The position numbers were made by a program, and so were the translations under genes. A DNA stretch of 64,000 nucleotides from Desulfuromonadaceae bacterium (GTDB lineage Bacteria; Desulfobacterota; Desulfuromonadia; Desulfuromonadales; JAHYIW01), in assembly GCA_019429445.1 (NCBI GenBank), contig JAHYIW010000008.1, positions 1 through 64,000 on the forward strand, read 5' to 3'. Positions 1 through 64,000 of this stretch are shown here, piece after piece. The notes under the pieces are model-generated. The model was not told the DNA's origin, did not search any database, and saw only the letters and a list, made by a program, of their open reading frames with translations. Positions within the stretch are counted from its first letter, which is position 1, and each line of letters begins with the position of its first letter.

Positions 1-1
1 G

Positions 2-469
2 GGGTACTACAACATGCCTGAGCAGACGGCCGAGGCAATCGATGCCGACGGCTGGCTGCATTCAGGCGATCAGGCCGTGGTCGACGCTGATGGCTACTAC
101 CGGATCACCGGCCGGATCAAGGACATGATCATCCGCGGCGGAGAGAATATCTACCCGCGTGAGATCGAAGAGTTTTTGTATACTCTGGATGGGGTGCTCG
201 ACGCACAGGTGGTCGGTCTCCCGGATGAGAAATACGGCGAGGTGGTCGCCGCGTTTGTGATTCGCAAAGCCGGCGCCGATCTGAGAGAAGAAGATGTTCA
301 GGACTTCGCCCGGACGCGCATCGCCTCGTACAAGCGCCCCAAACATGTCTTTTTTGTCGAGGCCTTCCCGATGACCGCCAGCGGCAAGGTGCAAAAATAT
401 AAATTGCGCGAGCTGGCCGAGCAAAAGCTTGCCGCCGGAGCAGATGATTCTGGTAAAAGCAGCTGTTAA
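2..469 (+). CDS. acyl-CoA synthetase (AMP-forming), C-terminal part
   Basis: The gene enters from the left edge; only the last ~155 residues are present. They form the C-terminal lid domain of the ANL superfamily: GWLHSGD, then the hinge motif [20 protein letters not shown], and the catalytic-lysine region [10 protein letters not shown] near the end. Such enzymes activate a carboxylic acid with ATP to an acyl-AMP and then an acyl-CoA in the cytoplasm. The lid sequence suits a fatty-acid or short-chain acid synthetase (FadD-like); the substrate cannot be read from this part. An internal ATG at 14 is not the start, because the reading frame is open and conserved back to the window edge. Confidence 0.9.
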
Positions 470-655
470 GATGATAAGGCGCGGGTAACGATTCACCCCG
501 GAACTGTTTTGCCACCGAAGCAATAGAGGTGTGAACGTTTGTTGACACGGTAGGGGCATAAGCGTAAGGTATGTTTTAATTTTTTGGAATCAGGTAGGGG
601 GAATCAAAATGAATCAAGAGCTTTTCGACAGAGATCATAAATTGTATTTCTAACC

Positions 656-695
656 GCTCTATCGGGCTGCACCGATGGGCGGTTTTTTTTGTTGG
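656..695 (+). terminator. hairpin followed by T-run
   Basis: A stem CCGC..TATCGG / CCGATGGGCGG with a small bulge and a GCTGCA loop is followed by eight T. It lies about 190 bases after the acyl-CoA synthetase stop and looks like an intrinsic terminator for that transcript. It also abuts the first copy of the 215 bp repeat. Confidence 0.5.
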
Positions 696-905
696 GGATG
701 TTGTTAAAGCAATCAGACAACCCCGGGCAAATACCAGAGTGATTTTCCATGATTGGTCGTCAATATGAGAAAACATGGAAAATATCAAAAGAATAAAAAA
801 TGGATTTTGGTTTCTATTTTTCACTGTTAATAGAGTGGTAAATAGAAAGTAGTCCAGTCTATAGGAAGAATTAGGTGGAAAATTTTCCATCTATCAACAA
901 TGTTA
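691..905. repeat. 215 bp direct repeat, copy 1
   Basis: AT-rich non-coding block, about 85% alike to the block at 1477-1687 by eye. Both begin near GTTAAAGCAATCAG and end with TATCAACA.TGTTA. The two copies flank the PH-domain gene. The first continues as GTTAGGC (902-908); the exact inverse GCCTAAC sits directly after that gene's stop (1386-1392). No conserved protein is encoded; minus-strand frames through it are short and differ between copies. Confidence 0.8.
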
Positions 906-944
906 GGCTTCACAAATCGTTTCATCAACCAAGGAGAAATAAAA

Positions 945-1385
945 ATGGGTAGTTACGTTGAAGGCGCACTGACAAAAGGCGAGCAAGTGGTTCATCAGGG
1001 AAAGATCAGTATCTGGTCTCTTGTGCCGTTGCTGCTGCTCGGGCTAATATTTTTAGCGTTATACGGGTTTGGCCTCCTGTTCTGGATTGCCGCCGCAATC
1101 AAATATTTCACAACGGAGCTTGCAATCACCAACAAGCGAGTTATCGCCAAGTTTGGCTTGATTAGCCGCTCAACAATAGAAATCAATCTCCATAAGATCG
1201 AAAGCATTCAGGTCAACCAAGGCATCCTTGGTCGAATCTTTAATTTTGGCTCTATCGTGGTTTCTGGCGCAGGCACTCCTCAAGCACCAATCCCTGGCAT
1301 CTCTAGCCCGCTTCAGTTCCGTCGTGCTTTCGTCGACACGCAAGAGAGTAATGGACAACCTCAACCCGTCGCGCAGCCAGCGTAA
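945..1385 (+). CDS. PH-domain (YdbS-like) membrane protein
   Basis: A 146-residue protein with a hydrophobic hairpin (about residues 25-50, rich in L, F and G) and then the bacterial PH-like domain (bPH_2, YdbS/YdbT type): AITNKRVIAKFGLISR.STIEI..KIESIQV.QGILGRIFNFGSIVV.G. The tail is Pro/Gln-rich. These proteins sit in the inner membrane; their biochemical role is not known. I chose ATG 945 because AAGGAG lies eight bases upstream; an in-frame ATG at 900 has no ribosome site. The gene lies precisely between two direct repeats, with its TAA touching GCCTAAC, so it may have been acquired as a unit. Confidence 0.85.
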   Translation: MGSYVEGALTKGEQVVHQGKISIWSLVPLLLLGLIFLALYGFGLLFWIAAAIKYFTTELAITNKRVIAKFGLISRSTIEINLHKIESIQVNQGILGRIFNFGSIVVSGAGTPQAPIPGISSPLQFRRAFVDTQESNGQPQPVAQPA

Positions 1386-1396
1386 GCCTAACCCGT

Positions 1397-1430
1397 GAAG
1401 GGGGGACGCTCTTGAAGGGGGGACGCTCTT
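1397..1430 (+). repeat. 17 bp tandem duplication
   Basis: GAAGGGGGGACGCTCTT occurs twice head to tail (1397-1413 and 1414-1430), just after the PH-domain gene. Confidence 0.9.
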
Positions 1431-1476
1431 AAATAACTAACTAACTTAACGTTCAACGTCCCATTTCTTTTTGTTT

Positions 1477-1687
1477 GGGCTGTCGTTAAAGCAATCAGGC
1501 AACCCCGGATAAATACCAGGGTGATTTGCCATGATTGGTCGTCAATATGAAAAAACATGAAAAATATCAAAAGGATGAAAAATGGATTTTGGTTTCTATT
1601 TTTTCACTGTTAATAGAGTGGTAAGTAGAAAGCAGCCCAGTCTATAGGAAAGATTAGGGGGGAATTTTTCACTTATCAACAGTGTTA
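1477..1687. repeat. 215 bp direct repeat, copy 2
   Basis: Second copy of the block at 691-905. Its last bases, GTTA (1684-1687), contain the stop codon of the minus-strand vapC gene, so the repeat boundary and the end of the toxin gene coincide. Nothing else is seen in this stretch. Confidence 0.8.
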
Positions 1688-2086
1688 TGTCTCCGGTAGA
1701 GCTGAGAGCAGACCCAGATGATCAACAAACGGAATGAAATCTCGGTCTGTGAAAAGCAGGGGCATCCGGCGCTCAATGCAGAAAGTAGCGATGATGACAT
1801 CCATTGTTTTGCGGATGGTGATTCCCTTCTTGCGAAGCGCTCGGTAGTTCTCTGCACACTTCTCTGGCATGCCTTGGCCAAACATCTGGAATCGGTCCAG
1901 CATCATCAATGTTTGTTTAGTCTTACGGTACTCCCGGTCGTCCCGTATGCCTTGAAGAATTTCGAGAAAAATCAGATCACCCATAGCAACAGTTCCTTCG
2001 ACGATCCCGGAATCGAGCGTGTCGGTATGTTTGCTCAGAACGCCATTAAGATAGTCGATCCAAACACTGGTATCGACCAGTATCAT
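1685..2086 (-). CDS. vapC: VapC family PIN-domain toxin
   Basis: A 133-residue PIN-domain ribonuclease. The N-terminal MILVDTSVWIDYL carries the first catalytic Asp; DxIFLEILQG with its Glu follows in the middle, and the C-terminal DVIIATFC and LLFTDRDF supply the remaining acidic residues. VapC toxins cleave tRNA or rRNA when not held by VapB. The ATG (2084-2086) overlaps the vapB stop by four bases (ATGA), so a longer in-frame start is rejected and the pair is translationally coupled. All expected active-site residues are visible, so the toxin should be active. Confidence 0.9.
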   Translation of the reverse strand: MILVDTSVWIDYLNGVLSKHTDTLDSGIVEGTVAMGDLIFLEILQGIRDDREYRKTKQTLMMLDRFQMFGQGMPEKCAENYRALRKKGITIRKTMDVIIATFCIERRMPLLFTDRDFIPFVDHLGLLSALPET

Positions 2087-2277
2087 TTGCCGCCTCGCAT
2101 TTCGTCCAGATCGCCTTCCCATTTAATCCGGCCGCGCAGGTTGCGAATTTCCTGCTGTTGGCTTCGTCGTACAAGAAGCTTAAGCCCTTGTTCTACTACC
2201 TCTTTTTTTGTGCTGAGCCCAGAGGCCTTGAGGGCATCAGCCATTAACGTATCATCAATAACAATGTTGGTTCTCAT
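2083..2277 (-). CDS. vapB: VapB family antitoxin
   Basis: A 64-residue antitoxin with a ribbon-helix-helix N terminus (MRTNIVIDDTLM.DALKASGL) followed by KKEVVEQGLKLLVRRSQQ, the common VapB type 2 pattern. The acidic/basic C-terminal tail should wrap the VapC active site. The first gene of the vapBC operon; an inverted repeat directly upstream may be its own operator. I took the ATG at 2277, in front of the conserved RTNIVID strand, over an upstream in-frame start. Confidence 0.88.
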   Translation of the reverse strand: MRTNIVIDDTLMADALKASGLSTKKEVVEQGLKLLVRRSQQQEIRNLRGRIKWEGDLDEMRGGK

Positions 2278-2287
2278 AGGCCACCTA

Positions 2288-2314
2288 TGTGTATTTAGGT
2301 TCAGACTGTACACA
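2288..2314 (-). promoter_or_regulatory. vapB: candidate VapB operator
   Basis: TGTGTA (2288-2293) and TACACA (2309-2314) form a spaced inverted repeat 11 bases upstream of the vapB start. VapBC complexes typically autoregulate through palindromes at this place. Short arms, so tentative. Confidence 0.35.
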
Positions 2315-2393
2315 CTCTAGCATGGTCAAAGAAACATAACAAGGCTAATTCAGCCGACGCAAAAAACCGCGCGCCTGATTAGCGACGTTGGGT

Positions 2394-2684
2394 TCAGTAA
2401 ATGCTCTTGATATCTCGGTAAAAATTTTCATGAGAACCAATAGCCATTAACTCAAGGGTGATTTTTCCGTCTTGGTAACTGTAACCGAGAAGGGTGAGAT
2501 TTTTATTCATTTTAAATTTGTAAACTCGCAGAAATGACAAATCCCCCTTTTTCTGCTCACCTAAAAGAGGATCTTCAATAAGCTCCTTAACAGCCTTGTC
2601 CAGATCCTTCTTTTGGTTCTGGTAGAGCTTCTTGACCGCTTTTTTGAAGGTTGGTGTTTGAAGGACCTGGGTAATTTTAGCCAA
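2394..2684 (-). CDS. RelE/ParE-like toxin
   Basis: About 96 residues: LAKITQVLQTPTFKKAVKKLYQN..K.DLDKAVKELIEDPLLGEQKKGDLSFLRVYKF, then LTLLGYSYQDGKITLELMAIGSHENFYRDIK. This is the RelE/ParE fold pattern: two N-terminal helices, then the strand with the basic patch and the final G.HENFYR. The start is taken as TTG 2684, because GAGGAA lies about nine bases upstream and it overlaps the end of the antitoxin gene; an ATG at 2753 lies deep inside the antitoxin. Target unknown (ribosome-bound mRNA or gyrase). Confidence 0.8.
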   Translation of the reverse strand: MAKITQVLQTPTFKKAVKKLYQNQKKDLDKAVKELIEDPLLGEQKKGDLSFLRVYKFKMNKNLTLLGYSYQDGKITLELMAIGSHENFYRDIKSIY

Positions 2685-2898
2685 AGTTGTATTCCTCGAG
2701 CTTACCGGCTTCTTTTTCGGCTTTTGCAATGATGGCCTGTCTGACGAACTCATATGGCAGGTCTGGATTATCTTCCATCATTTTACCGATTTTAGCCCAG
2801 TGCTCAATTTGCTTTGGCGTTGTACGGTTTAACGCTTTTGCCATAATAGTGGCTTTCTCAATTAAATCTTGGTCAAGCCGTACACTGGCTGTAGACAT
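2677..2898 (-). CDS. ParD-like antitoxin
   Basis: A 73-residue protein, MSTASVRLDQDLIEKATIMA then TPKQIEHWAKIGKM..DNPDLPYEFVRQAI, which matches the ParD-like antitoxin family paired with RelE/ParE toxins. The N terminus is a ribbon-helix-helix DNA-binding strand. The toxin gene begins inside its last codons. Preceded by AAAGGAGG on the minus strand, an excellent ribosome site. Second toxin-antitoxin pair within 1 kb. Confidence 0.82.
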   Translation of the reverse strand: MSTASVRLDQDLIEKATIMAKALNRTTPKQIEHWAKIGKMMEDNPDLPYEFVRQAIIAKAEKEAGKLEEYNFG

Positions 2899-3048
2899 AT
2901 GAACCTCCTTTTTTTGCGATCAACTTGCAGCAATTGTAGCGCATTGCATCAATTGTCGCAAGTCGATCTTTGAAGTAAGGGTATTGATTTCTTGAGACGA
3001 AGGGGAATGTTGCTCTGAGAGGGGAGAGGCGTAGGCTGGCGTCTCTGG

Positions 3049-3080
3049 ATGTCGGCTGGCGGGACGAAACCCGCCGGTTT
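3049..3080 (+). repeat. 32 bp hairpin repeat, copy 1
   Basis: ATGTCGGCTGGCGGGACGAA and twelve more bases, identical to 3527-3558. The core GGCGGG-acgaaa-CCCGCC is a hairpin followed by GGTTTTTG, so each copy resembles a terminator. Confidence 0.85.
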
Positions 3081-3526
3081 TTGTTTCAATCTTCAATGAA
3101 ATCTTAAAAGCAACTTCGCGGGTCGCGGCCCGCTGCCGCCTCACTCTTTTGCTGGCCCAAAAGAGTAAGCAGAAAAGGGCCTGCCATTGCATGGAGCATG
3201 TCGGGTTCGTAGAGTGAGAAATTCAAGAAACTGTGTACGAGGGGCGCGGTCGGTGCACATCTGCCGCGTCTAACGGGGCTGTTCTTTTCGCCCCGTGCCT
3301 GTCGGCGTCTTCGTAGTGAACGGGGAGTGCTGAATTGAAGCCGCCATGAAACCCGGCTATAACAATTTTCAACGCCAACGGGGCCGCTTAAGAAAGGCCC
3401 CGTCCCGGTGCAGACCCGTAAAATCTGGACATTCGTTCTCCCCTGATTAAAATCACAGCGATACGCGACCACCATGCCCGCTGCGAGCGCAGGCACTTTT
3501 GCATCCTTTTGCTGCCGGGCAAAAGA

Positions 3527-3558
3527 ATGTCGGCTGGCGGGACGAAACCCGCCGGTTT
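3527..3558 (+). repeat. 32 bp hairpin repeat, copy 2
   Basis: Identical to 3049-3080. Both copies lie shortly after a stretch of the type GCTGGCC/GCCGGGC-AAAAG, suggesting that a longer, partly diverged repeat underlies both. Confidence 0.85.
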
Positions 3559-3761
3559 AGGTTTCGACAGCACTTCGGAGTCTTCATAATCAGTGAAAAC
3601 AAAGGCAATAATAACGATATGTCAGCTTTAAAAGCCGCTTTGAATGTGGTTCAATGATTGTGTTCAAACGTGGATAAAGTGACAGGCCAAAGCACATGAA
3701 TTCGTTTTTGCGAGTACATCAATCATCAAAGGGGATCATTCTGGCCTGGATTCATGAAGAT

Positions 3762-4463
3762 TCAAACTGCCGTGTAGATCAACCAGATGCCACCAGCGAT
3801 GACCAGCATGGCGCAGACCTTCTTCAGAACCAGCGCTCCGCGTGAGTTCTTGTTCCAGTTGAGATACTGCTGAACCTTTTCGGTGAAAGTCCCGGCAAAG
3901 ACGATCACCGCGCAATGTCCCACCCCGTAGGCGAGCATCAGGCTGGTAGCGAAGAGCAGGCTTTCGTTCGCCGTGGCAAAGGCGACGCCAATCACCGGCC
4001 CCATAAAGGCGAAGGTGCAGGGGCCCAGGGCGATGCCGAAAATCAGGCCGAGGAGCAGCGCGGCGAGCCGCCCTTTTCGTTGCATGCCGAGCTGCCCCGG
4101 TACTGACCAGGGGATGGGAATCACCCCCCAGAGGTGCAGGCCGAAGAGGAAAAAGATCCCCGCGACCAGCCAGTTCCCCCAGGGGCCGAGATCGCCGAGC
4201 ATGCGCCCGGCCAGCGCGGTGAGCAGTCCGATCAGGGCAATCGAGAGCAGGATGCCGACGGCAAACAGGCTGGAGATAACAAACGCCCGTCGGCTACTCA
4301 TCTGCCCCTGCTCATCGATAAAACCGACGATCAACGGGATGCTCGCCAGATGGCATGGCGAGAGGAGGATGCTCAGCACCCCCCAGCCGACCGCTGCCGC
4401 CAGGGCGACCAGCGGTGCGCCGGAGACCGCCTGGCTCAATTGACCCATCAGTGTTTCGATCAT
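3762..4463 (-). CDS. ccdA: CcdA-family thiol-disulfide transmembrane protein
   Basis: About 233 residues with six predicted membrane helices. Two Cys-containing motifs, LSPCHLASIPLIVG and LGPCTFAFMGPVIG, are the paired helix 1/helix 4 cysteines of the CcdA/DsbD transmembrane family, which carries electrons from cytoplasmic thioredoxin across the inner membrane. The ATG at 4463 overlaps the thioredoxin stop (ATGA), so the two are coupled; an upstream in-frame ATG is not needed. The neighbouring periplasmic thioredoxin is the natural electron acceptor. Confidence 0.88.
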   Translation of the reverse strand: MIETLMGQLSQAVSGAPLVALAAAVGWGVLSILLSPCHLASIPLIVGFIDEQGQMSSRRAFVISSLFAVGILLSIALIGLLTALAGRMLGDLGPWGNWLVAGIFFLFGLHLWGVIPIPWSVPGQLGMQRKGRLAALLLGLIFGIALGPCTFAFMGPVIGVAFATANESLLFATSLMLAYGVGHCAVIVFAGTFTEKVQQYLNWNKNSRGALVLKKVCAMLVIAGGIWLIYTAV

Positions 4464-4822
4464 GGTTTGCGCGTGCCGAACTTGAAGCCCAACTCCTGCC
4501 ATTTAGCGAGAATCTCCGCGCGACTGAAGAACCCGGTGTGGCGGAACAGCTCGCTGCCGTCAGCCGCATAAAAAATCTGTGTCGGGATCATCCGCACGCC
4601 ATAGCTGGCGGCATCTTCGCGCTGCTTCCAGACATCGACGAAGACCACGTCCATTTGGCCACGGAAATCCTCTCGCAGCTGATCCAGAATCGGCGCCATT
4701 TTGATGCAGGGGATGCACTTGTCAGCGCCGACATCGACCAGTTTGGGCAGGTTTCCGGCGAAGGCGTGGGTGGTCGACAACAGCAGCAACAGAGCGATTG
4801 CATTGATCGACAATAATTTCAT
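4460..4822 (-). CDS. secreted thioredoxin-fold protein
   Basis: 120 residues with a signal peptide (MKLLSINAIALLLLLSTTHA) and a thioredoxin domain: ADKCIPCIKMAPILDQL (active-site CxxC = CIPC), VVFVDVW, then the cis-Pro strand GVRMIPTQIFY and DG.ELFRHTGF. A thioredoxin of this type would be kept reduced by CcdA, next in the operon. Its substrate is unknown; the permease and disulfide protein upstream in the same operon are candidates. Confidence 0.88.
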   Translation of the reverse strand: MKLLSINAIALLLLLSTTHAFAGNLPKLVDVGADKCIPCIKMAPILDQLREDFRGQMDVVFVDVWKQREDAASYGVRMIPTQIFYAADGSELFRHTGFFSRAEILAKWQELGFKFGTRKP

Positions 4823-4825
4823 CGC

Positions 4826-5059
4826 TTACCTCAGCAGCTTTTCAATGTCGGCAGGGCCTGGCACCTTACCAACGATCAGCACCTTGCCGTCGACCGCCAG
4901 TCCGGGCGTGGTCATGATCCCAAATTCCATGATCTGGCTGATTTCGGTGATCTTCTCCAGCTCATAATCAAGTCCAAGGTTGTCGGCGGCCTGTTTGGTG
5001 TTTTCCGCCAACTTCTGACATTTGGCACAACCGGTGCCGAGAATCTGAATCTTTTTCAT
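4826..5059 (-). CDS. small redox-active disulfide protein (thioredoxin-like)
   Basis: 77 residues, MKKIQILGTGCAKCQKLAEN then EKITEISQIMEFGIMTTPGLAVDGKVLIVGKVP. This is the small redox-active disulfide protein family, a mini-thioredoxin with CAKC active site and the cis-Pro in TTPGL. Cytoplasmic, no signal peptide. It is often found next to permeases of the ArsP/DUF318 group, as here. AGGAGG lies eight bases before ATG 5059; a 28-residue N-terminal extension in frame is Arg-rich and unsupported. Confidence 0.88.
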   Translation of the reverse strand: MKKIQILGTGCAKCQKLAENTKQAADNLGLDYELEKITEISQIMEFGIMTTPGLAVDGKVLIVGKVPGPADIEKLLR

Positions 5060-5084
5060 GCGTTTCCTCCTTCGATTCGGGTCG

Positions 5085-5156
5085 AATTTGTCGGGGCAGG
5101 CCTTGCGCCTGCCCGGAACGTTTTCCCAGGGCACCCGCAAGGGGCGCCCCTACGGG
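5085..5156. repeat. hairpin-rich intergenic repeat
   Basis: GGGGCAGGCC-ttg-cGCCTGCCC followed by GGGCACCCGCAAGGGGCGCCCC. Two GC hairpins between the permease and disulfide protein genes, of the kind found as dispersed intergenic repeats. Could reduce read-through inside the operon. Confidence 0.5.
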
Positions 5157-6476
5157 CTAAAATAGTGCGCCATAGATCACCCCCGATATCGTCGCCATGA
5201 CGATGACCAGGACAACGAAAACCACCGTCTTTTTCGTCCCCATCACGCTGCGGATGACCAGCATGTTCGGCAGACTCAGCGCCGGACCGGCGAGTAGCAG
5301 CGCCAGCGCCGGGCCCTTGCCCATGCCAGCGCCGATGAGCCCTTGCAGGATCGGCACCTCGGTCAGGGTGGCGAAATACATGAACGCACCGACCGCCGAA
5401 GCGAACAGGTTGGCCGACAGGGAGTTGCCGCCGACCAGTCCGGCAATCCACCCCGAGGGGATCAGTGCTTCGTGGTCGGGTCTGCCGAGCAGGGCACCGG
5501 CAATCAGCACCCCCCAGAGCAGCAGCGGCAGGATCTTTTTAGCGAAATCCCAACTGGTATCGAACCACTCTTCCAATTCGCCGTCAGCATCGTGGCTGAA
5601 TGTCAGCAGAACGGTCAAGCCGATAGTCGCCGCCACAAAAGCCACTTCGGGATGGCTGGGCAAGAGCAGGGCCAGAATCAGGGGCGGCGCGGCAACACCC
5701 CCCATCCACCACGGGTTGACCTTGAACCAGAGGACCAGAATAACGGCCAGGGCCAGGGCAAACAGTCCGGTCATCACCCACTTCGAGGTGTAAATCGTCT
5801 GCCAGAGACCGCTTGGGTCTGCCGGTTTTCCCCAGTTGGCAAAGACCAGAATCCCGACCATCGACGCGAAGAACAGCGCATTCTGCCAGAGCGGGCGCTT
5901 CACTTCCGGCTCCGGCATCGCTGCGGCCGCCGCGACCTTGGCCAACTCTTCCTTACGGAAGAACAGATGCATAAGCAGGCCGATGATGATCGAAAAACTG
6001 ACCGCACCAACCGCACGCGCGATCCCCATCTCAGGCCCGAGAACGGTGGCGGTCAGAACAATCGCGAGGATATTGATCGCCGGGCCGGAGTAGAGGAATG
6101 CGCTCGCCGGGCCAAGTCCTGCGCCCATGCGGTAGATCCCGGCGAACAATGGCAGGATGGTGCACGAACAAACCGCCAGAATGCTGCCCGACACCGCGGC
6201 GACCCCGTAAGCCAGCAGCTTGTTCGCCTTCGGGCCAAGGTATTTCATTACCGCCGCCTGGCTGACGAAAACCCCGACCGCACCGGCAATAAAAAAAGCC
6301 GGTACCAGACAGAGAAGAACATGTTCCTGGGCATACCATGTGGCCAAATGGAGCGCTTCCCAGAGAGCATTCTCGACTCGCTGAGATTCCTGCAACCAAT
6401 CCAGCGGCAGATAATAGAAGGTGACGAAAACAACCATGATCCCCAGCAAAGGTTTCCACTCATTTTTCCAGATCAT
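5157..6476 (-). CDS. ArsP/DUF318-family permease
   Basis: 439 residues, about ten membrane helices in two halves of the permease family PF03773. The diagnostic cysteine motif is present: AVCSCTILPLFAGIYRMGAG followed by SAFLYSGPAINILAIVL; the second half mirrors it with ATLTEVPILQGLIGAGMGKG. Characterised relatives (ArsP) export trivalent organoarsenicals using paired cysteines; many others have unknown substrates. With an ArsR-type regulator directly upstream and three thiol-redox proteins downstream, export of a thiol-reactive metalloid or organometal is the best inference. Confidence 0.85.
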   Translation of the reverse strand: MIWKNEWKPLLGIMVVFVTFYYLPLDWLQESQRVENALWEALHLATWYAQEHVLLCLVPAFFIAGAVGVFVSQAAVMKYLGPKANKLLAYGVAAVSGSILAVCSCTILPLFAGIYRMGAGLGPASAFLYSGPAINILAIVLTATVLGPEMGIARAVGAVSFSIIIGLLMHLFFRKEELAKVAAAAAMPEPEVKRPLWQNALFFASMVGILVFANWGKPADPSGLWQTIYTSKWVMTGLFALALAVILVLWFKVNPWWMGGVAAPPLILALLLPSHPEVAFVAATIGLTVLLTFSHDADGELEEWFDTSWDFAKKILPLLLWGVLIAGALLGRPDHEALIPSGWIAGLVGGNSLSANLFASAVGAFMYFATLTEVPILQGLIGAGMGKGPALALLLAGPALSLPNMLVIRSVMGTKKTVVFVVLVIVMATISGVIYGALF

Positions 6477-6532
6477 GAAACTTCTCCACGAAAACTGTTT
6501 GGTTGCATCGCCAAATAGTAAGGCAAAAAAAA

Positions 6533-6865
6533 TTATTTACAAACAGCGTTGAGCAATGCCGCCTGATCACGGGCGCTCGATTCCAGCACCGATTCCACGC
6601 AACCGAAAAAATTCAGTATGCAGGGGACACGCAGGCGGTAAAAGACCTGGTTCCCGCGTTTGTCGTCGATGACGATTCCCGCCTTCTTGAGAACCGAGAG
6701 ATGTTTCGAAACGGTTGAAACATCCGCCCCGATCTGTTCGGTCAGGTCACAGACGCAGCGTTCTTCCTTTTCCAGCTCCTCAATGATGAAGAGGCGGGTC
6801 GGATGAGCCATGGCTTTCAGCACCCGGGCGCGGGCGCCAAGGTGGTTTTTCCGGTTTGGGTCCAT
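6533..6865 (-). CDS. ArsR/SmtB-family transcriptional regulator
   Basis: 110 residues with the winged helix: ARARVLKAMAHPTRLFIIEE, then ERCVCDLTEQIGADVSTVSKHLSVLKKAGIV and the wing RGNQVFYRL. The CVCDL motif at the start of the recognition helix region is the metal(loid)-sensing cysteine pair of ArsR proteins; two further cysteines lie in the C terminus (CILNFFGC). Start chosen at MDPNRKN because 47 upstream residues of the open frame are not family-like and cross the operator. Heads the operon that runs to ccdA. Confidence 0.87.
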   Translation of the reverse strand: MDPNRKNHLGARARVLKAMAHPTRLFIIEELEKEERCVCDLTEQIGADVSTVSKHLSVLKKAGIVIDDKRGNQVFYRLRVPCILNFFGCVESVLESSARDQAALLNAVCK

Positions 6866-6883
6866 AAGGAATGTCCTTTCAGT

Positions 6884-6903
6884 ATTTGGCAATATAGCCA
6901 AAT
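6884..6903. promoter_or_regulatory. ArsR operator (inverted repeat)
   Basis: ATTTGGC-aatata-GCCAAAT, a perfect 7-base inverted repeat with a 6-base spacer, 19 bases upstream of the arsR-like start. ArsR/SmtB proteins bind such palindromes and release them on metal binding, so autoregulation of the whole operon is inferred. Confidence 0.65.
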
Positions 6904-7125
6904 AGCCAAGAATGTCAAGGCGGGACTTGAGTGCCCGCCTGTTGATTCCCACAAAAAACGGATCAGAAGAGTCGAGAATACAATCGCATGTTCGGCGCGC
7001 CGCCATTGCGCGACATCAAAAACTTGAGGCAGGTGGCGATCGGCTAATAAATTTTAGACCGACTTAGACTCGAACCTCTAAGTCACTGAAATGATAGAAA
7101 TGAAGGAATTGCTTCAAGTGAAATA

Positions 7126-7162
7126 AAAAAGGAGTCAGCAATTAAGCTAACTCCTTTTTATA
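7126..7162 (-). terminator. terminator of tRNA-Asn
   Basis: On the minus strand AAAAAGGAGTTAGC-ttaatt-GCTGACTCCTTTTTTATTT forms a strong hairpin with a T-run right after the tRNA. Confidence 0.8.
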
Positions 7163-7164
7163 TT

Positions 7165-7240
7165 TGGCTCCCCGAGTTGGACTCGAACCAACGACACGCG
7201 GATTAACAGTCCGCTGCTCTACCGACTGAGCTATCAGGGA
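7165..7240 (-). tRNA. tRNA-Asn (GTT)
   Basis: 76 bases on the minus strand: TCCCTGATAGCTCAGTCGGT opens the acceptor and D arm, the anticodon loop is CTGTTAA (anticodon GTT, Asn), the T arm contains GGTTCGAGTCC, and the 3' end GGGGAGCCA includes an encoded CCA. The acceptor stem TCCCTGA/TCGGGGA pairs with a G-T wobble. Confidence 0.96.
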
Positions 7241-7294
7241 ATAGATTTTACAGGGAGGGAATATAGGAGATTCACTTTGTGGTGTCAAGCTTTT

Positions 7295-7882
7295 TTAACC
7301 GCCTTTTTTAAGTTCCATCAGAATCAGTTTGGCAACTTCCTTGAGCGTTTCAAATACCCCTTCACCCGTCACTGCACACCCTTTGAATTCGGGGACACCG
7401 TTCGGGTTAAGCAGCTCGCGTAATTCTTCGATGGGTGTGACGTTGGGCAGATCGTATTTGTTGTATTGAATGACGAACGGCAGGTTCTCAAGCTGATACC
7501 CCTGCTCCTCCAGGTTGACCTTGAGGTTTTCCATGCTCTCGATATTGGCGTCAAGTCGCTCTTCCTGCGCATCGGCGACGAAAACAACGCCGTCAACCCC
7601 CTTGAGGATCAGTTTTCGCGAAGCGTCGTAAAAAACCTGACCAGGAACAGTGTAGAGGTGAAATCGGGTTTTAAATCCACGTATTTCACCGAGCGCCAAC
7701 GGCAAGAAATCAAAGAACAGGGTCCGTTCGGTCTCGGTCGCGAGAGAAATCATCTTCCCCTTGGCATCCGGATCGGTCATTTGGTAGATGTGCTGAAGGT
7801 TGGTTGTTTTACCGCACAGACCAGGACCGTAATAAACAATCTTGCAATTGATTTCGCGTGAGGCGTAATTGATGAAAGACAT
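7295..7882 (-). CDS. mglA: MglA-like Ras-superfamily GTPase
   Basis: 195 residues. The P-loop is GPGLCGKTT, the switch/G3 region is [13 protein letters not shown] (MglA-type TVPGQ in place of the DxxG aspartate), and NKYDLP is the guanine-specificity motif. In Myxococcus MglA-GTP marks the leading pole and drives motility; in Geobacter-type bacteria it is thought to control type IV pilus polarity. Downstream of and co-transcribed with its GAP partner mglB, 11 bases apart. Confidence 0.92.
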
Positions 7883-7893
7883 GCTCTACCCCG

Positions 7894-8391
7894 TCAACTG
7901 AAAAGACTGTCGATATCGTCGTCAGTGATTTCGGCAAAGGGACTGTTGTGCCCACCAGATGCCTGAATTTCCGCAGTCTTTTTAGCAAGATCTTCAAAAA
8001 TCGTGGTCAATTCATCACTTGCTTTGCGAACCCGCAAACGAACCAGCCCGAGTGAGCTGCGCTGATCAAAAATGACGACAAGAATCACTCGCTGTGCAAC
8101 GATCGAAATATGGAGATTGTCTTTTTCTCCTTCGTGAAAGAGGATCGAGAATTCCTTTTCACCGATCAGTTTTGCCAGTCCCCCGGTCGCCGCGATATTT
8201 CCTGCAGTCAAAGAAGCCAGACTGGTGGTGTCGAGGTGTTCAGTTTCACCCACGCCGGAAATCATCTGGCCGTTCTTGTCGACCAGAAAAATAACCTTGG
8301 CGTTTGCTTCACGTAACAATCGTTCAATGACGATATTAATTCTTTGGAGCTCTTCGTCATACATGACGAATGAAGATTGCGGGCCCAGCAT
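7894..8391 (-). CDS. mglB: MglB-like roadblock/LC7 GTPase-activating protein
   Basis: 165 residues with a roadblock/LC7 domain: LQRINIVIERLLREANAKVIFLVDKNGQ then SLASLTAGNIAATGGLAKLIGE. Homodimeric MglB stimulates GTP hydrolysis by MglA at the lagging pole. The C terminus is a long helix and an acidic tail ending DDDIDSLFS. AAGGAG lies seven bases upstream of ATG 8391. It forms an operon with mglA. Confidence 0.92.
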   Translation of the reverse strand: MLGPQSSFVMYDEELQRINIVIERLLREANAKVIFLVDKNGQMISGVGETEHLDTTSLASLTAGNIAATGGLAKLIGEKEFSILFHEGEKDNLHISIVAQRVILVVIFDQRSSLGLVRLRVRKASDELTTIFEDLAKKTAEIQASGGHNSPFAEITDDDIDSLFS

Positions 8392-8552
8392 GCTGGTCTC
8401 CTTATGGATTGATTATTGAACGTTCCTTATATCACCTCCACAACGAACATTCAAGACCTTAATAATCATCTTTTGCCGGGCAGGAGCCAACAATTTGTGC
8501 TACGTCAAGGAGGCTGACACGCGAAGGAATTCCCTTGCAAACCAGCTCATTG

Positions 8553-9881
8553 TCAGGCACGGGGAAGAAGGACTACCACCTCAAAACCCCCACCGGGGAT
8601 GTTTTCCGCGGTCACGCTTCCGCCGTGAAGTTTTACGGCGCGCTCCGTGATCGCCAGGCCGATGCCACTTCCGCCGCTGCGTCGGGCGCGATCCTCCTCA
8701 ACCCGATAGAATGGATCAAAAAGTCGTCCCAGGGCGGCGGGGGGAACACCAGGCCCCTGATCGCGAATGCTGATGTGGATATCCGTTTGCCGGACTTTCA
8801 GTTGCACTGTAACTTCACTGCCCGCCGGGGCATGGTGCAGAGCATTGCGCACGATATTCTCCAGTGCTTGTCTGAGGAGCTCCAGCGAACCGTTGACGGT
8901 TGCCGGTTCTGCTTTGCAATCGAGCGTCAGGTGCTGTCCCTCGAAAGCCGCGTCGGCAACGATTTCACCGAGCAGGATGTCGAGTGCAACCGGTTCTGTC
9001 CGACCAATCCCCTGACCGCTTTCCAGTTGCGTCAGGGTGAGCAGTTGTCCGATCATTATGTTGAGGCGTTCCGCTTCAAGTTCGATCCGGTTCAACGGCG
9101 CAATCGCCAGCTCCGCGGTTTGCCGACGGGCCAGTTCGAGGGCGACGTTGAGGCGCGCCAGGGGGGAACGGAGTTCATGCGAAATGTCACGCAACAATCG
9201 TTGCTGATTGTTGAGCAGTGTTGCGACGCGCTCGGTCATGTGATCGAAATCGATCGCCAGGTCACCGGTTTCCCCCCCCCATTTTCTCAGCTCCGGGGCA
9301 ACGCGGGTTTGCAACTGCCCGGCAGCGATCTCTCTGGTTGCTTCGCGCAAGCGTCTTAATGGTGCAGTCAGCGAGCGCGCCAGCATCCAGCAGACGCCAC
9401 CTGCGACCAGAAAAGCAATCAACAAGCGTATGCCCAACCGCCGGGGGTTGAGCAGGTGTTCAAGTCGTGATCGGCGCGGGAGTTCTGCGGCCAGCAGATA
9501 ATTATCCACCGGCATGACAACCCATGCTCCCCTCGGTCCCCGATCAGTCACCGGGCCGCCCTGATCGATGGCTCTGCTGGCAAGTTGCTCTAAATGGCGC
9601 GGCAGGGTTCGTCCGGGGAGCAGGTTTTTCCCATCCCGACTGAGCAGCAGCATGCGCGGCAGATTTTCATCGCGTGCCCGCCGATGCTGGTCGTGAAGAG
9701 CCTTGACTCCCTCTGTCCGGTAGCTGTCGATCAAGGTCTGTCCAGCCGCCGACAATTGCTCTTGCCGGAAATTAAGCATGGCGTTGGGGTCACTGTTAAG
9801 GGCGATCAAAATACCGATTGCCCCGATCAGGGTCATCGCCAGCCAGAAGTAAAGGAATATTTTCAGGAAGAGTGAGCGCAT
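8553..9881 (-). CDS. cpxA: CpxA-like sensor histidine kinase
   Basis: 442 residues: an N-terminal membrane helix (residues ~5-28), a periplasmic sensor segment of about 130 residues, a second helix (LLIAFLVAGGVCWMLARSLT), HAMP, then HisKA with the phospho-acceptor in DISHELRSPLARLN. The ATPase domain has an N box (NIVRNALHHA), G1 (DQGPGVP) and G2 (SGGSGIGLAI). The layout and the RSPLARL signature match CpxA. It is the second gene of the cpxRA-like operon, opposite a Spy/CpxP-like gene, so envelope stress is the likely input. Confidence 0.87.
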   Translation of the reverse strand: MRSLFLKIFLYFWLAMTLIGAIGILIALNSDPNAMLNFRQEQLSAAGQTLIDSYRTEGVKALHDQHRRARDENLPRMLLLSRDGKNLLPGRTLPRHLEQLASRAIDQGGPVTDRGPRGAWVVMPVDNYLLAAELPRRSRLEHLLNPRRLGIRLLIAFLVAGGVCWMLARSLTAPLRRLREATREIAAGQLQTRVAPELRKWGGETGDLAIDFDHMTERVATLLNNQQRLLRDISHELRSPLARLNVALELARRQTAELAIAPLNRIELEAERLNIMIGQLLTLTQLESGQGIGRTEPVALDILLGEIVADAAFEGQHLTLDCKAEPATVNGSLELLRQALENIVRNALHHAPAGSEVTVQLKVRQTDIHISIRDQGPGVPPAALGRLFDPFYRVEEDRARRSGGSGIGLAITERAVKLHGGSVTAENIPGGGFEVVVLLPRA

Positions 9882-9892
9882 GGGCGGGGCTT

Positions 9893-10609
9893 TTACGGCT
9901 GATCCGGGAGCGTTTGGTGGCAGCGGGTATACTGATAACCGCTGCCACGAATCGCCTGGATCCGTTCTCTGCCGTCGGCGTGACGCGCGAGTTTTTTGCG
10001 TAAGCTGCTGACGTGAACATCGACGCTGCGATCAAAAGGATTCAGCTCTCGATTGAGAACTTTGCGTGTCAACATCTCCCGCGTTACTACCGTTCCGGCG
10101 TGCTCCAGCAACTCGCCGAGCAAATCAAATTCTACCGAGGTGAGTGACAGTTCAAGTCGGTTGCGCCGAACCGTGCGGGTGGCGCGATCCAGACAGATGT
10201 CGTCAACAATCAACAGCTGCGTCGGCGACAAAGGGGGGGTGCCACCCGCCGCCCGCCGCTGGATGGCGCGAATACGGGCCAACAGTTCGCGAGGGTTGAA
10301 CGGTTTTGCCAGATAGTCGTCGGCACCGAGTTCCAGTCCGACAATGCGATCAATATCATCACCCCGCGCGGTGAGCATCAATACCGGAACGTGCAATTTC
10401 TCACGAATGCGCCGCAACACGTCAAAACCGTTCAGCTCCGGCAACATCACATCAAGAATAATCAACGCATATGATTTTTCCAGCGCCTGACGTACACCGA
10501 GGGGACCGCTGTGGCACGCGTCAACGCTGAACCCTTCGGCGCTCAGATAGTCGCGCAGCAGGCCGCAGAGCTCGTGATCGTCATCGATTATCAGTAGATT
10601 GTTGAGCAT
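9893..10609 (-). CDS. cpxR: CpxR-like response regulator
   Basis: 238 residues: receiver domain with IIDDDHELC (acidic pocket), phospho-acceptor in LIILDVMLPELNGFDVLRRI and Lys in YLAKPFNPRELLARI, then an OmpR-type winged helix (LTSVEFDLLGELLEHAGTVVTREML, VDVHVSSLRKKL, IRGSGYQY). First gene of the operon with the kinase. A consensus CpxR box lies in the divergent promoter region, which supports the identity and autoregulation. Confidence 0.9.
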   Translation of the reverse strand: MLNNLLIIDDDHELCGLLRDYLSAEGFSVDACHSGPLGVRQALEKSYALIILDVMLPELNGFDVLRRIREKLHVPVLMLTARGDDIDRIVGLELGADDYLAKPFNPRELLARIRAIQRRAAGGTPPLSPTQLLIVDDICLDRATRTVRRNRLELSLTSVEFDLLGELLEHAGTVVTREMLTRKVLNRELNPFDRSVDVHVSSLRKKLARHADGRERIQAIRGSGYQYTRCHQTLPDQP

Positions 10610-10661
10610 TTTTACCTTCTCCGGTTGCTCCCCATACTAACCGATCCGGCCAGAAAGTGCG

Positions 10662-10676
10662 GTAAAGAAACGTAAA
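10662..10676 (+). promoter_or_regulatory. CpxR box
   Basis: GTAAA-GAAAC-GTAAA matches the published CpxR consensus GTAAA-N5-GTAAA exactly. It lies between the divergent cpxR and cpxP/spy-like genes. Confidence 0.75.
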
Positions 10677-10701
10677 GGGGACGGCTTCAGCTTAACAAAA
10701 C

Positions 10702-10727
10702 TTTACGCTTATGGTCGGCAACTTTAC
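10702..10727 (-). promoter_or_regulatory. two further CpxR half-sites
   Basis: TTTAC at 10702-10706 and at 10723-10727, i.e. GTAAA on the minus strand, 21 bases apart (two helical turns), closer to the cpxP/spy-like gene. Confidence 0.45.
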
Positions 10728-10801
10728 AGCAATTTTCCCCGAGGCAGGGTATGCTGATGAAACGGAAATAAACAATCCCCGAAGCCAAAAGGAGACTTCA
10801 C

Positions 10802-11353
10802 ATGAACAAGCGTTTTTTGGTACGTCCCTGGTCCGCGTTATTGCTCGTTGTTGCGTTCAGTTTTTTGGCTTTTGCGTCGCTGTCTCCGGCGCAGGCCGAT
10901 TCTGCTGAACACGGTGAAGATGGTTGCGACAGGCCGATCGATGACGAAAACTTTAATGATCGTGGCCCCGGTCAGCGCTTTGAACGCCTCGCCGAGGTTC
11001 TGGACTTGACTGATGCACAACGCGCCGAGGTTGAACAGATCGTTGCAAAGGAACGGGATGCGAATCGCGATATCCACCGGCAGCTGGCGGCAAACCGCGA
11101 CAAATTGCGCACTCTGACCGAAGGTGACACCTTCGACGAAGAGGCAATCCGTGCCGTTGCCGCAGAAAAAGCGCAACAACGGATTGAGCTGATGGTGTCA
11201 CATGCCGGCACTCGGCACGCACTTAATGCGCTCCTGACTCCGGAACAACGTGATCTGGCGAAAAAATTACGACCAAAGATGAAAGAGGGGAAAAAGGGGC
11301 GGCGCGGCCCCGAGAAAAGGGCTGATTGCGAACCGTGCTTCGGGCGGAGATAG
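10802..11353 (+). CDS. Spy/CpxP-like periplasmic protein
   Basis: 183 residues with a signal peptide ending SLSPAQA. The mature part is helical and charged with the LTxxQ signature of the Spy/CpxP family twice: LDLTDAQRAEVEQI and LLTPEQRDLAKKLRP. CpxP restrains CpxA; Spy is a periplasmic chaperone. An unusual feature is a cysteine pair in the basic tail (DCEPCFGRR) plus one in GCDRPID. Divergent from cpxRA with CpxR boxes between, so probably a regulon member. Confidence 0.85.
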   Translation: MNKRFLVRPWSALLLVVAFSFLAFASLSPAQADSAEHGEDGCDRPIDDENFNDRGPGQRFERLAEVLDLTDAQRAEVEQIVAKERDANRDIHRQLAANRDKLRTLTEGDTFDEEAIRAVAAEKAQQRIELMVSHAGTRHALNALLTPEQRDLAKKLRPKMKEGKKGRRGPEKRADCEPCFGRR

Positions 11354-11375
11354 TTCTTGTCCTTTTGTCTGGCGC

Positions 11376-11429
11376 CTTCCCTGGTGCTAAAACTCCATTT
11401 TTGGGTGGGGGGGGGTGGCACCAGGGAAG
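11376..11429. terminator. 12 bp hairpin between convergent genes
   Basis: CTTCCCTGGTGC (11376-11387) and GCACCAGGGAAG (11418-11429) pair perfectly around a 30-base loop that contains a G-run. Placed between the end of the cpxP/spy-like gene and the end of the converging gene, it could stop both transcripts. Confidence 0.5.
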
Positions 11430-11451
11430 CAGTGCTTTTCATCGCCCGAAT

Positions 11452-11811
11452 TTACTGGCTGGCCAAATAGGCCTTTGCTTCCTCGACAGAGTCGCAGAGG
11501 TGAAATTTCCGCCGACTGAACATCACCACGGCATTGAGCACCACCCGGTACAGGCCGGTAATGCCGACCACCGCTGCCGCTCTGACGTAGGGCGCATTCA
11601 CTTGCGTCAACTCTTTCATGCGTTCAATGGTTTTGCCGTCAAACGATGCGCCCCCGGCGATCGTCATCGTCAACACAGATTTTTCCGGGCGCGCTCTCAC
11701 CTGGCGGGCACATTCGTCAATAATCTGCTCTATTTCGTGCGGCTCGCAACCACTGCAATCGAGCACGAATATCTCTTGTCCATCGTGACGAATAAATCTG
11801 GCTCGCTGCAT
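11452..11811 (-). CDS. unrecognised protein, possible STAS/SpoIIAA-like fold
   Basis: 119 residues, soluble, alternating strands and helices: IFVLDCSGCEPHEIEQIIDE, SVLTMTIAGGASFDGKTIERMKE, and AAVVGITGLYRVVLNAVVMF. The helix-strand rhythm resembles STAS-type proteins that interact with other regulators, but no family motif is certain. Single gene, convergent with the Spy/CpxP-like gene; function not known. Confidence 0.75.
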   Translation of the reverse strand: MQRARFIRHDGQEIFVLDCSGCEPHEIEQIIDECARQVRARPEKSVLTMTIAGGASFDGKTIERMKELTQVNAPYVRAAAVVGITGLYRVVLNAVVMFSRRKFHLCDSVEEAKAYLASQ

Positions 11812-11837
11812 AAATGACCCCCCTGATCAAAAGGAAT

Positions 11838-12009
11838 AGCGTAATGATTTGATGGCGTCGCAAAAAGTCCGCCCTGCTGCGTTACACTGATTATCCAGAA
11901 CCTCGACCTACCTGATGTAGGTCTTCGCCCCCGAAAAACCACCAGGCCTTGTAGGACGAAATTTTTGCTTAGCCATCCCATGAGTTTTTGCGAGAGCGTA
12001 ATGATTTGA
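11838..12009. repeat. dispersed 88 bp repeat bounded by 15 bp direct repeats
   Basis: The core 11853-11940 (read on the minus strand: GGTTTTTCGGGGGCGAAGAC ... GCGACGCCA) is about four fifths identical to 25938-26025. The whole is bounded by AGCGTAATGATTTGA at 11838-11852 and again at 11995-12009. No gene is present in the stretch 11812-12212 apart from the promoter below. Confidence 0.75.
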
Positions 12010-12115
12010 CAAGGCGACTTGCAGGATAATTTATTGCAAGTGACAGCTGAATTCAAGTTTTAAAAAAACATAATTGTTACAAAAAACCACCTATGAGCAG
12101 TTTGTGATATTTCTG

Positions 12116-12144
12116 TTGACTCGGTCATAATCCTGGACTATACA
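12116..12144 (+). promoter_or_regulatory. sigma70-type promoter of the CBS gene
   Basis: TTGACT, 17-base spacer, TATACA: near-consensus -35 and -10 elements about 70 bases before the CBS-domain gene. Confidence 0.6.
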
Positions 12145-12212
12145 CGACAAATAATAAAACGTTGTTATATAAACATTGTCGCCACCTAATTTTCCGGGAA
12201 TTTTTTTGCAAA

Positions 12213-13013
12213 ATGCCACATCATCAAATCCATGAATTGTTGTCGACCAATATTCGCGGTGTCGTCCCCGATGCGCCGATTTTCGATGTTCTGAAACTGA
12301 TGCGTGATGAAAAAATCAGTTGCGTGCCCGTTTTTTTGAGTGAAACTCCGGTGGGGATCCTGACCGAGCGAGATATCCTGCGTGCCACTGACAAAATCCT
12401 TGCGGGACGCAAGCTTGAGGTGCGAGACCTGATGAGTCAACCGGTGTTGACCATTGAGCAACACCGGGCGCCGGGCGATGCTCTGGCAATCATGCGTAAT
12501 AATAAAATTCGTCACCTCGTCGTTTCCGATGACGGTTGCCATGTGGTTGGCATGCTGTCGTTGACGGACCTGCTTAAAGTAGTTTTTAATGACGATTGTT
12601 TCTTCGGGACAGACACGGTCAGTAAGGTTATGACGAAAACAGTCTATACTGTTGAGCGTGGCACCTCCGTCATGCGCGTTCTGCACGAAATGGCAGAGCA
12701 TGATTTCAGTTGTGTTGTTATTCAGAAAAACAACGAGCCGCTGGGCATCATTACCGAGCGTGATCTGGTTTGGCTGGTGACCGAAAAACCGGAATTATGG
12801 TCGACGCGGGTTGATGACATCATGAGCATTCCGGTGACCACCATTGCCACAACCGCATCTCCACGCGAGGCGGTTAAGCTGATGGCTCGTGAAGAGTTTC
12901 GTCACCTCGTTGTGCTGGATCAGGACAAAAAAATCGCCGGACTGTTGACCCAATCACTGCTGTGCCGGGGACTGAGCTGTCCAGTTTCCGCACCCATCCA
13001 AAAACCCGTTTGA
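12213..13013 (+). CDS. CBS-domain protein (four CBS motifs)
   Basis: 266 residues made only of CBS motifs in two tandem pairs: VPDAPIFDVLKLMRDEKISCVPV / GILTERDIL, then VLTIEQHRAPGDALAIMRNNKIRHLVV, and two more repeats with GIITERDLVW. CBS pairs bind adenine nucleotides and act as energy or ligand sensors. No catalytic domain is attached, so it is a stand-alone regulator. ATG 12213 is preferred to 12162 because family similarity begins with it, although neither has a clear ribosome site. Confidence 0.85.
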   Translation: MPHHQIHELLSTNIRGVVPDAPIFDVLKLMRDEKISCVPVFLSETPVGILTERDILRATDKILAGRKLEVRDLMSQPVLTIEQHRAPGDALAIMRNNKIRHLVVSDDGCHVVGMLSLTDLLKVVFNDDCFFGTDTVSKVMTKTVYTVERGTSVMRVLHEMAEHDFSCVVIQKNNEPLGIITERDLVWLVTEKPELWSTRVDDIMSIPVTTIATTASPREAVKLMAREEFRHLVVLDQDKKIAGLLTQSLLCRGLSCPVSAPIQKPV

Positions 13014-13094
13014 TCACAGAATCTGCCATCAGCCTTCCCCGGTTTTATTCCGAGTAAAATTATTTTTTGTAACATCGCAATATTTAAGAATTTT

Positions 13095-13263
13095 CTAGCA
13101 GCCTGTCGGACTATACGGACCGAAGCGAAAATTTGGATATTTGAGAACAGATTTTAGCTCATTTGCAGGTGCATAGCCGTAGCTATGGACCAAAAAGGAG
13201 CTGAAATATGGGCCAAACAGCCGGATTTGCAGCCGGCTCATGGATAGTCCGACAGGCTGCTAG
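13095..13263. mobile_element. MITE-like element, 169 bp
   Basis: Ends are a perfect 20-base inverted repeat: CTAGCAGCCTGTCGGACTAT at 13095-13114 and its reverse complement at 13244-13263. If the outer CTAG is a duplicated target, the terminal repeats are CAGCCTGTCGGACTAT. The inside holds a second imperfect palindrome (AGCTC...GAGCT) and no open frame. Size, ends and lack of coding fit a miniature inverted-repeat transposable element moved in trans. Confidence 0.8.
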
Positions 13264-13340
13264 CATTAGTGGCAGATCATGTTATCATGTAGAGGCTGAT
13301 TTCACGTTCTGTTTGAGGCGTCCAGAGGAGGCTGTGAGCG

Positions 13341-13817
13341 ATGGGATTACTGAAAAAGAGTAGCGATAAAACCGGTGCACCAGTGAAAAACCCCGGGGAA
13401 AAGGGCGCTCCGGAACCGCGCGTGATCACCGAGTGTTTCTGTCACAATAAACACAGCCTGATCGATAATCTGTCAAAATTCGGTGATTACAAGGGGATTT
13501 CACTTAAACTTGTCAGCAGCCTGTCGAAGGGGCAGCTGACGCTCAGTCCGGTCATTGGCGACCTGAGTCGTACTTTTTTCAACTTCAATTATGTTGCCGA
13601 CGAACTGATCAAGATCTGCTGTCCGACCTGTCTGGAACCGCTGCCTGTCTACGACACCTGCTCCTGCGGGGCGGATCTGGTCGCGATCTTTACCAGCCGC
13701 AAGGCGGATTTTTCTGAATGTGTCGGCATCTGCCAGCGCGTTGGTTGTCTCAACGCAAAAATCATGTGTTCCGAAAGCCTCAGCCGACTGATTCGCCATC
13801 GTCACTATTTCTATTAA
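13341..13817 (+). CDS. unrecognised cysteine-rich protein
   Basis: 158 residues, no signal peptide. Nine or more cysteines in clusters: ECFCHNKH, KICCPTCLEP, DTCSCGAD, then CVGICQRVGCLNAKIMC. CCPTC plus CSCG looks like a zinc-ribbon or rubredoxin-like knuckle. GAGGAGG lies nine bases upstream of ATG 13341. Function unknown; a metal-binding regulatory or adaptor role is a guess. The gene stands alone between the MITE and a converging PilZ protein. Confidence 0.75.
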   Translation: MGLLKKSSDKTGAPVKNPGEKGAPEPRVITECFCHNKHSLIDNLSKFGDYKGISLKLVSSLSKGQLTLSPVIGDLSRTFFNFNYVADELIKICCPTCLEPLPVYDTCSCGADLVAIFTSRKADFSECVGICQRVGCLNAKIMCSESLSRLIRHRHYFY

Positions 13818-13880
13818 ATTCTTGCCGGAAATCAAGCAAGAGGCACTCGCAAAAAAGAATTAGATGGCAACAACGGCGTA

Positions 13881-14561
13881 TCACCCTTTCAGGAAAGCAC
13901 GGATACGCTTCATATCGTGCGGCGTTATATTTGTAAATTTTATACCGAAACCAAGAGGATAGTGTGCTTTTAACGGTTTTTCGCGCAGGTTAACCCAGGC
14001 CACCTGCGCCGAACAGCCAATCGGGGCGCCGCCGTCTTTCGGTAATGAAAATTCGATACTGAGCATGTCTCCTGCCGTAACTGCATCCGGCCCCTGCAAA
14101 AATAATCCACCACTGTTAATATCAAGACATTTTCCGCACAGATGTAAATCACGCCAACGGTAGTCAACCTCAAAGAGACAAGACCGGCGCGGTTCACGAA
14201 TCTGCGCGACAAAACGACTGCCGACATCGAGAAAACTGTTCCGGTCAAGGGGTTTGGCCAGCGTGGCGTCACACCCGGCCGCCTGTGCCGTCGCCAGCTG
14301 CTCCGGCTTGCCGGGTTCGCAAATCAGCACGACCGGAATCGACCGCAGCTGCGCATCAGCCTTCAGCCGTCGGCATCCTTCAATCCCGTCAACCGCAGTG
14401 AGGCTTGCCGCGAGATAGATCAGTTCCGGGCGCTGCTGCCGACAAACCGCAAACATCTCTTCCACCCCTCCCGCCTCAATCAGCTTGCACGGAGTATTCT
14501 TGAGCATTTGCGCTTCAATGGTCAGAAAAAATTTCGATTCATCGACCAGAAGAATTGTCAT
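13881..14561 (-). CDS. response regulator receiver-PilZ protein
   Basis: 226 residues in two domains. N-terminal receiver: MTILLVDESKFFLTIEAQML, ELIYLAASLTAVDGIEGCRRLK, ATLAKPLDR. Alanine replaces the usual phospho-acceptor Asp (YLAAS instead of xxDxx), so it may not be phosphorylated in the standard way. The C-terminal PilZ domain carries R..CLFEVDYRW and DINSGGLFLQG (D/NxSxxG), a c-di-GMP-binding pattern. Start at ATG 14561, in front of the receiver's first strand; the longer frame overlaps the upstream gene. Confidence 0.85.
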   Translation of the reverse strand: MTILLVDESKFFLTIEAQMLKNTPCKLIEAGGVEEMFAVCRQQRPELIYLAASLTAVDGIEGCRRLKADAQLRSIPVVLICEPGKPEQLATAQAAGCDATLAKPLDRNSFLDVGSRFVAQIREPRRSCLFEVDYRWRDLHLCGKCLDINSGGLFLQGPDAVTAGDMLSIEFSLPKDGGAPIGCSAQVAWVNLREKPLKAHYPLGFGIKFTNITPHDMKRIRAFLKG

Positions 14562-14589
14562 GCCGCCACTTGTTCCGCAGAAGGCCAGC

Positions 14590-14880
14590 TCAGCACGCGT
14601 AGTCAACCGCGACGACGCTGCTGCACAGCTGCTTGACTTTGACGATGACTGCTTGATGGGCGGGATGCAGCTGATAACGATGCAAGGCGTCGCGGTCGGC
14701 AAAAGCTGAAACCAGCGCCAGATCGTACGAGCGCTCGGAACGAACGATATCGCGCCCGACTTCAAACGCGCGAATTTCCTCGATAACACCAGGCAGGGCA
14801 CTGAGGCTTTGTTGCAGGCCGCAAATGTCGCTTTCACTGACCGTGTCATTAAATTTAAAAAACACCAGATGTTTAAGCAT
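14590..14880 (-). CDS. Dabb-domain (stress-responsive A/B barrel) protein
   Basis: 96 residues: MLKHLVFFKFND, LQQSLSALPGVIEEIRAFEVGRDI.RSERSYDLALVSAF.DRDALHRYQLHPAHQAVI. This is the ferredoxin-like dimeric A/B barrel (Dabb). Its role in bacteria is not settled. 28 bases upstream of the receiver-PilZ gene on the same strand, so perhaps co-transcribed. The start follows GGTGAACC, with no strong ribosome site. Confidence 0.85.
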   Translation of the reverse strand: MLKHLVFFKFNDTVSESDICGLQQSLSALPGVIEEIRAFEVGRDIVRSERSYDLALVSAFADRDALHRYQLHPAHQAVIVKVKQLCSSVVAVDYAC

Positions 14881-15183
14881 AATCGGTTCACCTTTCGAAT
14901 TTTTTCTGAATATCGCCCAAATCACTGGCCCGGTCAAGCATTCATCAACATCCCGATGAGCACATATGTCACACCGATGGCACATAACTGTGACAGTGCA
15001 GATGAACCAGACAACCGTAAAACGTTGAACTTATTACAATCCACGGGAACTCTGCACTTGTTATTGAACTCCGCAATTAAAAATTGCACAAGAGATTATC
15101 ATTATAAGTCAGCCGGTTACGTCACACGAATCACACTGTTGGATAATTTAAATCCGATGTATCAATATCTGGAACGTTCATTG
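14881..15183. other. gene-free stretch
   Basis: AT-rich sequence between the Dabb gene and the transposase remnant. Nothing is recognised; it may include decayed IS end sequence. Confidence 0.5.
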
Positions 15184-15701
15184 CTATACCGCATCAGCAA
15201 TGCTCAAGGCGCCCCATATCAGGCTTTTTGCGGCGTTGGTAGATGTGTCATAAAACGACTTGATCCGCAGGTGGCCTTTGATCCACTTAAAAAACAGTTC
15301 GACCTGCCAGCGTTGTTTGTCAATTTCGGCAACGGTGGTCGCTGACACGGTAAAATTGTTGATAGGGTTTTTGGGCGATCCGAATCAGAACCAGGCCAAA
15401 GGCCTGGACGATGCGCTAATCCTTGCGTTTGTTGGCATCGGCCAAAGTGGAGCGTGGAGCGTGAAACAGCCCCACGCAAGCCAAGGGGAGACAGCTTCTC
15501 CCGATGAGAGTTCAGGCAGGTTCCAATATTGCGGAAGTTTTCACGACCAGCTATGTGTGCGTAGACCAGACACAGAAAAAGTTCAAAGGTCGCAAAGCTT
15601 CTGGCCTTGTAATCGCCTTGATACCGACGGACACACAGATTGAAATCGTGTCGTGGCAGAAACTGCAATAATTGTCGGAACACCGTTTGCCCTGAATTCA
15701 T
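15184..15701 (-). pseudogene. IS4-family (DUF4372) transposase remnant
   Basis: Read on the minus strand, an intact N terminus (MNSGQTVFRQLLQFLPRHDF, FLCLVYAHIAGRENFRNIGT) continues to GAVSRSTL. There a 7-base tandem duplication (GCTCCAC twice) shifts the frame; the true frame goes on LADANKRKD, has TAG in place of a Trp codon, then FGLVLIRIAQ. After a deletion that removed the catalytic core, the C terminus resumes in another frame with VAEIDKQRWQVELFFKWIKG, then HLRIKSFYDTSTNA. The remnant is dead by three independent lesions. A full-length relative is about 380 residues. Confidence 0.85.
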
Positions 15702-15931
15702 AGCCCCCTCCAGGAAAGAGTAGAGAGGGGTCACCTTACATCGGTGAGACGAATTCACATCGAAAACGGAACAGCTATATCAAAGAACTAAAGTTATCAG
15801 AAACTTACAGCAATCTGCTGTTTTTCAACCGGGAAGTAGAGTGTTTCAATAGATAATTTTTCGCGCCAGCAAGTCCATCGCTTCAGATGGTCACATCAAC
15901 GCACAGGCTTCAAGCGCCAAAGGAGAATTTT

Positions 15932-18106
15932 ATGGTTTGGAAAGATTTGCGTCTGGGACTAAAGTTCACCGCCGGTTTCGGTTCACTGCTGCTATTGATG
16001 AGTGCCATCGGTGCGTGGTCATTTTTTGGGGTCAACAATATTGTTGACGATGCCGGGCAGGTGATTGCCGGCAATCAGCTACGCGGGATGATTGCCCAGC
16101 GTGAGGTCGACCATCTCAACTGGTTAAAAAAACTCAACGATTTTCTCAACGACGAACACGTTACCAAACTGGACATTGAAACGGATGAGCACAAATGCGG
16201 CTTCGGCCAGTGGTATTACGGCGAGGAACGTACCAGGGCGCAGCAATTAATCCCCGAACTGCGCGGTACGCTGGAGCGGATCGAAGAACCGCATAAGCAA
16301 CTGCACGCTTCGGCAATCAAGATTGAAAAACTCAACCGCGCCATTGACCCGGCAATCAGCACCTTTCTCGCCCAGAAAGAGGTCGATCACCTCATTTGGG
16401 TCAATAATATCTATGATTACCTGCTTTTGAAAAAAGCGCGCATCGGCATACAAACGGATGATCATCTTTGTGGTCTGGGGAAATTTATCTACGGCGAAAA
16501 AGGTAAAGAGTTGAGCAACACAGATGCGCAACTTGCCAGTCTGCTCGAACAAATCAAGGAACCCCACCGGCAGCTCCACGACTCCGCAATCGTCATTGAG
16601 CAAGCGGGAACCAATTACGAACGTGCCCAACAATTATTCCGTGACCAGACTATCCCCGCGCTCAGCAGCACCCGGAAGGTGATTGAGCAGCTTCAGCAAC
16701 GCGCTGACGAGTTGATTGCCGGGGTCACTGCGGCCCGCCAGGTTTACGCGAGCGAAACCGCGCCGAGTCTGATAGAAATCCAGAAACTGCTCAAGGAAGT
16801 TATGGACACAACGACCGCCAATATCATGAGCGACGAAGAGATGCTCGCCGAAGCCTCAACCACACGCGTCGGCGTGCTGATCATTCTTCTCGTCGCCCTG
16901 CCCCTCGGCATCATTCTCGCGCTGATTATCGCTCGCGGTATTCAAGGTCCGGTCCAACAACTGGTTGTCATGATCCGCGAGATGGAACGCGGTCGCCTCG
17001 GCATGCGTCTCAACCTCAATCGCTCCGATGAGATCGGCCAGATGGGGGCCACCATGGACGCCTTTGCCGACAGCCTTGAAAACGAAGTGGTCCATCCCCT
17101 GCAACGCCTCGCCGACGGCGATCTGACCTTTGAGGTCACCCCCCGAGATGAGCGCGACAGCCTGCGCGGCGCATTGCAGAAGCTGGGGCAGGATCTCAAT
17201 GGCATTCTCGGCCAGGTCCATGTGGCTGCCGAGCAGATCGCCTCGGGGAGTGCGCAGGTTTCCGATTCGAGTCAGTCCCTTTCGCAAGGAGCCGCCGAGC
17301 AGGCCAGCTCGCTGGAAGAAGTCACCAGCTCGATGACCGAGATGGGTAGCCAGACCAAGCAGAACGCCGAGAATGCCGGACAGGCCAACACCCTTTCCGG
17401 CGAGACCAAAGCTTCCGCCGAACGCGGCAATCACCAGATGCAGGAGATGGTCGCGGCGATGAACGACATCAATGCCTCCGGCAAAAGCATTTCGCGCATC
17501 ATCAAGACCATCGACGAGATCGCCTTTCAGACCAACCTGCTGGCGCTCAACGCTGCCGTCGAAGCGGCCCGCGCCGGGCAGCACGGCAAAGGCTTCGCCG
17601 TCGTCGCCGAAGAGGTGCGCAACCTCGCGGCGCGCAGCGCCACCGCCGCGCGGGAGACCGCCGAACTGATCGAAGGCTCCGTTGCCAAGACCGCCAACGG
17701 CGCGCAGATCGCTGAGCAGACCGCCGAAGCCTTAAGCGAGATTTCGCAAAGCGTCGTCAAGGTCACCGATCTGGTCGCTGAAATTGCCGCCGCCAGCAAC
17801 GAACAGGCGCAGGGGATCTCGCAGATCTCGCAAGGGCTTGGGCAGATCGATCAGGTCACCCAGCAGAACACCGCCAACGCTGAAGAAAGCGCCGCCGCCG
17901 CCGAAGAACTCTCCGGCCAAGCCGCTGAACTACGGCAGATGCTGTCACGATTCAAGCTCAAGCAACAGGGTCTTTCCGCCTACGCCGCCGCTCCCACCGG
18001 CAGCGGGAAGAAACAGCAGATCGCCCTGCACTGGAACACCAGCGCACCGGCGTCCGGCACCAAACCGGTCATCGCTCTGGACGACAACGAATTCGGCAAA
18101 TACTAA
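15932..18106 (+). CDS. methyl-accepting chemotaxis protein with two periplasmic CZB domains
   Basis: 724 residues. First membrane helix ~9-33; periplasmic region ~35-312; second helix ~313-334; HAMP; then the cytoplasmic signalling domain with the hairpin tip [20 protein letters not shown]. The periplasmic part holds two CZB-type zinc motifs: HLNW (61), CGFGQW (89), HKQLH (121/125), and HLIW (153), CGLGKF (180), HRQLH (212/216). CZB domains are usually cytoplasmic and C-terminal, so this placement is unusual. ATG 15932 follows AAGGAG. The tail lacks the CheR/CheB pentapeptide. It is coupled to cheW downstream. Confidence 0.92.
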
Positions 18107-18116
18107 GGAGGTCGCC

Positions 18117-18632
18117 ATGAGCAAAGCGCAAAAGCCCGACTTTGAACTCTTTGACGCGAGTGAGGAGGAAGAAGATACCCAGAAGGGGAAATACCTCACC
18201 TTCAAACTCGCCAAAGAAGATTACGGCATCGAAATCAAATATGTCACCGAGATCATCGGCATGCAGCGCATCACCGAAATCCCCGACATGCCCGAGTTTC
18301 TCAAAGGGGTGATCAACCTGCGCGGCAAGGTCATTCCGGTGATGGATGTGCGCATCCGCTTCAACCTGCCCGGACGTGACTATGACGATCGCACCTGCAT
18401 CGTCGTCGTCGATATCGACGGTCGCGCGATGGGGTTGGTGGTCGACCGGATGAACGAAGTCAGCGACATCCCCGACAGTCAGATCGAACCGCCGCCACGC
18501 TCCGGGAATGAACGCGGGCGCTATGTGCAGGGGATGGGCAAGGTCGGAGACGAAGTGAAGATTCTGCTCGATGTCAACAAGCTGCTGGCAGAAGATGAGC
18601 TGGATGCGTTGAGTGGTGTCGAGACAGAATAA
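18117..18632 (+). CDS. cheW: CheW chemotaxis adaptor
   Basis: 171 residues, CheW fold: KYLTFKLAKEDYGIEIKYVTEIIGMQRITEIPDMPEFLKG then VINLRGKVIPVMDVRIRF, DRTCIVVV and GLVVDRMNEV. It links receptors to CheA. AAGGAGG lies eight bases before ATG 18117. Ten bases downstream of the CZB receptor, forming a two-gene operon without CheA, so it must serve a kinase encoded elsewhere. The 25-residue acidic N terminus is a small addition. Confidence 0.93.
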   Translation: MSKAQKPDFELFDASEEEEDTQKGKYLTFKLAKEDYGIEIKYVTEIIGMQRITEIPDMPEFLKGVINLRGKVIPVMDVRIRFNLPGRDYDDRTCIVVVDIDGRAMGLVVDRMNEVSDIPDSQIEPPPRSGNERGRYVQGMGKVGDEVKILLDVNKLLAEDELDALSGVETE

Positions 18633-18654
18633 ACAATATTGATGCACAGGGACC

Positions 18655-18691
18655 GGCAACCGGCGCGGCAATGACAGCCGCGCCGGTTGCC
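18655..18691. terminator. 15 bp hairpin between convergent genes
   Basis: GGCAACCGGCGCGGC-aatgaca-GCCGCGCCGGTTGCC is a perfect stem just after cheW and facing the GIY-YIG gene. It has no T-run, so it may act with Rho or as an RNA 3' stabiliser. Confidence 0.5.
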
Positions 18692-18705
18692 GTCTGGAGC
18701 AGAAG

Positions 18706-18981
18706 CTACACCTCCAAGGCACCTTTGACCAGGTTACACGGCGACGCAATTAACCGCCGTTTATCGTCCGGGCGCAACCTCTTGATCTCCGCTTCGCGAC
18801 GCGCGGCAGTCCTTCGGTCGTGACCATCCTCCCGGTAAACCACCCGCAGCGGTGTTCGACCGCGAAAATATTTTGCCCCGGTGCCGACGGCATGCTCGGC
18901 AAAGCGCCGGTCAACGTCGGTGGTGATCCCGGTGTAAAGGGAATCATCCACGCAGAGAATGATATACACTTGCCAGTTCAT
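18706..18981 (-). CDS. GIY-YIG nuclease-superfamily protein
   Basis: 91 residues: WQVYIILCVDDSLYTGITTDVDRRFAEHAVGTGAKYFRGRTPLRVVY then REAEIKRL. This is the short stand-alone GIY-YIG domain (YhbQ/UPF0213 group), with YII and YTG in the two strand positions and conserved Arg and Glu. Members bind or nick DNA; the cellular role is unsettled. ATG 18981 is favoured over ATGs 6 and 24 bases upstream by ribosome site spacing. Confidence 0.85.
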   Translation of the reverse strand: MNWQVYIILCVDDSLYTGITTDVDRRFAEHAVGTGAKYFRGRTPLRVVYREDGHDRRTAARREAEIKRLRPDDKRRLIASPCNLVKGALEV

Positions 18982-19127
18982 CGTCATTTTCCGTTGGAAG
19001 CACACTATCTGAAGTTCCTGGTTACGCTAATTACGCCAACGTCAACCGAATTGACAAGCGTTACAGCAAGCCATAGAATGACTGACCGATTCATGCAATG
19101 CAAACTATTCTTTCCGGGAGAAAAATC

Positions 19128-19340
19128 ATGGCAGTAAAATCGGGTAACAACAAACTGATCGGCATCGTTCTTCTGGTCATCGGCGTCGGCATCGCTTTCT
19201 GGGGGTACCAATTAGCTGGTTCACTCAGTGGACAGCTGTCCAAAACGTTGACCGGATCACCGACTGACAAAGTGATGATGATGTATATCGGCGCTGCGTC
19301 CTGTGTCGTCGCCGGTCTGTTCATGACGATTAAAAGGTAA
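19128..19340 (+). CDS. DUF3185 small membrane protein
   Basis: 70 residues with two membrane helices separated by the family signature SLSGQLSKTLTGSPTDKVMM. Small inner-membrane protein of unknown function. GGGAG lies nine bases upstream of ATG 19128; an earlier in-frame ATG at 19098 is not followed by family sequence. Single gene. Confidence 0.85.
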   Translation: MAVKSGNNKLIGIVLLVIGVGIAFWGYQLAGSLSGQLSKTLTGSPTDKVMMMYIGAASCVVAGLFMTIKR

Positions 19341-19431
19341 CTTTATCCGGGCAGAGCGGATACGGGAATTGCCCGCCGCGTGCGTCTTTTTCAAAACGGT
19401 TCACCCTGCGAGACAACGGATTGTACAGACG

Positions 19432-20793
19432 ATGCAGCGTAGCTTCAATCTCGGTCACTGTGACCCCCTTGATTTGTATCTGAAGTTGAATCCGCATGGT
19501 CCCGGTTTCCTGGAAAGTTGCCCGCCGCACAACCGGATCGGTCGCTACAGTATCGTTCCGCTGCAAATCCGCGACACATTTACGCTCACCGACAGCGGCC
19601 TGCTCCGGCAAGAGAACGGCCGCACAGAGCAGCTGGCGGGGGATGTCTTCGGGCGCTTGGCGGAAATTCTCACCGCCCGTGCGATTCCCGACCGGCCGGG
19701 GCTGCCTCCGTTTTGCGGCGGGTTCTTCGGCTACTTCGGTTACGACCTGTCCCGCGATATTGAAGTTCTGCCATTGCACGCCGAACGCGATCTATCCCTG
19801 CCGCGGCTGTGGCTGTCGTGGGTGGAGACTGTCGCCTGTTACGACCACCTTGAAAAGCGGCTGCATCTGACCAGTCTCGACCCGCAGGTTGATCTTGATG
19901 CACTTAAAAGACGCATTCGTGCTGCCGTAGCAGCGCCGTCGCGACCGGCAACAGCGGTGAACCACCCCCCCTTGCAACCGCTGATATCTGCCACCATCTA
20001 CGCCGACAGTGTCCGCCGCGCGCGCGATTATATTGCCGCCGGGGATATTTATCAGGCCAATTTATCATGCCGTTTTAGCGGCCCGCCGATCGCTACCCCG
20101 ACCGATCTTTATCGCGCCTTGCGCTCGATCAATCCATCCCCCTTTGCGTGCTACCTGCAAACTCCGCAGGTGACAATTATCTCATCCTCTCCTGAACGAC
20201 TGGTCTCGCTGCACGACGGGGTTGCTGAAACCCGACCGATCGCCGGAACGCGGCCACGCGGCTACACCCCGCCCGAGGATCTCCGCCTCGGCGTGGAACT
20301 GCTCGGGAATGCCAAGGAATGTGCCGAGCATGTGATGCTCGTCGACCTGGAACGCAACGATCTCGGCAAGGTCTGCCGCACCGGCAGCGTCGCAGTCGAT
20401 GAGCTGATGACGCTGGAGCGCTACTCGCATGTCACCCACATCGTCTCAAATGTGCGCGGCGAACTGCGCCCCGATTGCGGGCCGTTTGACCTGCTGCACG
20501 CGACTTTCCCCGGCGGGACGATCACCGGCGTCCCCAAAAAACGCTGCATGGAGATTATCGAGGAGCTGGAACCGGCGGGACGCGGCGTCTATACCGGCAG
20601 CGCCGGATATATCGGTGCCAACGGGCGCATCGACCTGAATATTCTGATCCGTACCTTTCAACAAACCGCTGACCAGCTCAGCTATCAGGTCGGTGCCGGA
20701 ATCGTCGCCGATTCCGACCCGCAGCGCGAATGGGACGAATGTCTGGCCAAAGGACGGGCGATGCAATTATCTCTCCGTGGGGAGACACCATGA
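19432..20793 (+). CDS. pabB: aminodeoxychorismate synthase component I
   Basis: About 453 residues of the chorismate-binding family: N-terminal GGFFGYFGYDL, then IAAGDIYQANLS, SPSPERLV-type ISSSPERLVSL, TRPIAGTRPRG, LVDLERNDLGKVC and the C-terminal TFPGGTITGVPKKRCMEIIEELEP. PabB with a glutaminase makes 4-amino-4-deoxychorismate for folate. The next gene, overlapping by four bases, is the matching lyase PabC, which argues for PabB over TrpE. The start is uncertain: ATG 19432 gives a family-like N terminus, while TTG 19369 is also possible. Confidence 0.88.
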   Translation: MQRSFNLGHCDPLDLYLKLNPHGPGFLESCPPHNRIGRYSIVPLQIRDTFTLTDSGLLRQENGRTEQLAGDVFGRLAEILTARAIPDRPGLPPFCGGFFGYFGYDLSRDIEVLPLHAERDLSLPRLWLSWVETVACYDHLEKRLHLTSLDPQVDLDALKRRIRAAVAAPSRPATAVNHPPLQPLISATIYADSVRRARDYIAAGDIYQANLSCRFSGPPIATPTDLYRALRSINPSPFACYLQTPQVTIISSSPERLVSLHDGVAETRPIAGTRPRGYTPPEDLRLGVELLGNAKECAEHVMLVDLERNDLGKVCRTGSVAVDELMTLERYSHVTHIVSNVRGELRPDCGPFDLLHATFPGGTITGVPKKRCMEIIEELEPAGRGVYTGSAGYIGANGRIDLNILIRTFQQTADQLSYQVGAGIVADSDPQREWDECLAKGRAMQLSLRGETP

Positions 20794-21617
20794 TCGTCAC
20801 TATCGATGGCAACTTTGTAACCCAAGCCGAGGCGCGAATACCGGTCAGCGACGGCGGTTTTCTCTACGGCGACACCCTTTTTGAAACCATCGCCATCGGT
20901 GACGGTCGCCTGCATTTTCGCCGCGAGCATCTTGAGCGGCTGTACCATGCCGCGCAGCTTTGTGAATTTTCCTGTCCGCACGCACTGATCAAGACAACTC
21001 TCGACGCCGTGCTGGAGCGCTTCGGCACCAGGGCCGGGAGGTTGCGGCTGACCTTGTCACGCGGCGATTATCACGGCCCGCTCCGACCGCCGGTAACCAG
21101 CGGACGCGTGGTGATCACCGCCAGTGAAACGACCACGGACTTCAGTGCGGAATGTCAGCTTGGTGTCGACTGTATTGCCGCCCCCAACCGCCGCGTCAAC
21201 CCGCTGGCACCGCTGCCGCAGATGAAACGCGGCAATTATCAGGACTGCCTCTACGCCCTGCACCACGCGCGCCGTCGGGGAGCGTTTGAAGCGCTCTTTG
21301 TAACGCAAACAGGACATGTGCTCGAAGGTGCCACCAGCAACCTCTTTATCGTTCACAACGAGACGCTGATCACCCCGCCCCCCGGCGAACTGGTGCTGGC
21401 CGGCATCGTCCGTGCCCAAGTGCTGCGCGCTGCCGCCGAGTTGGATATTCCCTGCGTCGAAAACGCTATCAGCGTCGCTGCACTGGCTGGTGCGGAGGAG
21501 GCGTTTATCTGCAACAGTCTGGTCGGCCTGCTCCCGATTGCCCGCTGGCAGGGGGGCGCCCTGCACCGCGGGACGCTGTATCAACAACTTTCAGCCAGAA
21601 TTGAGAACTACGCCTGA
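20790..21617 (+). CDS. pabC: aminodeoxychorismate lyase (class IV PLP enzyme)
   Basis: 275 residues, fold type IV aminotransferase family: MIVTIDGNFV, VSDGGFLYGDTLFETI, RRGAFEALFVTQTGHVLEGATSNLF with the typical EGATSN motif, and the PLP lysine in LPQMKRGNYQD. It releases pyruvate from aminodeoxychorismate to give p-aminobenzoate. The ATG overlaps the pabB stop (ATGA). A D-amino acid or branched-chain aminotransferase would look similar; the neighbour decides. Confidence 0.87.
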   Translation: MIVTIDGNFVTQAEARIPVSDGGFLYGDTLFETIAIGDGRLHFRREHLERLYHAAQLCEFSCPHALIKTTLDAVLERFGTRAGRLRLTLSRGDYHGPLRPPVTSGRVVITASETTTDFSAECQLGVDCIAAPNRRVNPLAPLPQMKRGNYQDCLYALHHARRRGAFEALFVTQTGHVLEGATSNLFIVHNETLITPPPGELVLAGIVRAQVLRAAAELDIPCVENAISVAALAGAEEAFICNSLVGLLPIARWQGGALHRGTLYQQLSARIENYA

Positions 21618-22183
21618 TGGACCTCGTCACCCTCGCCGTCATTGCCGTGGCGCTGGCCATGGACGCTTTCGCCGTCGCCCTCGGCGTCGGTCTGATTCTG
21701 CCGCAGCTGACCGGTCGCCACCACTTTCGCCTCGGCTTTCATTTCGGCCTGTTTCAGGCGCTGATGCCGATCATCGGCTGGGCGGCAGGGCTGACGGTCA
21801 AGGACATCATCGCCGCCTATGACCACTGGATCGCCTTCGGCCTGCTGACCCTGATCGGCGTGCGGATGATTCGCGAAGCACTGACTGCAGACGCTGAAGA
21901 GGTCGACCCGCGCGACCCGACCCGCGGTATGTCGCTCGTCATGCTCTCCGTCGCCACCAGCATCGACGCCCTCGCCGTCGGCCTGTCACTGGCGCTGATC
22001 GGCGTCTCGATCTGGTTTCCGGCGTTTGTCATCGGCATCACCGCCGGAGGATTAACCGTCATCGGCCTGCTGTTGGGACGCCGGATCGGCGGCAAGTTCG
22101 GCAAGCCGGTGGAGATTGGCGGCGGAATCCTGTTGTGTCTGATCGGAATAAAGATTCTTGGTGAGCACCTGCTGTCGCACTGA
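21617..22183 (+). CDS. mntP: MntP manganese efflux pump
   Basis: 188 residues, six helices in two LysE-like repeats, each with the acidic motif: ALAMDAFAVALGVG and VATSIDALAVGLSLAL. These Asp residues in helices 1 and 4 are hallmarks of the MntP (DUF204) family that exports Mn2+. Overlaps the pabC stop by one base, so it is co-translated. No manganese riboswitch is visible upstream. Confidence 0.9.
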   Translation: MDLVTLAVIAVALAMDAFAVALGVGLILPQLTGRHHFRLGFHFGLFQALMPIIGWAAGLTVKDIIAAYDHWIAFGLLTLIGVRMIREALTADAEEVDPRDPTRGMSLVMLSVATSIDALAVGLSLALIGVSIWFPAFVIGITAGGLTVIGLLLGRRIGGKFGKPVEIGGGILLCLIGIKILGEHLLSH

Positions 22184-22249
22184 TCAACAGCCAAGAGAGG
22201 CAGGAATCCTTTTGCCGCGCCGATGCTATTCCCCGAAGGAGCTGACAAC

Positions 22250-22993
22250 ATGCCCGAACTGTTTACCGCTGAAATATTGTTGGCCCTGCTGACCCTGACT
22301 GCCCTGGAAATTGTTCTCGGCATCGACAACATCGTCTTCATCTCCATCCTCGTCGGCCGCCTGCCGGAAGCGCAACGCCAAAAAGCCCGTTTCATCGGCC
22401 TTGGTCTGGCGATGCTGACCCGCATCCTGTTGTTACTGTCGTTGACCTGGGTGATGGGGCTAACCGCACCGTTGTTCGCCGTTGTTGAGCATAACGTCTC
22501 CGGTCGCGACCTGATCCTGATCGGCGGCGGCCTGTTTTTGCTCTTTAAAAGCACCCATGAAATTCACAGCAGCCTCGAAGGATCGACCGCTAACGCACCG
22601 CCATCCACCGCCGCCGGTTTCGGCATTACGCTGATGCAGATCGCCCTGCTCGACATCATCTTCTCTCTCGATTCAGTCATCACCGCCGTTGGTCTTGCCC
22701 GCGATCTCTGGGTGATGATCACCGCCGTCGTCACGGCGGTGCTGGTAATGATGGTCGCCGCCAAAAGTATTGGCGAGTTTGTCGACACCCACCCGACCTT
22801 CAAGATGCTCGCCCTAAGTTTCCTCATCCTCATCGGCGTCACCCTCATCGCCGACGGACTCGGCTTCCACATCCCCAAAGGCTACATCTACTTCTCCATG
22901 GCCTTCTCCATCGGCGTCGAACTGCTCAACATGCGCCTGCGCAAACCGACAGTGCCGGTGCACCTGCGCAAGCCGATTGCCGAAGAGGAATGA
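22250..22993 (+). CDS. TerC-family membrane protein
   Basis: 247 residues, seven or more helices, with the TerC motifs LEIVLGIDNIVFISILVGRL and ALLDIIFSLDSVITAVGL carrying membrane Asp residues. TerC-type proteins are linked to metal homeostasis, including manganese loading of exported proteins; one follows mntP here. AAGGAG precedes ATG 22250. The C terminus is a short basic tail. Confidence 0.88.
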   Translation: MPELFTAEILLALLTLTALEIVLGIDNIVFISILVGRLPEAQRQKARFIGLGLAMLTRILLLLSLTWVMGLTAPLFAVVEHNVSGRDLILIGGGLFLLFKSTHEIHSSLEGSTANAPPSTAAGFGITLMQIALLDIIFSLDSVITAVGLARDLWVMITAVVTAVLVMMVAAKSIGEFVDTHPTFKMLALSFLILIGVTLIADGLGFHIPKGYIYFSMAFSIGVELLNMRLRKPTVPVHLRKPIAEEE

Positions 22994-22998
22994 TCGTT

Positions 22999-23244
22999 CT
23001 ACTGCACAACCGCAACCCCTGTTGCTTCAGTCTTGAGAAGCACGTTATGACCCGTGATGTTTATTACGCCTGAAGCTCTGAAAACCGCTTCCAATGCAAA
23101 CTCGAATTTATCCCTGGTAAAAGGTTCTCTGGAAAAGCAGCGATGAATTCTCAAGTTGTCACCAAAATCGATGAGTGATTGGTCCGCAATAATGTCAGAA
23201 GCAGGCACGCTGTTGATTGTCCAGGATTGCAAAAATACTTGCAC
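22999..23244 (-). pseudogene. unrecognised short frame, possibly a gene fragment
   Basis: An 81-codon frame (GTG start) with natural-looking protein sequence, e.g. RIHRCFSREPFTRDKFEFAL then EAVFRASG, but with no ribosome site and an abrupt end next to terC. I do not recognise the family. It may be the remnant of a longer gene. Confidence 0.3.
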
Positions 23245-23310
23245 CCTGTTCTGAACTCGGGTCGAATTCCGAAAACCGGGACATCAACGAACCAGTGAGG
23301 GGAAACACCC

Positions 23311-24177
23311 ATGCTCGTTGCTGCAACATCAAATCCGAAAAAATTTATAAACCGGGTGCTGTTCAGTCTGTTGCTGTTAGTGTTGAGCGCCACTCTGGCG
23401 CAGGCTTTCGAGCCGATGCTGCCCCAGACCGACCCAGGCGACAGTGATCTTCGGGGGTGGTTGATGAGTGAAAAACTTGACGGGGTACGGGCGCGCTGGG
23501 ATGGTCGTCAGCTTTGGTCGAAAAATGGCAGAAAATTTTTTCCGCCTGCAGAATTTACCCGCAACCTGCCCCCCTTTGCCGTTGAGGGCGAACTCTGGGG
23601 CGGGAGGGGGACCTTTGAGCAGACGGTTTCGATTGTCAGCAGCCAGCAAGCGCATGGGGGCTGGCTGGGGCTGAAACTGGGAATTTTCGATCTTCCGGAC
23701 GCTGCGGGCGGCTTTAGCCAGCGGATTGAACAAGCACGCTCCTGGTTGGCAGAGCATCCCACGGACTATGCCTTTGTGATAGAACAGATTCCGGTGCGTG
23801 ATCGGGCACAGGTGCAGATGGAGCTGCAGCGGCTGGAAAATATCGGCGGGGAAGGTCTCATCGTGCGGCGGCCCGACAGCCTTTACCGTGGCGGGCGCAG
23901 CGCCGAAATCCTCAAAGTTAAAACCTGTCTGGATGCCGAAGCGAAGGTTGTCGCACACCTTCCCGGTCAGGGGCGCAACGCCGGTCGTCTGGGGGCGCTG
24001 CTGGTGGAAGAAAAGAACGGCGCTGCTTTCAGAATCGGCACCGGTTTCAGTGACGAGCAACGCAACAACCCGCCGCCGGTCGGCAGCCTGGTCACGTTCA
24101 AATATTATGGCCGCTACGCTTCAGGCTTACCAAAGTTCCCGGTCTTCCTGCGCATACGGACCGACAGCGCACTCTGA
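23311..24177 (+). CDS. secreted ATP-dependent DNA ligase (LigE-like)
   Basis: 288 residues. A signal peptide (hydrophobic ~15-32, ending ATLAQA) is followed by the ligase adenylation domain: SEKLDGVRARWDG with AMP-accepting Lys at ~55, VEGELWGGRG, LGIFDL, NIGGEGLIVRRPDSLY and ILKVKTCLDAEAKVV; then a small OB domain (GTGFSDEQR, VTFKYYGRYASGLPKFPVFLRI). This is the minimal ligase type with a periplasmic leader (LigE) known from competent Proteobacteria, thought to seal nicks in incoming or extracellular DNA. Confidence 0.9.
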   Translation: MLVAATSNPKKFINRVLFSLLLLVLSATLAQAFEPMLPQTDPGDSDLRGWLMSEKLDGVRARWDGRQLWSKNGRKFFPPAEFTRNLPPFAVEGELWGGRGTFEQTVSIVSSQQAHGGWLGLKLGIFDLPDAAGGFSQRIEQARSWLAEHPTDYAFVIEQIPVRDRAQVQMELQRLENIGGEGLIVRRPDSLYRGGRSAEILKVKTCLDAEAKVVAHLPGQGRNAGRLGALLVEEKNGAAFRIGTGFSDEQRNNPPPVGSLVTFKYYGRYASGLPKFPVFLRIRTDSAL

Positions 24178-24546
24178 ATCGGTACGGGGTGCGAACAGTC
24201 GGTGGTGCGCTGAAAAACAGAGTTCGGCCTCGGCCAGAAGCAGGCAGCCAGGCATTCCCCCTGCCCATTCGCTGCCCGGTCGGGATCGTCCAGGCAGCAT
24301 TGAAATTTCCCCCGGCAGGTCAGCGGAGGCGGTCCAGCACTCCTGCCAGGGCCAGGTTGAACCCGGACGGATCTTCCATTTGCACAGTGGTTTAGTCTTT
24401 CGTCATCAGTCATTCTCAATTTTTGTGCCGTATTATCAGAGTATTACAGCGTCTGTCGCTTATCTTCTTCACCGGCATACCATGCAAGGTAAAAAGAAAA
24501 GGCGACCATAAGGTCGCCCGTTTCTTCACTGTTTTTATGCTGTTTT
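24178..24546. other. gene-free stretch
   Basis: Open frames here are antisense to the ligase end or lack ribosome sites. A Cys-rich minus-strand frame (24114-24419) overlaps the ligase gene and is not accepted. Confidence 0.45.
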
Positions 24547-24747
24547 TCAGTAGACCGGAAACATCTGCTCTTCGTTCCAGGCTTCGATGCTCTGCTCGAT
24601 ACTTGCTCCGGTTGCCATCTTTTCACAATCGTCATTTGAGCAGTAAACGCCCCATTGACTGCCTGGCGCGTAGCCGCTGGGACCAAAAATTTTTGCCTGA
24701 CCGCCGCATCGGCACGGGACTGCGTGATCGTAATGATGAGCTTCCAT
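24547..24747 (-). CDS. small zinc-ribbon protein (Lar-like)
   Basis: 66 residues: VPCRCGGQAKIFGPSG, WGVYCSNDDCEK, SIEQSIEAWNEE. The CxCGG ... CxxxxC ... AIxxWN pattern resembles the Lar restriction-alleviation family, a zinc-ribbon group common on phages and plasmids. AAGGAAG lies eight bases upstream of ATG 24747. Monocistronic. The role cannot be assigned from sequence. Confidence 0.7.
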   Translation of the reverse strand: MEAHHYDHAVPCRCGGQAKIFGPSGYAPGSQWGVYCSNDDCEKMATGASIEQSIEAWNEEQMFPVY

Positions 24748-24909
24748 TTGGTTCTTCCTTTCAACGAGAGCGTGAATCGTCTGTTTAACAATCACATTAT
24801 TGTTATTTTATCTTATATATAGTAACTTCTGCGCTGAGTCAACCTTTTTGCGCGGATTTTTTACGCCGATGACCGGCTAAACGGCGCCCTGAAGGATCTT
24901 CCCACGCCC

Positions 24910-25729
24910 CTAAAACAGATATTTTTCCGATTCCAGGGCCGCATTTGCCAGGGTGTGCTTGGCCTGCAACAGACCTCGCGCATCGTACTTGGCAAAACGG
25001 CGGATACCACTGAGGATCATCGTCAGGGTGTCCCCTTCTTCAACATAGCAGGCCCCCTTCTTTGCGGCGGTGCTGATAATTTCAGTGGCGCTGAAGGCAC
25101 ATACCTTGACTGCGGCCTGAAGCCATTCACGTTTTGCCTCACTGGCTGCCGGGTAACCTTTCTCAGCTCGTAGAACGGCACTTTCGAGGGCAAAGATCTG
25201 CATCGAGATATCGGCGGCGGTGAGGAGTATTTCCTGCTGATCAGCCAACTTGTCCATGAACTTCTGCACCGCTGCACCGGAGAGGATCAGGAACAGGGTC
25301 TTGACCGGTAGCAATCATGGCGGTAACAAATTCAGGAACCCTGAAAATATCGCGTTCCTCATCATCGGTCAAAAGTTCGTACGCATTGTTGCCGACATGT
25401 GCCAGGGTATCGATGCCGACCAGGTCAGCGGTCTTGAAAACAGCACTTTGGGGACGCGCGGTTGCCGGTCCGGCGACCATATCAACATCCTCAACACTCA
25501 ATCCCGTCTCGACCATATGTTGCATCCCGTTATAGATGGCGTAGACCCCGATCCGGTTGCGAACCTGCGGACTCTCCAACGTCAGTCCTGCCCCCTCTTC
25601 CGTTGCGGTCAATTCACGCGGAACGATGGCAAGTAACAGCACGTCAAGCCCTGCATTGGCCAGATGAGCGGCGATAGTTGCGCCCATGACGCCTGAGCCG
25701 AGAACAGCGGCCCGATTGATTTGTCTCAT
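24910..25729 (-). pseudogene. fused remnants of 3-hydroxyacyl-CoA dehydrogenase and acyl-CoA dehydrogenase
   Basis: From ATG 25729: a Rossmann start (NRAAVLGSGVMGATIAAHLA) of a FadB-type dehydrogenase runs to VRNRIG, then jumps in frame to VYAIYNGMQHMVETG, skipping most of the NAD domain; the two sides share NRIG, as if joined by recombination at a short repeat. At about 25310 the frame shifts into the C-terminal end of an acyl-CoA dehydrogenase (SGAAVQKFMDKLADQQ to ALESEKYLF). The rest of both genes and anything between is lost. Non-functional; a residue of a beta-oxidation operon. Confidence 0.85.
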
Positions 25730-25937
25730 CCTTTGCCTCCATTTACACCTGTGGGAATTTCGGGTACCGATTGACGGGGTGTGGCGGCGATTGACCGCAC
25801 CATTTCTTCAATTATTGGCTTAATAATATCTTTCTTTTACGTACACGTCAAACAGATATAGAACGATTTTTTTACGCCAATTTACTGATGGCTGAATTTT
25901 TGGAGGCGGGACGGGCATAAAGACAGTGAGGATGAAA

Positions 25938-26025
25938 GGTTTTTCAGGGGCGAAAACCTGCATCAGACAGGTCGAGGTCCTGAAAAACCGGCGCAACGCA
26001 GCAGGGTGGATTTTTTGCGACGCCA
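25938..26025 (+). repeat. dispersed 88 bp repeat
   Basis: GGTTTTTCAGGGGCGAAAAC ... GCGACGCCA, the plus-strand counterpart of the core at 11853-11940. It lies between the beta-oxidation remnant and clcA, and is the only item seen in 25730-26031. Internal palindrome GACCTGCATCAGACAGGTC. Confidence 0.75.
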
Positions 26026-26031
26026 GCCTGT

Positions 26032-27846
26032 TTAATCGACTGCGTAAGCTCCCTTGGTCTGCTCCAGTTTGGTCGCATACTGCGCCAGCAGAACCCGACG
26101 GGAGAGCATGAAGAGGACTTTTTGCGCGTCATCATCGGCAACGACCGGGATCTCTTCGAGGCCGCGACTGGTAAACTTGCGCAGTGCCTCGCTGAGCGTT
26201 TCGTTCGGGGTGCAGGAAACGATTTGTGCGGTGGCAATATCACGGGCGAGAATCAGCCCGGGAGGAATATCTTCGTGAAGAATGCGCCGGATATCATTGA
26301 TTGAAAAGATGCCGGTCATTTGATTCTCCGCGTTGACCGTCAGATAGTAGGCACCATCAGCCTGAGCGATGCGCTTCATGACCTCGGGCAGCGGCAGATG
26401 TTCCGGAATAAAGGTCGGTTTTCGGCCATGTTCTGCCAGATCACGGATACGGATGCCTTCGAGAACATCGATAACGAAATCACCGAGGTGGGCGGGGGAG
26501 TCGAGACGACTGTCAACCTGCTTGGCGTAAATCGAGTTCTTCGGAAAAATGATCATGGCGATGACGCAGACCAGCATCAGCGGGGCCAGCAGGCCATAGT
26601 TACCGGTCAGTTCGCTGACCATGATCAGGGTGGCAATCGGCGTTTTGGAGACGCCGGAGAAGAACCCGGCCATGCCGATCAGGACGTAGGCACGGGGGTC
26701 ATCGACCAGAACCGGGAAGAACAGATCGGCACTGGCGCCGAACGCGCCGCCGAGCATCGCGCCGATCACCAGACTGGGGGCGAAAACGCCGCCGGAACCG
26801 CCGGAAGAAATCGTCAGGCTGGTGGCGAGGATCTTTGCCACGGCGACGACGATCATGATCCAGATGGCAACTTTGCCGTAAAGTGCAGCCTGCACCATGC
26901 CATAGCCGGAGCCGAGAACCTGGGGGATAAAGAGGGCGAGGATGCCAAGGAGCAGGCCGCCGAGGGCCGGTCGGTAGCACGGGTCAAGCGGGATACGCTT
27001 GAAAAGATCGCGCATTCCGTAGAAAAACTTGACGTAAGCTTTCCCGAAAAGCGCGCAAAGGACGCCGAGGGCCAGAAAGAGCAGGAGTTCCGGAGGGTGA
27101 TCGAAGCTGAAGCGCGGCGTGGCCAGCAACGGCTGCCAGCCGGTGACAGCACCGAAGAGGGAGTAGGCGACAATTGAGGAGATGATACAGGGGATCAGTC
27201 CCTCATGTTCAAACTCCGACTTGCGATAGAGGACTTCGACGGCAAAGAGGGCACCGCCCAGAGGGGCGCGAAAGGTGGCCCCGATACCGCCCGCCATCCC
27301 GGCGAGGAGCAGAATGCGGCGTTCCGCCGAAGTCAATTTCAATTTACTACTGAGAAAAGAACCGAAACTTGCGCCGATGTGTGCAATCGGCCCCTCGCGT
27401 CCAGCGGAACCGCCGGTGCCGATCGTTGCAATCGATGCAAACGCCTTGATAAACGGGACGCGACCGCGAATATAGCCCCCCTTGTTGTGAAAGGCGTCGA
27501 TAGCGGCATCGGTGCCGTGCCCTTCCGCTTCGGGAGCAAACTTGTAGACCAGAAAACCCGATACGAGCCCGCCGATGACCGGAACCAGAAAGAGGAACCA
27601 GCTGTGTTCCATGTGCAGCGAATTAATTATTCCTGCGCCGAAATGGCTGATTGGCGCCCCTTCTTCAGGCGGGTGAAACCCGCCCATCCCTTTCAGGAAA
27701 AAAGCGTCGACAGCATTGGCACAATAGTAAAAAACCACGGCCCCCAAACCCGAGACGAACCCGACCAGGATACTGAGGAGCAGCGGACGGCGCATGGCGC
27801 GGAAATCAAAATGAGGAAAAACGCTGGCAGAAAAACAGGTTTTCAT
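26032..27846 (-). CDS. ClC-type chloride channel with CBS domains
   Basis: 604 residues: about eleven membrane helices with the ClC filter motifs GTGGSAGREGPIAHIG and GSGGVFAPSLVIGAMLGGAFG, plus GFFSGVSKTPIA. The cytoplasmic tail has two CBS motifs (MKRIAQADGAYYLTVNAENQ, LSEALRKFTSRGLEEIPVV) that usually bind adenine nucleotides. The E in GREGP, the external gating glutamate, is present, so a Cl-/H+ antiporter or gated channel is possible. Single gene; no ion-specific context. Confidence 0.92.
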   Translation of the reverse strand: MKTCFSASVFPHFDFRAMRRPLLLSILVGFVSGLGAVVFYYCANAVDAFFLKGMGGFHPPEEGAPISHFGAGIINSLHMEHSWFLFLVPVIGGLVSGFLVYKFAPEAEGHGTDAAIDAFHNKGGYIRGRVPFIKAFASIATIGTGGSAGREGPIAHIGASFGSFLSSKLKLTSAERRILLLAGMAGGIGATFRAPLGGALFAVEVLYRKSEFEHEGLIPCIISSIVAYSLFGAVTGWQPLLATPRFSFDHPPELLLFLALGVLCALFGKAYVKFFYGMRDLFKRIPLDPCYRPALGGLLLGILALFIPQVLGSGYGMVQAALYGKVAIWIMIVVAVAKILATSLTISSGGSGGVFAPSLVIGAMLGGAFGASADLFFPVLVDDPRAYVLIGMAGFFSGVSKTPIATLIMVSELTGNYGLLAPLMLVCVIAMIIFPKNSIYAKQVDSRLDSPAHLGDFVIDVLEGIRIRDLAEHGRKPTFIPEHLPLPEVMKRIAQADGAYYLTVNAENQMTGIFSINDIRRILHEDIPPGLILARDIATAQIVSCTPNETLSEALRKFTSRGLEEIPVVADDDAQKVLFMLSRRVLLAQYATKLEQTKGAYAVD

Positions 27847-28084
27847 CGGGTTTTATTCAATCGGAAGTATTTGCAGTAAGCCGCAGGCCGGTTGTCATCA
27901 GGGTGAACAACTGCGAAAATTAGCAGCAAGGGGCTGACAAATCAAGCTCTTTTGAGATGTTATTAACGTTAACCCTCTCCGGTTATGTCCATAAACCGGG
28001 ATAATCATCGCGTCCCACCCGGAAATCTGCTATTCGATTGACTTGCTTTGGTTCTTTCTGCTAAAAGCGAAGAACAATTGAACG

Positions 28085-28257
28085 TCCAGGTGCCTTGCCA
28101 ATCGACCTGCAAGGAGAATAGGGAAGAGGGTGTGACTCCCTCGCTGCCCCGCAACTGTGTGTGGTGATGCCCGTCGCAACCAGCCACTGTCCGATTTCGG
28201 ATGGGAAGGCGCGCCGGTGCAGATGACCCACGAGCCAGGAGACCTGCCCGGACGCCA
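28085..28257 (+). promoter_or_regulatory. cobalamin riboswitch 1
   Basis: Conserved blocks in order: CAGGTGCCTTGCC, AGGGAAGAGGGTGTGACTCCC, GCTGCCCCGCAACTGT, a variable arm, GGGAAGGCG and AGCCAGGAGACCTGCC. This is the adenosylcobalamin aptamer with its core junction and B12-box. A terminator follows, so the expected mode is transcription termination when cobalamin binds. Controls the cobO-led unit. Confidence 0.93.
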
Positions 28258-28307
28258 GATACGAATCTTTCGCGGGAGAGGTTCGGGTCGCTGACGACTC
28301 CGTCATC

Positions 28308-28342
28308 AACCCCGAACTTCCTCCAGAAGTCCGGGGTTTTTT
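28308..28342 (+). terminator. riboswitch 1 expression-platform terminator
   Basis: AACCCCGAACTTC-ctcca-GAAGTCCGGGGTTTTTT between the aptamer and cobO. Confidence 0.88.
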
Positions 28343-28369
28343 AATTGCTGAAAGCCCCCAGGAGATACG

Positions 28370-28891
28370 ATGCAGAAGGGCCTCCTCCAGATCTATAGCG
28401 GAGACGGAAAGGGTAAAACGACCGCTTCAGTCGGGCTGATTGTGCGCGCCCTGGGACAGGGACTGCGGGTGCTGTGGGTGAGATTGCTGAAACCGGTCGC
28501 GCCGCCGAGCGGCGAGGTGATCTTTCTGGAGGGGACGGCGGGACTGGAAATCATTACCGCCGGCGTCGGTATCATCGGTCGCAAAGTGCCGCTAGACGAG
28601 GTACGGGACAACGTTGAACAGGCGTTTCGGGCAGCGGTGGCGCGGATCACCGCCGAATCGTTTGACCTGCTGGTGATCGACGAGATCAACAATGCGCTGC
28701 ATCGTAGCTATCTTGATCTGGACGAAGTACTGTCTTTTCTCGACGGTCGCCCGGATCAGCTTGAAGTCGTGCTTACCGGACGACATGCCCCTGCCGCCCT
28801 GATCGACCGCGCCGAGCTGGTGACACAGATGGAAAAACTTAAACATCCGTACGCTGCCGGGATCCCGGCGCGGCGGGGAATTGAATACTGA
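28370..28891 (+). CDS. cobO: cob(I)yrinic acid a,c-diamide adenosyltransferase
   Basis: 173 residues of the BtuR/CobA(CobO) family: P-loop SGDGKGKTTASVGLIVRALG, FDLLVIDEINNAL, and VVLTGRHAPAALIDRAELVTQM near the end. It transfers the adenosyl group from ATP to the cobalt of a corrinoid. First gene of the riboswitch-controlled unit 1. Cytoplasmic. GGAG lies before ATG 28370. Confidence 0.94.
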   Translation: MQKGLLQIYSGDGKGKTTASVGLIVRALGQGLRVLWVRLLKPVAPPSGEVIFLEGTAGLEIITAGVGIIGRKVPLDEVRDNVEQAFRAAVARITAESFDLLVIDEINNALHRSYLDLDEVLSFLDGRPDQLEVVLTGRHAPAALIDRAELVTQMEKLKHPYAAGIPARRGIEY

Positions 28892-28892
28892 G

Positions 28893-29414
28893 ATGGGCAA
28901 ACTGATCCTGATCACCGGTGGGACGCGTTCGGGAAAGAGCCACTTCGCACAGATGCAGGCGGAAAAGTGCGCGGGAAGACTGCTCTATGTGGCGACCGCC
29001 GGGACTCACGACGATGAAATGCGTGAACGGGTGCGATTGCACCAGACCGCGCGCGGGGCACGCTGGGAAACGCTCGAAGAGCCGTATCGGTGGCCGGAGC
29101 AGCTCTTGCCAGTGGTCGACAAGCAGGGCGCGGTGCTGGTCGATTGCATCACCCTGTGGCTGAGTAATCTCTTTTTTCGCTACGAAGAAGATGTTGACCG
29201 CGTGCGCCACGAAGTGACACGGGGACTGACGTTGCTGAAGCCACTCGATGTCCCGGTTTTGCTGGTGACCAACGAAGTGGGTTCCGGGATCGTCCCGGAC
29301 AATCGCCTGGCGCGGATCTTTCGTGATCTGGCCGGTGAAGTCAATCAGCAACTGGGCGCGATGGCCGATGAAGCCTGGCTGGTGGTGGCGGGTTTGCCGC
29401 TGCGCCTGAAGTAA
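28893..29414 (+). CDS. cobU: adenosylcobinamide kinase / guanylyltransferase
   Basis: 173 residues: P-loop ITGGTRSGKSHFAQ, YVATAGTHDDEMRERVRLHQTAR, VDCITLWLSNL, and VTNEVGSGIVPDNRLARIFRDLAG. It phosphorylates adenosylcobinamide and attaches GMP to give AdoCbi-GDP. ATG 28893 sits one base past the cobO stop. A TTG 12 bases earlier is also in frame but would overlap cobO. Confidence 0.94.
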   Translation: MGKLILITGGTRSGKSHFAQMQAEKCAGRLLYVATAGTHDDEMRERVRLHQTARGARWETLEEPYRWPEQLLPVVDKQGAVLVDCITLWLSNLFFRYEEDVDRVRHEVTRGLTLLKPLDVPVLLVTNEVGSGIVPDNRLARIFRDLAGEVNQQLGAMADEAWLVVAGLPLRLK

Positions 29415-29456
29415 TAAACTCACTGCGGGCAACCGCATTTTTGCACGAGGTGGTCT

Positions 29457-30518
29457 ATGCAACAAATGACTCTGCATACCGCGCTGGACAAGATCAAGGG
29501 CGTCTCGGCGGTAAAGCTGGCCGAAATTCAGGCACAAATCAATTGTCAATGTAAACCAAAAGGGTCACTTGGACGGCTGGAAGAGTTCGCGCGCCGTTAC
29601 GTTGCGATCACCGGCCAGGATACGGTTGGGAAAAAGGTCATTTTCACTTTCGCCGGTGATCACGGGGTGGTTGAAGAAGGGATCAGTGCCTTCCCTAAAG
29701 AAGTGACCCCGCAGATGGTTTACACTTTTATTGACGGCGGGGCCGGGATCAATGCGTTGGCCCGCCAGGTCGGTGCCGAAGTCATTGCGGTCGACATGGG
29801 GGTTGACCACGAGTTCAAACCCCTCAGCGGCTTGATGATCAAAAAAGTCGCCCCTGGCACCGCCAACTTTACCAAGGGCCCGGCGATGACCCGCCAGCAG
29901 GCAATCCAGTGCCTCGAAACCGGGATTGAACTGGCGGTCTTCTGCAAGGAGGCCGGGGTGACGCTGGTCGGTACGGGGGATATGGGGATCGGCAACACCA
30001 CCTCCTCGGCAGCGATTGTGGCCGCCATTACCGGACTGCCCGTACGCAAGGTGACCGATCGCGGCACCGGAATCAACGACGAGATGTTGGCACATAAAAT
30101 TGCGGTGATCGAAAAGGGTCTCGAAGTCAATCAGCCCGATGCAAATGATCCGGTCGATGTGCTGGCGAAGGTAGGTGGCTTCGAAATCGGCGGAATTACC
30201 GGGCTGGTGATTGGGTGCGCCGCAGTTGGCATTCCGGTGGCGATCGATGGTTTTATCTCGACCGCCGGAGCGCTGCTCGCCTCAGAGCTGCATATGCATG
30301 TTCGTGACTACATCTTCGCCGCGCATAAATCGGTTGAAATCGGTCACAGCCATGCCCTCGAACGAATTAAACAAAAACCGATGCTTGACCTGGAGATGCG
30401 TCTTGGTGAAGGGACTGGAGCCGCCCTGGCGATGGGGCTGATCGAGGCGTCTTTGAGCGCTTATCGTGACATCAAAACATTTGATCAAGCCGGCGTTACC
30501 AAGGGCGGCAACCTGTGA
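29457..30518 (+). CDS. cobT: nicotinate-nucleotide:dimethylbenzimidazole phosphoribosyltransferase
   Basis: 353 residues. Motifs: [76 protein letters not shown] and the C-terminal [16 protein letters not shown] with catalytic Glu. It activates the lower-ligand base as alpha-riboside phosphate. In this locus the base is probably 5-hydroxybenzimidazole made by the BzaF-like enzyme at the end of the same unit. Confidence 0.95.
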
Positions 30519-31276
30519 GCAAGAGGGACTGGGACGATTTGCGGTTGGCCGGTGCGTTCCTGACCGTCTTTCCCGTGGCTCGAAATCGAGACGACAAAGA
30601 ATTCAAGGCCGAAGAACTGGCGCGGAGTATGGCGTTTTTCCCGGCAGTCGGTCTGGTCCTCGGTCTGGCGCTGGTGGTGATCGATTGGGTCCTCGGCGGA
30701 TTGATCCCGCGTCCGGTTCTCGACTGTCTGTTACTCCTTGGCCTGATTATCATCACCGGAGCGCTGCACCTTGACGGCATCGCCGATCTGATCGATGGCC
30801 TGGCCGGGGGACGCGATCGGGCCGACATCCTGCGGATCATGAAGGACAGCCGGGTTGGCGCGATCGGCGCCGTTGGGCTGGTCATGATCTTGCTGCTCAA
30901 GTACCTGTCCCTCTTTAACCTGCCGCTGGAAATAAAATCTGCGGCGCTGTTGCTGATGCCTGCCGCCGGGCGCTGGATGCAGGTGGTGATGGCGGTCAAT
31001 TGCCCCTACATTCGCTCCGAGGGGGGCACCGGCGGGGCATTTGTCGACAACGTCGGCGAACGCGAACTGCTCATTGCCAGCGGCACGCTGGTGCTTGCCA
31101 CGCTGATTCTGTGCGGTGCCAAAGGGGTGGTATTCTGTTTCCTGGTGGCCGGCTGCGCCTGGGTGCTGATGGCCTACTTTCGGCGGCGACTTGGCGGGGT
31201 CACAGGGGATGTACTTGGCGCGGCAACCGAGATCACCGAAGTCTTTGCCCTGATCGCACTGTTGGCGCTGTACTGA
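30515..31276 (+). CDS. cobS: cobalamin (5'-phosphate) synthase
   Basis: 253 residues, about six membrane helices: FLTVFPVAR at the N terminus, [31 protein letters not shown], the conserved Asp-rich catalytic segment, and [23 protein letters not shown]. It joins AdoCbi-GDP and alpha-ribazole phosphate at the inner membrane. GTG start overlapping the cobT stop by four bases. Confidence 0.94.
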
Positions 31277-31881
31277 TGATAGCAACCAGAACCCGCCTCT
31301 ATCTCGCCCGTCACGGTCAGGTCGAGGGACATCAGCAGAAACGCTATAACGGGCAGAACGACGTCGCACTGACCGCTCTCGGTCGTGAGCAGTCCCAGCG
31401 ACTCGCGGCGCGGCTGGCAGCTGAACATATCGTTGCCACCTACAGCAGCGATCTCAGTCGCTGCGTCTATGCCGCCCGGCAGATTGCCGCGCCTCACGGC
31501 CATGCGCCAGTCAGCGTTTTGCATCTGCGCGAATTGCATATCGGGGAGTGGGAGGGGAAACCGTGGCAGCAGTTGATGACGGAATACCCCGCACAGTGGC
31601 AGGCACGGCTTGATGACATCGTCCATTACCCCGCGCCCGGCGGTGAAAGTCTGCACACCATGGCACTGCGGGTGCGTGCGGCGCTGCGGCAAATTATCGA
31701 GCGGCACCGGGGGAAAGAGCTGGTCGTGGTCGCCCACGGTGGTGTCAACCGGGCCATTTTGCTCGATGCGCTCGGCGCGCCACTGGAAAAACTGTTTTCG
31801 CTCGAACAAGACTACGGTTGCCTTAATATCATCGATTACTATCCCGATGGAATCAGCGTGGTGAAGTTGCTCAATGGCTAA
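31276..31881 (+). CDS. cobC: alpha-ribazole phosphatase (histidine phosphatase family)
   Basis: 201 residues of the histidine phosphatase superfamily: LYLARHGQVEGHQQKRYNGQ with the RHG catalytic His, YSSDLSRCVYAA, LRELHIGEWEGKPW and VVVAHGGVNRAIL. Position between cobS and cbiA makes it CobC, which dephosphorylates alpha-ribazole-5'-phosphate or cobalamin-5'-phosphate. ATG overlaps the cobS stop by one base. Confidence 0.9.
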   Translation: MIATRTRLYLARHGQVEGHQQKRYNGQNDVALTALGREQSQRLAARLAAEHIVATYSSDLSRCVYAARQIAAPHGHAPVSVLHLRELHIGEWEGKPWQQLMTEYPAQWQARLDDIVHYPAPGGESLHTMALRVRAALRQIIERHRGKELVVVAHGGVNRAILLDALGAPLEKLFSLEQDYGCLNIIDYYPDGISVVKLLNG

Positions 31882-33259
31882 CATCCCCGCCCTGGTGATC
31901 GCCGCACCGGCCAGCGGCAGCGGCAAGACGACCGTGACCCTCGGTCTGCTGGCGGCGCTCAACCGGCGCGGGCTGACCGTGGCCCCGTTCAAGGTCGGCC
32001 CCGACTTTATCGATCCGGGGCATCATGCCCGCGTCTGCGGACGCCCGTCACGCAATCTCGACGGCTGGATGTGCGGCGAGCAGCAGGTGCGCGAGACCTT
32101 TGGACGCGGGTGCGAGGGGGCCGATATCGCCCTCATTGAAGGGGTGATGGGGCTGTTCGACGGCGCTGCCGGGGACAGCGAGGTCGGCAGCACGGCGGAG
32201 ATTGCCAAGTGGCTCAATCTGCCGGTTCTGCTGATCGTCGACGCGCGTTCGCAGGCGCGCAGTGCGGCGGCGCTGGTCAAAGGGTTCGTCGATTTTGATC
32301 CGGCGTTGCGCTTTGCCGGTGTTCTGTTCAATCGCGTCGGCAGCACACGGCACGCGCAGCTGCTGGGTGAGGCGATGGCTTCAACGGTGGACCTGCCAGC
32401 AGTCCTCGGCTGTCTGCCCCGCCGTGACGCAGTTGCTATGGCGGAACGTCATTTGGGGTTGGTGACGGCGGAGGACGGCGGGAACAATAACGTTTTTTAC
32501 GAACAGCTGGCGGATTGGGTGGAGGCGCACGTTGATGTGGATGCCTTGCACTTACCCCCCTTTGAAAAGGGGGGGGCGAGGGGACTTGCAGTAAAGGAAG
32601 CAATCCCCCTCAATCCCCCTTTGTTAAAGGGGGAGGCTAGACTCCGCATCGGCGTCGCACGTGACGCCGCGTTCTGCTTCTACTATCCGGAGAATCTGGA
32701 ATTGCTGGCGGCAGCGGGGGCCGAGCTGGTGGAATTTTCACCGCTCAGCGATGCGCACCTGCCGGAAAAGCTCGCGGGACTCTATCTCGGGGGAGGATAC
32801 CCGGAACTGTATGCGGAGCAGTTGGCGAAGAACACTTCGTTGCGCAACGAGATCCGTCGTGCGGCGAAGACCGGCCTGCCGATTTACGCCGAATGTGGCG
32901 GTTTCATCTATCTCGCCGCCGCCGTTGCTGAGCATAACTTGTGCGGCATCTTCCCTGGCCAGGCCAGATTGCTGCACCGGCGCAAAGCGCTCGGTTATCG
33001 GGAAGTTGTCTTTACCGCCGACACCCCGCTTGGTCCGGCGGGAAGTGTGGCGCGTGGGCATGAGTTCCACTACACCGAACTTAAGCTGCCGGATGAGGTC
33101 GCGCGCTGCTATCGGATGCAACGCCGCGACGGCGAGCCACTCGGCAGTGAAGGCTATCGCATCAACAACGTCCTCGGTTCGTACGTTCATCTGCATTTTG
33201 GCAGCAATCCGGCAGTGGCGGCGAATTTTGTAGATTTTTGTCGTAAACAAAGAGGCTGA
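31874..33259 (+). CDS. cbiA: cobyrinate a,c-diamide synthase
   Basis: 461 residues: the ATP-dependent N-terminal domain (PASGSGKTTVTLGLLAALNR, VGPDFIDPGHHARVCGRPSRNLDGWM, EGVMGLFDGA) and a C-terminal class I glutaminase-like domain (GGGYPELYAE, ECGGFIYL with Cys, GYREV, HEFHYTEL). It amidates the a and c side chains of cobyrinate. Between the domains, about 29 residues containing LPPFEKGG and IPLNPPLLKGE are encoded by an inserted palindromic DNA repeat, kept in frame. The start overlaps the cobC stop. Confidence 0.94.
   Translation: MANIPALVIAAPASGSGKTTVTLGLLAALNRRGLTVAPFKVGPDFIDPGHHARVCGRPSRNLDGWMCGEQQVRETFGRGCEGADIALIEGVMGLFDGAAGDSEVGSTAEIAKWLNLPVLLIVDARSQARSAAALVKGFVDFDPALRFAGVLFNRVGSTRHAQLLGEAMASTVDLPAVLGCLPRRDAVAMAERHLGLVTAEDGGNNNVFYEQLADWVEAHVDVDALHLPPFEKGGARGLAVKEAIPLNPPLLKGEARLRIGVARDAAFCFYYPENLELLAAAGAELVEFSPLSDAHLPEKLAGLYLGGGYPELYAEQLAKNTSLRNEIRRAAKTGLPIYAECGGFIYLAAAVAEHNLCGIFPGQARLLHRRKALGYREVVFTADTPLGPAGSVARGHEFHYTELKLPDEVARCYRMQRRDGEPLGSEGYRINNVLGSYVHLHFGSNPAVAANFVDFCRKQRG
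32551..32637 (+). repeat. nested palindromic repeat inserted in frame in cbiA
   Basis: CCCCCCTTTGAAAAGGGGGG at the left and AATCCCCCTTTGTTAAAGGG plus GG at the right, each a hairpin, with a spacer containing CAATCCCCCTC. The segment is translated without a stop and falls in the linker between the two CbiA domains. Related to the element in cbiD. Confidence 0.8.
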
Positions 33260-33264
33260 TTTTA

Positions 33265-33385
33265 CCACGGAGAGCACGGAGAGCACGGAGAGCACGGAGG
33301 ACACAGAGAGCACGGAGAATAAAAATTGTCTTTGTTTTGATTTTATAACTCTCCGTGCTCTCTGTGTCCTCCGTGGTGATAAAAA
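33265..33385. repeat. CACGGAG-type repeat with inverted halves
   Basis: ACCACGGAGAGCACGGAGAG... (about six 9-base units) on the left and CTCCGTGCTCTCTGTGTCCT CCGTGGT on the right form a long imperfect hairpin between cbiA and the thiC-like gene. Confidence 0.85.
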
Positions 33386-33404
33386 ATTTTCAGGAGGCAG
33401 TACA

Positions 33405-34712
33405 TTGGCAACCCAGATTGAATTGGCCCGACAGGGCGTGACCACGACGCAGATGACGACGATCGCCGAGCGCGAGAATATCGAATCCGAATATGTGCGG
33501 CAGATGGTCGCGGAAGGGAAGATTGTCATTCCGTGGAACCACAACCGCGAGCCGCAGGCGGTCGGCATCGGCAAGGGGCTGAGCACCAAGATCAACGCGT
33601 CGATCGGCACCTCTTCCGACATTGTCGATTACGACGCCGAAGTGCGCAAAGCCAAGGCCGCACAGGCTGCCGGGGCGGATACGCTGATGGAACTCTCGGT
33701 CGGCGGCGATCTCGACCGGGTGCGGCGCGAAGTCATCGCCGCCGTCGATCTGCCGGTCGGCAACGTGCCGCTCTATCAGGCCTTCTGCGAGGCGGCGCGC
33801 AAGTACGGCGATCCGAACAAGCTTGACGAGGAGATGCTCTTCGACATCATCGAGCAGCAATGCGCCGACGGCATGGCGTTCATGGCGGTCCATTGCGGGA
33901 TCAACCTCTATACCCTGGAGCGGCTGCGCAAGCAGGGCTACCGCTACGGCGGGCTGGTCTCCAAAGGGGGCGTGTCGATGGTCGCCTGGATGATCGCCAA
34001 CAACCGGGAAAATCCACTTTACGAAAAATTCGACCGGGTGGTCGACATCCTGAAAAAATACGATACTGTCCTGTCCCTCGGCAATGGTCTGCGCGCCGGG
34101 GCGATTCACGATTCGTCCGACCGGGCACAGATTCAGGAGTTGCTGATCAACTGCGAGCTGGCCGAACTCGGTCGCGAGATGGGGTGTCAGATGCTGGTCG
34201 AGGGGCCGGGGCATGTCCCGCTCGACGAGATCGAAGGGAATATCCAGCTGCAAAAACGGATGAGCGGCGGCGCGCCGTACTACATGCTCGGACCGATCAC
34301 CTGCGATGTCGCCCCCGGCTACGATCATATCACCGCCGCCATCGGTTCGGCGCAGTCGAGTCGCTACGGCGCCGACCTGATCTGCTATATCACTCCGGCC
34401 GAGCATCTGGCGTTGCCGAACGAGCAGGATGTCATCGATGGCGTCAAGACCGCGAAGATCGCCGCCTACATCGGCGACATGAACAAATATCCGGAAAAAG
34501 GGCGTGCGCGCGACAAAGAGATGAGCAAGGCCCGTCGCGATCTCAACTGGGAAAAACAGTTCGAGCTGGCCCTCTTCCCCGCCGATGCCAGGGCGATCCG
34601 CGCCAGCCGGACGCCGGAAGACGAAGACACCTGCACGATGTGTGGTGAGTTCTGCGCCTCCCGCGGCGCGGGGAAACTTTTCGCCGGTGATTTGAAAGGC
34701 GACAAGATCTGA
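33405..34712 (+). CDS. ThiC-family radical SAM enzyme, probably 5-hydroxybenzimidazole synthase (BzaF-like)
   Basis: 435 residues, ThiC fold: GIGKGLSTKINASIGTSS, GADTLMELSVGGDLDRVRRE, VHCGINLYTLERL, EGPGHVPLDEIEGNIQLQKR, GYDHITAAIGSAQSSRYGAD, CYITPAEHLALP, and C-terminal CTMCGEFC for the [4Fe-4S] cluster. It deviates from housekeeping ThiC in LSLGNGLRAGAIHDSSD (usually GDGLRPGC..D) and MSGGAPYYMLGPI. Those changes and the place at the end of the cobT unit point to BzaF, which turns aminoimidazole ribotide into 5-hydroxybenzimidazole. TTG start 33405 after CAGGAGG. Plain ThiC is the alternative. Confidence 0.85.
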   Translation: MATQIELARQGVTTTQMTTIAERENIESEYVRQMVAEGKIVIPWNHNREPQAVGIGKGLSTKINASIGTSSDIVDYDAEVRKAKAAQAAGADTLMELSVGGDLDRVRREVIAAVDLPVGNVPLYQAFCEAARKYGDPNKLDEEMLFDIIEQQCADGMAFMAVHCGINLYTLERLRKQGYRYGGLVSKGGVSMVAWMIANNRENPLYEKFDRVVDILKKYDTVLSLGNGLRAGAIHDSSDRAQIQELLINCELAELGREMGCQMLVEGPGHVPLDEIEGNIQLQKRMSGGAPYYMLGPITCDVAPGYDHITAAIGSAQSSRYGADLICYITPAEHLALPNEQDVIDGVKTAKIAAYIGDMNKYPEKGRARDKEMSKARRDLNWEKQFELALFPADARAIRASRTPEDEDTCTMCGEFCASRGAGKLFAGDLKGDKI

Positions 34713-34718
34713 ATTATT

Positions 34719-34801
34719 TACCACAGAGAGCACGGAGATCACGGAGAAAGCTTTTCAGTAATGAGTTGAATCTCCGTGTTCTCCGTGTCCTCCGTGGTAT
34801 A
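34719..34801. repeat. CACGGAG-type repeat
   Basis: ACCACAGAGAGCACGGAGATCACGGAG on the left pairs with CTCCGTGTTCTCCGTGTCCT CCGTGGT on the right. Directly follows the thiC-like stop and may act as a 3' hairpin. Confidence 0.82.
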
Positions 34802-34825
34802 TGAGAATATTCAAAATCGATTTTT

Positions 34826-34990
34826 TACGTTTCCAGGCGCAGGAAAGTGGAGTGCAAGACTCCCGCGGACCCGCCGCCGTGACGGGGGACTGACCTCTCA
34901 TTATGCCACTGCCGGTTTTCAAGCCGGACGGGAAGGCGGGAGGAAGGGACGATCCCGGAGCCGGAAAGCCTGTCTGGAAATGGAATCGAG
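34826..34990 (+). promoter_or_regulatory. cobalamin riboswitch 2
   Basis: Conserved blocks: GGCGCAGGAAAGTGGAGTGCAAGACTCC-type core entry, GCGGACCCGCCGCCGTGAC, a variable arm, GGGAAGGCGGGAGG, and AGCCGGAAAGCCTG in the position of the usual AGCCAGGAGACCTG. The aptamer is clearly of the cobalamin class but its last block deviates. It precedes cbiX and a terminator. Confidence 0.85.
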
Positions 34991-35024
34991 CGCTGAAGGT
35001 AAAGGCGGTCGGTGGGTAGTCGTC

Positions 35025-35056
35025 TATCCCCCGGTCGCATACCGGGGGATTTTTTA
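35025..35056 (+). terminator. riboswitch 2 expression-platform terminator
   Basis: TATCCCCCGGT-cgcat-ACCGGGGGATTTTTTA between aptamer 2 and cbiX. Confidence 0.88.
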
Positions 35057-35084
35057 ATGCCCCAACAGAAGGAGATCAACATTC

Positions 35085-35465
35085 ATGAAGACCGCCATAC
35101 TGCTGATGGGGCACGGTTCCCGTATCGCCGAAGCCAACCGTGCCCTCGATGCGATCGCCGTACTTGTCAAGGAACAGACCGGTTATGAAATCGTCGAGGT
35201 GTCGTTCCGGGAGATGCATCCCCCCTCGATTCAGGACGGTATCGACCGCTGTGTCGCCCAGGGTGCGCAGCGTATCCTGCTCTATCCCTACTTCCTCTTT
35301 GCCGGGGCGCATGTGCTGGAGGATCTGCCAGCGGAAATAGCAGCGGCGATCAAGCGCCATCCCGGTCTGGAAATGAAACTCGGCAAGCCGCTCGGCGTTC
35401 ACCCCAAGCTGGCCGAGATCGTTACCGAGCGCGTGACTGAATCGCTGACCGAGGCGGGATGGTAA
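35085..35465 (+). CDS. cbiX: sirohydrochlorin cobaltochelatase (short CbiX)
   Basis: 126 residues, the single-domain CbiX(S) form: LLMGHGSRIAEANRALD with metal-ligand His, EVSFREMHPPSIQDGI, ILLYPYFLFAGAHVLEDLP with second His, and GKPLGVHPKLAEIV. It inserts Co2+ into sirohydrochlorin, the entry step of the anaerobic route. First gene of unit 2 directly after riboswitch 2. AAGGAG before ATG. Confidence 0.93.
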   Translation: MKTAILLMGHGSRIAEANRALDAIAVLVKEQTGYEIVEVSFREMHPPSIQDGIDRCVAQGAQRILLYPYFLFAGAHVLEDLPAEIAAAIKRHPGLEMKLGKPLGVHPKLAEIVTERVTESLTEAGW

Positions 35466-35493
35466 GGTGCCGGCAGCACGGGAGAGACGACGT

Positions 35494-36129
35494 ATGAACG
35501 ACGCCATTATGCTTGACCCGCAAGCGATTGAAAGCCGCAGTTTTGAACTTATCGATGCGGAAGCGGGCGCACATCCCTTTTCGGCACAGGAATGGCCGGT
35601 GGTGCGACGGATCGTGCATACCACCGCCGATTTTGAATTTATCGCCAATACTGTCTTTGCCCCCGGCGTGCTTGATTCGGCTCTGACCGCGATCCGCGCC
35701 GGAGCCAAAATCCTGTGTGATACCAATATGGTCGTCGCCGGGGTCAGCAAGCCGCGCCTGCACGCATTTGGTGGCAGCGCCAGCTGTCATGTCGCCGATG
35801 CCGATGTTGCCGGGGAGGCAAAAGAAGCCGGGATTACCCGTTCGATCGTCGCCCTGCGCAAGGGCGTTGCGGCAGGGTGCACCATCTTCCTGATCGGCAA
35901 TGCGCCGACCGCCCTCTATGAACTGCTCGCCCTGGCCCAGGCCGGCAGGGTGACTCCGGCGCTGGTGGTCGGCTGCCCGGTCGGTTTTGTCGGCGCGGCG
36001 GAATCGAAGGAGGCGCTCTTCGCCAGTGATCTGCCTTACATCGTCTGTCGCGGGCGCAAGGGTGGTTCGGCGATTGCTGCCGCAATCTTCAACGCCCTGA
36101 CCATTCTCGCCCACGCGGAGTCCGCATGA
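35494..36129 (+). CDS. cbiC: cobalt-precorrin-8 methylmutase
   Basis: 211 residues: IESRSFELIDAE, VVRRIVHTTADFEFIANTVF with catalytic His, ILCDTNMVVAGVSKPRL, GNAPTALYELLAL, and VVGCPVGFVGAAESKEAL. It moves the methyl from C-11 to C-12 to give cobyrinate. ATG 35494 has a GGGAGAG ribosome site; a GTG at 35467 is in frame but lies right at the cbiX stop. Confidence 0.93.
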   Translation: MNDAIMLDPQAIESRSFELIDAEAGAHPFSAQEWPVVRRIVHTTADFEFIANTVFAPGVLDSALTAIRAGAKILCDTNMVVAGVSKPRLHAFGGSASCHVADADVAGEAKEAGITRSIVALRKGVAAGCTIFLIGNAPTALYELLALAQAGRVTPALVVGCPVGFVGAAESKEALFASDLPYIVCRGRKGGSAIAAAIFNALTILAHAESA

Positions 36130-36857
36130 AACCGCTCGTTTTGCTCGCGTTGATGCTCGGGTTTTTCCCGCTACCGGCTGCCGCGATGCATATCAGTGAG
36201 GGAATTTTGCCAGGCGGGTGGGCGATTCTCTGGTTTGTGGTCGCGGCCCCTTTCGTCGTCTGGGGGGGGTGGCGAATCAGCCAGCGCCGCGCTATCGATC
36301 CCGGCTACATTTCACTGGTTGGCATCTTCGGGGCGGCGGTTTTCGTCTTCAGTTGTTTTCCGCTGCCAGTACCGGTGGCGGGGAGTACCGCCCATCCAGC
36401 GGGAACCGGTCTGAGCGCGATTCTGCTCGGTGGTCCGGCGAGCGTGGTGGTGGCCTTCATCTCTCTCCTTCTTCAGGCGTTGTTTCTGGCCCACGGGGGG
36501 CTGACCACCCTTGGCGGGAATACTTTTTCGATGGGCGTTGTCGGTTCGTTCAGCGGTCTGGCCGCGTTCAAACTGGCCCGCCTGTGCCGGGGCAACCTCT
36601 TCTGGTCAGGGTTTGCCGCCGGGGTCGCCTCCGATCTGTTAACCTATCTGGGAACCGCGACCGAGATGGCGCTGGCACTGCATGGCGACACCCCGCTCCT
36701 GACGGTGCTCGGACAGATTTACCTTGCCTTCATGCCGACTCAGGTGCCGATCTCGATCCTCGAAGGAGTGGTCATTGGCGGGATGCTGGTTTATGTCCGC
36801 AAACACCGCCCTGACATTCTACGCAAATTGAAGATTATCACTGCGGAGGAGAGATGA
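36126..36857 (+). CDS. cbiM: cobalt ECF transporter S component CbiM
   Basis: 243 residues, about seven helices. After a leader-like first helix comes AMHISEGILPGGWA, the conserved metal-binding N terminus (His at the second position of the mature protein), then VAGSTAHPAGTGLSAILLGG and GGLTTLGGNTFSMGVVG. CbiM binds cobalt and confers specificity on the CbiMNQO importer. The ATG overlaps the cbiC stop. Confidence 0.93.
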   Translation: MKPLVLLALMLGFFPLPAAAMHISEGILPGGWAILWFVVAAPFVVWGGWRISQRRAIDPGYISLVGIFGAAVFVFSCFPLPVPVAGSTAHPAGTGLSAILLGGPASVVVAFISLLLQALFLAHGGLTTLGGNTFSMGVVGSFSGLAAFKLARLCRGNLFWSGFAAGVASDLLTYLGTATEMALALHGDTPLLTVLGQIYLAFMPTQVPISILEGVVIGGMLVYVRKHRPDILRKLKIITAEER

Positions 36858-37132
36858 AACGATTCCTGCTGGCACTGTTTTTGGTGTTTTTGACCCTGCC
36901 CGCCGACGCCGCAGAAAGCAAGTGGCCGGGGGTTGATGAAGCGGTGGTGGAAAAATTCGCGGCGCAGCTCGGGCGCACCGCCCGCGAGCCATACCTCAAT
37001 ACCGATCAGGGGGATCTGCTCCTCTTTGTCTTTGCCCTGGCGGGAGGGATCGGCGGCTTCATTATGGGGTATTACTGGCATAAAGTCTTCATCGTCAAAC
37101 AGGACCTCTGCCTTAAAGACGGGGAGGATTGA
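36854..37132 (+). CDS. cbiN: cobalt transporter accessory protein CbiN
   Basis: 92 residues with a signal-like first helix (LLALFLVFLTLPADAA), an extracytoplasmic loop (WPGVDEAVVEKFA, REPYLNTDQGDLLLF) and a second helix. The two-helix protein with a short loop is required for CbiM activity. It overlaps the cbiM stop by four bases. The GPW motif seen in enteric CbiN is replaced here, so I rely partly on context. Confidence 0.88.
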   Translation: MKRFLLALFLVFLTLPADAAESKWPGVDEAVVEKFAAQLGRTAREPYLNTDQGDLLLFVFALAGGIGGFIMGYYWHKVFIVKQDLCLKDGED

Positions 37133-37139
37133 CCCTTCC

Positions 37140-37880
37140 ATGCACCCTTTGATCGACATCAGCCAGCATTCCGCGCTCACCGCCCTTGACGGGCGGATCA
37201 AGGTGATCCTGGTCGCCGGTGCGCTGACGGTCAACCTGGCCGCCGCGAGCTGGCGGGTTTCGTGCGGATTGGCACTGCTCGCCTGGCTGTTGACGCTGTT
37301 CGCCGGGGTTCGCCAAAAGCAGTTCTGGCGGCGGCTGGCGATTCCGCTGCTGCTGGCCAGCGTGGCGTTCATCACCCAGCTGTTCTGGATCAAAAGTGGT
37401 GACCGGGTCGTCTTCTCCGGTATGGCGATCCACGCCGATGCGCTGTGGAGTGGTTTGGCGCTGGCGTCCCGGATTCTCGGCGGCATGGCCGTGATCCTCT
37501 TTTTTGTCCTGACCACCCCGCTGCCGGAGTTGATGCGCGCGGCCCGATCCTTTCGGTGTCCGTCAGTACTGGTCGAACTGACGCTGATCATGTATCGTTA
37601 TATTTTCCTGCTACTTGAAGAAGGAGAGCGGATTCGCACTGCCCAGCGCGCGCGCGCCGGGTACAGCACCTTTCGCAGCGGACTGCGGTCATCCTCGATG
37701 CTCGGCGGGATGCTGCTGTTACGTACCTACGACCGGGCCGAGCGCAGTTTTGAAGCGATGCTCTGTCGCGGTTACCGGGGTGCGCTGTTGGCCCCGCCCG
37801 AAAGCGGAATTTCGCGCGGCAACTGGCGGGCACTGGGGGTCGGGGTGGCGATGCTCGGTGGCCTTTATCTGATCGGATGA
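37140..37880 (+). CDS. cbiQ: cobalt ECF transporter T component CbiQ
   Basis: 246 residues, five or six helices: SALTALDGRIKVILV at the N terminus, LTTPLPELMRAARSFRCPSVLVELTLIMYRYIFLLLEEGERI and the coupling motif RAERSFEAMLCRGYRG that contacts the ATPase. It is the transmembrane coupling subunit of CbiMNQO. Start ATG 37140, eight bases after cbiN. Confidence 0.92.
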   Translation: MHPLIDISQHSALTALDGRIKVILVAGALTVNLAAASWRVSCGLALLAWLLTLFAGVRQKQFWRRLAIPLLLASVAFITQLFWIKSGDRVVFSGMAIHADALWSGLALASRILGGMAVILFFVLTTPLPELMRAARSFRCPSVLVELTLIMYRYIFLLLEEGERIRTAQRARAGYSTFRSGLRSSSMLGGMLLLRTYDRAERSFEAMLCRGYRGALLAPPESGISRGNWRALGVGVAMLGGLYLIG

Positions 37881-37889
37881 CACCAACTG

Positions 37890-38738
37890 ATGCTGAAGAT
37901 TGAAGCATTACAGCATACCTATAACGACGGTACGCTGGCGTTGAACGGGATCGATCTGGAGATCGAACGGGGAGACTTCCTCGCTATCCTCGGATCGAAC
38001 GGCAGTGGCAAGACCACCCTGATCAAGCATCTCAACGGTCTGTTGCAACCAACGGCGGGACGGGTTCTGTTTGGCGGAAAACCGGTGACCCAGGTCGAGG
38101 ACCGCGAAATCTTCAGTCGCATCGGGATCGTTTTTCAGGATCCGAACGATCAACTCTTTGCCGCCACCGTCGCCGAGGATGTCGCTTTTGGCCCGGCCAA
38201 CCTGGGGCTGACGGAAGCCGAAGTCGGCCGGCGGGTCAGCGCCGCCCTGCACCAGGTCGGGATCATCAAGCTGGCCGAAAAATCGATCCACGCTTTGTCC
38301 CACGGGCAGAAAAAACGCGTCTGTATCGCGGGGATTCTGGCGATGCAGCCGAGTGTCATGATTCTCGATGAACCGACCGCCGGACTCGATCCGATGGGGG
38401 TGCATGCGTTGATGCATCTGCTCGAAGAACTCAATCACCGGGAGGGGATCACCATGATCATGGCGACCCATGTCGTCGATCTGGTGCCGCTCTTTATGAG
38501 CAAAATTGCCATCCTCAGCAAAGGCAAATTATTGCGTTGCGGTACTCCTCGTGACGTGTTCGGCGACGCCGAAGCGCTCAAGAAAGCGAAGCTGCATCTG
38601 CCGCTGGTAGCGGAGCTGATGAATATTCTCAAGACCCGCGATCAGGTTAATCTGCACCATATCCCCCTCACCGTCGGTGAAGCGCGGCGTGAAATTCTGC
38701 GCCTGCTGTCGGTTGAGGACGTGATCGCGCGGGTCTGA
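37890..38738 (+). CDS. cbiO: cobalt ECF transporter ATPase CbiO
   Basis: 282 residues, ABC ATPase: Walker A LGSNGSGKTTLIKHLNGLL, Q-loop FQDPNDQLFAATVAEDVAFG, signature ALSHGQKKRVCIAGILA, Walker B VMILDEPTAGLD and switch His in MATHVVD. The C-terminal ~40 residues extend past the nucleotide domain. Powers cobalt uptake with CbiM, CbiN and CbiQ. Confidence 0.94.
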   Translation: MLKIEALQHTYNDGTLALNGIDLEIERGDFLAILGSNGSGKTTLIKHLNGLLQPTAGRVLFGGKPVTQVEDREIFSRIGIVFQDPNDQLFAATVAEDVAFGPANLGLTEAEVGRRVSAALHQVGIIKLAEKSIHALSHGQKKRVCIAGILAMQPSVMILDEPTAGLDPMGVHALMHLLEELNHREGITMIMATHVVDLVPLFMSKIAILSKGKLLRCGTPRDVFGDAEALKKAKLHLPLVAELMNILKTRDQVNLHHIPLTVGEARREILRLLSVEDVIARV

Positions 38739-39886
38739 TGGCGCGCCGTCTCCGTAGCGGCTACACCACCGGTGCCTGCGCCGCCGCCGCCGCGCTGGGT
38801 GCGGCGCGCATGTTGCGCGAGCAACGCTCGCTCGATGAGGTGACGTTGGAGCTGCCTGCGGGTGAAACGGCGACATTTACGTTACACGGACAGACGTTTG
38901 CTGACGGAACGGCGCATTGCTTGGTGATCAAGGACGCCGGGGACGACCCCGATATCACCAACGGCGTCGAGGTTCATGCCGAAGTGGTTTTAAATCCCCC
39001 CCAGCCCCCCTTTTTCAAGGGTGGGGGCGAAGAAGAACCAGATAGTGCAGAGGGTGGCAATAACATTCTCCCCTTTAGCAAAGGGGGGTCAGGGGGGATT
39101 TGTATTATCGGCGGGACCGGGATTGGGCACATCACCAAGCCGGGACTGGCGGTCCCGGTCGGTGACTGGGCGATTAATCCGGTGCCGCGCCAGATGATTA
39201 CCGCCGCCATTCAATCGGTCTTTGCGAATCGCCCGATTCAGGTTACACTGTCGATTCCGGACGGTGAGGAGCGGGCAAAAAAGACGCTGAACGCGCGCCT
39301 CGGCATCGTCGGCGGGCTGTCGCTCCTGGGTACCACCGGGATCGTACATCCGCTGTCGCACCAGGCCTGGACCGATACCCTTGATGTGGCGCTCGCGGTG
39401 GCCGCCGCCGTCGGCTGCGACTGTCCGGTTTTTGCTACCGGACGCAGCAGCGAAGCTGCTGCCCAAGGCTTCCTCAATTTCAAGGAAGAAGCCTACGTGA
39501 TGATGGGTGATCACGTGCGCTATGCGGTACAGGCGGCCCGGCGCAAGGGGTTCAAAAAAATCGTGCTGGCAGCGCAGTTCGCCAAACTGGTCAAGATCGC
39601 CTGTGGTCATCCGCAGACCCATGTCGATTCCTCACGGCTCGATCTGGCGGAGATGGCAGGCTGGGTCGGTGGCGAGGACCACGCTTTCATCCGCACGGCC
39701 AATACCGCCCGCGAGCTCTTTCAGACGTTTGGTCCCGACCACCGACTGGTGGCTGCGACCGCGCAGCGGGCGCTGACGCAGCTGCGGGACTGGAGCGAGA
39801 ATCTGGCAACAGGAATAATTCTGGTTGATTACGATAAACAGGTGGCAGGAACCTTCGGGGAACTGCCCCCGCAACGAAACGGGTGA
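38738..39886 (+). CDS. cbiD: cobalt-precorrin-5B C1-methyltransferase
   Basis: 382 residues: RLRSGYTTGACAAAAALGAARML, KDAGDDPDITNG, GTGIGHITKPGLAVPVGDWAINPVPRQMI, ARLGIVGGLSLLGTTGIVHPLS. It methylates C-1 during ring contraction. An insertion of about 36 residues (VLNPPQPPFFKGGG ... ILPFSKGGSGGI) interrupts the region before IIGGTGIG and is encoded by a palindromic DNA repeat; the frame remains open, so the protein may still work. ATG overlaps the cbiO stop by one base. Confidence 0.92.
   Translation: MARRLRSGYTTGACAAAAALGAARMLREQRSLDEVTLELPAGETATFTLHGQTFADGTAHCLVIKDAGDDPDITNGVEVHAEVVLNPPQPPFFKGGGEEEPDSAEGGNNILPFSKGGSGGICIIGGTGIGHITKPGLAVPVGDWAINPVPRQMITAAIQSVFANRPIQVTLSIPDGEERAKKTLNARLGIVGGLSLLGTTGIVHPLSHQAWTDTLDVALAVAAAVGCDCPVFATGRSSEAAAQGFLNFKEEAYVMMGDHVRYAVQAARRKGFKKIVLAAQFAKLVKIACGHPQTHVDSSRLDLAEMAGWVGGEDHAFIRTANTARELFQTFGPDHRLVAATAQRALTQLRDWSENLATGIILVDYDKQVAGTFGELPPQRNG
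38992..39101 (+). repeat. nested palindromic repeat inserted in frame in cbiD
   Basis: 110 bases. Outer ends AAATCCCCCCAGCCCCCCTTT and AAAGGGGGGTCAGGGGGGATTT are inverted copies; each continues into its own hairpin (CCCCCCTTTTTCAAGGGTGG and CTCCCCTTTAGCAAAGGGGG). Same family as the insertion in cbiA, here with a longer middle. Confidence 0.85.
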
Positions 39887-39890
39887 GACG

Positions 39891-41105
39891 ATGGGACGAA
39901 CAATTCATGTAATCGGCGGCGGCGTCGAAGGGCAGGAAGGTTTCAGTCAACGGGCGTTAGAAATCATCGCGCAAGCCGAACTGATGGTTGCCGGAGAACG
40001 GCAGCTGGCGCTTTTCCCCGACTTCAGCGGGGAGAAGCTGGCAATCGGCAGCAATCTCGGTGAGGTTGCCGAGGTGCTGAAAACGACCGCCAAGGCCGCG
40101 GTGGTGATCGCCTCGGGCGATCCGCTCTTCTTCGGCATCGGTCGCTACCTGCTGCGCAACCTGTCGGCAGAGCGACTCGAATTCATCTCCAACGTCTCGT
40201 CGATTCAGTACGCCTTTGCTGCGATCAAGGAACCGTGGGATGACGCGGTTTTTATTTCTGCGCACGGGCGCGGACTGAAAGAGGCGGTCGACCGGATCGT
40301 CGCCAATGACAAGGCAGCGGTGCTGACCGATGAGCTCCACACCCCGGCGGTGATTGCCGCCGAACTGATCGACCGGGGACGCGACGGGTACGCCGCCTGG
40401 CTGTGTGAAAATCTGGGGCGCGACGACGAACGGATTGTCGCCACCGATGTCAAGGGGCTGCTCGATATCCAGGCCGCGCCGCTCAACGTGCTGATTCTGA
40501 TCAAGGAATACGACGCCGAAGGGGAAGCATCGCATAGTGCGCTGGGAATCAGCGACGATGAATTTATCACCCACAAAAAACTGATCACCAAAGAGGAAGT
40601 ACGGGCGATTACCCTGGCCAAATTACGTCTGCGTCACGACATGGTGCTGTGGGATGTCGGTGCCGGTTCCGGTTCGGTCAGTATTGAGGCAGACAACCTG
40701 CTCGTCAACGGTACGGTGATGGCGATTGAGCGCAACACCGAGTATATCGCCTTTCTCAAGGAGAACCTGAAAAAGTTCAACAGCCGTAACGTCACCCTCA
40801 TCGAAGGGGACGCACCCTACTGCTTTGATGACCTCCCCGATCCCGACCGGGTCTTTATCGGCGGCTCCGGCGGCAACCTGTGGGAAATCCTGGAAGCGGT
40901 CGACGGACGCCTGTCGTCCGACGGGCGCGTGGTCGTCAACGCGGTGACCCTCGACACCCTGACCGCCGCCAACGAGTATTTTGAAAATGCCGGTTACAAC
41001 GTCGAAGTCACAGCAGTCAATATCGCCCGCACCAAGCCGCTGACCGACTATAAGCTGTTCGAAGCGTTCAATCCCGTTTACGTCATTGTGGCCGAGAAGA
41101 TTTAA
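39891..41105 (+). CDS. cbiET: CbiE-CbiT fusion (precorrin-6Y methyltransferase/decarboxylase)
   Basis: 404 residues. The N-terminal ~200 form the tetrapyrrole methylase CbiE (IHVIGGGVEGQEGFSQRALEI, VVIASGDPLFFGIGRYLL); the C-terminal ~200 form CbiT, a Rossmann SAM enzyme (EEVRAITLAKLRLRHDMVLWDVGAGSGSVSIEADNL, VFIGGSGGNLWEIL). Together they methylate C-5 and C-15 and decarboxylate the acetate side chain. Fused as CobL is in the aerobic path. Five bases after cbiD. Confidence 0.94.
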   Translation: MGRTIHVIGGGVEGQEGFSQRALEIIAQAELMVAGERQLALFPDFSGEKLAIGSNLGEVAEVLKTTAKAAVVIASGDPLFFGIGRYLLRNLSAERLEFISNVSSIQYAFAAIKEPWDDAVFISAHGRGLKEAVDRIVANDKAAVLTDELHTPAVIAAELIDRGRDGYAAWLCENLGRDDERIVATDVKGLLDIQAAPLNVLILIKEYDAEGEASHSALGISDDEFITHKKLITKEEVRAITLAKLRLRHDMVLWDVGAGSGSVSIEADNLLVNGTVMAIERNTEYIAFLKENLKKFNSRNVTLIEGDAPYCFDDLPDPDRVFIGGSGGNLWEILEAVDGRLSSDGRVVVNAVTLDTLTAANEYFENAGYNVEVTAVNIARTKPLTDYKLFEAFNPVYVIVAEKI

Positions 41106-41112
41106 ACATTTT

Positions 41113-41326
41113 GTATTCACCACGAAGTTCACGAAGCACGAAGAGAACCTTTAAGAAAAGATACCGTTTTAAATCTTTTCCTCCGTGTCCTCCGTGGTGA
41201 AATGGATTGATTTATACATTATTATTCACCGCAAAGTTCACGGAGAGCACGATGAGGATCGTTGAGAAGAGATCCTGTTTTAAATCTTTTCCTTCGTGAA
41301 CTTCGTGTCCTGGTGGTGAAAAGGGT
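41113..41326. repeat. two CACGAAG/CACGGAG-type repeats
   Basis: Two successive units: TTCACCACGAAGTTCACGAA ... CCTCCGTGTCCTCCGTGGTGAA and TTCACCGCAAAGTTCACGGA ... CTTCGTGAACTTCGTGTCCT GGTGGTGAA. Each has complementary ends. They fill the gap between cbiET and cbiL; no gene is present. Confidence 0.82.
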
Positions 41327-41331
41327 TATAT

Positions 41332-42063
41332 ATGAGCTTAAACAGTAACCGGACAACAACCGGTCCACGCGTCATCGCCGTTGGCGTCGGTCCCGGCGAC
41401 CCGGAACTGGTGACGCTGAAAGGTGCCCGCCTCCTTGGCGAAGCCGATGTCGTGATCACCCCGGTCGGCGACAAGGGGGACGGCTCGATCGCGCGCGCGA
41501 TTGTCGCCGGTCTGGTCGATCCCGCCCGCCAGGAGATTGTCGAACAGGTCTTCCCAATGCGTCGTGACCGCGACGGTTTGGCGGAAATCCGCCGCGCCTC
41601 GGCACGGATGATGGCCGCGCATGTCGCCGCCGGACGCACCGTCGCTTTCGTCACCCTTGGCGACCCGTTCCTCTACAGCACCTTTCTTTATGTCTACCAT
41701 TATCTGCGCGAAGAGTTCCCCGCCACCCCGGTCGAAGTCGTCTCCGGGGTGTCGTCGATCCATGCCGCCGCGGCCCGCGCCGATCTGCCCCTCGGCCTCG
41801 CCGATGAGCGCATCGCGATCCTCCCGGCGACTTTTGAAGATGAGCGTCTGCGCCGCGCCCTGGCCGATTTCGACACCGTGGTGTTGATGAAGGTCTTTCG
41901 GGTCTTCGATCAGGTGCGTGAGCTGCTGCGGGAACTCGATCTGCTCGCCAGGGCGGTCTATCTGAAACGGGTCGGTTTGCCGGACGAAACGGTGGTGACC
42001 GATCTCGACCAGGTGCGTGATGACGACCTCGACTATTTGTCACTGATTATTGTCAAAAAATAG
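41332..42063 (+). CDS. cbiL: cobalt-precorrin-2 C20-methyltransferase
   Basis: 243 residues, tetrapyrrole methylase: VIAVGVGPGDPELVTLKGARLLGEADVV, VAFVTLGDPFLYSTFLYVYHYL, VVSGVSSIHAAAARADLPLG, and VVLMKVFRVFDQVRELL. It methylates C-20 with SAM right after cobalt insertion. Preceded by a repeat-filled gap rather than overlap, unlike most neighbours. Confidence 0.93.
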   Translation: MSLNSNRTTTGPRVIAVGVGPGDPELVTLKGARLLGEADVVITPVGDKGDGSIARAIVAGLVDPARQEIVEQVFPMRRDRDGLAEIRRASARMMAAHVAAGRTVAFVTLGDPFLYSTFLYVYHYLREEFPATPVEVVSGVSSIHAAAARADLPLGLADERIAILPATFEDERLRRALADFDTVVLMKVFRVFDQVRELLRELDLLARAVYLKRVGLPDETVVTDLDQVRDDDLDYLSLIIVKK

Positions 42064-42082
42064 CAGCCGTAAGGTTATATCG

Positions 42083-42859
42083 ATGCCCGCAGAAATCATT
42101 TTCGTCGGCGCCGGTCCCGGCGATCCCGAACTTATCACCGTTAAAGGGCTGAAAGCCCTCCAGTCCGCCGATATCGTCGTTTACGCCGGTTCACTGGTCA
42201 GCACCGCGCATCTGGCTGAACTGAAACCCGGCGCGCAGGCCTACGACAGCGCGCCACTGACCCTCGATGAAGTCCTCGCCATCATGATTCCGGCGGTCAG
42301 GGCAGGGAAGATGGTGGTGCGCCTGCATACCGGTGACCCGGCGATCTACGGCGCGATTCAGGAGCAGCTCGAGGTACTGGAACAGGAAAAGATTCCCTGT
42401 CGGGTGATCCCCGGCGTCACTGCGGCGTTTGCCGCTGCGGCCAGCCTGCGTCAGGAACTGACCCTGCCGGAGGTGTCGCAGACGGTGATCCTTTCGCGCC
42501 GCGAAGGGCGCACCCCGGTGCCGGAGAATGAAAAGCTGGAAAAACTCGCGGCGATCGGCGGCACTCTTTGCCTTTATCTCTCCGTTGGGATGATGGAAAA
42601 AGTCGTTACAGAGCTTCTCGCTGGAGGTGTTTATACTGAGCAGACGCCGGTTGCGGTCGTTAGTAAGGCAAGCTGGGCGGACGAACAAATGGTCGAGGGA
42701 ACACTGGCCGATATTGCGGGAAAAGTGACTGCCGCCGGGATCAAGAAACAGGCCTTGATCATCGTGGGAGAAACATTAAGGGCACGAAAAGGGGGCGTGC
42801 CGGTCAAATCGAAACTGTACGATGCTGGCTTTAGCCACGGCTATCGAGAGAAGAAGTAG
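42083..42859 (+). CDS. cbiF: cobalt-precorrin-4 C11-methyltransferase
   Basis: 258 residues: IIFVGAGPGDPELITVKGLKALQSADIVVYAGSLV, VRLHTGDPAIYGAIQEQ, VIPGVTAAFAAAASLRQELTLPEV, ILSRREGRTPVP. The GSLV and TGDP motifs mark CbiF/CobM. It methylates C-11. ATG 42083 chosen over a start overlapping the cbiL end, since MPAEIIFVGAG is the usual N terminus. Confidence 0.93.
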   Translation: MPAEIIFVGAGPGDPELITVKGLKALQSADIVVYAGSLVSTAHLAELKPGAQAYDSAPLTLDEVLAIMIPAVRAGKMVVRLHTGDPAIYGAIQEQLEVLEQEKIPCRVIPGVTAAFAAAASLRQELTLPEVSQTVILSRREGRTPVPENEKLEKLAAIGGTLCLYLSVGMMEKVVTELLAGGVYTEQTPVAVVSKASWADEQMVEGTLADIAGKVTAAGIKKQALIIVGETLRARKGGVPVKSKLYDAGFSHGYREKK

Positions 42860-42865
42860 ATGATT

Positions 42866-42902
42866 TTCTCCGTGATCTTCGTGCCCTCCGTGGTGAGATT
42901 TC
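42866..42902. repeat. CACGGAG-type half repeat
   Basis: TTTCTCCGTGATCTTCGTGC followed by CCTCCGTGGTGAGATTTC, only the right half of the repeat family, in the cbiF-cbiG gap. Confidence 0.75.
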
Positions 42903-42916
42903 TTTAAAAGGAAAAA

Positions 42917-43966
42917 ATGAAACTCGCGATTGTCGCCATCACCGACGGCGGTGCCATGCTCGCCCGTCGCCTCTCTTCCGGGTTAACTGACGCGGATCTT
43001 TACCTCCCCGAACGTTTCCGGGAGGATGATAGCAGCCGATATTTTGCCGAACCCGTGGCACACCTGCTGCCACGACTGTTCACCGAATATGCCGGGCTGA
43101 TCTGCATCATGGCCACCGGGATCGTAGTGCGGGTGCTGGCGCCGCAGCTGCGCGGCAAGGCGCTCGATCCGGCGGTGGTGGTGTGCGATGAAAAGGGGCA
43201 GTTTGCGATCAGTCTTCTTTCCGGCCATCTGGGGGGCGCCAACGCGCTGGCGGAAGAAATCGCCGGGCTGCTGGACGGACAGGCGGTGATTACCACCGCG
43301 ACCGATGTCAACAACCTTCCCGCCTGGGACGAGATCGCCCGTCTGACCGGGATGGTTGTCGAACCATTGGAACAGATCCGGGAACTCAACGGGAGGTTGC
43401 TGCGCGGGGAGCCGATCGTCCTGGTCGATCCCCGGCGGCGAATCGCTGAGCGCTACCTTGATCTGCCGGGAATTACCTGGTGTGACACCTTTATGGCCGC
43501 CGATGCGTTTCCCGGCGTCGCCAGGGTTGTGGTTACGCACCGGCTGCTGTCGCAAAAAGAACAGGGAAACAATCTGCTGCTGCGTCCGCGTGATCTGATC
43601 GTCGGCATCGGCTGTAATCGCCATACGTCGCGTGTCGAGATCGCGGCGGCGGTCGACGAGGAGTTGCAACGGGCGCGGTTGTCACTGGACAGCGTCGCCG
43701 CCCTCGCCACTATCGACGCCAAAGACGACGAACCCGGGCTTCTCGACTTCGCCCGGCAGTGGCAGTTGCGACTGGAATTTCATTCCGCCGCTGCCCTCAA
43801 TGCGGTTGACGTACCGACGGTTCCCTCTGACTATGTGCTTGCGGCGGTCGGTGCCAAAGGGGTCTGCGAACCGGCGGCGCTGCTGTCCGCCGGAGCGGGG
43901 GGCCGGATCATTCTGCGTAAACGGAAGAATGGCAATGTGACGGTGGCGGTTGCCGAGAAACCCTGA
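42917..43966 (+). CDS. cbiG: cobalt-precorrin-5A hydrolase
   Basis: 349 residues in the three CbiG parts: N-terminal (FTEYAGLICIMATGIVVRVLAPQLRGKALDPAVVVCDEKGQF, LLSGHLGGANALAEEIAGLL), linker, and the C-terminal domain (IVGIGCNRHTSRVEIAAAV, KDDEPGLLDFA). It opens the delta-lactone of cobalt-precorrin-5A and releases acetaldehyde, the ring-contraction step specific to the anaerobic route. AAAAGGAAA precedes ATG 42917. Confidence 0.93.
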   Translation: MKLAIVAITDGGAMLARRLSSGLTDADLYLPERFREDDSSRYFAEPVAHLLPRLFTEYAGLICIMATGIVVRVLAPQLRGKALDPAVVVCDEKGQFAISLLSGHLGGANALAEEIAGLLDGQAVITTATDVNNLPAWDEIARLTGMVVEPLEQIRELNGRLLRGEPIVLVDPRRRIAERYLDLPGITWCDTFMAADAFPGVARVVVTHRLLSQKEQGNNLLLRPRDLIVGIGCNRHTSRVEIAAAVDEELQRARLSLDSVAALATIDAKDDEPGLLDFARQWQLRLEFHSAAALNAVDVPTVPSDYVLAAVGAKGVCEPAALLSAGAGGRIILRKRKNGNVTVAVAEKP

Positions 43967-43972
43967 ATTCGA

Positions 43973-44103
43973 TTTCACCACGAAGAGCACGAAGAGCACG
44001 AAGAGCACGAAGAGCACGAAGAGCACGAAGAAAACCACATAACCATGTATGTTTATCTCCGTGCCCTTCGTGTTCTCCAGTGAACAAAGTGAACGGGTGG
44101 TGA
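43973..44103. repeat. CACGAAGAG tandem repeat with inverted right half
   Basis: CACGAAGAG repeats with a 9-base period about six times (43977-44032), then CTCCGTGCCCTTCGTGTTCTCC and GGTGGTGAG further on. The most regular tandem tract of the family; between cbiG and the cbiH-cobQ gene. Confidence 0.88.
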
Positions 44104-44148
44104 GTGATTTTAGAACCGCGCGTTGAAAAAGAAAGTCTTGCTATAAAT

Positions 44149-46464
44149 ATGAGTGGAAAATTATACGTCGTCGGTCTCGGTCCCGGCGATTTGCAACATA
44201 TGACCCCGGCCTGCAACGCGGCGCTGGAAGAGGCTGCGGTGATCGTCGGCTACCAGACCTACCTTGACCTGATCGCGCCGCTTTTGGTCGGGAAAGAGGT
44301 CATCTCCTCGGGGATGATGAAAGAGGTTGACCGCTGTCGGCAGGCGCTGGAGATTGCCGCGACCGGAAAGATTGTGGCTCTGGTGTCATCGGGGGATGCC
44401 GGGATTTACGGCATGGCGGGGCTGGTTCTCGAACTGGTGAACGAACCGGGCCGTGCGCTCGAAGCGGTCGCGGTTGAAATGATCCCCGGCGTTTCGGCGG
44501 TGCAGGCGGCGGCGTCCCGCTTGGGTGCACCGCTGATGCACGATTTTGCGGTGATCTCCCTCTCCGACCTGCTCACCCCCTGGCCGTTGATCAGACGTCG
44601 ACTCGATGCCGCCGGACGCGCCGATTTTGTCATTGCCCTCTACAATCCGCGCAGCAAATCCCGCGTCACCCAGATCGAAGAGGGGCGCGACATTCTGTTG
44701 CGGCATCGTTCCCCGGATACTCCGGTCGGGATCGTGCGCAATGCCTGTCGGGTTGGCGAGAGTGTCACCCTCAGCACTCTGGCGACCTTCACGGACGAAG
44801 AGATCAACATGTTTTCGCTGGTGATGATCGGTAACAGTGCGACTTTTATCGATACAACCGGGCGGATGATTACCCCGCGCGGCTATGCGGCACGTTATCT
44901 GTGCACCGATAAGGCCTCCGCCCCCCTTCCGACAAAACGGGTGCAGACCCTTTTTGTCGGTGGCACCGGCAGCGATGTCGGCAAGAGTCTGGTGGTGGCG
45001 GGACTCTGCCGCTTACTAAAGCGTCAAGGGAAGTCGGTCGCACCGTTCAAGGCGCAGAACATGGCGCTTAACTCGGCGGTGACCCCGGAAGGGGGAGAGA
45101 TCGGCCGGGCGCAGGCGTTGCAGGCAGCGGCCTGTGGACTCGCGCCGCATACCGACATGAACCCGGTGCTGCTGAAGCCGAATTCGGCGACCGGCTCGCA
45201 GGTCATCGTCCATGGCAAACCGATCGGCAACATGAGTGTCACTGAGTATCATGCCTATAAGGATCAGGCCTTCGTCAAAGTGCGGGAGTCGTTCAAACGG
45301 TTGGCGACGCAGTACGACCTGGTAATCATGGAAGGGGCCGGGAGTATTGCCGAGATCAATCTCAAGGCGACCGACATCACCAATCTGCGCGCGGCGGCAA
45401 TCGCCGACGCGCCGGTACTGCTGGTTGCGGACATCGATCGCGGCGGGGTCTTCGCCGCCATTGTCGGCACGCTGGAACTATTGACGCAGGAAGAGCGAGC
45501 AGCTGTTGCTGGAGTGATCATTAACAAGTTCCGTGGCGATCCCGCCCTGCTTGAATCGGGGCTACGGGAGATTGAAGACCGCACCGGCGTGCCGGTCCTC
45601 GGCGTCATTCCGTGGCTGAAGTTGCGGCTGCCGGAAGAGGATTCTGTTGCGCTGACGCGCAAAGTCATGACAGCTCCGGAGGCGTTGGTGCGGATCGGCG
45701 TGGTGCGGTTGCCGCACCTGTCCAACTACACCGATTTCGATCCCCTTGAGCAATCACCCGGCGTCGGTCTGAGTTATTTTGACGAGCCGCGCGCAATCGC
45801 GGCCCTTGATCTGATTATTCTCCCCGGCAGCAAAAGCACTCTGGCCGATCTGATCTGGTTGCAGGAGACCGGGATGGCAACGGCCATCAGCGCCTATCAC
45901 GCCGCCGGTGGGCGGGTCATCGGGATCTGCGGTGGCTATCAGATGCTCGGTCACAGCATCGCCGATCCCGACGGCGTGGAATCCGCCCTGGACAGCGTGG
46001 CAGGGCTGGGGCTGCTCGACGTGACGACGACCCTCTTTCCCGACAAACAGACCCACCTGGTGCGCGGCGAGTTGTTGCCCGCTGCCCGGCGCGCCGGACT
46101 GACCATGCGCGGCGAGATCACCGGCTATGAAATCCACATGGGGGAAACCCTCCTGACAGCGAGTGTCGCTCCGCTACTGCAACTCAGCGAGCGGTCGCAG
46201 CAGCGCGTGGCCCTCAACGAGGGCGCGATCAGTGCTGACGGGCGGGTCTGGGGGAGTTATCTGCACGGACTGTTCGACAACGCCGAGCTGACCCGTGACC
46301 TGTTAACCCGGATCGCTGCCGACCTAAACGTGATCCTCCCGGCGGGAGACGGTGCCAACGGCACCTCCGTTGATGCCGAGCTTGACCGCTGGGCCGACCA
46401 TCTCGCGACACATCTCGATCTGCAAAAAATCTTTTCCCTGCTCAATGTGGAGCCAGAGAAATGA
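44149..46464 (+). CDS. CbiH-CobQ fusion (C17-methyltransferase / cobyric acid synthase)
   Basis: 771 residues joining two enzymes. Residues ~1-250 are the methylase CbiH (YVVGLGPGDLQHMTPAC, VALVSSGDAGIYGMAGL, YNPRSKSR, ISLSDLLTPW), acting in ring contraction. From ~262 the chain is CobQ/CbiP: FVGGTGSDVGKSLVVAGLCRLL, APFKAQNMALNSAVT, LLKPNSATGSQVIV, MEGAGSIAEINL, then the glutaminase part ICGGYQMLGHSI (Cys ~594) and GSYLHGLF. CobQ amidates side chains b, d, e and g. No stop or frameshift lies between them. ATG 44149 begins the usual CbiH N terminus; a GTG at 44104 is in frame. Confidence 0.93.
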   Translation: MSGKLYVVGLGPGDLQHMTPACNAALEEAAVIVGYQTYLDLIAPLLVGKEVISSGMMKEVDRCRQALEIAATGKIVALVSSGDAGIYGMAGLVLELVNEPGRALEAVAVEMIPGVSAVQAAASRLGAPLMHDFAVISLSDLLTPWPLIRRRLDAAGRADFVIALYNPRSKSRVTQIEEGRDILLRHRSPDTPVGIVRNACRVGESVTLSTLATFTDEEINMFSLVMIGNSATFIDTTGRMITPRGYAARYLCTDKASAPLPTKRVQTLFVGGTGSDVGKSLVVAGLCRLLKRQGKSVAPFKAQNMALNSAVTPEGGEIGRAQALQAAACGLAPHTDMNPVLLKPNSATGSQVIVHGKPIGNMSVTEYHAYKDQAFVKVRESFKRLATQYDLVIMEGAGSIAEINLKATDITNLRAAAIADAPVLLVADIDRGGVFAAIVGTLELLTQEERAAVAGVIINKFRGDPALLESGLREIEDRTGVPVLGVIPWLKLRLPEEDSVALTRKVMTAPEALVRIGVVRLPHLSNYTDFDPLEQSPGVGLSYFDEPRAIAALDLIILPGSKSTLADLIWLQETGMATAISAYHAAGGRVIGICGGYQMLGHSIADPDGVESALDSVAGLGLLDVTTTLFPDKQTHLVRGELLPAARRAGLTMRGEITGYEIHMGETLLTASVAPLLQLSERSQQRVALNEGAISADGRVWGSYLHGLFDNAELTRDLLTRIAADLNVILPAGDGANGTSVDAELDRWADHLATHLDLQKIFSLLNVEPEK

Positions 46465-47393
46465 GTTGGTTGGTCGCCACCGCCTTCGGGCTTGATCTGC
46501 TCTGTGGCGACCCGCGCAAAATGCCACACCCGGTGGTCGGCATCGGCAAATTGATCGCTTTCTTCGACAATAAGCTGAACACCGGTTCGGCTCCCGCTTT
46601 GGGCGGTGTCCAGCTGGTGACCGGAACATTGATCATCACCGGTCTCCTCGCCTGGCTTGGGTTGACCCTCCTTGGCCTGCTCTCAACCCTGCTCGGCTGG
46701 ATAGCAGCGGCGTGGTTGGCGTATACAACGTTGGCATTGCGTGAACTGCATCGCCAGAGTCGCACGGTGGTGGACTGTGTTGAGCACGGTGATCTTGCGG
46801 CAGCGCGTACGGCTCTTTCTCACATCGTCGGGCGTGACACCGCGCAACTGAATGAGGAACAAATCCTCACGGCGTGTATCGAAACCGTGGCGGAAAATGC
46901 CTCGGACGGCGTCATCGCCCCACTCTTCTATCTCTTTCTCGGTGGCCCGGTGCTGGCGCTCCTTTATAAAGCGATCAACACGATGGATTCGATGGTCGGT
47001 TACAAGAACGAAAAATACCGTGAGTTCGGACGCTGTGCGGCGCGGCTCGACGATCTGGCCAACTGGCTTCCCGCGCGATTGACGGGAATGTTGATCGTCG
47101 TGGCGGCAGCGACTGCCGGTCTGAATGGCGGGGCAAGTTTCCGCTGTCTGCTGCGTGATGCCCGCAAACACGCCAGCCCCAATGCCGGGTGGCCCGAAGC
47201 AGCGGCAGCGGGTGCCCTCGGGATTCAACTCGGGGGCGCAGCGAACTATTTCGGCAAGAAGGTTGACAAAGCCACTCTTGGCGACCCGGATCAACCGGTG
47301 ACAGTGGCATCATATCGGGGCATGGTCAAGCTGCTTTACCTGGCCGCGAGCTACGCGTTGGCAGGAGGGATGGTGGTGCAATGGCTGATCTGA
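46461..47393 (+). CDS. cbiB: adenosylcobinamide-phosphate synthase
   Basis: 310 residues, membrane protein: GLDLLCGDPRKMPHPVVGIGKLI, CIETVAENASDGVIAPLFYLFLGG, ALLYKAINTMDSMVGYKNEKYREFGRCAARLDDLANWLPARLTG, PNAGWPEAAAAGALG. It attaches aminopropanol phosphate to adenosylcobyric acid. Overlaps the cobQ part stop (ATGA). Confidence 0.94.
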   Translation: MSWLVATAFGLDLLCGDPRKMPHPVVGIGKLIAFFDNKLNTGSAPALGGVQLVTGTLIITGLLAWLGLTLLGLLSTLLGWIAAAWLAYTTLALRELHRQSRTVVDCVEHGDLAAARTALSHIVGRDTAQLNEEQILTACIETVAENASDGVIAPLFYLFLGGPVLALLYKAINTMDSMVGYKNEKYREFGRCAARLDDLANWLPARLTGMLIVVAAATAGLNGGASFRCLLRDARKHASPNAGWPEAAAAGALGIQLGGAANYFGKKVDKATLGDPDQPVTVASYRGMVKLLYLAASYALAGGMVVQWLI

Positions 47394-48457
47394 CTCTCCC
47401 CTCCCACGGTGGCGAGGCGTTGCGGGTGGCGCGTGAATCGGGCATTCCGCTCGCGGACGTTCTCGATTTCTCCGCCAGTATCAATCCTCTCGGAATGCCG
47501 GCGGGGGTGCGACCAGCGGCGCTGGCCGCGCTCGACGAATGCATTCATTATCCCGAGGCGCACGGGGCCTCGCTGATTGAGGCGCTGGCTGATTTTCACG
47601 CGGTGGCGGCGCAGCGGCTGCTGGTCGGCAACGGCTCGACGGAACTGATCTATCTGCTGTCCCGTGTCCTGCGCCCGCGCCGGGCGGCGCTCGTCACCCC
47701 GGCGTTCAGTGAATATGCCAAAGCCTTGGCGCAGGTCGACTGTCCGGTCGATTCGATCCCGCTCTTGGCTGATGATGATTTCCAGTGCGATCCAGAGCGG
47801 ATCGTGGCGGCGTTGGCGGACGATGTTGACCTTGTGTGGCTGGCGAATCCCGGCAACCCGAGCGGCGCGTTGCTTGATCTTGATACGATCCGACGGCTGT
47901 TGGTGTTGCTGCCGGAGGGCGTCCGGGTGGTGCTCGACGAAGCGTTTATCGACTTTGCCCCGAACGCCTCATTTGTCGCTCAGGCCGCCAAATATCCGCA
48001 ACTGATGATGCTGCGTTCGATGACCAAATTTTACGCCATCCCCGGCTTGCGGGTCGGCTATCTCCTTGCCGCGCCAGAGCTGATCGCGACCCTGCGTGAC
48101 GCCCAGCCCCCCTGGAGTCTGTCGACTCCGGCGCTGGCGGCGGCGAAGGCCTGTTTGCGGGACGCTGATTATCGGCTACGCACGCTGGCGATGATGCCGC
48201 AGTGGCGGGAGGCCCTGGCAAAAGGGCTGACGGCACTGGGCGCGACGGTCTATCCGTCAGCAGCCAACTATCTGCTGGTGCGGCTGCCCACCGCTGCACC
48301 CGCCGCGTCCATCGTTGCCGCCCGCCTGCGCGACCAGGGGATCCTGATCCGCAACTGCGGAAATTTTTACCCCCTCGATGAACGGATGGTGCGCGTGGCG
48401 GTGAAAACGCCGGAGGACAATGGACGACTGGTTAAGGCGTTGCGGAATCAGCTTTGA
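47381..48457 (+). CDS. cobD: threonine-phosphate decarboxylase (CobD, HisC-like fold)
   Basis: 358 residues, class I PLP aminotransferase fold: HGGEALRVARESGIPLADVLDFSASINPLG, LVGNGSTELIYLL, LANPGNPSGALLD, VVLDEAFIDFAP, MLRSMTKFYAIPGLRVGYLLA with the PLP lysine, and RDQGILIRNCGNFYPLDERMVRVAV. The HGG...FSxSINPLG start and the place after cbiB mark CobD, which makes (R)-1-aminopropan-2-ol phosphate. Overlaps cbiB by 13 bases. Confidence 0.92.
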   Translation: MADLTLPSHGGEALRVARESGIPLADVLDFSASINPLGMPAGVRPAALAALDECIHYPEAHGASLIEALADFHAVAAQRLLVGNGSTELIYLLSRVLRPRRAALVTPAFSEYAKALAQVDCPVDSIPLLADDDFQCDPERIVAALADDVDLVWLANPGNPSGALLDLDTIRRLLVLLPEGVRVVLDEAFIDFAPNASFVAQAAKYPQLMMLRSMTKFYAIPGLRVGYLLAAPELIATLRDAQPPWSLSTPALAAAKACLRDADYRLRTLAMMPQWREALAKGLTALGATVYPSAANYLLVRLPTAAPAASIVAARLRDQGILIRNCGNFYPLDERMVRVAVKTPEDNGRLVKALRNQL

Positions 48458-48476
48458 CTGACTGCGGGGGCAGCGA

Positions 48477-48623
48477 TTGGATAAATGGAACATAAAAAAA
48501 TGGCTGCCGGTGCTGCTGGTGATTGTCGGGGGCATCTTCTATCTGGAAGGTGGATCGGTGAAGATGATCGATCCGGAGGTGGACAACACCACAGAGAGCA
48601 CAGAGAACTCAGGGAAAATCTAA
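48477..48623 (+). CDS. possible small membrane protein
   Basis: A 48-residue frame starting with TTG 48477, with GGGGG eight bases upstream: LDKWNIKKWLPVLLVIVGGI and then FYLEGGSVKMID, one membrane helix and an acidic tail. The last third is encoded by a CACAGAG-type repeat. Not recognised. It may be translated as the last cistron of the cobamide unit, or be chance. Confidence 0.4.
   Translation: MDKWNIKKWLPVLLVIVGGIFYLEGGSVKMIDPEVDNTTESTENSGKI
48586..48612. repeat. CACAGAG-type partial repeat
   Basis: ACACCACAGAGAGCACAGAG, the left half of the repeat family, at the end of the cobamide locus. From 48624 to 48873 nothing is recognised. Confidence 0.65.
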
Positions 48624-48873
48624 AAAAATAGGACGCAGATAACTGCGGAAAAGGCGGATTGAGATTTAAAGACAAAAGGGTTTTAAAGGTTAAGGCTTGA
48701 TCCGAAGCTTCCGATTTGATCCGTGTTCCATCCAACGCATTTTGAATGACAGTCAGCCAAATGAACAGACTCACGAAGCTGAAAGATAAGAAAATTCTGA
48801 ATTCTGGGGGCACAATACCGATTAATTCCATACGGCACACAGGGTCACTATCCTCAATAAAAATCTGGCGCCC

Positions 48874-49003
48874 TCACTCCCCCACCAACTTCTCCTCGCC
48901 CCCCGGCGGCAAAAAACTCTCCCCGGTCACGACACTCTTGCCGGTCTGATCCTCCAGCTCCCGCCACGCCTTGTGCGCAATGCCGCCCCCTGCTTGGATC
49001 AAC
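48874..49003 (-). pseudogene. C-terminal fragment of a BRO-type phage antirepressor
   Basis: Read on the minus strand: AGGGIAHKAWRELEDQTGKS then VVTGESFLPPGGEEK and a stop. This is the usual C terminus (GG.IA..A..ELE..TGK.VVT..NFLPP) of BRO-N/antirepressor proteins. The rest of the gene lies at 50612-51016, on the far side of the abiE pair. Confidence 0.75.
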
Positions 49004-49942
49004 TTAGAGCGGTTTGTTATTTTTGGCTTCCTGCCAAGGTCCGCCAGCAAGCCATGACCCTTTGAATTCTTCTCCGTGCGTGCTCTTTTCTATTGGTGGC
49101 ATAACAAAACCGGCAATAAAGGTCGCAACCTCTGCCAATTCCACTTCTACAGTCAGATCAGCCCGATTGAGGAATGCTTTCCATTGCCTGATTTTCTGAA
49201 CGTCAGCAAAGAACTCCGGGGTTAATGCCAGAGGCAGTTCAACCGGCAATGGTGTATTTCTCTGCTCAAAAGTTCTCGCCAGTGCCGTCGCCAGCGTCAT
49301 GCCGTCGAAATCGAACTGACTGCCGAGGACCCACAGATCATGAAAATCCTTCATGCGGCTGTTGGCTATACCCAGGTGAACCATTGCCTGGAATTTTTCA
49401 GCAATGACCGTTTCACGAGGATAGACCCGCAGATGCGGAGCAGGGTGATCAAGTAACGTCGGGTATTCGGCAGAATCTGCTGAGGGTGTTATTACGTCGC
49501 CGAAACCGATATCCACTTGCAGATGAATGCGGGCACCGGCAAGGTCGGCATTGAGTTTGAGCCTCGTGCCGCCGTATTCCATCTGGTCCCTGATGTCTTC
49601 AGCCTGGACACTGGCCGTATCAAAAGTGATCCCGTCCTCGGCCACATCTGTTTGGCAGATTGAACGAAATACCGTAACCAGCGCTTCGATCTCACTATCT
49701 CCATAACCGAGCAGATCAACGTCCCGTGTCGAACGGTAACTGACAACTCCCCACAACGGAAAAAGCATGGCACCTTTCAGAACAAAGCGTTCCCGGTATT
49801 CTGAGCGGCCCAGGCGATAGAGAAACCTTTCCAGCCCGTAACGGGTGAGCAGCAGATTGAAATCGACCCGCTTTGATCTTGCCTGGTCAAGCAATCGCCG
49901 ACGAACCGAAGCTGCGATATTTGCTCCCCGAATTTGAGTCAT
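49004..49942 (-). CDS. abiEii: AbiEii-type nucleotidyltransferase toxin
   Basis: 312 residues of the AbiEii/AbiGii nucleotidyltransferase family: RFVLKGAMLFPLWG, RSTRDVDLLGYGDSEIEA (the G-S/DVDL polymerase-beta motif), a second acidic patch IHLQVDIGFGDV and VIAEKFQAMVHLGIANSRMKDFHDLWVL. In type IV systems the toxin transfers nucleotides to tRNA or other targets and causes abortive infection; AbiEi represses and counteracts it. The start overlaps the abiEi stop by four bases. Confidence 0.92.
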   Translation of the reverse strand: MTQIRGANIAASVRRRLLDQARSKRVDFNLLLTRYGLERFLYRLGRSEYRERFVLKGAMLFPLWGVVSYRSTRDVDLLGYGDSEIEALVTVFRSICQTDVAEDGITFDTASVQAEDIRDQMEYGGTRLKLNADLAGARIHLQVDIGFGDVITPSADSAEYPTLLDHPAPHLRVYPRETVIAEKFQAMVHLGIANSRMKDFHDLWVLGSQFDFDGMTLATALARTFEQRNTPLPVELPLALTPEFFADVQKIRQWKAFLNRADLTVEVELAEVATFIAGFVMPPIEKSTHGEEFKGSWLAGGPWQEAKNNKPL

Positions 49943-50547
49943 ATGGCCATCACCTCTATATACGGCATCATGACATTGCTCACCCGGCAGACCTTGGCGT
50001 AACGCCAGAGGTCATCGATTGTACACCGGCCACTTTTCCGGCTTTCACGAAGTGCTTCCAGGGCAACATCCAGCCCGATTTTATGACGATATTTGAAACA
50101 GTCGGCGACGGTCTTCGCAAGGCAGTAAACTTTTATCTCCACGCCATCAATCCGGTGAGTTTCTACACCCTCACTGAGCGCAGGTCCTGAAAATCTGACA
50201 AATTTTATTGGCAGGGTGGTTTTGGGGAGATGAGCTTTGACGTCAATCGCCATCCAGATCTCGAATGGTGCTTGTGTTGTCAGATCGTGAAAGCGAAGTG
50301 CGGAAAGGAGGCAGACCACACCGTTAGGGATTGCTTTGCAAACCTCGGCCAGGGTCTGATGCTCTGTTACCTGTGCATCTGTCAGCCGATAGATCCCGCG
50401 CCCGACGCGCTGAACCACACCTCGCTTGCACAGACGGCTGATCTCAACCCGAGGGATTTCATGTTGTTCAAGATCGCGGGAGCGGACCACGCTTTGCCTG
50501 CCGAATAGATCAAGGAGTCTTTGCTGTGCCGTGAGATTCATGGTCAC
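49939..50547 (-). CDS. abiEi: AbiEi-type antitoxin / repressor
   Basis: 202 residues: N-terminal winged-helix (QQRLLDLFGRQSVVRSRDLEQHEIPRVEISRLCKRGVVQRVGRGIYRL) and the AbiEi C-terminal domain (NGVVCLLSALRFHDLTTQAPFEIWMAI, IKVYCLAKTVADCFKYRHKIGLDVALEAL). It represses its own promoter and neutralises AbiEii. The pair sits within a broken antirepressor gene, pointing to horizontal arrival. Confidence 0.92.
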   Translation of the reverse strand: MTMNLTAQQRLLDLFGRQSVVRSRDLEQHEIPRVEISRLCKRGVVQRVGRGIYRLTDAQVTEHQTLAEVCKAIPNGVVCLLSALRFHDLTTQAPFEIWMAIDVKAHLPKTTLPIKFVRFSGPALSEGVETHRIDGVEIKVYCLAKTVADCFKYRHKIGLDVALEALRESRKSGRCTIDDLWRYAKVCRVSNVMMPYIEVMAI

Positions 50548-50611
50548 CGTCTCTTGTTACAAAGTGTCGATCTTAAAAAATATATACCTCGTATTTGGAA
50601 CAGGCAAGCAT

Positions 50612-51016
50612 TATTCCAGTAATCGGTCAGCTTGTTGCGGGTTTCCTGCCCCATCATCCGCTGCTGAATCCACTTTTCGCTGCGACCGTGTTGCTGCCAG
50701 TACTCTCTGGCACGGTCGAGGGAACGGTCCGGATCAGCCGCAGCAGGGTCTCGGGGCTGGCAACGTCGGTGAGATATTTCTTCTCGTCGGCGGCCTCCAG
50801 CTTCAGTCGGTTACATTTTGTAACCGACTCGTTTCCTTCTTTGTTCAGTCGGTTCTTGAGAACCTTTCAGTAATTGCGCGCTGCTTGAAAATCGTGGTTT
50901 TGCAGCAGCGCCTGAATGATATCGACGACTGAAAAATACCAGGTTTCGGCTTTCTCATCGTAAACCCGGCGAATTTTGTAGTCTTCGAAGCTGGCAGTTG
51001 ATTTTTCATCATGCAC
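50612..51016 (-). pseudogene. N-terminal and middle part of a BRO-type antirepressor
   Basis: Minus strand from GTG 51016: SFEDYKIRRVYDEKAETWYF then SVVDIIQALLQNHDFQAARNY, followed by TGA (50867-50869) in place of a Trp codon, then KVLKNRLNKEGNESV, KKYLTDVASPETLLRLIRTVP. A deletion near 50730 shifts the frame to DRSLDRAREYWQQHGRSEKW and GQETRNKLTDYW. The C terminus is found beyond abiE at 48874-49003. Inactive. Confidence 0.82.
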
Positions 51017-51055
51017 CTCGTTATAAGATGGAAAATTCAGGGCACGATACGCAAT

Positions 51056-52177
51056 TCACACAGAGGGTTTGCTTTCATCAGTCGCCTCATTGTTTTCTGC
51101 CCACTGCAGTGGCCGTATCAAGTCCTTGAAAAAGTTCCACTTCCCCGTAAGATGCTGGTAACGCCCGGCAACGATTCCAGGAGCAATCCCGAGTTCCGTA
51201 GCGAGCTGGATAATTTCTGCCCTTGATCCCAGGGTGGGGATGGTCACGTTGTATTTGGCCGGGATCAGGATCTCCGCAGCATATTGGTTCGCTCGCTCTT
51301 CGCGTGGATCGTCATGGCTCCCGTCATTGATCAGCAAATCCTTTTTGCTGTCGTGCAGCACATGGCCGGCCTCGTGGAAGAAAGAAAACCAGAACTTGTC
51401 TTCCCCCTTCCCCCTCAGGCACAGCAGGATCATCGCTTTGTCTGGTGTCAGCCACTTGGTCGCTCCGCTCCAAGGCACCTTTTTCATCTCGCGCACCGGC
51501 GCAACGGCAACGCCGGCTTCCGCGCACAGTCGCTTCATCTCAGGCTCGAAAACCTCCGCAGATTCGCGAGTCAGCTCGCGGATATGCTGCAAGGCCAGCT
51601 TGAACCGCGCTTTGTCGAAGGGTTGGCATTCAATGTCATGGGCCTGTAGTTCCCCCTGCCGAATCCAGGCAGAAGCATCGCCTGGCCGAGTTTCGAAACA
51701 GGGCGAGCGGCGTGCCGCAACGGCAGGGACGGCCCAGACCTTGGACCACGCCTTGACAGTGCCGACCCCGTAGAATTTCAGGACTTCCCGGAGCATAGAA
51801 ACCTTGTCTGGTTGAGATTCCAGGCAACCGCGATCAATCAACTCCTTGACCGGAATCGTTCTCAGCCATTTGATACTGTCTACCAAACGCTGCCGTTCTT
51901 CTGTCTTCGCAAGTTGCTCCCGGTACTCCGCCTCAAGATTGTTCCAGAATCGCGCCGGGACCCTGGTCACCAATTCCAGTCGATTGGCTGTCGTGTAGGA
52001 GATCGGCTGCTCGCCCTTGAAAATACGGATCAGGGTCTGCTCGGTCAGCTCAAGCCGCCGAGCGAGTTCCTTCTGGTTCATGTCCAGTGATGTCATTACC
52101 TCGGAGAGTGTTTCTCCAGGCGCTACTGCGTAATCAGGTTCGAACGAGTACTTCTTTTTTGCTTTCATTTTGTTCAT
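51056..52177 (-). CDS. HigA-like antitoxin fused to ImmA/IrrE metallopeptidase
   Basis: 373 residues. N-terminal XRE helix-turn-helix of the HigA type (VAPGETLSEVMTSLDMNQKELARRLELTEQTLIRIFKG), a middle domain, and a C-terminal ImmA/IrrE zinc peptidase (FWFSFFHEAGHVLHDSKKDL, EERANQYAAEILIP with HExxH-like HEAGH). Downstream of a HigB-like toxin. Such fusions act as antitoxins or as proteolysis-controlled repressors. ATG 52177 follows GAGGTGC. Confidence 0.88.
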   Translation of the reverse strand: MNKMKAKKKYSFEPDYAVAPGETLSEVMTSLDMNQKELARRLELTEQTLIRIFKGEQPISYTTANRLELVTRVPARFWNNLEAEYREQLAKTEERQRLVDSIKWLRTIPVKELIDRGCLESQPDKVSMLREVLKFYGVGTVKAWSKVWAVPAVAARRSPCFETRPGDASAWIRQGELQAHDIECQPFDKARFKLALQHIRELTRESAEVFEPEMKRLCAEAGVAVAPVREMKKVPWSGATKWLTPDKAMILLCLRGKGEDKFWFSFFHEAGHVLHDSKKDLLINDGSHDDPREERANQYAAEILIPAKYNVTIPTLGSRAEIIQLATELGIAPGIVAGRYQHLTGKWNFFKDLIRPLQWAENNEATDESKPSV

Positions 52178-52190
52178 TGTGCACCTCGTT

Positions 52191-52526
52191 TCAGTGCGTA
52201 TCTTCGATATCAATGATTTCTATTTCTTTGACCAGCGCCAGATCGATTCCTTCGTTGTTACGGTAGGGGGTCGAATCGTCAGCGGGGATGAAGAGCAGCC
52301 GATAGGGATGCTCCAGATCTACCGAAAATTGATCGGCACGATTCCCGGTCAGTTCATGGCATCGCGGTGGAGGAAGGTGTGAAATATCCGGCAATGCTTC
52401 TGCTGCCCTCAATTCCGCCATCAGTTGCTGAAGCTTGCGAGTCATTGCCTGACCCAGCTGCTTCTGCATCTCGCGCTGTTCGGAGCATAGTTTCTGTAAT
52501 TTCTTTGTTCTGAAGTATATCAGCAT
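52191..52526 (-). CDS. HigB/RelE-like toxin
   Basis: 111 residues: MLIYFRTKKLQKLCSEQREM, RKLQQLMAELRAAEALPDISHLPPPRCHELTGNRADQFSVDLEHPYRLLFIPA. This is the RelE/HigB killer-protein pattern, with the central C/R-H-x-L and final VDL..PYRL.F strands. Ends 13 bases before the HigA-like gene, the toxin-first order typical of higBA. Confidence 0.87.
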   Translation of the reverse strand: MLIYFRTKKLQKLCSEQREMQKQLGQAMTRKLQQLMAELRAAEALPDISHLPPPRCHELTGNRADQFSVDLEHPYRLLFIPADDSTPYRNNEGIDLALVKEIEIIDIEDTH

Positions 52527-52673
52527 CGGCTATAGACTCAAGACAAAAGTTAACATGTCATGTTAATAATAATCAAGACTACTGTCGAAAGAGTAAGGTG
52601 ACTGATTAAATCCTGAGAGTCGATCTCATTCCGCAGACTTCCCCCTTCCTTGATCCTCTGCCTGCACCTACGC

Positions 52674-52717
52674 AAAAAGCCGCACCGACTGTCATTAACA
52701 GTCGGTGCGGCTTTTTT
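52674..52717. terminator. bidirectional terminator
   Basis: AAAAAGCCGCACCGACTGT-cattaa-ACAGTCGGTGCGGCTTTTTT, a long perfect stem with T-runs on both strands. No gene ends right beside it, so it may be what is left of a lost gene or insulate the toxin-antitoxin patch from gluQ. Confidence 0.88.
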
Positions 52718-52887
52718 ATTGCTTCAACATAAAATGCAAAAGATCATACCCCTCTGGCGCCAGGTTCAACGCAGTCTAGTACCCTGCAACCCCTTTCATT
52801 CTTTCAAGCAAAAATGGCGGGCCGGTCAAGGGAGAGAATATTCATTCGCCGACGATTCGACGCTCGGCCCACGCGGTTTGCTTAACC

Positions 52888-52915
52888 ATCCAATTCGTTT
52901 TTGCGAATGCATCAA
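52888..52915. repeat. 28 bp sequence shared with 3.70 kb
   Basis: AATTCGTTTTTGCGAATGCA then TCAATC, differing at two positions from 3700-3725 (AATTCGTTTTTGCGAGTACA...). A dispersed short repeat; both copies are at edges of accessory patches. Confidence 0.6.
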
Positions 52916-52997
52916 TCGTGGATTGACAACACGTCGTTTCATCCGCCATCATGGCGAAGCAATGTTCAACCATCCGTGCTGATCTGAATCGTGAGAA

Positions 52998-53945
52998 ATG
53001 CCTGTTGCAATGACATCTGCCCGTGACCCACATCCGACAGTCGGGCGCTTCGCCCCCAGCCCCAGCGGACCCCTGCACTGGGGTTCGCTGGTGGCGGCGG
53101 TGGGGAGTTATTGTCTGGCGCGGCGCGGCGGCGGGCGCTGGCTGGTGCGGATCGACGACCTCGATACGCCGCGGGTGGTAACGGGGGCGGCGGACGAGAT
53201 TTTGCGGACGCTGGAACGACTCGGCATGGAGTGGGACGGAGAAATCGTCTGGCAAAGTCGGCGGACGGGGGCGTATGCGGCGGCGGTGGAAGAGCTGCGT
53301 GCGCAGGGGATGGTTTTTGCTTGTGGCTGTTCACGCAAGGAAATCCTTGCCAGTGCGCCGCAAGCGAGTGAAGAAGGACCGGTCTACCCAGGGACATGCC
53401 GCGCCGGGCTGCCGCCGGGGCATGTGGAGCGGGCGTTGCGTCTGCGGGTTACGAGCAGCCCGGTGGTCTTTGTCGACGGGGTGTTCGGGCGTTGCGTTCA
53501 GAATCTGGCTGCGGAAGTGGGTGATTTTGTGATGCGTCGCGCAGACGGGATTTTTTCCTATCAGCTCGCCTGTGTGGTCGACGATGCCGCCGCCGGGATC
53601 AATCAAGTGGTGCGTGGCGCAGATCTGCTCGGTTCGACGCCCCGCCAGATTTATCTGTACAAATGTCTCGGCCTGACTCCCCCCGCCTATCTTCATCTGC
53701 CACTGGCGCTGGCAGTTAACGGCGAAAAACTCAGCAAACGTCATGGAGATGTTGCCGATCTGGCGCTGCACTCGGGAGGGGTGCTGATTCGCGACACACT
53801 TCTTTTCCTTGGCCAGGAACCGGCGCCAGAGCTAACCGGAGCATCCGCTGCCGAAGTGCTGGCGTGGGGCTGCGCCAACTTTCAAATTTCTACGATCCCT
53901 GCGCTGGCGCGGGTATGGGGAGTACCGCCGGAATCGGCATCATAA
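52998..53945 (+). CDS. gluQ: glutamyl-Q tRNA(Asp) synthetase
   Basis: 315 residues, GluRS-like catalytic core without anticodon-binding domain: GRFAPSPSGPLHWGSLVAAVGSY, RIDDLDTPR, zinc site CGCSRK ... YPGTCR, and NGEKLSKRHGD (KMSKS-type). It glutamylates queuosine in tRNA-Asp. ATG 52998 or 53010. Here it stands at the boundary between the accessory patch and the housekeeping block. Confidence 0.92.
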   Translation: MPVAMTSARDPHPTVGRFAPSPSGPLHWGSLVAAVGSYCLARRGGGRWLVRIDDLDTPRVVTGAADEILRTLERLGMEWDGEIVWQSRRTGAYAAAVEELRAQGMVFACGCSRKEILASAPQASEEGPVYPGTCRAGLPPGHVERALRLRVTSSPVVFVDGVFGRCVQNLAAEVGDFVMRRADGIFSYQLACVVDDAAAGINQVVRGADLLGSTPRQIYLYKCLGLTPPAYLHLPLALAVNGEKLSKRHGDVADLALHSGGVLIRDTLLFLGQEPAPELTGASAAEVLAWGCANFQISTIPALARVWGVPPESAS

Positions 53946-54011
53946 CCGTTTCCCTTGGGCGGCTTTTCCGCTAGACTACAAGGAACCCGATTGAATAACA
54001 GGAGGATTGCC

Positions 54012-54818
54012 ATGCGTTGGATGTTGATTGCGCTGCTGAGTTCCGCTTTGCTGCTGAGTGGGTGCGCGGAAAAATTTTACAAAGTATCCAAGGATGAATA
54101 CCGGGTGCGTGTCCAGACCCTTGGGGTGCTGCCGTTATTGATCGATACCGACTCGCTGAAGATTTATCCCGAAGCCGGGGAACTGGCGAAGGTGCTGATG
54201 AAAAACAATCTGGGCAAGGAAGCACGACTGGTCGAGATGTTGCGCAAGGTTAAAGGCTATTTTGATATCCGTGAAATTGTCGGCGATCCGGCGGCGCTGT
54301 ATCAACGGCTGGTGACCAGAGGCGCGATGAACGACCGGGAACCGTTTTTCCGCAGCTACCGGTTTGATCCGCTGGTGGTTCGGGAGCTGGCTGATCGCAA
54401 CGGCGTCGATGGGCTGCTGATCATCATTGTCAACGGCGTGACGCGCGGTGAAAAACGTTGGGATCGTACCAACCTCAGCTATTTGCATGCCGATTTTGAC
54501 ATGCTGCTGGCGACTGCGGCGGTGGCGACGGTCAGCGGTGACGTGCTCTGGGAGTTTCCCGGTTATGCCACGGAGCCGTTTTTGCCATTGCAGTATCCCA
54601 ACTTTGACAAAGCCTATTATAATCTGGCAACGCGGGTTGATATCGAGGATATCTCTGTCGACGGGATCAATCGCCTGTTGACCGAACCGGATCGGGTAAT
54701 TTTTGGTGGCACCAATTATTCGCGCCGTTACCGGGAGCTGTTCGACCGATTAACCAGTGCATTAAAGCCGGGCGGTCAGTTGCAGAGTCTTCCGGTGGCC
54801 CCTGCTACGGCCCAGTAG
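54012..54818 (+). CDS. uncharacterised lipoprotein
   Basis: 268 residues. Lipobox LLLSGC at residues ~15-20 makes it a membrane-anchored lipoprotein. The mature part is mixed alpha/beta: LGVLPLLIDTDSL, FDPLVVRELADRNGVDGLLIIIVNGV, VSGDVLWEFPGYATEPF. CAGGAGG lies before ATG 54012. I do not recognise a named family with confidence. Confidence 0.85.
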   Translation: MRWMLIALLSSALLLSGCAEKFYKVSKDEYRVRVQTLGVLPLLIDTDSLKIYPEAGELAKVLMKNNLGKEARLVEMLRKVKGYFDIREIVGDPAALYQRLVTRGAMNDREPFFRSYRFDPLVVRELADRNGVDGLLIIIVNGVTRGEKRWDRTNLSYLHADFDMLLATAAVATVSGDVLWEFPGYATEPFLPLQYPNFDKAYYNLATRVDIEDISVDGINRLLTEPDRVIFGGTNYSRRYRELFDRLTSALKPGGQLQSLPVAPATAQ

Positions 54819-54828
54819 ACATTTTTCA

Positions 54829-54868
54829 AAAGCGGCATTCACGCGCCCCCGGTGGATGCCGCTTTTTC
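54829..54868 (+). terminator. terminator after the lipoprotein gene
   Basis: AAGCGGCATTCACgcgcccccgGTGGATGCCGCTTTTTCTG, a stem with T-run 11 bases after the stop. Confidence 0.85.
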
Positions 54869-54899
54869 TGGCAAAAGGAAGAAAAAACGACAATAGCAG

Positions 54900-54928
54900 T
54901 TGACACAGCCTGTTAAAGCAGGTACATA
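54900..54928 (+). promoter_or_regulatory. candidate rho promoter
   Basis: TTGACA, 17 bases, TACATA. The -35 is consensus, the -10 weak; a second TTGACA is at 55095. Either would leave a long rho leader, in line with known rho autoregulation. No gene is seen in 54869-55209. Confidence 0.3.
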
Positions 54929-55209
54929 AAAGCTGAAGCTACAACATTTCAAGCCTACGTACGAGACCCTTTCACAAAATCTGACAATCAATATCCGGAA
55001 AAGCGAGTGACAATGAGCAACGCGTAAACGCGCGTTAACCCCATAGTGAACTTCTAAATACCCGAAATCAAATCGAGCAGGAAAACTACCAAAGTTTGAC
55101 AAATACATAAGTGAATTAGCGATGTTCGGCGGTGCCGGGCATATTGTCATGTCATTTGCGTGATGCCGTTTTGCGGTGCGCGGGATGCTGTGATGACCAA
55201 GGAGCAGGA

Positions 55210-56454
55210 ATGAACCTGAAAGAACTGAAAGAGAAAAAAGCGACGGAACTGGCGGAACTGGCCATCAGCCTCAAGGTTGAGGGAACCTCGGGGATGCGCA
55301 AGCAGGATCTGATTTTTTCGATCCTCAACGCTTCGGCCAAGAACGGCGAAATTTCGGGTGAAGGAGTGCTGGAAATCCTCCCTGACGGTTTCGGCTTTTT
55401 ACGCGCTCCCGATGCCAACTATCTCCCCGGTCCTGACGATATCTACGTCTCTCCGTCGCAGATTCGGCGTTTCAACCTGCGCACCGGCGATACGGTGTCC
55501 GGGCAAATCCGTCCGCCCAAGGAAGGGGAGCGTTACTTTGCCCTGCTCAAGGTGTCCGAGGTTAACTACGAGGACCCGGCGGTGGCACGACGCAAGACCC
55601 TGTTTGACAATCTGACGCCCCTTTATCCCGAAGAACGAATTATCCTCGAAACGACAGCCGACAATCTGTCCGCCCGGGTCATCGACCTGGCAACGCCGGT
55701 CGGCAAAGGGCAACGCGCGCTGATCGTTGCGCCACCACGCACCGGCAAGACGATGCTGATGCAGAACATTGCCAACTCGATAACCGCCAATCACCCTGAA
55801 ATTTATCTGATCGTCCTGCTGATTGACGAGCGCCCGGAAGAAGTCACCGACATGCAGCGTAACGTCAACGGCGAAGTGATCTCCTCGACCTTTGACGAAC
55901 CGGCTTCACGCCACGTCCAGGTGGCCGAGATGGTTATCGAAAAAGCGCGGCGGCTGGTCGAGCACAAGCGCGACGTGGTGATTCTGCTCGATTCCATCAC
56001 GCGTCTGGCGCGGGCGTATAATACGGTCGTGCCCCCTTCCGGCAAGATTCTTTCCGGCGGGGTCGATTCAAATGCCCTGCACAAACCGAAGCGCTTTTTC
56101 GGTGCCGCGCGTAATATCGAAGAGGGGGGCAGCCTGACGATTATCGCGACGGCGCTGATCGATACCGGCAGCAAGATGGACGAAGTTATCTTTGAGGAAT
56201 TCAAGGGCACCGGCAATATGGAATTGCAACTTGATCGGCGGCTGGTCGACAAGCGAACCTTCCCCGCGATCGACATCAATAAATCGGGGACCCGCCGTGA
56301 GGAACTCCTCCTCGATCAGACCTCCCTGCAACGGATCTGGTTGTTGCGTAAAATTCTTTCGTCGATGAACGCCGTTGACGGCATGGAGTTTCTGCTCGAC
56401 AAGCTCTCTGAAACCAAAAGCAATCAGGAGTTTTTTGACTCGATGAATCAATAA
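55210..56454 (+). CDS. rho: transcription termination factor Rho
   Basis: 414 residues: [21 protein letters not shown] (N-terminal helical domain), RNA-binding OSB domain ([44 protein letters not shown]), Walker [28 protein letters not shown], Walker [17 protein letters not shown], and Q/R loops. Hexameric RNA helicase that ends transcription. AAGGAG precedes ATG 55210. No insertion domain is present. Confidence 0.97.
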
Positions 56455-56563
56455 TAGGGGAACAAGAAAAATCTTGCATAAAGCGGACATAAATGCTATT
56501 TGTCCGCACTTGACGATACCAACTTAAGGTCTGTGCCAAGCCAGACCGCAAGGAGCAATGATC

Positions 56564-56767
56564 ATGAAACCGGAAATTCACCCGAAATATGAGGAAATCA
56601 CTGTCAAGTGTCACTGCGGTGAAACATTTACCACTCGTTCGACCAAGATGGATGGGATTACGACTGAAGTTTGTTCCGCCTGCCACCCGTTTTACACCGG
56701 CAAGCAAAAGTTGCTCGATACCGCTGGCCGGATCGAACGCTTCCGCAAGAAGTACGCAAAAAACTAG
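56564..56767 (+). CDS. rpmE: 50S ribosomal protein L31 (zinc form)
   Basis: 67 residues: [56 protein letters not shown]. The four Cys (CxC and CxxC) show the zinc-binding C+ paralog. ATG 56564 gives eight bases after AAGGAG; the ATG six bases earlier is too close to it. Confidence 0.97.
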
Positions 56768-56775
56768 GCACGCGC

Positions 56776-56808
56776 GAGAAACGGCCGCAATGGCCGTTTC
56801 TTTTTTGC
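56776..56808 (+). terminator. rpmE: terminator after rpmE
   Basis: GAGAAACGGCC-gcaat-GGCCGTTTCTTTTTTGC, stem and T-run immediately after the stop. Confidence 0.9.
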
Positions 56809-56863
56809 AGCACTCTCTCCCGGTCCGGGCTCAGGCCGGATCGGTCGTAAGCGACGGAATCCG

Positions 56864-57550
56864 ATGCGTGTTCAGCTGCTGACCCATACCCCCGATCCGG
56901 AACAGGTGGTTGCCGCCGCCGCACGGCTGTGTTATTCTGCCTCCTCCATCGATCAATTGCTCGCCAAAAGTCGCAACGACCGCGAAGTTCTGTTACGCAA
57001 GATTGTTGAGCTCGGGCATCTTTCGGTTCTTGAACACGCGACGTTTTCCTTCGGGGCCGAAGGGATCAGTCGTGCCTGCTCCCACCAGTTGGTTCGCCAC
57101 CGGATTGCCTCATATTCCCAGCAGAGTCAGCGTTACGTTGCCCACCAGGAGCGCTTTGAGGCCGTCACCCCGGAGACCATCAATGCCCGGCCAGAACTGG
57201 CGGAGCGTTATCACCGGCTGCTCGACGAGATCCACACGGTTTACACGGAACTGCTGGCGGCGGATATCCCGGCGGAGGATGCCCGTTTTGTGTTGCCAAA
57301 TGCGGCTGCGACCAAGATCGTGATCAGCATGAATGGTCGCGAACTGCTGCATTTTTTCTCGCTTCGTTGTTGTCGCCGGGCACAGTGGGAGATTCGTGCA
57401 CTGGCGATTGAGATGTTGCGAGCGGTCCGTCCGGTCGCGCCGTTGCTTTTCGGCCAGGCGGGACCAGGTTGCTTGCGTGGTGCCTGTCCCGAAGGGACGA
57501 TGACTTGCGGTGAAATCGGTGCCGTACGCCAGGAATTTTCGAAACTCTAA
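56864..57550 (+). CDS. thyX: FAD-dependent thymidylate synthase
   Basis: 228 residues: [21 protein letters not shown], the ThyX motif [52 protein letters not shown]. It makes dTMP with methylene-tetrahydrofolate and FAD. Leads a likely unit with prfA and prmC. Confidence 0.95.
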
Positions 57551-57582
57551 CATTTGCGCTGTGCTGGTGCCCCTGTCTATCT

Positions 57583-58653
57583 ATGTTTACCAAACTGGAA
57601 GAAGTCGTTGATCGGTTCCGTGAAGTGGAGGGGCTGTTGTCTGATCCGACGGCGGTCGCCAATCAGCAGAAATTTCGCGAACTGACCAGGGAACACGCCA
57701 ATCTGGCGGAAATGGTCGAGGTCTACGCCCGTTACCGCAAGGTTTGTGCTGATATCGATGGCAACCGTGAACTGCTCAAAGAGAGCGACGCCGAGATGCG
57801 CGAGCTGGCGCAACTGGAACTGCCGGGGCTGGAGGCACGCAAGGCGGAGCTCGAAGAACACCTCAAATTGCTCCTTTTGCCGACCGATCCCAACGACGAA
57901 AAGAATATTATCCTCGAAATCCGTGCGGGCACCGGCGGTGAAGAAGCGGCCCTTTTTGCAGCGGATCTGTTTCGCATGTATTCGCGCTACGCTGAGACCC
58001 GGCGCTGGAAAGTCGAGATCTTAAGTACCTCCGAGGCCGATGCCGGCGGATACAAGGAAGTGATCGCGATGATCAGCGGGGTGCGGGTCTACTCACGCCT
58101 GAAATACGAAAGCGGAACCCATCGGGTGCAGCGGGTTCCCGAGACCGAAACCCAGGGGCGCATTCACACCTCTGCCTGTACCGTGGCGGTCTTGCCGGAA
58201 GCCGAAGATGTTGATGTCGACATTGAAATGACAGACTTGCGGATTGATGTTTTCCGTTCCTCCGGGTCGGGGGGGCAGCACGTCAACAAGACCGAGTCGG
58301 CGATTCGGATTACCCATCTGCCGTCCGGGCTGGTGGTTAGTTGTCAGGATGGGAAGTCACAGCACAAAAACAAGGCTCAAGCGCTTAAAGTGCTGAAATC
58401 ACGGCTCTTCGAGCAGATGCAGGCGGAGCAGGATGCAGCGACTGCGGCAGATCGCAAAAGTCAGGTCGGCAGTGGCGACCGCAGCGAGCGCATCCGGACC
58501 TACAATTTCCCGCAGGGGCGATGTACCGATCATCGCATCGGTTTGACGCTCTACAAGCTTGACCAGATCATGCAGGGCAGCCTTGGTGAAGTCCTCGATG
58601 CGCTGGCGACACATTATCAAGCCGCAGCATTGAGTCGCCAGCAGGGGGAGTAG
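57583..58653 (+). CDS. prfA: peptide chain release factor 1
   Basis: 356 residues: domain 3 GGQ motif in [28 protein letters not shown], peptide anticodon-like region [34 protein letters not shown]-terminal [14 protein letters not shown]. Recognises UAA and UAG. The Gln of GGQ is the target of PrmC, next gene. Confidence 0.97.
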
Positions 58654-58655
58654 GT

Positions 58656-59543
58656 TTGGTCGAAACCTGGACGCTTTTGAATCTGCTGAAATCGACCGCG
58701 AGCTATCTGGACGGGCGCGGCATTGCCGGGGGACGTCGCGACGCCGAACTTTTACTGGGTCAGGTGCTGAAGCTTGATCGGGTTGGCCTCTATCTCAATT
58801 TTGAACGACCGGTAACGGTGGCGGAACTTGATACTTACCGGGAACTGGTGCGCCGCCGCGCGGCGCGCGAGCCATTACAGTATATCCTTGGTGAAACGGA
58901 GTTCTGGTCGTTGCCGTTGCGGGTGACCCCGGCGGTGCTGGTTCCGCGCAGCGACACCGAGGTGTTAGTAGAAGAAGCGTTGCAGCGTTTGCCGGCCAGC
59001 GGGAACTGCCTTGATATCGGCACCGGCAGCGGTGCGATTGCGATTGCGCTTGCCCATGAACGTCCCGCAGCGTCCTTCACTGCGATCGATATTGATCCGG
59101 CGGCACTCGCTGTCGCGCGGGACAATGCGGAACGGCATGCGGTCAGCGGGCGGATCGCGTTTGCCGAAGGGGATTTATTTCAACTCGCGGCAGGATGCTT
59201 CGATCTGATCGTTTCCAATCCGCCCTATATCCGCTGTGGCGATCTGGCCGGTTTAATGCCGGAGGTGCGTGATTTTGAGCCCCGCCGGGCTCTCGACGGG
59301 GGCGAGGATGGTTTGGATGCGTATCGGGCGTTGACCCGTCAGGCCCCTGCCCGGCTCAACTTTGGCGGCTGGCTGCTGGTCGAGATCGGGATTGATCAGG
59401 CCGCGGCAGTACGCGAACTGTTCACCGCCGCCGGTTTTACCGATATTTTTATGCGTGCTGATTATGCCGGGATTGACCGGGTCATAGGTGGCCGGGTGGG
59501 GAGTGATCGCGGTACTGAAATTTCAGGATGTTGTCTTGACTAG
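58656..59543 (+). CDS. prmC: release factor glutamine methyltransferase
   Basis: 295 residues: N-terminal helical domain (GRRDAELLLGQVL), SAM fold (VLVPRSDTEVLVEEAL, CLDIGTGSGAIAIALAHERP, ATAIDIDP-type), NPPYI catalytic motif. Methylates GGQ of RF1/RF2. TTG start 58656 with GGGGGAG eight bases before; two bases past the prfA stop. Confidence 0.94.
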   Translation: MVETWTLLNLLKSTASYLDGRGIAGGRRDAELLLGQVLKLDRVGLYLNFERPVTVAELDTYRELVRRRAAREPLQYILGETEFWSLPLRVTPAVLVPRSDTEVLVEEALQRLPASGNCLDIGTGSGAIAIALAHERPAASFTAIDIDPAALAVARDNAERHAVSGRIAFAEGDLFQLAAGCFDLIVSNPPYIRCGDLAGLMPEVRDFEPRRALDGGEDGLDAYRALTRQAPARLNFGGWLLVEIGIDQAAAVRELFTAAGFTDIFMRADYAGIDRVIGGRVGSDRGTEISGCCLD

Positions 59544-59549
59544 GGTGCA

Positions 59550-60824
59550 ATGGATAAAATAGTTATTCACGGCGGGCGGCCATTGACCGGGGAGGTGGCC
59601 ATCAGCGGTGCAAAAAATTCTGCCTTGCCCCTGCTTTTCGCGACGTTGCTGGCCTCCGGCATCCATCGTCTGCGCAATGTGCCGCAGCTGCGCGATATCG
59701 ATACCGTGGAGAAATTGCTGACCGGTTTCGGTGCCCAGATTGTCGCTGACCGGAACAGTCTGGAGATCGATGCCGGTGCGATTGCGAGCCTCGAAGCGCC
59801 GTACGAACTGGTACGGACAATGCGCGCCTCGGTGCTGGCGTTGGGCCCGTTGCTGGCCCGTTTCGGTCGAGCGCGGGTCAGTCTGCCGGGAGGATGCGCC
59901 ATCGGTGCACGACCGATTAATCTGCACCTGAAGGGGCTGGAAGCCCTCGGCGCGGAAATCACCCTTGATCATGGCTATGTCGAGGCCAAGGCGACGCAAC
60001 TGCGCGGAGCACCGATCTATCTTGACATGCCGTCGGTTGGCGCGACAGAAAATCTGCTGATGACGGCGACCCTCGCGCAGGGGGAAACGATCCTCGAAAA
60101 TGCCGCGTGTGAGCCGGAGATTGTTGACCTGGCTAACGCACTGCGCGATATGGGCGCGGTGATCGAAGGGGATGGCAGTGATAAAATTCACATTCAGGGG
60201 GTCGATGCCCTGGCACCCCTCGATTATCAGGTGATGCCCGACCGGATTGAGGCGGGAACATTTATGATTGCCGCAGCGATCACCGGGGGCAATATCCTGC
60301 TGCGCGGCTGCACCCTGGAACATCAGGACGCGCTGGTCAGCAAGCTGCACCAGGCGGGGGTCAATGTCGAGCTGGTCGCAGACGGCGTAAGGGTGCGCGG
60401 ACCGCAGCAGCTTGAGCCGGTCAATATCAAAACCTTGCCTCATCCCGGCTTTCCAACCGACATGCAGGCGCAGTTTATGGCACTGATGAGTTTGGCCGGG
60501 GGGACGAGCACAATTACCGAGACGGTGTTCGAAAATCGCTTCATGCACGTCTGCGAGCTGCAACGGATGGGAGCGAATATTTCCATCGATGGCCGCTGTG
60601 CGACGGTGCGCGGGGTGCGCGAACTGCTCGGTGCGCCGGTCATGGCGACCGATCTGCGTGCCAGCGCCAGCCTGATTCTGGCCGGGTTGGCAGCGGATAA
60701 TACGACTGAAATTTCGCGTATCTATCATCTGGATCGCGGCTACGAACGGATCGAAGAAAAGTTGCAGGGCCTCGGTGCGGATATTCGCCGGGTCGCTGAA
60801 AATAAAAGGTTGAAAAATGAGTGA
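59550..60824 (+). CDS. murA: UDP-N-acetylglucosamine 1-carboxyvinyltransferase
   Basis: 424 residues: [22 protein letters not shown] with the conserved Lys, [26 protein letters not shown] with the fosfomycin-reactive Cys, and C-terminal [13 protein letters not shown]. First committed step of peptidoglycan synthesis. Six bases after prmC and overlapping hisG by eight bases. Confidence 0.96.
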
Positions 60825-61479
60825 CTACATTACTTTTGCTCTGCCGAAGGGGCGGATCATGCGCGACACGATGGAGATGCTGGCGGAGATCGGCGTCATC
60901 TGTCCCGAGTTCAGTGAGGAAAGTCGCAAGCTGGTCTTTGAAAACAGTGTCGATAGATATCGTTTCATGGCGGTGCGCGCGACCGACGTGCCGACCTACG
61001 TTGAATATGGCTGCGCTGATATCGGCGTGGTCGGCAAGGATACCCTGCTGGAGCAGGGGAAAGATCTGTACGAGCCGCTCGATCTTAAATTCGGTTACTG
61101 CCGGTTGGTCGTTGCCGAACCGGCGGAACTGCGCAAGGGAGACGACCCGGCCAACTGGTCGAATATTCGTGTCGCGACCAAATATCCGCATATTACCGAA
61201 CGCTACTTTGCCGCCAAAGGGGTGCAGGTTGAGCTGATCAAACTCTACGGCTCAATTGAACTGGCGCCGCTGGTCGGTCTGGCGGAACGGATTGTCGATC
61301 TGGTCTCGACCGGGGTGACGTTGCGCGAAAACGGCATGGTCGAGGTTGAGACGATTGCCGAGATCACCACCCACCTGATCGTCAACCGCGCCAGTCTCAA
61401 AACCAAACATCGCCGGGTGCTCGGAATTATCGAAGGGCTTGAAAGAGTCGTTGGCAACGAAACCCGCATTTCCGTTTAA
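60817..61479 (+). CDS. hisG: ATP phosphoribosyltransferase, short form
   Basis: 220 residues: [45 protein letters not shown]-type [42 protein letters not shown]. It lacks the C-terminal regulatory domain of the long form, so a HisZ partner encoded elsewhere should be required. First histidine step; starts the his genes. Confidence 0.96.
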
Positions 61480-61503
61480 TCCCTTGGCGAGGAGGCGAAA
61501 AAG

Positions 61504-62850
61504 ATGATGCGCATTCTCAATTTCAGTGATGATGATTTCGCGCGCACTTTTGCAATCATTGAGGCGCGCGGCGCAACTGCGCCGACGGGCGTCGAAGAAA
61601 CGGTCAAGGCGATCATCGCCGCTGTGCGACAGCGCGGTGACGCAGCGGTGTTTGAGCTGACCGCCAGGTTTGATCGGTTAACAGTGACCGCCGCCAGCGT
61701 CGAAGTGACTGCCGCCGAGATCGAACACGCTTGTGCGCAGCTTGAGCCGCAGGCCTACGCCGATCTGGAACTGGCCGCCGCGCGTATCGGTGCCTACCAT
61801 CGCAAACAGAAGCAGGAAACCTGGCTCTCGACTGACGAAGAGGATGTGTTGGTCGGTCAACTGGTGCGTCCCCTCGACCGGGTCGGCATTTACGTCCCCG
61901 GCGGGAAAGCCACCTATCCCTCCTCGGTGCTGATGAATGCCGTCCCGGCCAAGGTCGCCGGGGTGGACGAAGTGATCATGGTGGTACCGATGCCGGACGG
62001 CAACGTCAATCCCCATGTGCTGGCGGCGGCGCGGATTGCTGGCGTCGATCGCATCTTCAAGATCGGTGGAGCGCAGGCCATCGCGGCGCTGGCCTACGGC
62101 ACAGCGACGATCCCCCGGGTCGACAAGATCACCGGCCCGGGAAATATTTATGTCGCCACCGCCAAACAACTGGTTTTCGGGCAGGTCGATATCGACATGA
62201 TCGCCGGCCCGAGCGAAATTCTGGTAATTAACGACGGCAGCGGCAATCCGGCGCATATCGCCGCCGATCTGTTGTCACAGGCGGAGCATGACGAGCTGGC
62301 TTCGTCAATCCTGATCACCACCGATACCGCGCTGGCAAGTGCGGTGCAGCAGGAGGTCGAAGTGCAACTCCGCGAATTGTCTCGCGAGACAATCGCCCGC
62401 CAGTCGATCGACAATTACGGGGCGATCATCATCGCGCGGGATCTGGCCGAGGCGGTTGATTTTTCCAATCGGCTGGCACCGGAACATCTTGAACTGGCGG
62501 TCGCCGATCCCTTTGGGCTGCTCCCCCGGATCCGTCATGCCGGGGCGATTTTCATGGGCCACTATACCCCCGAAGCCGCTGGTGATTATCTCGCCGGACC
62601 GAATCATACCTTGCCGACCGGTGGCACCGCACGCTTCTTTTCGCCGCTGTCCCTCGATGATTTCGTCAAGAAGTCGAGTATCGTTTCGTTCAGTCAGGCC
62701 GGTTTGCAGCGGCTCGGCGAGCCGATCATTCGCATCGCCGCGCTTGAAGGGCTGGAAGCGCACGGCAAGTCGGTGTCGATCCGGCTTGATGAAATAGTCG
62801 CTGTAACAGATTCTGCCTCAGCTGAAATTGTAAAAAAGAGTTTGAGCTAA
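61504..62850 (+). CDS. hisD: histidinol dehydrogenase
   Basis: 448 residues: VGIYVPGGKATYPSSVLMNAVPAKVAGV, RIFKIGGAQAIAALAYGTATIPRVDKITGPGNIYVATAKQ, DMIAGPSEILVI, AEHDELASSIL, PEHLELAV, GPNHTLPTGGTARF. Two-step oxidation of histidinol to histidine. A conserved zinc enzyme; start at the first of two ATGs after GAGGCGAAAAAG. Confidence 0.96.
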   Translation: MMRILNFSDDDFARTFAIIEARGATAPTGVEETVKAIIAAVRQRGDAAVFELTARFDRLTVTAASVEVTAAEIEHACAQLEPQAYADLELAAARIGAYHRKQKQETWLSTDEEDVLVGQLVRPLDRVGIYVPGGKATYPSSVLMNAVPAKVAGVDEVIMVVPMPDGNVNPHVLAAARIAGVDRIFKIGGAQAIAALAYGTATIPRVDKITGPGNIYVATAKQLVFGQVDIDMIAGPSEILVINDGSGNPAHIAADLLSQAEHDELASSILITTDTALASAVQQEVEVQLRELSRETIARQSIDNYGAIIIARDLAEAVDFSNRLAPEHLELAVADPFGLLPRIRHAGAIFMGHYTPEAAGDYLAGPNHTLPTGGTARFFSPLSLDDFVKKSSIVSFSQAGLQRLGEPIIRIAALEGLEAHGKSVSIRLDEIVAVTDSASAEIVKKSLS

Positions 62851-62865
62851 AAGGAGAGATCGACT

Positions 62866-63456
62866 ATGCCACGAACCGCAACAGTTACTCGCGAAACCAA
62901 AGAGACCAATATCAGTATCGGGTTGAAACTGGACGGTTCCGGTTTGCATCATATCGAGACCCCGGTGCATTTTTTCAATCACATGCTTGCAGCGCTGGCA
63001 CGGCACGGCTTTTTTGATCTGTCGGTCAAGGCGAGCGGGGATGTCGAAATCGATGCCCATCACACCGTCGAAGATCTCGGCATCGTCCTCGGCGAGGCGT
63101 TCAAACAGGCGCTCGGCGACAAAACCGGGGTGAAGCGTTTCGGTCGGGCAACGATGCCGATGCATGAGGCGCTGGCCTCCGTCATTATCGATTTTTCGGG
63201 GCGTCCGTTTCTGGTCTTTAATGTTGATCTTCCCAAGGCCAAGGTTGGCGAGTTTGACACCGAACTGGTCGAGGAATTTTTTGTTGCGTTCTGCAATCAC
63301 TCCGGGGCGAACATTCACGTCAACCTGGCTTACGGTGACAACCTGCACCACATCATCGAAGGGATTTTCAAGGCGTTTGGCCGGGCTCTCGACGAGGCAA
63401 CCAGCATCGACCCGCGGATTAGCGGAGTATTGTCAACCAAGGGTAAGCTGGAATAG
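62866..63456 (+). CDS. hisB: imidazoleglycerol-phosphate dehydratase
   Basis: 196 residues, monofunctional His[43 protein letters not shown] (metal-binding HH), [21 protein letters not shown]. Removes water from imidazole-glycerol phosphate. AAGGAGA before ATG. Confidence 0.96.
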
Positions 63457-63462
63457 GCGATC

Positions 63463-64000
63463 ATGATCACGATTATTGATTACGAAATGGGGAACCTGCG
63501 CAGCGTCGCCAAGGCGTTCGAGAAACTGGGCTGCGCCGTACGCGTCAGTGCCGATCCCGCCGCTATCGCGACCGCCGACAAGGTGGTGCTCCCCGGCGTC
63601 GGGGCGTTTCGTGACTGCATTCATAATCTGCGCGCCGGTGGGTTCGTAGCTCCGCTGCTGACACATGTTGCGGCGGGGAAGCCGTTGCTCGGTATCTGTG
63701 TCGGCATGCAGATGCTTTTTGATGAAAGCGAGGAATTCGGCTGTCATCAGGGGCTGGGTCTGATCCCCGGCAAGGTGGTGCGTTTCCCGGCGCGGATGGT
63801 GGAAAACGGCGAACGACTCAAAGTGCCGCATATGGGATGGAATAATATTCAGCTCCGCCGCCCGTCCCCGCTGCTTAATGGGGTTGACGATGGCAGTTTC
63901 GTCTATTTTGTGCATTCCTATTATTGCGCGGCGGAAAATCCGCAGGATGTCGCCGCCAGTTGCCGTTACGGCGCAATCGATTTCTGCGCCTCGCTGTGGC
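63463..64000 (+). CDS. hisH: imidazole glycerol phosphate synthase, glutaminase subunit HisH (3' end outside)
   Basis: About 179 residues before the window ends: ITIIDYEMGNLRSVAKAFEKLG, VVLPGVGAFRDCI, the nucleophile in LLGICVGMQMLFDES, VPHMGWNNIQ and VYFVHSYYCA. It supplies ammonia to HisF. The frame is open to the edge with no stop, so the remaining ~25 residues are missing. Six bases after hisB. Confidence 0.96.
   Translation, partial: MITIIDYEMGNLRSVAKAFEKLGCAVRVSADPAAIATADKVVLPGVGAFRDCIHNLRAGGFVAPLLTHVAAGKPLLGICVGMQMLFDESEEFGCHQGLGLIPGKVVRFPARMVENGERLKVPHMGWNNIQLRRPSPLLNGVDDGSFVYFVHSYYCAAENPQDVAASCRYGAIDFCASLW

Follow-up and report, generated by a model that had tools for sequence, protein, structure and literature searches.

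The window analysed here, the whole stretch of 64,000 nucleotides from a Desulfuromonadaceae bacterium, contains at 15932..18106 on the forward strand an open reading frame for a transmembrane chemoreceptor of 724 amino acids, with its stop codon at 18104-18106. The ATG at 15932 was preferred as start over an in-frame ATG at 15887 because an AGGAG ribosome site is found just upstream of the former. Pfam assigns to this protein two CZB domains (PF13682, protein-level E-value 1.1e-30), a HAMP domain (PF00672, 3.3e-10; residues 333-383, 16928..17080) and an MCP signalling domain with a canonical hairpin tip (PF00015, 3.6e-50; residues 489-643, 17396..17860). The order along the chain is TM1, CZB1, CZB2, helix copies, TM2, HAMP, MCPsignal and a C-terminal pentapeptide; the part directly after HAMP (residues 384-437 approximately, 17081-17240) resembles a second HAMP-type segment, which Pfam does not call. 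The pentapeptide EFGKY (18089..18103) fits the xZxxZ consensus of a CheR/CheB tether (PMC7390727), and among 184 CZB receptors with such an ending 61% have an N-terminal CZB (PMC7390727). Ten bases 3' of the receptor gene starts cheW (18117..18632, +; PF01584, 1.5e-42), probably on the same transcript; a cheW relative is present at 18 of the 79 named loci. On the other side, less than 200 bases upstream, lies an open reading frame fragment (15222-15758, minus strand) with DUF4372, a transposase-type N-terminal domain. Farther upstream are a Metal_resist/LTXXQ gene (10802-11350, +) beside a divergent histidine kinase/response regulator pair (8556-10609, minus strand), and ArsR and ArsP genes (5160-7006, minus strand).

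In a genome-wide search with the PF13682 profile CZB1 scores 64.5 bits and CZB2 53.0 bits (curated cut-off 29.4), and no further CZB match occurs in the genome, which has about eight MCP signalling domains and five CheR matches. The core of CZB1, the proximal module, comprises residues 61-131 (16112..16324) and that of CZB2, the distal module, residues 153-220 (16388..16591), so that the cores repeat at 91-92 residues. Each has a complete 3His/1Cys set: H61 (codon 16112-16114), C89 (16196-16198), H121 (16292-16294) and H125 (16304-16306) in CZB1, and H153 (16388-16390), C180 (16469-16471), H212 (16565-16567) and H216 (16577-16579) in CZB2. The receptor has no cysteines other than C89 and C180. 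A preceding sequence-only reading had noted the full H...C-G-x-G...HxxxH set in both repeats; this is correct, and the conserved motif can now be given as HxxW...CxxGx(W/F)...HxxxH. All eight ligands are invariant in 21 aligned homologues, and because of this and of the E-values a chance origin of the CZB pair is excluded.

Both CZB domains are bracketed by two hydrophobic segments, which are uncharged save for R312 at the edge. TM1 (residues 13-35 approximately, 15968..16036) is indicated by hydropathy, by charge and by a predicted helix 8-73 that is continuous with the first CZB helix, and TM2 (residues 312-334, 16865..16933) by a hydropathy of up to 3.35. The receptor has three Lys and Arg residues before TM1, none after it and five in the 26 residues after TM2, which fits an N-in orientation. 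Averaged over 89 tandem homologues, the number of Lys and Arg per 12 residues falls from 2.89 to 0.57 across TM1 and rises from 1.53 to 2.25 across TM2. CZB1 and CZB2 sit between the membrane helices and are therefore predicted to be periplasmic; that the receptor has two periplasmic CZB domains is, judged from these sequence features, close to certain. The placement proposed beforehand is thus supported by the bracketing and by the charge pattern. As hydropathy and charge agree that TM1 spans the membrane, the case of a non-spanning N-terminal helix, which had been raised against that proposal, did not arise, and a cytoplasmic location of the CZB domains is ruled out by TM1 and the charge bias.

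That CZB domains are mostly C-terminal and cytoplasmic is true for the majority, but periplasmic N-terminal CZB domains have already been catalogued (PMC8262984, PMC7390727), with 384 sequences representing about 3.9% of CZBs (PMC8262984). This subgroup is like the receptor in that TM1 and TM2 of an MCP flank the CZB and in that the Cys is not followed by the Arg that is usual in soluble CZB receptors; position 2 after the Cys is poorly conserved or Ala (PMC8262984). Unlike for the receptor, the passages of that study on the subgroup make no mention of two or three CZBs or of nesting. In the open literature we found no characterised periplasmic CZB. In most of the other CZB receptors retrieved from the order, too, the CZB lies between two hydrophobic segments, and some of them, such as L006, L010 and L031, have a single CZB directly after TM1; in two (L111, L112) such bracketing was not seen.

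The sequence-only reading had described the two domains as a tandem, which holds in so far as there are two Pfam CZBs, but they do not simply follow one another. When residues 232-261 are compared with later positions in the 21 homologues, an offset of 36 scores 1.04 and all other offsets from 8 to 49 score below zero. The two copies of this helix extend over residues 229-262 (approximately; 16616..16717, motif TIPAL) and 263-297 (approximately; 16718..16822, motif TAPSL), the second leading to TM2. By a strict pattern, most single-CZB receptors have one TLPAL-like motif, many tandems have two and the triples have three. The distance between TM1 and TM2 grows in the same steps, with medians of 179 residues for one CZB (n = 8), 304 for two (n = 89) and 430 for three (n = 2), while 60.5, 94 and 128.5 residues, respectively, separate the last CZB from TM2; in 20 further single-CZB receptors the spacing spans 169 to 212. 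With every additional CZB the outgoing part of the chain is longer by about 92 residues and the returning part by about 34-36, therefore a new module appears to be inserted at the tip.

An AlphaFold2 model of the sensor region (21 homologues; pLDDT 88.9, pTM 0.71) consists of helices 8-73, 90-95, 98-106, 110-134, 142-165, 181-195 (broken), 199-224, 229-297 and 301-322. Its residues 138-260, which include CZB2 and the first helix copy, superimpose on the CZB of E. coli DgcZ (3t9o_B) with Z 12.7 and 2.5 A over 115 of 120 residues, the ligands being in register. For the single-CZB homologue L010 (28 sequences; pLDDT 91.4; helices 9-74, 91-107 (broken), 109-137, 142-174 and 178-215) residues 47-173 match 3t9o_B with Z 13.0 and 2.3 A over 116 of 120 residues, again with ligands in register, and its last helix, 142-174, inside this match, corresponds to residues 263-297 of the 724-residue receptor. 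According to these helices and superpositions, the first helix of CZB1 would continue TM1 and its last helix would lead to TM2, the usual layout of four-helix receptor domains. Because the last helix is duplicated and each CZB is modelled on the DgcZ fold, CZB2 is placed in the tip of CZB1. We therefore regard it as very probable, from sequence repeats and models together, that CZB2 is inserted between the third and the last helix of CZB1 and that the duplication is nested. A bead-on-string tandem is ruled out by the helix repeat at offset 36 and by the length steps.

DgcZ itself (3t9o, 4h54), although alike in modelled fold and ligand positions, is cytosolic, and its single CZB lies N-terminal to GGDEF and is not split by an inserted copy. 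In HBM (McpS) and TorS/PilJ sensor domains two helical bundles are stacked, with the distal bundle set into the proximal. The sensor region as a whole gives structural matches to such sensors, but the superpositions are loose (rmsd 16 A for McpS and 8 A for PilJ), while repeats and secondary structure agree with stacked bundles. The receptor was not filed as HBM because HBM (PF16591) gives no Pfam match in it up to E 1; HBM domains are not known to carry a zinc motif. Whole-model searches with Foldseek found nothing below E 0.1, the matches mentioned here being from VIA-align, and a PDB sequence search with the sensor region found no relative, because the region is too divergent. An intramolecular C89-C180 disulfide switch was considered, but the stacked model suggests that the two sites lie far apart.

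Searches for tandem, double or periplasmic CZBs in the literature found nothing on a nested architecture, which is weak evidence as they covered open papers; the phrase "two CZB domains" had one match, in a TlpD preprint, in a passage on the DgcZ dimer. Single periplasmic CZBs in chemoreceptors are known already, whereas the conserved nested form with two or three telescoping modules is newly described here.

Of 98 genomes around that of the window, its own included, 53 carry CZB domains, and tandem pairs with the same period of about 92 residues were counted as paired matches in its own genome and 22 relatives. In a phylum sample 56 of 395 genomes had matches, many of them to a single CZB. 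A scan of contigs from named genomes, which did not select on the Cys or on HxxxH, found 246 relatives, of which 80 were kept. These come from Desulfuromonadales, Desulfobacterales, Desulfobulbaceae, Magnetococcales, SAR324, Auribacterota, Latescibacterota, Zixiibacteriota, Krumholzibacteriota, Spirochaetes and Phycisphaerales. The hosts of tandem receptors are mostly sediment, anaerobic, sulfate-reducing and magnetotactic lineages from about ten phyla. Together with the earlier loci the deduplicated set has 91 tandem, 12 single and 2 triple entries. Both sites are complete in 89 of the 91 distinct tandem proteins. One exception, L079 (ORF from 253), has in repeat 1 the Cys replaced by Ser and both C-terminal His by Tyr together, with repeat 2 intact; it represents a natural half-site variant. 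The other is a degenerate protein of 361 amino acids from Magnetococcales (L107, minus strand, ORF from 3736), which has two CZB-like stretches without Cys and no MCP domain and lies near an intact tandem receptor. In both triple receptors, one from a Desulfarculaceae MAG (L084, 4364 on) and one from Desulfatibacillum alkenivorans DSM 16219 (L101, 5971 on), three CZBs and three copies of the last helix lie between TM1 and TM2.

A tree was built of 213 CZB cores from 75 columns, and many of its forks are unresolved. The second repeats group together in it, with 3 label changes against a shuffled mean of 66, while the first repeats group with most single CZBs, and this split by position holds across phyla. 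The simplest reading of the tree is one old duplication that spread as a unit. The mean pairwise identity is higher among CZB1 (0.58) than among CZB2 cores (0.40), also in loci not picked by a DNA pattern and with pattern residues excluded (0.61 and 0.48). Five residues after the Cys, all 21 aligned proteins have Trp in CZB1 and Phe in CZB2 (W94 and F185 in the receptor), therefore the two sites are probably not equivalent. The residue directly after the Cys is Gly in both receptor repeats.

TlpD and McpA share with the receptor the control of an MCP signalling domain by a CZB and, with CZB1, the C-x-x-G-x-W motif. The CZB of these proteins lies at the C-terminus in the cytoplasm and in most has Arg after the Cys, while in the receptor it is N-terminal, periplasmic and double, with Phe for Trp in CZB2. 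In TlpD structures the loss of the His315-Zn bond is accompanied by piston-like shifts of two CZB helices (PMC12871147), and for McpA a 2026 preprint describes Zn2+ availability as messenger of the outside redox state and as the main cue, over cysteine oxidation (PMC13370339). With these analogies, and counting also that the 89 tandem proteins keep their ligands although the scan did not select for them, we lean with moderate confidence to a taxis receptor for extracytoplasmic Zn2+ availability. Each 3His/1Cys site would bind Zn2+, as in TlpD, DgcZ and McpA. Binding or loss at CZB1 might shift the TM1-continuous helix, which carries H61, against the helix of H121 and H125, while CZB2 would act via the helix of 69 residues leading down to TM2. 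This shift would be relayed through HAMP to the MCP domain and by the CheW encoded next door to CheA, and the EFGKY tail may help in adaptation. With two unlike sites, one having W94 after C89 and the other F185 after C180, the receptor could cover a wider range of zinc concentrations. The sensing of external zinc, put forward from the sequence before, is by these analogies plausible, and possibly the zinc serves as a redox proxy, since free zinc may report external redox or sulfide conditions.

The models do not decide this question. Z-scores of 12-14 are common between helical bundles of unrelated proteins, the models are monomers, and the citrate/malate receptor MCP2201 scores as high as the DgcZ CZB; because four-helix sensor folds are common, the fold matches do not fix the ligand. 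The zinc could be a permanently bound staple of the CZB bundles, with another cue, for instance an organic acid or a binding protein as partner, read by the four-helix surface. The ordinary fold (further matches are Tsr, PcaY_PP, TorS and McpS) would suit this, as would the rare homologues which keep the module and lose the site (repeat 1 of L079, and L147). Moreover, the affinity of DgcZ for zinc is sub-femtomolar (PMC8262984), and a site of such strength could be permanently filled outside the cell and have a structural role only. The McpA evidence, in addition, concerns a cytoplasmic CZB, whereas the CZBs of the receptor are periplasmic. However, nearly all tandem proteins have kept the ligands, although the distal module otherwise varies freely, and the CZB proteins characterised so far signal by their zinc occupancy (PMC8262984, PMC13370339). 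A purely structural zinc therefore seems to us possible but not probable.

Two other explanations are both improbable. The sites might read Fe2+, Cu+, Co2+ or Cd2+ instead of Zn2+ in a metal-exposed organism: periplasmic metal occupancy follows the external supply, and the Metal_resist/LTXXQ gene lies about 4.6 kb upstream with ArsR and ArsP genes beyond it, but none of these is adjacent to the receptor gene and the 3His/1Cys site is a Zn2+ holder in DgcZ. Direct sensing of HOCl or other oxidants outside the cell by the Cys-Zn centres, as first proposed for TlpD and also suggested by the sequence-only reading, would agree with the invariance of both cysteines and with the HOCl-reactive Cys of the TlpD, McpA and DgcZ CZBs (PMC6715182, PMC8262984), but found no support here, since the owners live mostly in sediments or are sulfate-reducing or magnetotactic and not from inflamed hosts, zinc speciation outweighs cysteine oxidation as cue (PMC13370339), and the Arg that follows the Cys in soluble CZB receptors is absent, with Ala or Gly there in 85 of 89 first repeats.

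The series of one, two and three nested zinc modules is a natural one for asking how occupancy of a far site reaches the membrane, and it bears on whether the cue of CZBs is an oxidant, zinc as such or zinc as a redox proxy. The very low solubility of ZnS and the kinds of host organisms give rise to a bolder idea, which we hold to be rather unlikely: the periplasmic series with tip-inserted modules might read free Zn2+ over a very wide range, and sediment bacteria might steer along the sulfide/redox front by zinc. This is conceivable because free Zn2+ is kept extremely low by sulfide buffering, and if so a very tight CZB site would be in range and not saturated.

The order contains a second class of CZB receptors (L113-L130), in which two TMs enclose a sensor region of about 300 residues with one centrally placed CZB; this CZB is shorter, with 23 instead of 28 residues from the motif Gly to HxxxH. 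Among the owners of the nested receptors are the cultured type strains Malonomonas rubra DSM 5091, Desulfuromusa kysingii DSM 7343 and, with the triple form, Desulfatibacillum alkenivorans DSM 16219.
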